Shown here piece by piece: positions 1 to 21,918 of a DNA stretch of 21,918 nt; the stretch's first letter is position 1, and each line of letters begins with the position of its first letter. The notes beneath the pieces are model-generated. The model searched no databases. It was not told where the DNA came from and saw only the letters and a program-made list of their open reading frames with translations. The translations under genes and the position numbers were made by a program. Where the stretch lies: positions 1-21,918 of IMG/VR virus record IMGVR_UViG_3300025883_000011; one strand, 5' to 3'. Origin of the DNA: a virus.

Positions 1-818
1 TCAACCAGCTGCCGTATCTGCTGCGACTTGAAAGGCTCGCCGTTGGCCGCGATGCCGCTGGCCTGGCCGACCCACTTGCCAACTGTCTCAAAGACAAGGT
101 CCGCGTCTGTCACCGTGTACGCAACCGTCGATTCGTCCGCCGCGACGCCCACGGTGACAATCACGGTTTGCGCCGTGTCCTCGTTTTCCCACGTCACTTG
201 CAAGCCGGTCGCGGTGGCGAGCTCGCTCGGGCTGATGAGAACTTCATTGCGGTAGACGGGAAACGCATAGCTGTCCCCCTTATGTCCGACGTAGATGGTG
301 GGGAGGACAACCGGGGTGATGCCGCAGTCGATGCCGTCTACCGCGCCCGCGCCAAGAGCGATGACGTTGGCGTCGATGCGTTGGAGAACTTCAATGATGA
401 GAGCGCAGTCCTCTGCGGTGCAGCCGCCGCCGCCGCCGCCGGTGTTTACCTGCTCCACCAGCGTCGACACCTTCAGCTCAAAGAGAACGGTGAAGCCACC
501 GAGCGTCGGGGCGTACGTTTGCCAGTCGGGAGGGTCGGGGAACAGGTTGCCGTTGATTTGGAGGTTGTGGTCGCTTTCGGCGGGACGGAACTTCCATGGG
601 TGAAGCATGAAGAACGTAGAGCCGAGGTTTTCCGTGTCGGAGGTAGGGTCGCCGCCAACGACGCGAAACGCTTGCGGTAGGCCGCGCCGCTGCGGGACCG
701 CCAGCAACCAATCTTTCCACTCGCTGTAGATTTCGCGCCAGTCGAGTTCGTTGTCTCCGCCCGTTGAGATTTCAATGATGCGGAGGTTCACTGGGTCAAA
801 CGTGACGACGTCAGCCAT
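1..818 (-). CDS. Partial phage tail-associated protein with Ig-like module
   Basis: This gene runs off the left edge: 272 codons are visible and no stop is reached. Residues 1-120 hold a conserved phage domain with EIYSEWKDWLLAVPQRRGLP and AFRVVGGDPTSDTENLGSTF, then PWKFRPAESDHNLQINGNLF, typical of fibre or tail-tip neighbours. Six glycines and two cysteines follow (TGGGGGGC, AEDC). Residues 138-272 hold the same module as the 249-residue protein at 5769-6518: IIEVLQRIDANVIALG, a cysteine, YVGHKGDSYAFPVYRNEVLI, TGLQVTWENEDTA, ETVGKWVGQASGIAANGEPF. ATG is preceded by AAAGGGGTAG. Function unknown; the family is often located in adhesion modules. Confidence 0.78.
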   Translation of the reverse strand, partial: MADVVTFDPVNLRIIEISTGGDNELDWREIYSEWKDWLLAVPQRRGLPQAFRVVGGDPTSDTENLGSTFFMLHPWKFRPAESDHNLQINGNLFPDPPDWQTYAPTLGGFTVLFELKVSTLVEQVNTGGGGGGCTAEDCALIIEVLQRIDANVIALGAGAVDGIDCGITPVVLPTIYVGHKGDSYAFPVYRNEVLISPSELATATGLQVTWENEDTAQTVIVTVGVAADESTVAYTVTDADLVFETVGKWVGQASGIAANGEPFKSQQIRQLV

Positions 819-820
819 GT

Positions 821-1195
821 CTACCCCTTTATCACGTTCTCACCCGGGAGCGCCGTTTGGCACTTGGGACAAAATATCCACTCCAGAATCCCGTCTGAGG
901 CGACGGTGCTCCCCGTCTTGCAGCGCGGGCAAAGAGCGTTCCGGCCCGTCGGCGTCATCTTCGGCGGCAAGCGCATGACGACGGACTGCGACTTCTCGTG
1001 AACCACGGTGGCCACGTGCTTGACGGTGTGTGAGGTGATGCGCACCGAGCGCACCGCGGGGTCGTGCAAAATCTTGTCCGCAATCCCAAGCGCCTGCTCC
1101 TCCGTGCTTCCCCGCGCCTGCTCAACCCAGATGTTGCCCACCTTGATTTCGATAACGAAGAACGCGGTATGTCGCTCCCATAGTTTCTTGGTCAT
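821..1195 (-). CDS. Small zinc ribbon protein
   Basis: This 124-residue protein ends in a clear zinc ribbon: CPRC (Cys89, Cys92) and CPKC (Cys109, Cys112) with 16 residues between the pairs. The N-terminal 70 residues look like a compact alpha-beta domain (TAFFVIEIKVGNIWVEQARG, then a helix TEEQALGIADKILHD). The combination is not one I recognise. Zinc ribbons bind nucleic acid or protein, and can also serve as stabilising modules in phage structural proteins. Start ATG overlaps the fibre-like gene as ATGA; the stop is two bases before the next ATG. Confidence 0.75.
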   Translation of the reverse strand: MTKKLWERHTAFFVIEIKVGNIWVEQARGSTEEQALGIADKILHDPAVRSVRITSHTVKHVATVVHEKSQSVVMRLPPKMTPTGRNALCPRCKTGSTVASDGILEWIFCPKCQTALPGENVIKG

Positions 1196-2817
1196 AGGTT
1201 TCTGAAGTTCGGGTCAGGCTGCTGGTTGAGGTTGACCGTCGCGTCAGCGGAGAAGCTCCGGTTGTTGAAGCGAATGGGCTCATACCCTTTTTGGATGGCG
1301 ACGATGTCGTAGGCGACCCCAGATTGCAGGGTTGCGACCCAGGGGTCCGCCACGGTTGTCTCGATACCATCTTCCTCCGCGCCCGTGGAGTTGATGTAGA
1401 CACGAATCTCCGTGCCGACCGCAAAGTTGGTGAAGCTGACGGAGATGTTGGCGGTGACCGTCGTTGATGCGCTGGTGCCGTCCCGGTAGGAGTGCTCTGT
1501 TACCGAGCCGCCGCTGACGACGGAGATGGCGACGGCGCCGGCGGTGTTGTTGTAGATGCTCCGGTCGTTTGCGGTGCCCGCCTGCAGGGCGTAGCCGCTG
1601 AAGCGGTTGCCGGTGGAGGTTTGGCTGGCCACGCGCGGCGTCGTCAGCTCTATCGCGTGGCCGTCACTGAACGCGAAGTCGCAGAAGCGAATGTCTCCAA
1701 GGTCGTCCGTGGTCATGAACGCCACGCCGTCCGCCGTGTTGGCGTCGAGGATGGCGTTCTTCAGCTGCAGGCTGTTGCTCACCAGCGCACTTGAGACGTC
1801 ACGGTACTGGCACGAGATGGCTTCGACCGCTGCGTCGTCGAGCAAGAACGCGCCGCCGTGTCCGAACTGGACGCCGTACAATCCAATCGCATCCAGGTTC
1901 GCGTCGTTGAAATCCATGTCCCAACGGACACCGGCGGCGGCAGCGGTGATGACACCGCCCTGCGCACCCACGGCGTCATTCCCCGTGCCGCTCTTGGTGC
2001 CGAGCTTGAAGTTGGTTGTCCCGCCGGAGTTGCCGAGCGCAGAGATTTTGTAGAGGTCCGACGGCGCCCACTCCTGGTCCTCCCACAAGATGAGCTGGTC
2101 GGTATCTGAGAACCCGTGCGTGGTCGTGTCGTTGATGCCGACTTGGAGCGGCGTGTTGATGGTCCACGAGCCACCGGGACCGGGCTTGAACGTGCCGGCG
2201 CTGGAGCCAAGCTGGGTGAAGATGTCGGCGAAGTCCCAATCGGTTGTCCCACCGTTGCGGCCCTCGACAATGATGCCGGGGCTCCCATCGGGCAGCCGAC
2301 GAATCTCGTCTATCCACGTGTTGTCCACCGTCTTGGTCATCACGGTGGCGGTGACGGCAGTGAAGCCGACGTGCTGGATGGCGCTCGTCGCAGGCGCCGT
2401 TCCCCCGGTGTTGCTCGGCGTGCCCTCAATGTCCACCACGAACTGCGTCCACCCGCCTTCGACTGAGGTGGGCCACGAATCATTGCCGCCCACGTAGAAC
2501 TCGAAGAAGTCCGTGACCGTGGGGCCTGTGAAACGAATGGTGAGTCCGCCGTTTGCCTTCGTGTCCAGCAAGCCGACGATGCCGCAGTTTATCCAGACGT
2601 AGAAAACCTGGTTCGCCCAGTTCTGCGTTGCCCCTGCGTTGTAGAGACACCCACGGCGGGAGCTGGAAATCTGCTCGGCGATGGAACCGGAGCCCTCAAT
2701 CTTCACATCAGTGTCGAGTGCCACGGACGCGCCGCCGCCGCCAACGGCGACGACCCAGTTGGTTGTCGCGTTCGCTCCATCTACCAGCGTTCGGTTGTCG
2801 GTGATTTGGTTGGCCAC
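1192..2817 (-). CDS. Fibre-like structural protein, likely beta-helical in the middle
   Basis: This 541-residue protein has no catalytic motif. The N-terminal 180 residues resemble a jelly-roll (FYVWINCGIVGLLDTKANGG and GGWTQFVVDIEGTP). The middle, about residues 300-430, has short repeating turns such as AVEAISCQYRDVSS, LKNAILDANTADGVAFMTTD, LGDIRFCDFAFSDGHAIEL that suggest a right-handed beta-helix. The last 90 residues form an Ig-like end with GTEIRVYINSTG, YDIVAIQKGYEPIRFNN and the terminal ATVNLNQQPDPNFRNL, similar to the end of the 832-residue protein. Start GTG abuts the SPOUT-like gene's TAA. The stop overlaps the zinc ribbon gene as ATGA. Probably a fibre or adhesin component. Confidence 0.75.
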   Translation of the reverse strand: MANQITDNRTLVDGANATTNWVVAVGGGGASVALDTDVKIEGSGSIAEQISSSRRGCLYNAGATQNWANQVFYVWINCGIVGLLDTKANGGLTIRFTGPTVTDFFEFYVGGNDSWPTSVEGGWTQFVVDIEGTPSNTGGTAPATSAIQHVGFTAVTATVMTKTVDNTWIDEIRRLPDGSPGIIVEGRNGGTTDWDFADIFTQLGSSAGTFKPGPGGSWTINTPLQVGINDTTTHGFSDTDQLILWEDQEWAPSDLYKISALGNSGGTTNFKLGTKSGTGNDAVGAQGGVITAAAAGVRWDMDFNDANLDAIGLYGVQFGHGGAFLLDDAAVEAISCQYRDVSSALVSNSLQLKNAILDANTADGVAFMTTDDLGDIRFCDFAFSDGHAIELTTPRVASQTSTGNRFSGYALQAGTANDRSIYNNTAGAVAISVVSGGSVTEHSYRDGTSASTTVTANISVSFTNFAVGTEIRVYINSTGAEEDGIETTVADPWVATLQSGVAYDIVAIQKGYEPIRFNNRSFSADATVNLNQQPDPNFRNL

Positions 2818-3198
2818 TTAGGAACTCTTCAGCAGCCGGTCGTAGAGCACGATGGCGCCAGCATGATGCGAATACAGGTGCGCGCCGTCCGAGGGAATGA
2901 AAACCGTTGGCCCGGCGTGGTGATGAACCATGCTCTCATGGTCAGGGCCGAACACGTAGCAGGCGTCCTCCGGGTGGGAGAACTGGAGAATCGACTCCTC
3001 TCCAGTCGGAACCACGTGAACGACGTTGGCGCCCGCGGGCAGCAGCGTCGCGTCGCGCCAGACCTTGAAGCCCGCCCACCAATCTGGAATCGGACCGCAG
3101 CAACAATACGGAACGTGTCCGGGAAACCCCGCAAGCAACGACGCCCAAAGGTCGATGCTCGCGGGGTCGTGTTCTGGTGTGAGAACAACTCCGAACAC
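2818..3198 (-). CDS. Small SPOUT (TrmH/SpoU)-like protein, probably degenerate
   Basis: This 126-residue protein shows the pattern of the SPOUT RNA methyltransferase C-terminal half. ILQFSHPEDACYVFGPDHES (residues 70-89) matches motif 2, which in SpoU-type enzymes reads like HPExAVYxFGPEDG. VFIPSDGAHLYSHHAGAIVL plus YDRL (residues 99-122) matches motif 3, usually ending NLAxxVNVVLYDR. These two motifs form the trefoil knot that binds S-adenosylmethionine. Motif 1 with its Asn and Arg is not visible, the motif 3 Asn is replaced (GAHL), and the usual domain is about 150 residues. It may be an inactive structural relative or have a different substrate. The GTG start has AAGGAG five bases upstream. 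An enzyme gene between fibre genes is unexpected. Confidence 0.6.
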   Translation of the reverse strand: MFGVVLTPEHDPASIDLWASLLAGFPGHVPYCCCGPIPDWWAGFKVWRDATLLPAGANVVHVVPTGEESILQFSHPEDACYVFGPDHESMVHHHAGPTVFIPSDGAHLYSHHAGAIVLYDRLLKSS

Positions 3199-3207
3199 GG
3201 TGGCTCC

Positions 3208-5706
3208 TTAGAGGTTGAGGAAGTTTCGTTCGATTTGTGAAGTCACCGGAATGGTGAGCGCAGACGTCGAGATGGTTTGGACGGTGGACTGGGTGTACTG
3301 CGCCGTCTGTTGCCCGATGGCCCTGGCCTGTACATCCGCGTCCGTGCTTGCCGTTCGCCCGCCTTGGACGTTGTTCGAGTAGTCGAACGAGAAGCTGTAG
3401 TCGGCAGACGCCAACCCCGTCACATCTGCTGCCAGGTTGTCCTTGACGATGATGTTGTCTGGCGAGTCGATTGGGTACTCGTCGATGTCCGCAGCGGCGC
3501 TAGACGTGGTGGTAATCGTTTCCGAATCGTAGCGCGTCACGCTCCATTGGGACGTGCTCGTTTCCGCGGTGACTTGGTAGATGCCGTTCATGGCCGCATC
3601 GGCTCCGGTGAGGCCACCGACGCGCACGTACTGTCCGGCCCCCACATTCAACGCGGAGAGGTTGGCGCCCGTGCTATCGAACGTCCCGTCCGCCCCGGTG
3701 CCCGCTGTGACGATGAGGTCAGTGACGTTCCGGGTCCGCGTGAAGTCGAAGAACAGGGTGTACTCCGCCACGGTGTCGTCGATGAGGGTCTGGTTGAAGT
3801 CCAGCGTGACCGAGACGGTGAGAGGCGCGTTCCGCTGCGTCCCCAGGTTGTCGAAGTACACCGTGTCGTTCGCAGACGCGCTGTTGAGGTTGATGATGTA
3901 GACGCCCGAGCCGCCGCCGTCCGGGTTAGACGGGAAGGATAGGCCGCCGTCCACAGAGCCAACCTCTAGCGTGGGACCGACGAAGCGCATGAGCCCGTCC
4001 ATCGTCTTGCCGATGGCGGTGTCCGCGTCCGCGTCAATGTCCGTGGCTTGGCGAAGCGAGTATTGGACGAACTCGTACACCTCAGTGTTCGTGCCGTTAT
4101 TGCCGTCGACGATGATGCCGAAGTTGTACGGGCCGCCGACCAGGAGGCCGTCACCACCGCCACCGCCGTCACCCTGCGCTTGCGGAGTGGCATAGTAGGT
4201 GATGGACATGCCGTTCCACGGGGAGCTGCCGGTGATGGTGGCGTCCGCGGACGAGATGTCCAGGTCCTGCGAGTTGGCCAGGCCGAACGTGAACAAGCGG
4301 TTCGAGAGAACGGACTCACCAGCCGCGGCCAAGTCGGACTGCGCGAACGTTCGTGCGTTGGAGTTGCCCGGCGTGGTTCTTTCTCGGAGACGCAGCGTGA
4401 GTGCGTTTCGGTTGTCCACGGAGATTTGCGCAACCGTGTCCGCTTCGCCGGTGTCGAACGTGCCGGTTGCAAACGTCAACGTCAGGGCGGCGACCCCGAT
4501 GATGGTGTATGTCCCGTCGTTCGCGGCGGTGTTGGCCGCGCGCACCGTCATCTGGCCGCCGACCTTGAAGCCGTCGGTAATGAACGAGCCGGTTGCACGG
4601 GTGGCGGTGTCGTCCCCGCCCGCGCCATCTACGAACGTGAACGTGTCGGGGTTCCCGATTTCGTTGTAGATGAGAACGGCTTCGTTGACGGGACCGTTGA
4701 ACGTGAAGTCCACGGTGTCATCGACCGTCGTGTCCGTGCCGAACTGATAGTAGGCGAGGTCGCCGGTGCCGGCCGTCTCGTCTAGGAACGCGCCGAGGGT
4801 TCGGATGCCTGCGTACTGCGCATCGAGGACACCGGCGGCGCTGACTTCGCTCCAGCCCATGTTTCGGAACATCTTTCGCGTCCGAATCGAGAAGGTGGCG
4901 TTGTCGCGCGGCGACCAACCTGAGTTATTGCCCGAGGGGTCCTGGCCGATGAGATATTTACCAGCGTCCGAGTCAATCGTGAGCATCGGAAAGGGGGCGT
5001 TCGCGATGAGGAAGTTGTCGTCCTTCCAATCGATGACGGCCTTGCTGTAGAACGCTTGGCCGAGCACACCGTCCAGGTCCAGGTGGCCCTGGGATGCCGT
5101 GGCATCTTCGAGCGCGTAACACTCCAAGGCAGCCGTGTCCCACATGAGGTTCTTCATGTCGGTGCGCGTGTCCGCGCTCTCGGAGCCGGCGGTACCCGTG
5201 GCGCCGCTGAGGCTCTTGACGAGGTAGCTCGTCGTGGACGTGTTGACTACGACCACCTCGTAGACGCCGTCGTGCGTCGTATGGTTGAAAACGGTGAAGC
5301 GCTCGCCGACCACCATGGCGGGCAGGTTGTTGCCCGCCGAGCTGATGGTGACATTGGGAGCGGTGTCCACGGTGAACACCATGTCGGTGATGGTCGCGGC
5401 CACATGGGAAAAGACGAACGCCGACTCGCCCACCGCGTTGGCGATGGGGTTGCTGCCACTCACCTTGTCCAGCGTCACGCTGCCCGTGGACGGGCTGGCG
5501 TCGTTGACCTGATACAGCCCGTTGTTCACGGTGTCCGAGTGGTCTCGAATCTCCACCCACTCGTTGTCGAGCAGGAGGGGCAGGTTGGTTCCCGCCGACG
5601 TGACCGTTACCTGGTTTGCAGTCGGCGTTCCGAACACGATGTCCGAAACGGTCGTCGACGCGCCTTGCGAAAGACCGCTTGGGTCCGTGATTTGTCCTAG
5701 TGCCAC
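3208..5706 (-). CDS. Large fibre-like protein with four dispersed beta-domain repeats
   Basis: This 832-residue protein has no enzyme motif. Four blocks share a consensus of G-x-x-L-x-x-L-x-V-G-x-x-x-x-V followed by N-x-G-x-Y-x-V: residues about 32-82 (TSAGTNLPLLLDNEWVEI), 118-168 (SSAGNNLPAMVVGERFTV), 368-418 (GSFITDGFKVGGQMTVRA) and 672-728 (DSTGANLSALNVGAGQYVRV). This is a known small beta-domain style in phage structural proteins. A glycine linker (GGGGGDG, 513-519) splits the protein in the middle. The C-terminus ends LTIPVTSQIERNFLNL, closely matching the end of the 541-residue protein. Start is GTG with AGGGGG ten bases upstream. Probable fibre or baseplate decoration; I do not recognise a named family. 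Confidence 0.75.
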   Translation of the reverse strand: MALGQITDPSGLSQGASTTVSDIVFGTPTANQVTVTSAGTNLPLLLDNEWVEIRDHSDTVNNGLYQVNDASPSTGSVTLDKVSGSNPIANAVGESAFVFSHVAATITDMVFTVDTAPNVTISSAGNNLPAMVVGERFTVFNHTTHDGVYEVVVVNTSTTSYLVKSLSGATGTAGSESADTRTDMKNLMWDTAALECYALEDATASQGHLDLDGVLGQAFYSKAVIDWKDDNFLIANAPFPMLTIDSDAGKYLIGQDPSGNNSGWSPRDNATFSIRTRKMFRNMGWSEVSAAGVLDAQYAGIRTLGAFLDETAGTGDLAYYQFGTDTTVDDTVDFTFNGPVNEAVLIYNEIGNPDTFTFVDGAGGDDTATRATGSFITDGFKVGGQMTVRAANTAANDGTYTIIGVAALTLTFATGTFDTGEADTVAQISVDNRNALTLRLRERTTPGNSNARTFAQSDLAAAGESVLSNRLFTFGLANSQDLDISSADATITGSSPWNGMSITYYATPQAQGDGGGGGDGLLVGGPYNFGIIVDGNNGTNTEVYEFVQYSLRQATDIDADADTAIGKTMDGLMRFVGPTLEVGSVDGGLSFPSNPDGGGSGVYIINLNSASANDTVYFDNLGTQRNAPLTVSVTLDFNQTLIDDTVAEYTLFFDFTRTRNVTDLIVTAGTGADGTFDSTGANLSALNVGAGQYVRVGGLTGADAAMNGIYQVTAETSTSQWSVTRYDSETITTTSSAAADIDEYPIDSPDNIIVKDNLAADVTGLASADYSFSFDYSNNVQGGRTASTDADVQARAIGQQTAQYTQSTVQTISTSALTIPVTSQIERNFLNL

Positions 5707-5733
5707 CTTCTATCCCCCTGGTTGAGCGTGACC

Positions 5734-5762
5734 ATCGTACCCGTGCGCAGATTTCACCGCAA
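5734..5762 (-). promoter_or_regulatory. Possible internal promoter
   Basis: The 62-base gap before the 832-residue protein is the largest in the window. On the minus strand it contains TTGCGG, a 17-base spacer and TACGAT, a weak sigma70-like match (three of six and four of six positions). The same stretch can also fold into a broken stem (ATCGT-TGCG pairing with CGCA and ACGAT). A promoter here could boost the last five genes. This is a weak pattern match; no expression evidence. Confidence 0.25.
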
Positions 5763-5768
5763 CGATTG

Positions 5769-6518
5769 TCACTGAAGTTCGTCCTTCACTGTCGTGTAAA
5801 CCACCTGTGAGCGCCAGGGCTCTCCGGTCGCGGAGACGCCTTCTGCCTGCGCCTCCCATTTGCCCGGCGTCTCGTACACGCCATCCCCCGTCGTCGTGGT
5901 GTACGTAGCGAAGCCGCTGCCCACGGAAATGGCGGTGTTCACTTGGTAGTTCGTGTCCGTGTCCCGGTTGTAGAAGTTGACCACCAATCCAGTTGAGCCC
6001 ACCAGCTCCGCGTCCGCCATCAGCGTCGCCCCGCGGTATACGGGCAGCGCAACGGCGTCCCCCTTGTGTCCCGTGTAGACGCTGGGCGTGACGAGGACGG
6101 GGGAGGCGCAGTCCGTGCCCGGCTCGTACACCGCCAGCAGCGCCACGGTCTGCGCGTTGATGGCGTTGATGATGGCCGTGGTGTCCAGGCTCACCCCGGC
6201 GTCCGCAATGACCAGCATGTCGGAGACGTAGAGTGAGCCGGTGATTTCATATTCCACCATGAACACGTCGCCCACGGCCGCATTGAGCTGAGAGACGTCG
6301 AGGGCGTACTCATACTGTCCCGGCGCGAGCGTGTCGCTCACCTCCGTTTGCGCCGCTTGGCGCGTCGTCCACCCGGAAGGCTTGAAGGTGAAGTCGGAGA
6401 AGTCGAGCCAGTTGGCGCCCTGCCGAAGCGCGACGACCGGAGATAGGCCGGTGTCACCGGACGTGAGCGTGAGCACGAGCGGGAAAGCGGTGTCGGTGGG
6501 GAGCGCTTGGACAGTCAT
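5769..6518 (-). CDS. Baseplate-upper-type protein with Ig-like module
   Basis: This 249-residue protein has two parts. Residues 1-108 form a beta-rich domain (MTVQALPTDTAFPLVLTLTS to VSDMLVIADA), of a type common at the N-terminus of phage fibre-associated proteins. Residues 112-245 hold a helix (TTAIINAINAQTVALLAV), a cysteine, then an Ig-like block: YTGHKGDAVALPVYRGATLM, TGLVVNFYNRDTD, GVYETPGKWEAQAEGVSATG. The same module occurs in the partial gene at the left end of the window. The frame is open for 12 codons further upstream, but ATG at 6518 overlaps the previous gene as TGATG with GAGGG ten bases ahead, so I take that as the start. The role is probably attachment of fibre parts (inference). 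Confidence 0.75.
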   Translation of the reverse strand: MTVQALPTDTAFPLVLTLTSGDTGLSPVVALRQGANWLDFSDFTFKPSGWTTRQAAQTEVSDTLAPGQYEYALDVSQLNAAVGDVFMVEYEITGSLYVSDMLVIADAGVSLDTTAIINAINAQTVALLAVYEPGTDCASPVLVTPSVYTGHKGDAVALPVYRGATLMADAELVGSTGLVVNFYNRDTDTNYQVNTAISVGSGFATYTTTTGDGVYETPGKWEAQAEGVSATGEPWRSQVVYTTVKDELQ

Positions 6519-8353
6519 CAGTCTGAAACCCTCGTGTACTCGATGGTGAGACACAGCCGAATCGGAATACCGTTGCCGTTCGCGTCCAGCGTCGTCACAA
6601 AGAAGTTGAGCGTATCGTCAGCCGCAAGGACGTCGGTGTCAAAGGTCGTGATTTGCTTGAGGTAGGCTTTGTTCGTGGTGCCGTCCACGGTCCAAGCGGG
6701 ACTGCGAAAGACGCGGGTTTGCGTCGGCGTTGCTGTCGCGCCTTCTGTCAACGGTTGCTTCCAGCAATCCCAATACAAGTCGTGCGTACTGTGCGCGCCG
6801 CTTGGGGTCCAGTAGAACGTGACGCGCTCCAGCCGCGCCTTGTAGGGGAAGTAGATGCCGCCGTCCCAACGGTCGAAGGTCGGGTCCGTGTCCAACGTGG
6901 TCCCGTCGCTTGTGGAGCTGCCGCCAGAGTTGCTCCAGGGGTCGTCACCCATGAAGCCTTCGTTGTAATGATAGTAGCGCCAGATGTCCTCTGCCGGAAC
7001 CACGCGCGCGGTGATGCGCTGCGTCTCGCGGGCGAGCGTCACCGTGTTGTTTTCGTCGTCCTTGAAAACCGCCGAGGTGGGCACCGTGTCTTGCACGCTG
7101 AAGTCGCCGTGTCCCGCTGGAACAGACGGGAGGCTCGCCTGCTCCTTGAAGCGGATGCGCTTCGGATTGATTTCGACTTCGGCAGTGACCGAGCCGTTTG
7201 CGCCGTCGTTGAACTTCGCGCCGGGGTCGGTCGTTCCGTCTTGCTGTATTTCGAGGACGGGCTTGTTCGTGCCTGCGCCAGAGTCGGACTTCTGCTTTTC
7301 AAGAGTGAGGGGAGTTATCGCGTTCCCGCCATCGTGAATCAGAATGTCATCGTTTGCGCCGAGACTGACTTCGTTGTCACCTCGTTGAAGGACCGTCTCA
7401 AGACCGTCCGCAGTTGGCTCCGAGTAGGGCGCAAACGAGATGCGCGCGCCGGTTTCAATCTTCGCCGTCGTCTGTCCCCGGCTGATGATGGGGAGCTTGA
7501 AGTACGCGCCCGCATTGGTGGTCGAGCCGTTGCCCTCGAAGTTCGCGCTGCGTGTGAGGTCCCCGATTTGCGAAAGGCGGAGGTGGCTGTTGACCAGCGA
7601 CCATCGAAAGGACGCGCTGGTCACATCGAGACCGGCTGCGTCCACGCGCGGGATGTACATGATGGTCGCCAGCGCCGGGTCTGCGTTGTTGAGCCGGAAC
7701 TTCCCAACGCCGGGGTCCCCGTCCACGGTGGAGGAGTCGTACTCGAACTCCGCGAAGCCGAGCCGCGTCTGGTCGAACACCGTGGAGATGTCCACGCCGT
7801 CGAGGAGGAGCGCACCCTTCACGTCCGTCGGCGTGGCAGCCGCACCAAGCTCCAGCAGAGACGTGTTGAACGGAGCAATCTTGACGAGCCCGTTGTTCGC
7901 CCCGCCGTTGCCATAGCCTGCGAACACGTAAACGTCTCCGCCGTAAGGTCCGTCCTGCGCGGTGCCGCCGTTTATCCAAAGATGCCCGCCGCCCTGTAGG
8001 TCGCCGACGGCGCGCGTGCGGACGCCGATTGCATAGGAGGCCGGTGCCGCCGTGTCGAGCTTGGGAATGAATAGGATGCCGTTGCTCTTGAACACCATCC
8101 TGCGCGTGTTGTCAGCGTTCCGAACCTCGACTGCGTGGTCGGTATCGGATTCGATTAGGACGTCGAGCGCGGGAAGGTTGCTCGCATCCCCGCTCTCCGC
8201 CTTCGTGTTCACTAGCGTTAGGAGTGAGACGTTGGCCGCTTGGTCGCGGAGGATTACTGGGTTGGCGACCGGCGCGTCCACATCGTTGTCCGGCGTCGGC
8301 GCGTTGATGGTGTCGTCGAGGGAGGAGGGGACTGGAAGGGATGCGTTGGCCAT
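6518..8353 (-). CDS. Tail fibre-like protein with internal repeat
   Basis: This 611-residue protein resembles long phage fibre proteins. After a disordered start (residues 1-35, many prolines and aspartates), residues 45-75 (LTLVNTKAESGDASNLPALD) reappear in altered form at 349-380 (LTLEKQKSDSGAGTNKPVLE), an internal repeat of about 30 residues. Residues 110-160 carry glycine-rich turns such as GGHLWINGGTAQDG and VFAGYGNGGANNG. Residues 412-440 show PAGHGDFSVQDTVPTSAVFK, a pattern frequent in fibres just before a C-terminal tip. Residues 450-611 form a different beta-rich block rich in Trp and Tyr, likely the tip. ATG has AAGGA upstream. The stop overlaps the next start as TGATG. Confidence 0.75.
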   Translation of the reverse strand: MANASLPVPSSLDDTINAPTPDNDVDAPVANPVILRDQAANVSLLTLVNTKAESGDASNLPALDVLIESDTDHAVEVRNADNTRRMVFKSNGILFIPKLDTAAPASYAIGVRTRAVGDLQGGGHLWINGGTAQDGPYGGDVYVFAGYGNGGANNGLVKIAPFNTSLLELGAAATPTDVKGALLLDGVDISTVFDQTRLGFAEFEYDSSTVDGDPGVGKFRLNNADPALATIMYIPRVDAAGLDVTSASFRWSLVNSHLRLSQIGDLTRSANFEGNGSTTNAGAYFKLPIISRGQTTAKIETGARISFAPYSEPTADGLETVLQRGDNEVSLGANDDILIHDGGNAITPLTLEKQKSDSGAGTNKPVLEIQQDGTTDPGAKFNDGANGSVTAEVEINPKRIRFKEQASLPSVPAGHGDFSVQDTVPTSAVFKDDENNTVTLARETQRITARVVPAEDIWRYYHYNEGFMGDDPWSNSGGSSTSDGTTLDTDPTFDRWDGGIYFPYKARLERVTFYWTPSGAHSTHDLYWDCWKQPLTEGATATPTQTRVFRSPAWTVDGTTNKAYLKQITTFDTDVLAADDTLNFFVTTLDANGNGIPIRLCLTIEYTRVSD

Positions 8354-8362
8354 TGGTTCCTT

Positions 8363-9154
8363 TTATGGAATCACGTTTACGTACGGAGAGGCGTGCCCAA
8401 AACTTTCATCCGACAAGGCCCTGATGGTTGCTCTGTCGAGCACCGTGTCTGTTACAAAGACGTTCGCCATGAAACCGTCAATATCTGAGGCAGTCTCATC
8501 CTGGTCACATGCAAAAGAATACACGTCGGTCGTGTTGACCGTCTGGCTCGCAACCACGTCACCGGACCAAACGGGCTGTCCGTTGAGATAGAACTCCGCG
8601 GGGTTGCTTCCTGTTCCTCTGCCAGTGCTATCGATGGCGAGACAGACATGAAACCACCGACCAGCGGGCGTCTCTTCAAAGTTGACGCCCATCGCCGTGA
8701 CGCCGTTGCCTTGGAAGCGCCACCCGGCAGAGCTTTGCAGTTGAAGCGCATAGTTGGAGCTATTGCTGCCAGGACCGGAGCCGAGTAACTGGAGCGTGTA
8801 ACCCAGGACCGTCCCCATCATAAATCCGCCGAACGTGACTGGCGAGGTGTGCGGGACTTGGTGGGCTTGTGAAGTCCCGGTGATTCTCGGCGCACCTGTT
8901 GGGAGGCCTCGGTCGAGCAGCAGCATGTCATTGCCGTCGTAGGAATGGCTGGCGTTGACCGCGCTGTTGAAATAGGTGTCTCCTAGAGTCGGAGTCCCAT
9001 AGTCGATGGTGTGGTTCCCAGACTTGTCGAGAACGTCATCCCTGAATGGACAGGCGAGAATGTTGCCCACCGACTCGCACACGGTAGACGACCGTGTGAC
9101 CGTCCCACCAATGCCGCCGACTGCTGGCGTGCCGCCCTGCAAACGCTGAGGCAT
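8363..9154 (-). CDS. LamG/concanavalin-like lectin domain protein
   Basis: This 263-residue protein has the layout of a LamG or concanavalin A-like jelly roll, often used for carbohydrate binding in phage adhesins. Residues 29-80 hold VGNILACPFRDDVLDKSGNH and YFNSAVNASHSYDGNDMLLL. Residues 163-192 hold the typical PAGRWFHVCLAIDSTG and AEFYLNGQPVWSG, and residues 225-246 read IDGFMANVFVTDTVLDRAT, the usual strand and helix at the end of such domains. The frame is open further upstream, but I place the start at 9154 because this ATG overlaps the previous gene's TGA as TGATG, and the longer version starts with an unlikely low-complexity stretch. Ligand unknown. Confidence 0.78.
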   Translation of the reverse strand: MPQRLQGGTPAVGGIGGTVTRSSTVCESVGNILACPFRDDVLDKSGNHTIDYGTPTLGDTYFNSAVNASHSYDGNDMLLLDRGLPTGAPRITGTSQAHQVPHTSPVTFGGFMMGTVLGYTLQLLGSGPGSNSSNYALQLQSSAGWRFQGNGVTAMGVNFEETPAGRWFHVCLAIDSTGRGTGSNPAEFYLNGQPVWSGDVVASQTVNTTDVYSFACDQDETASDIDGFMANVFVTDTVLDRATIRALSDESFGHASPYVNVIP

Positions 9155-9603
9155 CAGCGGTGCCTCGTTTGGAAGAAGCCCTCGGAGCCCGTGGTGACGG
9201 TGAGGTTGGCGTGCGTGCTGGAGAAAGCCATCACCAACCCCGTGGTGAACAGGAGCCCGGTGGGGAACCAGTATGAGCCCACGCCACCGATGAGCGGGAT
9301 GCGCCAGTACGGCGTCGTCCCGTTCGCCGGCAAGCTCGTCGCATTGAAGCACATGGCGCAGACCGCCGTGCCGCTTAGCCCGTCGAGGTACGCATGAAGC
9401 TCACCCGCCGCGCCCGCGCTAGCCTTGATGACCTTGCTGTCCTCCGCGACTGAGCTGATGCCCTGGAACCCGTAGGCAATCGGCTGCCCGTCCGCGTCCG
9501 ACATGACGAAGGACTGGTGTTCCTTGGACCCGTCGTCCCACGTTGCAAAGACGTCGCCCGTGGCGTCGTCGAATCGTTTTACGCTAGAACCTGTGAGTGC
9601 CAT
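9154..9603 (-). CDS. Phage structural protein of unknown function
   Basis: A 149-residue protein, no catalytic motif. It begins MALTGSSVKRFDDATGD and contains IKASAGAAGELHAYLDGLSG (residues 59-78), AMCFNATSLPANGTTPYWRI and a strand-rich end with FPTGLLFTTGLVMAFSST. This run, a small reporter-like strand followed by F-N-A-T-S-L-P-A and a final block with FSSTHANLT, recalls a class of small beta-sandwich proteins common in tail and decoration modules, but I cannot name it. ATG follows AGGTGA. It overlaps the LamG-like gene by TGATG, so the two are likely translated together. Confidence 0.8.
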   Translation of the reverse strand: MALTGSSVKRFDDATGDVFATWDDGSKEHQSFVMSDADGQPIAYGFQGISSVAEDSKVIKASAGAAGELHAYLDGLSGTAVCAMCFNATSLPANGTTPYWRIPLIGGVGSYWFPTGLLFTTGLVMAFSSTHANLTVTTGSEGFFQTRHR

Positions 9604-9610
9604 GTTTCAC

Positions 9611-11872
9611 CTATAGAATCAGACTGATGGGGTTGTTCGAGAAAGTGACCAACGTGACAATCCATTGCTGCGTTGGACAAATGGTGAGCAAGAGTTTTTC
9701 AAAGGCGTCCCGACTGCCCTCCGGGACGTCTGCGGGCGCCGGGAATACCTCACCACCAATGTAGAGGAAGAAGGGCCAGTACGCCGGGTCGTCTGGCACC
9801 GGCGGCGGCGCGCGTTTCGTGAGGTCTTTGTTGACCAGGTAGAACACGTCGTTGGCCAGCAAGTCAGAGCAGACGGCGCTCGTGTCGCTCTCCTGGTTTG
9901 GTGGCTGCTCCCCACACTCTGCGTCCGAGTCTCCGCATTGCGTCAACCCAATGAGGGGCTGGTTCGTGTAGTCGCGCGGGTCCCTTGGCTGCAGACGGGA
10001 ATACTGGTCTATCACCCTCGTGTTGCGGTCGAGGACATACAGGTTCTTGCTGTTCGGGCTAAGACAAATGCCGCTCGGGTTACTGAAGCCCGGGTCTAGG
10101 CTGCTGTCGAACGAGGCCGTCGTGATGTCGTACTGGACGGCCAGCGTGTACTTGAGCGCAAGGTTCCCGGCGTCGTCCGCAACCCACATGGAAAACCCGC
10201 TGTCCCCAAACCAGAGTCCGTATGGCGCCGTCGTTTCTGCCGTGATGTACGTCTCGCCCGCGTAGACGCCGGTCGTGATGTCCCACGGCGAGCTGAGGTT
10301 GTATCGAACCACGACACCGCTGGCGCCTGCGTTCTGGCCGCAGACCCAAAGGGCGGTCCCGTCGGGCTTGAAGAACATGTCCCCCGTCACCGTTGGAATG
10401 TGCGCGGACACGTCCAGCTCGTCCCCGGTTGCTGAAAGCGTCGCGACGTCCCAGGGAGTGAAAAGCGAGTACGAACGCACCTTGTCCGTGTCGCCGTAGA
10501 TGAACATGAGCGTACCGTCCTCCGAGAACGATATGCCGGTGGGGTTGCCCTCCTGAACGCCCACGCCGCCGAAGGTGCCAACGGTGGTCGTGCTGATGTC
10601 GAACGGGGTGGCTAGGTTGCCCTGCACGATGAGGTCGAACTGGCCGTGCGCCGTGATTACCATCTCGCCGTCTGCGCGCATGTACATCGCCTGAGGCTGA
10701 GTTCCGCCCCCAGAAAGAAAGAACGACTTGCCGGTGTCGCGGTAGTCGCTGACGCTGCGGCTGTAGCGGAACACCGTGTCGGCGTTGCTCCCGACGATGT
10801 ACGTGTCTCCCGTTGCCTGCCGCACGAACATGTCTTGCGGAACGGTTTCCTCGTTTGAAACGTCACCGATTTCGACTGGCAGCCCGGCGGTTGAAATGTC
10901 GTAGGGGGTGCCGAGCTTCCACTGCCAAATGGAATCTGAGGCCGCGCTGATGGCCTCGACATAGTTGCCGTCTCCGGTGAACGCGACGCCGGTCATGCCG
11001 GTGTCCGCGCCGCTCGTGTCCATCGCGACGCCGGAGTAGTTGTAGCTGGTCAACGTGTATGGAAAAGGCAGCTCGTACTGATAGATTTTGTTGTTCTGCT
11101 GCCCAATCACCAAAAGCAAGCTCCCGTCATCGTTGAACGTCATCCCGCGCGGAAGGTTGTCCTGCGGCGAGACGAAAAGAGTTTTGCTGGCGTAGGTTGC
11201 GCTCGTGATGTCCCACGGAGTTGGGACGTTGTATTGATAAATGACCTGGTTGGTGTTGACCCCAAGCATGAACATCGTGCCGCCGTCCGCGCTGAACATG
11301 ACGGCCATTGGACTGGTGTTTTGTGGCGACGTGTCTTTGACAACCGGGCTCCCAAGCGTCGAGACGTCCCAAGGCGTCGAGAGCGTATAGCCGTTGATGT
11401 CCTGGCCCGTGTTGCCTGCGACATAGCATTTGTCTCCGGCCGCAGAGAACCAGAGGCCCGTGGGGAAGGTGTCCTGGGTTCCCACGCTGCCGGATTCGAG
11501 TGAGTAGGTGAGTCTCGTTTCTGGTTCTGTTTCCCACCATTCATGGACGTACGCGTCGAAGCCGGCTGCCTGCAGCGTGTCCTGAATGTACTGCGGGTCC
11601 TGGCCTCCCTGCGCCTGCCAGCGCGCCGCCAGCGCAAGCCTCCGCGCCGTGTCTGTCCCACCGCCGTCTAGCTGAAACTGCTGCTCCCACTTCTCCAGCT
11701 CTCGCGTCGTCTCGGGGAAGATGTCGAGCCACACGTCATCAACAAACTCCACCGCGTCCGCGGTCGGGCTTTGCGCCAGCGCCTCGAACAGCTTCCGCAG
11801 CTGCTTCTCCGCAACCAAAGACCAGGCTTCGGTGCGCGGAAGAAGATGCTGGAACTGCCGAAAGAATCTCAT
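9611..11872 (-). CDS. gp48/gpI-type baseplate protein with an inserted ten-repeat beta-propeller
   Basis: This 753-residue protein appears to be a Mu gp48 (YmfQ, DUF2313) or P2 gpI type baseplate protein interrupted by a propeller. Residues 1-118 match the family start: LLPRTEAWSLVAEKQLRKLF, then DIFPETTRELEKWEQQFQLD, TARRLALAARW and a helix ending in AAGFDAYVHEWWE. Residues about 120-627 contain ten blades of about 51 residues, with marks such as PTGISFSEDGTLMFIYG and YSLFTPWDVATLS. Residues 628-753 look like the rest of the baseplate protein: a cysteine pair (CGDSDAECGE), then AYWPFFLYIGGEVF, SRDAFEKLLLTICPTQQWIV. The usual family size is near 200 residues, close to the sum of the two ends. 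It follows the fibre-like propeller gene after three bases. Confidence 0.78.
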   Translation of the reverse strand: MRFFRQFQHLLPRTEAWSLVAEKQLRKLFEALAQSPTADAVEFVDDVWLDIFPETTRELEKWEQQFQLDGGGTDTARRLALAARWQAQGGQDPQYIQDTLQAAGFDAYVHEWWETEPETRLTYSLESGSVGTQDTFPTGLWFSAAGDKCYVAGNTGQDINGYTLSTPWDVSTLGSPVVKDTSPQNTSPMAVMFSADGGTMFMLGVNTNQVIYQYNVPTPWDITSATYASKTLFVSPQDNLPRGMTFNDDGSLLLVIGQQNNKIYQYELPFPYTLTSYNYSGVAMDTSGADTGMTGVAFTGDGNYVEAISAASDSIWQWKLGTPYDISTAGLPVEIGDVSNEETVPQDMFVRQATGDTYIVGSNADTVFRYSRSVSDYRDTGKSFFLSGGGTQPQAMYMRADGEMVITAHGQFDLIVQGNLATPFDISTTTVGTFGGVGVQEGNPTGISFSEDGTLMFIYGDTDKVRSYSLFTPWDVATLSATGDELDVSAHIPTVTGDMFFKPDGTALWVCGQNAGASGVVVRYNLSSPWDITTGVYAGETYITAETTAPYGLWFGDSGFSMWVADDAGNLALKYTLAVQYDITTASFDSSLDPGFSNPSGICLSPNSKNLYVLDRNTRVIDQYSRLQPRDPRDYTNQPLIGLTQCGDSDAECGEQPPNQESDTSAVCSDLLANDVFYLVNKDLTKRAPPPVPDDPAYWPFFLYIGGEVFPAPADVPEGSRDAFEKLLLTICPTQQWIVTLVTFSNNPISLIL

Positions 11873-11875
11873 TCC

Positions 11876-12949
11876 CTACGCGCCCACAACTCGACTTGTC
11901 GAAAACAGGTACGCTTCCCCGTTGTCCACGACGACCATCATGGTCCTCTCGTGGTTGACGTTTATTTTGGTGATGGTCTGCGTGCCCGGCAAAAGCGTTT
12001 CGAGATTCAGGCTCTTGCTGTTGTACGTGCCCGTGCTGATGTCGAACGGGGTTGAAAGAACGAACTCCTCGATGGATTCAGCAGTGCCACAAATCCAGAA
12101 CAGCCGACCGTCCTTGCTGATGGCCAAGCTCGTCGGCACCGTCTCCTGAAGTTGGTTGAGGGAGTTGGTGCTGTATGTACCCGTGCTCAAGTCCCAGGCG
12201 GTCGAGAGTGTGTACTCGTAGATTTGATTCGAGAGCCTTGCAACGACATATATTTTCTTGCCGTCGTAGCTGATGCACATGCCGGTCGGGTCGTTGCCGG
12301 TTGTCTCCGTGGACGTGTCCAGCTCATTGGCGTCCTTTGTCGCGCTGGCGATGTCCCACGGCGTCGGGCAGGTGTAACTCGCGACGTCCCCGCTGAGTGA
12401 ACCGAGAACAAAGAGCTGCGTCCCGTCATCCCTCCAGGCCATTTCCTCTGGCCCGTTGTCGAACGCCGTCGTGTTGATGCGGGTGGAGTCTCCGTCGTAG
12501 GTCGCGGACGAGATGACGTAGGGAAGAGAAAGCGTCCACTGCCAGATGTACGTACCGGAGGCGATGATGAGCTTGGTCCCGTCCGGGCTTATTATCCCGC
12601 TTCGGGAGAGGGCTATCTGCGTCGTCGTGTCGTACAGCGGGTCGAGCCAGACCGCAGCGTCGAGGTCGAAGGGAAGGACGAGAAGATTGCCGGGCGTGCC
12701 AAGGCGGACGTCATCCGCGTCCATGTACTGAGAGGCGCCAACTTTGTCCGGTGTCCCGGTTGCGGTGATGCCGACCCTGGAGAGCTTGTACTGGAGGTAT
12801 CCCCAGAGGTCTGCGAGCCAATCCTTCTCCAGCGGCGTCCCCGTGCCATCGCCGGTCGTGATGACGTTTTGCGGCTTGCCGAGGGGATAGCCAGTTGGGT
12901 CGCTCGTATCAATCTGGCCGGTGTACTTTGTCGATGGGATGATTGCCAT
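11876..12949 (-). CDS. Fibre-like protein with five-repeat beta-propeller
   Basis: This 357-residue protein has two parts. Residues 1-80 resemble the N-terminal attachment segment of many phage tail fibres: TTGDGTGTPLEKDWLADLWG, then a helix and GTPDKVGASQYMDADD. Residues about 110-350 hold five repeats of about 50 residues with the consensus P-x-G-M-x-x-S-x-D-G-x-x-x-x-V, then Y-x-L-S-T-P-W-D-I-S. Examples are PTGMCISYDGKKIYVVA and YTLSTAWDLSTGTY. This repeat is a beta-propeller blade and closely matches those in the next gene. The gene lies between the gp47 and gp48 homologues, which are normally adjacent in Mu. A binding or decorating role at the baseplate is inferred; the ligand is unknown. 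Confidence 0.75.
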   Translation of the reverse strand: MAIIPSTKYTGQIDTSDPTGYPLGKPQNVITTGDGTGTPLEKDWLADLWGYLQYKLSRVGITATGTPDKVGASQYMDADDVRLGTPGNLLVLPFDLDAAVWLDPLYDTTTQIALSRSGIISPDGTKLIIASGTYIWQWTLSLPYVISSATYDGDSTRINTTAFDNGPEEMAWRDDGTQLFVLGSLSGDVASYTCPTPWDIASATKDANELDTSTETTGNDPTGMCISYDGKKIYVVARLSNQIYEYTLSTAWDLSTGTYSTNSLNQLQETVPTSLAISKDGRLFWICGTAESIEEFVLSTPFDISTGTYNSKSLNLETLLPGTQTITKINVNHERTMMVVVDNGEAYLFSTSRVVGA

Positions 12950-12958
12950 GGGGTTTCC

Positions 12959-14152
12959 TTACGCGAACGTGATGGTGCCGAGCTTTGCCAGTTCGCCTTC
13001 GTCTAGGGTGTAGCCGTTGATTTCTGTGAGCCCGCGGAAGAGGGAGACTTGCGCAACGGTGCCACCCACTGTCTCCGCCGCCTGGTTCACGATGCCGCCG
13101 ACGCTGCCCTGCGTCACCCGGTCCTCGCGCGGCAGGAAAGAGAGGCCGACGATGAAGGGCGCCCGCGTGCGCAGCCAGTCGTCCAACGCGTTGGTGACGG
13201 CAGTCTCCGCGGCCGACAGGTCCGCGGCCTCCAGCCCACCCACGACAACGCCAAAGCCGGTGCGCGTGATGGGCAGGGTGTTGACGAGGGCGTTGGCCGG
13301 GCGGTTCGTGGCCAGGCCGCCGCTGTCCAGCGCAATGGCGGTCGCCACGGCGTCCAGCTGCGCCTGGGTGGGGATGCCGTCTGCGGAGCCGCTGCTGGCC
13401 TCCGTGGCCTCTACGTACACGTCCACCTCCCCTGGGTCGCCCGTGTACGGCCAGACCGAGAGAATGCCCGCCACGTCGGCGCCCCAGATGCGATAATCAG
13501 CGTACGCGCCTCCCTGCGGCTGCAGCGCTGCCCGCTCGATGACGCGCTGGCGGTACACCTCGGGGTCCTCGGCGTCGGCGCCGGTGACGGTGGTACTGGC
13601 CACCGTGGCATCCTCCGCGACATTTGCTTGCGGGTTGGCGAAGGAGATGGTGTCACCGTCGTTCAGGTTCCCCAGCGTGCCCGCGCCACCGTTGTCCACC
13701 TGGTCGCTGCTGGCGCGCACGGTGATGGTCTTGGTTGCTGCGTCCAGCGTCACCGCAGAGAGCGTGAGGTAGAGCACCCCGGTCTCCGACCGAAGGAGCT
13801 GAGAGCCGGCGGGGAGGGAGCCCGTTTGGTTGAGGACGGAGATGGTGGCCGTGCCCTCCCAACGCGTTGCGTCATTGGGTTTGCCGACGCCCAGTAGCAC
13901 GCCCCACTCGGTGAGCGGGTTGACCGTCTTGCCGTTGACGACCGTGTCCTTGGACGACGCCGTGGCCACGAACATCTGCAGCAGCGAGAAGCCGGCATAC
14001 TTGTAGACGAGGATGAACACGGCCCCGAGCGCCTTGGCGAGCACGCGCGAGAAGAGCTTGGGGAGGAACGGTACGGTCTGCGAAAGCTTCGACTCTATCT
14101 GGTTGACGATGTTGTCGCTGATTTGCGCAATCGTGGGCGTGCTGAGGCTCAT
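12959..14152 (-). CDS. Baseplate assembly protein J (Mu gp47-like)
   Basis: This 397-residue protein is the main wedge subunit of the baseplate (baseplate J-like family; P2 gpJ, Mu gp47, T4 gp6). The N-terminal region is helical, then residues 82-130 give EWGVLLGVGKPNDATRWEGT and the strand-rich SLPAGSQLLRSETGVLYLT. DAEDPEVYRQRVIERAALQP (residues 193-212) and GGAYADYRIWGADVAGILSV are the strongest family signatures. The C-terminus has PITRTGFGVVVGG and a helix DLSAAETAVTNALDDWLRTR that matches the family end domain. The ATG overlaps the gp46 stop; the TAA is followed by AAGGAAACCCC and the next ATG. Confidence 0.93.
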   Translation of the reverse strand: MSLSTPTIAQISDNIVNQIESKLSQTVPFLPKLFSRVLAKALGAVFILVYKYAGFSLLQMFVATASSKDTVVNGKTVNPLTEWGVLLGVGKPNDATRWEGTATISVLNQTGSLPAGSQLLRSETGVLYLTLSAVTLDAATKTITVRASSDQVDNGGAGTLGNLNDGDTISFANPQANVAEDATVASTTVTGADAEDPEVYRQRVIERAALQPQGGAYADYRIWGADVAGILSVWPYTGDPGEVDVYVEATEASSGSADGIPTQAQLDAVATAIALDSGGLATNRPANALVNTLPITRTGFGVVVGGLEAADLSAAETAVTNALDDWLRTRAPFIVGLSFLPREDRVTQGSVGGIVNQAAETVGGTVAQVSLFRGLTEINGYTLDEGELAKLGTITFA

Positions 14153-14583
14153 AGTGTCACCGATACCAGGAACGTGAACGAGTATTCATTGTCGCCAAGC
14201 TGGATGTCCACGGTCAGCTCTAGCCTGTCGTACGCGGGCACGGAGGCGGAGACGCGCACCTCATCCGCCACCCCCTCGGAGGTGAACCACGCCAAGTCCA
14301 GCCCCGCCGCGTCCTCGATGCGAAGAACGTCTGAGGCGAGGTTCTTGCTCGCTTGGATGGCGCCTTGGAAGCGGCTTCGGTACTGCCGCACCGGGTCCGT
14401 CTCCGTCCGGTTGCCCCACCATTGGAGCGCGTCGGTGCTCTCGCTCCCGTTGTCCTCGATGTTGCCGCCGAGGAGGGAGAGGTAGGCCGCAGTCTCGTAG
14501 CCGACCGGCGAAAGCTCAGGGTTGCCCTGCACGAAGTTGATTTCGCCGCCGTCGCCCGTTTGATACAGCCGAACGTCAGTCAT
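14149..14583 (-). CDS. Baseplate wedge protein (Mu gp46-like)
   Basis: This 144-residue protein matches the phage GP46 family. A run GYETAAYLSLLGGNIEDNG (residues 28-46) is followed by the characteristic ALQWWGNRTETDPVRQYRSR. After it come helices and closing strands ending LGDNEYSFTFLVSVTL. GP46 is the Mu counterpart of the gpW/gp25 wedge proteins at the baseplate perimeter and lies next to spike and baseplate J genes, as here. Both ends overlap their neighbours by ATGA, so translation is probably coupled through spike, gp46 and J. The WWG signature and position make the call solid. Confidence 0.87.
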   Translation of the reverse strand: MTDVRLYQTGDGGEINFVQGNPELSPVGYETAAYLSLLGGNIEDNGSESTDALQWWGNRTETDPVRQYRSRFQGAIQASKNLASDVLRIEDAAGLDLAWFTSEGVADEVRVSASVPAYDRLELTVDIQLGDNEYSFTFLVSVTL

Positions 14584-15119
14584 ACGCCCTTCACCTTGTC
14601 GCAGCCCACCGCGCCCGGGTCATAGGTCTTGTCGGGAACGTCCGATGTCCCAGCGAGCGTGCCGACCCCAGACGTGCCACCCGCGCAGACGTCGTGCGCA
14701 TGCTTGTGGTCGTTGTGCGCGGTCTTGAGCTTCTCTAGCTCCGCCTCCACCCGGTCGGCCCGCGCAATCAGCTCCTCGCACACGTCCTGGCCGATGTGCA
14801 CGAACTCCTCATCTGCCGCCATGCGGAGCGTGACCAGGACGGCGCCATCACTGTCTCGGGAGTACAGCCGCACCTCTCCGGGGTTGGCGATGCCCTCGTT
14901 CTTTGGGTCCACGTAGCCGAGAACCACCCAGCGTCCCGTCCCCGCCCCTTGCGTCACCCCCACGTAGTCGTCCTGCAGTGGCGGCGCGTCGATGCCGGCG
15001 GGTGCCACGTGGTCCGCAATCGCCGTGTCCTCTCCACCCGGGTCGAACTTGACGCCGATGACTTGCTCGCCCTCGATTTGCTCTCGAAGGAACTCTATGA
15101 CGGAACCAATCAATCCCAT
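14580..15119 (-). CDS. Baseplate spike protein (Mu gp45 / P2 gpV-like)
   Basis: This 179-residue protein is the membrane-piercing spike that attaches to the hub trimer. It has an OB-fold-like N-terminal half with GVKFDPGGEDTAIADHVAP (residues 22-40), DDYVGVTQGAGTGRWVVLGY (residues 50-69) and GEVRLYSRDSDGAVLVTL. The closely similar Mu gp45 family has the same layout. After residue 110 comes a short coiled-coil (CEELIARADRVEAELEKLK) and then HNDHKHAHDVCAGGTSG. The HKH and HAH triplets resemble the HxH iron-binding motif at spike tips, although a simple histidine-rich HTH-like turn is common in this family and iron binding is not shown. It overlaps the gp46-like gene by ATGA. Confidence 0.85.
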   Translation of the reverse strand: MGLIGSVIEFLREQIEGEQVIGVKFDPGGEDTAIADHVAPAGIDAPPLQDDYVGVTQGAGTGRWVVLGYVDPKNEGIANPGEVRLYSRDSDGAVLVTLRMAADEEFVHIGQDVCEELIARADRVEAELEKLKTAHNDHKHAHDVCAGGTSGVGTLAGTSDVPDKTYDPGAVGCDKVKGV

Positions 15120-16150
15120 GGCAGCACCTCAGGAAGCTGACCGCTGAACGCACCGGGTAACACGAGTCCCAGGGACGCCGTGGTCGCTTCCTTGTTTTGT
15201 CTCAGCACGACGTCTCGAATGAGCATCGTGGTCTTGTTGTACACCATCGCCCCGGGCGCTTCGAGGGTGAGGAGCGTGTTGGGAGCGAACAGTCCGCCGG
15301 CCGGGTCGCGCCACGTCGGCAGCTCGACGACGTATGCCACCATGTTCCCAAACATCCGCGCCATGCGCGCCTGGACGGCAGTGGGGAGGTCGGGCGCTCG
15401 CACGTCGTCTGCGTTGTAGCTCAGCGGTCGCACGACCGACGGGAGCTTCGGGTTCTGCACCGTGTACCGGCTGCCGCGCCTGCCCGCCTTCGTCTTGGCA
15501 AAGCCCGTGATTTCAGAGAAGTACGCTTGCGGGCTGAAGGTGGCGGCGATGCTTTGGCACGGTTGCTCCCCCTCCCGGAGGGAGACGACGGGGACGCCGG
15601 CGCCCACGGACTGGAAGAAGCGGAGGCGCCCGGCCGCGGTGTTGCTGATGACGAGACTGCGCTGCTTTGCCAGCTTCGTGAGGAAGTCGAACACCTTGTC
15701 CGTCCGCTCCATCTTCACGCGCCGGAATGCGGCGCCGGCGGGCGCGTCGAACTCTACTTGTACGCCAAAGGGAGCAGCGAGCTGGTCAGCGATTTGCTGC
15801 AGCGTCATCCCGTTGAACTCGATGGGGAACGCGGACTCAGGCGCGTTGACGTCGGAGAGCACGGCGGGGAGGGCGTAGCCTTGGCACTCCACCGTCTTGC
15901 TGCTCGGCGTCGTCTTTGGCTCCACGCCCACGAGTTGCCCGGAGAAGAGCAAGTCGTTGTCCACCTCCACCGTCAACGGCTTGAAGGTGAAGGGCTTGAA
16001 GGTGTTGCGGAAGTCCTGGTCGTCCGGTTCAAAGACGCTGGTGAACGCGCAGAGGTCAAAGCTGTCAAGAGAGAGCGTGAGCTCCACCTGTTCCCAGTAC
16101 GACCACCGCTGCCCGTCTATCTTGAGGACGACGTCATCCGTAATAGGCAA
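15110..16150 (-). CDS. Baseplate hub protein (Mu gp44 / P2 gpD late control D family)
   Basis: This 346-residue protein forms the trimeric hub that joins the tube end to the central spike. The N-terminus has the family layout, a strand VVLKIDGQRWSYWEQVELTL followed by LDSFDLCAFT. It then shows NDLLFSGQLVGVEP, a stretch TLQQIADQLAAPFGVQVEFD, and DKVFDFLTKLAKQRSLVISN, the last two typical of the gpD central domain. NTLLTLEAPGAMVYNKTTML near the C-terminus is also typical. The chosen start is TTG at 16148-16150. No in-frame ATG lies before the conserved N-terminal strand, and GGAGAAGGGGGA sits upstream. The gene overlaps its upstream neighbour by 17 bases and the spike gene by 10 bases. Confidence 0.88.
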   Translation of the reverse strand: MPITDDVVLKIDGQRWSYWEQVELTLSLDSFDLCAFTSVFEPDDQDFRNTFKPFTFKPLTVEVDNDLLFSGQLVGVEPKTTPSSKTVECQGYALPAVLSDVNAPESAFPIEFNGMTLQQIADQLAAPFGVQVEFDAPAGAAFRRVKMERTDKVFDFLTKLAKQRSLVISNTAAGRLRFFQSVGAGVPVVSLREGEQPCQSIAATFSPQAYFSEITGFAKTKAGRRGSRYTVQNPKLPSVVRPLSYNADDVRAPDLPTAVQARMARMFGNMVAYVVELPTWRDPAGGLFAPNTLLTLEAPGAMVYNKTTMLIRDVVLRQNKEATTASLGLVLPGAFSGQLPEVLPWD

Positions 16151-17408
16151 TCCGGTCCCCCTTCTCCAGCTCTAGGATTTGGGAGCCCGTCAGGTCGTTG
16201 TTGTTGATGAGACGGTTCAGCGTCTCGTCGTCTACATTGCCGTACACCTCGGACGCCACGTCCACGATGGTCCGATTCCGGCCAAGGACCAGCACGCGCT
16301 CGGAGAGCAGGGTGAAGGAAATCTCCACGACCAAGCCCGCCGCGAGGGCGACACTTTGCTGAAGGGTTTGGTAGGAGGTGCCCACGTCACACGTCAGCGC
16401 CGCGTACCCGGCCTCGCGCCACGCCACCCAGTCGTCGAACAGCTGGAGCACGGTGTCCGCCGCCGCCTGGGCGTCCGTGCGCGTCTCGAACTCTGTCTCC
16501 AACAGCGACACGAGCGTTCCGTTCACCGCCGCAGCCGCGCTGAGGTCCGTGAGGAAGAAATCGTTTGCGATATCGGTGGCTTCGAGCGGAAGGCTCAGCC
16601 CCACGGCGCCCGCCGGGTCCCCTGCTTTGCTGCCGAACAGGACCACCGCGAAGTCCCGGTATCCCAACACGCGGTCCACGAACCCGCTGATGGCCCGGCC
16701 CGGCAGCGCGATGAGGTTGCAGAGTTGCTGCGCCAGGTTCAGCGGCTGCCCGACCAAGATGTCCAGCGACAGGTTGATGGCGTCCTGCGCGTCCCGGAAC
16801 AGGTTGTTCACCTCCGTCGTCACCGCGGCCACCGTGCCCAGTGTCGCCTCAATGCCGGAGAGCACGTTCTGCGTCGTGGCCTTCAGGTTGCCTTGCGCGA
16901 GGAGCGTGGAGACGTCAACCGTGTCCTCGAACTGCGAGGGGCCAGTGGTGGAGATGAACTCTGCGGTACTCGCCTCCAGCTGGCTCCGCGCGTCCAGTTG
17001 GTTGGATGGGTAGACGAGCTTCGTGGTTTCCCAGAACGTGACTTGAATCACCGTCTGGTTGGCGCGCGTCTTGAGGTCGTCACGGCGGGAGATGGGGCCG
17101 AACGGAACCACGTCCGCCTCTCCATACAGCGGGTGACTCAGGCGCCCCGGCCCTTTCTGCAGCAGCGCCCGCTCAAACGTCGTGGCAAGCAAGTCGTGGT
17201 CGTCGCCGGAGAAGTAGCAGCGCAGGGGAAACTTCTGCGCGCCGAACCCGTTGTCTTGCACGTACGTCCCGTCCACCCCGGGGAACTCGAAGCCCGCCGT
17301 GCGCTTTACTGTTTCACGTGAAACATCTTCGTACGAAAAGACCAGTCCGGTGTCCGGCGAGTCGGGCGGGAAGTACGCGGCGGTTCGGAGTCTATCTTCC
17401 CAGGTCAT
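16134..17408 (-). CDS. Mu gp43-like tail/baseplate protein with LysM-like C-terminus
   Basis: This 424-residue protein has the N-terminal pattern of the family named DNA circularisation protein (DNA_circ_N; Mu gp43 or N). It shows FEFPGVDGTYVQDNG near residues 40-54, then FPLRCYFSGDDHDLLATTF and KGPGRLSHPLYGEADVVPFG near 85-104. Despite that name, Mu gp43 belongs to the tail and hub assembly. The last 60 residues (GRNRTIVDVASEVYGNVD, then LNRLINNNDLTGSQILELEK and GDRIAYYG) resemble a LysM or P2 gpX module, which in P2-like phages is a separate small gene. The ATG directly follows the tape measure stop. Codons 28-33 carry the perfect parS palindrome (residues VSRET). The end overlaps the hub gene by 17 bases. 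Confidence 0.82.
   Translation of the reverse strand: MTWEDRLRTAAYFPPDSPDTGLVFSYEDVSRETVKRTAGFEFPGVDGTYVQDNGFGAQKFPLRCYFSGDDHDLLATTFERALLQKGPGRLSHPLYGEADVVPFGPISRRDDLKTRANQTVIQVTFWETTKLVYPSNQLDARSQLEASTAEFISTTGPSQFEDTVDVSTLLAQGNLKATTQNVLSGIEATLGTVAAVTTEVNNLFRDAQDAINLSLDILVGQPLNLAQQLCNLIALPGRAISGFVDRVLGYRDFAVVLFGSKAGDPAGAVGLSLPLEATDIANDFFLTDLSAAAAVNGTLVSLLETEFETRTDAQAAADTVLQLFDDWVAWREAGYAALTCDVGTSYQTLQQSVALAAGLVVEISFTLLSERVLVLGRNRTIVDVASEVYGNVDDETLNRLINNNDLTGSQILELEKGDRIAYYG
17310..17325. promoter_or_regulatory. parS: Perfect parS-type ParB binding site
   Basis: The 16-bp palindrome TGTTTCACGTGAAACA is present without mismatch. This is the canonical chromosomal parS sequence bound by ParB (Spo0J) in bacteria such as Bacillus subtilis and Caulobacter. 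ParB loads at parS as a CTP-dependent clamp and spreads over flanking DNA. The site lies in the coding region of the gp43-like gene, where it encodes VSRET, one of the peptides such sites specify when they fall in a gene. The codons used (GTT TCA CGT GAA ACA) form an AT-leaning patch in a GC-rich gene. The sequence match is certain; binding in vivo is not shown. Confidence 0.75.
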
Positions 17409-19199
17409 CTACTCTGCCCCACTTGACGCGACGCGGAGCTTGCTGCTGTTCCGCGGGCGGTTGCTTGAGACTTCGGCGCGCCCCGTCTCGTCTCGGAGGA
17501 GGATGTTGACGTCCTCCTTCATTACGAAGTTCCCGCCCGGCCCCGGTGGCGTCACCTGCGGAGTGGTTGAGGGAGGGGGAGGCGGCAGGCCGCCGGTGTA
17601 CGACTCTTCTTCACCACCCCCGCCGAAGATGAAGTTGCCCATGCGCGCGGCCAAGCCGATGGGGTTGAAGCTGAGAATCTTCCCAATCATCTCGACGATG
17701 GTGCCGAGGATGGGTGAGATGCGGTTGGCGCCCTCCAGTATCGTTGACCAGAGGCTGCGAAGCATGATTTGCGCCTCCCGCCACGTGCCCACCAAGTCCT
17801 CCCAGAAGAACGCGACCAAGCCGATGGCTGTGAGGAAGAGGCCGATGGGGTTGGCGGCGATGGCCGCGGTGAGAACCCAAACCGCGCCCGCCAGCAGCTT
17901 GACGCCAACCGCCATGACAGAGAACACGCCCACGACGCGCGCAATGCGGGTGAGGACATTGATGATGAGCGGCCCGTTCTCCCGCAGGAACACGAGGAAG
18001 TCCGTTACGCCCTCCACGATGAGGTCCTTGTTCTGCCGCACCCACTCGGTGATGGACTGCACGATGCTGCGGAGGGGCGCCGCTGCTTCTTCGAAGATGG
18101 AAATCTTCACCCCCTCCAGCGTGGACTTGAGGATGGTCATGTCGCCGGTGAGCGTGTCCATGCGTATCGCAGCCATCTTCTTGGCCGCGCCAGAGGCGTT
18201 GTTCAGCTGCTTTGTCAGCTCGCCGAGGTTGATGCCGTTCTTGCGGTCGAACAAGTCCTTGAGGTTCGTGGCTGCCTTCTGTCCTCGCAGCCCGAACAGC
18301 TCCGCCATCACCCCCACTTGGTTCAGGTTGCCGCCACTCTTCTCCGCCAGCAGCGATATCGTTTCGATGACCTCGGGCAGCGTTTTCATGTCGCCCTCGG
18401 CTGTCTTGAAGCTGAGGCCGGCCTTCTTCATCGCCTTGGCAATCTTGGCCGGTGGCTTGGCCATGCGGGTGAGCATGGTGTTGAAGGAGCTGCCGGCCAC
18501 GCTGGCGTCTAGCCCCACGTCTTGCAGCAGCGCCACGCCAGCAACCGCATCCTCCAGCGGGACGCCCAGCTGCCGGGCGGTGGAGGAAACGTTCTTCAGC
18601 GACTCGCCGAGCGTGCCCATGGTCGAGTTCGTCTTGCTGCTGGCCAGCGCCAACACGTCCGCCACGCGCGCCGCCTCGCTGGTATCAAGCCCGAAACCCT
18701 TGAGCGCATTGGACGTGATGTCCGCCACCTCCGCCATCTCCAGCCCGGAGGCCGCGGCGGCGTCGAGAACTGCGGGAACAGCCTTCATCGTGTTCTCGAC
18801 ACCGAAGCCGGCGCGCATGAGGATTTCCATGGCCTGCGCGGACTCGGTGGCCGTGAACTTGGTGGTCTCCCCGAGCTTCTTGGCCTGCTCCTCCATCGCC
18901 GCTGTCTGTTTGCGCGTCATGAGCGCAACGGCGCCGACGTTGGTTATCGCCTGCTCAAAGTCCGCGCCGGCGCTGAGTACCTTGAAGGCAGCGAAGCCGG
19001 CCGCGGCACCAAAGACGAGCAGGCCCCGGCCGACCTTCTTGATGCCGCGGAGGAACTTGCCGGCCGCCGCGCTGGCCTGGCGCATGCTCCGCTTCACGCC
19101 GCGGGTGAACTTGCCAAGCCTCCCCTCCATCTTGGCAATGGGCGCGGAGAACTTGTCGATGGCCTTGAAGATGGCTTCGACGTTGAAACGCGTGGCCAC
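17409..19199 (-). CDS. Tail tape measure protein (TP901-type)
   Basis: The tape measure sets tail length and is passed into the host ahead of the DNA. Residues about 78-320 match the TP901 phage tail tape measure core. This includes ADFEQAITNVGAVA, then a helix with TKFTATESAQAMEILMRAGF, GLDTSEAARVADVLALASSK near 170-189, and GVMAELFGLRGQKAATNLKD near 296-315. Residues 400-465 contain strongly hydrophobic segments (around 411-433 and 434-465), and a glycine- and proline-rich linker (GGGGEEE, then PPPPP) leads to a C-terminal strand VNILLRDETGRAEV. At 596 residues it is short for the family; at roughly 0.15 nm per residue it would specify a tail near 90 nm. The start is GTG, which abuts the TAA of the frameshifted chaperone and has GAAGGGG upstream. 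The stop abuts the next ATG. Confidence 0.92.
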   Translation of the reverse strand: MATRFNVEAIFKAIDKFSAPIAKMEGRLGKFTRGVKRSMRQASAAAGKFLRGIKKVGRGLLVFGAAAGFAAFKVLSAGADFEQAITNVGAVALMTRKQTAAMEEQAKKLGETTKFTATESAQAMEILMRAGFGVENTMKAVPAVLDAAAASGLEMAEVADITSNALKGFGLDTSEAARVADVLALASSKTNSTMGTLGESLKNVSSTARQLGVPLEDAVAGVALLQDVGLDASVAGSSFNTMLTRMAKPPAKIAKAMKKAGLSFKTAEGDMKTLPEVIETISLLAEKSGGNLNQVGVMAELFGLRGQKAATNLKDLFDRKNGINLGELTKQLNNASGAAKKMAAIRMDTLTGDMTILKSTLEGVKISIFEEAAAPLRSIVQSITEWVRQNKDLIVEGVTDFLVFLRENGPLIINVLTRIARVVGVFSVMAVGVKLLAGAVWVLTAAIAANPIGLFLTAIGLVAFFWEDLVGTWREAQIMLRSLWSTILEGANRISPILGTIVEMIGKILSFNPIGLAARMGNFIFGGGGEEESYTGGLPPPPPSTTPQVTPPGPGGNFVMKEDVNILLRDETGRAEVSSNRPRNSSKLRVASSGAE

Positions 19200-19831
19200 T
19201 TACGACCCCTTCGGTTTCGTTAGCTCTTGCAACTCAGCGCGGCAGCCCTCGAAGTAGAAGGACACCTCACGCATCGTCATCGTGCGCGGGTCGGGAAGGG
19301 ACGTGTACAGACGGCACACCTGAAGAAACATCTCTGAGTAGACCGCCTGCACTGTGTGTTCCTTTCCAAGAAACGCGTCCTCCCCGTCTCGGACAAGGGG
19401 CGTCCCCGCTATTGAGCTAAAAAAATCGACGCGATTGCCATGCAGACTTTCAGGTCGCGGTTCTTCATGTTGGCAAAGAGGGACACGTTGGTCTTGGTCA
19501 TGTCGGCCATGACGCGGAACATCTTCGCAACGGTTTGGTCTTGTGGCTCTGCGCCCCTGTCGCTCCTTCTGGTCGCTCGTTTGTCCATTGCCATGTAGCT
19601 GGCGCCGGTTGGTTCGTAGAACGTGATGGGCTCCCCGCCGCCCGTCTTGGGACGGTAGACCGGTTGCCCATCTTCGTCGATAGAGAGGTTGCCCGAGCAT
19701 ATGCTTCTCACAAGAAGCCCGAGCTGCTGGTTGTCGTCCTCGTCTAACTCGCTCTCTTCTACGTCGATGTCCATTGCCTCGAAGAACCTGTGCAGCTCTT
19801 GTCTGGCAATCTCCTCGGAGACATCTGCCAT
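19200..19831 (-). CDS. Tail assembly chaperone, -1 frameshifted long form
   Basis: A -1 slip at 19418-19424 lets ribosomes bypass the TAG at 19409 and continue to a TAA at 19200-19202. This gives a fusion of about 210 residues: 138 codons in the first frame, then 72 residues beginning SSIAGTPLVRDGEDAF. The second frame has no good independent start near the junction and ends immediately before the GTG of the tape measure, as E/E' (P2) and G/G-T (lambda) arrangements do. The added tail contains a helical, aromatic stretch (AVYSEMFLQVCRLYTS) and MREVSFYFEGCRAELQELTK, a size and style typical of the domain that binds the tape measure and tube. The family role is known; the frameshift here is inferred from sequence and not measured. 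Confidence 0.85.
19409..19831 (-). CDS. Tail assembly chaperone, short (unshifted) form
   Basis: This 140-residue acidic protein lies between tube and tape measure, the position of the Mu gp41 and P2 gpE type tail assembly chaperones. These proteins bind the tape measure and bring tube subunits to it, and they are not part of the finished tail. It is rich in acidic residues near the N-terminus (EEIARQELHRFFEAMDIDVE, residues 6-25) and ends MAIASIFLAQ. The last codons include the slippery T TTT TTA, just before the TAG stop at 19409-19411. The ATG has AAGGAG six bases upstream. No domain name can be given from sequence similarity; the call rests on position and on the frameshift arrangement. 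Confidence 0.85.
   Translation of the reverse strand: MADVSEEIARQELHRFFEAMDIDVEESELDEDDNQQLGLLVRSICSGNLSIDEDGQPVYRPKTGGGEPITFYEPTGASYMAMDKRATRRSDRGAEPQDQTVAKMFRVMADMTKTNVSLFANMKNRDLKVCMAIASIFLAQ
19418..19424 (-). other. Programmed -1 ribosomal frameshift site T TTT TTA
   Basis: On the minus strand the reading frame is ATT TTT TTA GCT CAA TAG. The heptamer T TTT TTA is a classical X XXY YYZ slippery sequence, and a one-base slip back continues as AGC TCA ATA into the downstream frame. GC-rich DNA rarely has seven Ts in a row, so the run stands out. Downstream, GGAC (19402-19405) can pair with GTCC (19391-19394), while CCCC in the loop (19397-19400) can pair with GGGG (19382-19385). That is the layout of an H-type pseudoknot. 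The structure is my inference; the slippery site is seen directly. Confidence 0.88.
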
Positions 19832-19841
19832 GGTCGACTCC

Positions 19842-20225
19842 TTACTGCAGCGTCAGCTGTCCTGAGCCCATCATGCTGATGGTCGCTGTCGCGCTGGTGT
19901 TGCTGAAGGACAGCTCATCAGTGAGCGTGCCCGTGCCTTGATAGGTTGCCTGGGACGCGTACGTGATGGCCATGGGGACAGCGTCCGCCTGGTCCGCCAC
20001 TTGCTGGAGGAACTGCTGGTCCGCCCTCTCCTCGTCCACCTCCACCTGGAGGCCTCCGAGGGACCACGGGACGCGCGTCTTGATGGTGCGCGCCGTGCCG
20101 TCCCCGTTGGCCTGCACTTCGTTCTCGAAGCCACCGAGCTTTCGCGAGGTGTCCGCGTCTGCCGCCACCGGGAACAATCTCCCGTTGATGGAGACGCTTT
20201 GAATGCTTCCGCCTTTTCCTGCCAT
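19842..20225 (-). CDS. Tail tube protein (Mu gpM/gp40-like)
   Basis: This 127-residue protein matches the short Mu-type tail tube family in length, position and pattern. It has an N-terminal GKGGSIQSVSINGRLFPVA strand pair, a conserved region around residues 27-56 that includes GFENEVQANGDG and a proline-tryptophan turn, and a beta-rich C-terminus (ATISMMGSGQLTLQ). Tube subunits form stacked hexameric rings inside the sheath and provide the channel for DNA. The ATG follows AGGAG with six bases of spacing. The TAA stop sits just before the AAGGAG of the chaperone gene, so sheath, tube and chaperone form a tightly coupled block. Confidence 0.9.
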   Translation of the reverse strand: MAGKGGSIQSVSINGRLFPVAADADTSRKLGGFENEVQANGDGTARTIKTRVPWSLGGLQVEVDEERADQQFLQQVADQADAVPMAITYASQATYQGTGTLTDELSFSNTSATATISMMGSGQLTLQ

Positions 20226-20234
20226 CTGTTTCTC

Positions 20235-21722
20235 CTATGCCGCGACGGCTGCACTGCCGAAGTAGAAGCCGAAGTTGAGGGTCACGTCCGTGACGTTGAC
20301 GTTGCCGGAGAGCTGGACCGTCACAGAGACGTTCAGCCGCTTCGGGTTCTGCGAGTCGATGGTGGCCACGATGGTTTTCTTGGCCGCCGCCGCGTCACTG
20401 ATTTGCCCTGCCAGCTCCAACCCGTCGAGCACGGTCGCCACGGCGGCGACGGCTTGCTTGGGTTGCTTGATGTAGCTTTGGACGGCTGGGCTCCCGTCGG
20501 GAACGAGGATGGCGCCTTGCCAGTCGTCCTTCGAGAACTCGATGTCTAGGTTGAAGATGACATTGGACAACTTCACAATGTCCGCGTCAAAGCGGAAGGC
20601 CGGGATGGGCTCGCCCACCGGCGCCCAGAAGGTGATGATGTTGGAAAGCTGAATCTCGCTGTCCACAATCTCCACCGTGCTTGAGCCCGCCTTCATGGCC
20701 GCGTCCCGCTGCGGGAACGTCCACTGGTCCGCATCTGCGCCGGGCGTCAGCCCGTCCGCGCGCATGCCGCTGTAGAGCCGACCCGGTTCGTTGTTGGCGC
20801 GCCGCGCAATGCGCGCAAGCTGCCGCGCGGCCACCTGGAACGGGAGGTCGATGGAGCCCGGTGCGACCAGCTGCCCATTCACCTTGTCCGTCGTTCGTGC
20901 GGCGCTGACCGTGGTCGCGTTCGCCACCGTGGTCGCCGTGTTGCCCGTGTAGCAGCGGAACGGTTTGCGCACCGTGGCGCCCCACCGCAGCTCCCCCTCG
21001 GCCTTGAACAAGTCCATGGTCGCGGTGTCTGCCGCGTCCATGCAGTTGTGGATGAGCGTGTACCAGACATTCCCCATCTGCGCGATGGCAGCGGTGACGT
21101 CTGGATTGACCAACCCGCCTGTCGGCTGGGTGAAGGCAAACGAGACACCCACGCTCGGCCCCTCTACGGAGACGACGATGGCGTTGGACGAAACCCCTTC
21201 CCACTTTGCAGTGAGGTCCAGAACCGTGGTGTTGTCCACCGCGATGACTGGCATATCCAACACGGCATTGATGGCCGCCTCCATACTCGTGATGATGCTC
21301 GCCACGGTGTCAGTGCCCGTGATGACAAACTCGTCGCTGAGGATGTTGTTTACCCTCACGCGGTACGCGCCGGCTTCTGTCGCCGTGCCACTCGGGGTGA
21401 TGTCTCCAGCTGCGGCCACGCCGCTCGCATCATCGTCCAACGGGAACACGGTGAGCGGGATGGTCCCGATGCCGTCTCCGTTGGAGGGGAAGTATTCCTT
21501 CGCCGCCAAATGTAAAGGAGAGCCGAACCCGTAGGTTGCTCCCACCTCCGCGGCGCTAAAGACCACGGCCTTGTCGTTGCTGTAGGTGGCTTGAGCTGCC
21601 GTCGTCCCTTGTCCGAACACCCCGATTCGCTGCGGCACGAATAGCGCCGCACCCCCTCGCAGGTCTTTGAACACGGGCTCGATACCGAGCACGCGTGCCA
21701 CCGCGCTCACATCAATAGTCAT
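20235..21722 (-). CDS. Contractile tail sheath protein (Mu gpL-like)
   Basis: This 495-residue protein is the contractile tail sheath subunit, which polymerises around the tube and contracts to drive it through the host envelope. The N-terminus carries the family pattern of a glycine-alanine turn followed by VPQRIGVFGQG near residues 29-39. The C-terminal third contains FDADIVKLSNVIFNLD and ends in alternating beta-strands (VQLSGNVNVTDVTLNFGFYF), as expected for the domain that holds the tube and links neighbouring subunits. Length suits Mu-type sheaths (about 495 residues). The start is an ATG preceded by AGGAG seven bases upstream. Its TAG stop overlaps the AGGAG of the tube gene, which follows after nine bases. 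Sheath followed directly by tube is the standard order in contractile phages, which makes this one of the safest calls here. Confidence 0.93.
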   Translation of the reverse strand: MTIDVSAVARVLGIEPVFKDLRGGAALFVPQRIGVFGQGTTAAQATYSNDKAVVFSAAEVGATYGFGSPLHLAAKEYFPSNGDGIGTIPLTVFPLDDDASGVAAAGDITPSGTATEAGAYRVRVNNILSDEFVITGTDTVASIITSMEAAINAVLDMPVIAVDNTTVLDLTAKWEGVSSNAIVVSVEGPSVGVSFAFTQPTGGLVNPDVTAAIAQMGNVWYTLIHNCMDAADTATMDLFKAEGELRWGATVRKPFRCYTGNTATTVANATTVSAARTTDKVNGQLVAPGSIDLPFQVAARQLARIARRANNEPGRLYSGMRADGLTPGADADQWTFPQRDAAMKAGSSTVEIVDSEIQLSNIITFWAPVGEPIPAFRFDADIVKLSNVIFNLDIEFSKDDWQGAILVPDGSPAVQSYIKQPKQAVAAVATVLDGLELAGQISDAAAAKKTIVATIDSQNPKRLNVSVTVQLSGNVNVTDVTLNFGFYFGSAAVAA

Positions 21723-21738
21723 TCACAAACTCCTGTCC

Positions 21739-21918
21739 TTAGGTGACATCATACTCTGCGGTGAGGTAAATCTCGCCGGTTTCCTTTCGCAACACTTCAA
21801 CGCCGATTTGCTCCAGCGGTGCGCCGGCTGCAATGGGCGCCTCTTCGTAGTAACGAACGCCGAGCCTGAGGCGCTGGGCGTGAACCTGGGTGGCTGCCTT
21901 CTCGTCCAGCGGCGGGCG
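21739..21918 (-). CDS. Partial gene upstream of the sheath (C-terminal 59 residues)
   Basis: An open reading frame enters from the right edge and ends at a TAA at 21739-21741, giving 59 residues without an internal stop. The visible end reads VEVLRKETGEIYLTAEYDVT, which looks like closing beta-strands. I do not recognise the family. In Mu-like tail operons the genes just before the sheath encode neck or tail-terminator proteins (Mu gp37-like) and a small DUF2635 protein, so a tail completion role is a reasonable guess from position only. The stop lies 16 bases before the sheath start, and the sheath ribosome binding site sits in that gap, so the two are almost certainly co-transcribed. Confidence 0.7.
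   Translation of the reverse strand, partial: RPPLDEKAATQVHAQRLRLGVRYYEEAPIAAGAPLEQIGVEVLRKETGEIYLTAEYDVT

Follow-up and report, generated by a model that had tools for sequence, protein, structure and literature searches.

The window analysed here, the whole 21,918 nucleotides of IMG/VR record IMGVR_UViG_3300025883_000011, contains a parS palindrome of the chromosomal type, TGTTTCACGTGAAACA, which a scan of the window confirms as perfect over all 16 bp, as the initial annotation had reported (Table 1). No further match was found in the window when up to three mismatches were allowed (shuffled sequence gives 0.06). A chromosomal parS of Hyphomonas neptunium has the same 16 bp, and the site fits the consensus of B. 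subtilis (TGTTNCACGTGAAACA), C. glutamicum and B. cenocepacia chromosome I (PMC7022226, Table 1). Unlike these chromosomal sites, the window copy is carried by a phage, within a coding sequence, and neither ParA nor a canonical ParB gene was seen there.

The palindrome sits about 80 bp into a gene within a block of late tail genes. This gene had been described as a gp43-like tail gene, and the description is right: it matches the baseplate hub family of PHROGs (E 1.9e-44) and the Pfam family DNA_circ_N (E 8.6e-13). Homologues occur in Shewanella, Vibrio, Aeromonas and Acinetobacter phages. An AlphaFold model of the hub (12 sequences; too poor to rely on, mean pLDDT 58) places the parS codons at the end of a strand, ahead of a low-confidence stretch. 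Elsewhere in the window, the minus-strand ORFs at 3-818 and 5769-6554 have in common a module around 'VY(V/T)GHKGD..A.PVYR', and a tail-appendage domain seems to be duplicated there.

Table 1. Features at the parS locus, in window positions
Feature	Position	Strand	Remarks
parS, chromosomal-type palindrome	17310-17325	.	half-sites 17310-17317 and 17318-17325; present also in contig L002
Eight A/T-ending, mostly rare codons including parS	17307-17330	-	codon usage, GC3 count
Baseplate hub / DNA-circularisation N-terminal-domain gene	16134-17408	-	424 aa; PHROG 184, PF07157; parS at codons 28-33
Tail tape-measure gene, directly upstream of hub gene	17409-19199	-	PHROG matches

Codon usage and expected frequency

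The palindrome is read in frame as D-V-S-R-E-T, and codons 27-34 on the minus strand are GAA GAT GTT TCA CGT GAA ACA GTA (E D V S R E T V). By the window's own codon usage, every one of the six parS codons is rare, and together, given DVSRET, they have a probability of 1.2e-6. As to the AT-leaning codon patch noted earlier, just 3 of the 6779 eight-codon windows in the genes of the window have at most one G or C in the third position. Markov models of order 1 to 4, built from the phage DNA, predict about 1e-5 exact parS sites in the 40.6 kb assembled below, which is close to the initial estimate of about 5e-6 in 21.9 kb; the motif was, however, chosen out of very many windows, and this counts against reading the site as selected. 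The near-identical contig L002 has identical parS base pairs, so a sequencing error is unlikely.

The phage and its gene content

L002 (IMG/VR contig 3300028598_000006, also G001) is 99.99% identical to the window over positions 11236-21918 (10.7 kb) and reaches 18.7 kb further right. The combined span, with this extension (L138), is 40.6 kb and encodes sheath, tube, tape measure, hub, baseplate, capsid, portal and TerL. Named phage relatives are mostly 42-51 kb, so the 40.6 kb may be incomplete. The TerL search gave only distant relatives, Shewanella, Vibrio and Acinetobacter phages at most 49% identical among the matches listed; in viral contigs, TerL was found in the phage itself and in one fragmentary contig. 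No tRNA was found in the extension or in the 3 kb around parS.

The search for additional sites and for parA and parB that had been proposed yielded a single parS in the 40.6 kb, the one in the hub gene. Comparison of the ORFs of the window and the extension with PHROGs and Pfam turned up neither ParA nor a canonical ParB. Within the 40.6 kb examined, this is a host-type parS on a phage without canonical ParB or ParA. The arrangement thus differs from the parABS of phage-plasmids (the P1, N15 and mycobacteriophage type), where phage ParA and ParB genes lie beside parS. The idea that the element is a prophage residing close to the host origin is unsupported: the 40.6 kb showed no recognisable integrase, repressor or host flank, and two scans of genome contigs did not find any hub-gene relative in bacterial genomes. 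For want of such a relative, no host is inferred.

The extension carries a gene cluster (L138:10589-16683) with QueE, QueD, FolE, ArcS-like, queuine-TGT-like and QueC proteins, probably a 7-deazaguanine DNA-modification pathway, together with a ParB_N-fold protein (L138:15416-16351, minus strand). The likely start of the latter is an internal Met, which gives a product of about 200 aa. It matches PHROG 620, and its matches to TIGR00180 and Pfam ParB_N fall under the cut-off. Pfam recognises no helix-turn-helix or dimerisation domain in it, so this protein is probably not a canonical parS reader. The phage could in principle partition itself if this protein read the window site, and it does encode a ParB N-terminal domain. 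We consider this very improbable, because the product matches the N-terminal fold alone, its gene stands among the 7-deazaguanine genes, and no parA was recognised in the searched ORFs. A self-encoded parABS was rejected on these grounds.

Homologues of the hub gene

Alignment of gp43-like homologues, proposed as a check on conservation of the 16 bp, did not reveal any: parS is absent at the window position from 14 homologues of 40-45% identity and from a larger set of 77, mostly 38-47% identical to the window hub. No relatives of intermediate identity to the window phage were found. VSRET is retained by none of the 77, and the nearest homologue at these codons (L270) reads DVSREV, with five mismatches to parS. 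A scan of the whole contigs of 50 relatives found a one-mismatch site in G097, a two-mismatch site in G096 and no other. The site in G097 (L272:1837-1852; hub 43% identical) is TGTTTCACGTGGAACA; it encodes D-V-S-R-G-T in frame, close to the beginning of a gene for 82 aa.

These alignments bear on the possibility, raised initially, that the palindrome is a coincidence of coding for VSRET. Under this explanation the hub reads D-V-S-R-E-T, its codons spell parS by chance, and the site is without function even if ParB binds it. The homologues frequently read D/N-V-S-R/K-E/S at the parS codons, so most of the peptide pre-exists; V29 is nearly invariant. That none of the 77 has parS at this position also favours chance. 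At residue 33, however, 72 of the 78 sequences have V, F, I or L and just two have T. The window hub has T, as the parS codon ACA demands, so completion of the site required an unusual residue. The six rare codons likewise argue against coincidence.

The phi29-type class is marked by several sites or by conservation among relatives, and here there is one site and 0 of 77 homologues have it. Absence from distant homologues is weak evidence, since parS sites turn over quickly. A phage contig of GC 0.70 (L281) illustrates this. It has exact parS at 1572 and 3476, 1.9 kb apart, one of them in the leader of a head maturation protease gene. Its homologues of 61-79% identity have none, which indicates that sites appear and vanish fast.

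Distribution of parS in IMG/VR contigs

Exact parS occurs in at least 120 IMG/VR contigs, some of which are mutually related and some of which may be mis-called host DNA. The control palindrome TGTCTTACGTAAGACA occurs in none and TTTGTCACGTGACAAA in 11, seven of them in one repeated context, while the centre-swapped control TGTTTCAGCTGAAACA occurs in 33. Several sites are present in 17 of the 120 listed parS contigs, against 0 of 44 for the controls. The first parS site falls inside an ORF of at least 150 aa in 41 of the 120, against 73% of random positions. The 33 matches of TGTTTCAGCTGAAACA behave like random positions (26 in ORFs) and appear chance-like, so part of the in-gene parS matches in IMG/VR must be chance; this, too, speaks for coincidence in the hub gene. 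One search gave ParB_N matches in 3 of 46 parS contigs and another in 0 of 50; two of these matches exceed the cut-off.

Among contigs with GC of at least 0.6 the comparison is sharper. Here parS occurs in 18 of the contigs listed, in 12 of them in ORFs of at least 150 aa, and the three controls in 0. From the three controls and the relative Markov expectations, the chance share of GC-rich in-gene parS is roughly 6%, with an upper bound of about 18%; over all GC classes it could be larger. GC-rich phage contigs hold parS in head protease, portal and scaffold genes. On these counts, together with the codons and residue 33, coincidence is disfavoured for the window site, and we regard it as unlikely.

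The control TTTGTCACGTGACAAA has an observation of its own attached. It repeats in an AT-rich conserved context (about CAATATTTTTTGTCACGTGACAAATCTTTGAG) in L140, L141, L143-L146, L148 and L149, contigs with GC of about 0.43. This conserved palindrome is unexplained.

parS in named phages

A masked 18-mer BLAST search (E at most 10), which reports exact matches of 16-18 bp, found parS in 315 of 50,697 named phage records; these are records, not independent lineages. Two control palindromes gave 0 and 5 records, the latter all from one Erwinia phage family. The hosts include Listeria (87 records), Microbacterium (62), Arthrobacter (34) and Gordonia (25), with smaller groups from Bacillus (11), Lactobacillus (11) and Enterococcus (6). 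Phages of Escherichia and Salmonella, represented by at least 745 and 541 records in the collection, are not among the matches listed and have at most six records each.

The TTCC variant is found in 108 phage records, with Mycobacterium and Pseudomonas foremost. Pseudomonas phages carry TGTTCCACGTGGAACA, which is the P. putida consensus (PMC7022226). The M. smegmatis consensus is the TTTC form (PMC7022226), so TTCC in Mycobacterium phages does not cleanly match the host; nor do the ten Klebsiella records of the TTCC list fit. In the Butyrivibrio phages Arian and Bo-Finn (MN882551.2 and MN882552.2, 7379-7396) an exact parS is covered by a feature that the depositors named 'promoter', which may be a mis-annotation.

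In-gene precedents and related systems

The virulent phage phi29 has four copies of the one-mismatch form TGTTTCACGTGGAACA, which is compatible with the B. subtilis consensus, and PZA has three copies and one weaker site. The expected number of parS-like sites in these genomes at up to two mismatches is about 0. The phi29 site in gene 15 occupies the codons of a perfect parS in B103, BSP11, Goe1, hmny2 and Chedec 11, where the group reads N-V-S-R-E/G-T; the site of W1188 has one mismatch. B103 and Chedec 11 have 72% of bases in common, and 53% of codons at identical residues, yet agree at 16 of 16 bp of parS. Entrapment of phi29 DNA in spores is attributed to Spo0J, the B. subtilis ParB (PMC9437464). 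The phi29/B103 group resembles the window phage in having a host-type parS in a late gene, in the same reading frame as in the window. They differ in that phi29 infects a sporulating host and its four sites are near-perfect, and the window phage has one site in an unrelated genome.

The Microbacterium phages KaiHaiDragon, NoodlelyBoi and Gina carry GAT GTT TCA CGT GAA ACA in frame, the same codons as the window, in the variable linker of a helix-turn-helix gene. In a fourth phage, Tyrumbra (L278:1201-1218), both half-sites are changed symmetrically from TTTC to TTCC (TTCC/GGAA) relative to L275, L276 and L277. This change entails two amino-acid changes, S to P and E to G, and its symmetry despite them points to selection on the DNA, not the protein. 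These GC-rich phages with an in-frame parS, three of four with the identical six codons, are close in kind to the window phage. Unlike it, they keep parS across several phages, and in the gene of a DNA-binding protein instead of a tail gene.

Outside phages, the element SGI1 is a parasite whose parS mimics let it use the partition proteins of a partner. It gains stability from the borrowed ParABS of IncC plasmids via these sites (PMC10954446). There a helper plasmid supplies the ParB, and both binding and stabilisation were demonstrated by experiment (PMC10954446). In the literature searched, phi29 and SGI1 were the sole precedents found, plasmid prophages aside.

Discussion

The window parS is probably a real, selected orphan site for the chromosomal ParB of the host, placed in a part of a late tail gene that tolerates it. 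Of the three readings first offered, recruitment of host ParB is the best supported: host-type parS is in excess across phages, there are in-gene precedents in phi29/B103 and the Microbacterium phages, and nearly all of the carriers checked lack ParB. Membership of the window site in this selected class, ParB binding and benefit to the phage are what we infer from these comparisons. Because it is single and unconserved, the site is described as working like the phi29 type, not as a proven member. Its weight derives from the class that it exposes.

Chromosomal ParB forms parS-stimulated CTP clamps that slide on adjacent DNA, engage ParA and assist SMC loading (PMC12704722; PMC7022226). On the phage, host ParB with CTP would bind the palindrome at 17.3 kb and close as a clamp. 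Such clamps could slide for kilobases and coat much of the phage genome, which might then engage host ParA and/or SMC as the chromosomal origin region does. The likeliest gain, which we propose tentatively, would be help in positioning or segregating the phage genome as it infects or replicates. Alternatively, when an infection is slow or stalled, the genome could be kept as the host divides, comparable to the entrapment of phi29 in spores.

Several observations weigh against recruitment of host ParB. The window phage has a single site and phi29 has four, and most parS sites of the class lie outside long ORFs. If guanines are modified at position 7, in the major groove, by the 7-deazaguanine pathway, ParB binding could be hindered.

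Host ParB might serve a regulatory role instead. It would load at parS, slide, and silence or tune the late tail genes. Chromosomal ParB is usually a weak regulator, and the site is some way into its gene and away from a promoter; both count against regulation, which we judge quite improbable, although parS does stand within the late tail block and the Butyrivibrio records do label it 'promoter'. Long-range silencing on plasmid RK2 by KorB, a sliding clamp of the ParB family, is documented (PMC11790492). KorB silencing, however, uses the partner repressor KorA, of which no equivalent was identified in the phage.

It seems rather likely, though with somewhat less assurance than for the window site itself, that phages widely borrow the host centromere as a strategy, in which numerous unrelated phages, some of them virulent, have orphan parS sites matched to the host variant. 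Some of these sites would lie in codons of virion genes, and host ParB (with SMC and ParA) would handle the phage genome. The window phage would be a GC-rich tailed-phage case of this strategy. Phi29 and Spo0J are an established case; in the literature searched, nothing was found on how broadly orphan parS occurs among phages. This breadth appears to extend to hundreds of records, to Gram-positive and Gram-negative hosts, and to in-gene sites under selection at the DNA level. If the reading is true, host ParB clamps load onto phage DNA during many infections, which would explain how phages that do not integrate manage to position, untangle or keep their genomes. It would tie phage biology to the field of ParB-CTP and SMC, and phage parS may perhaps be usable as a signal for host prediction.
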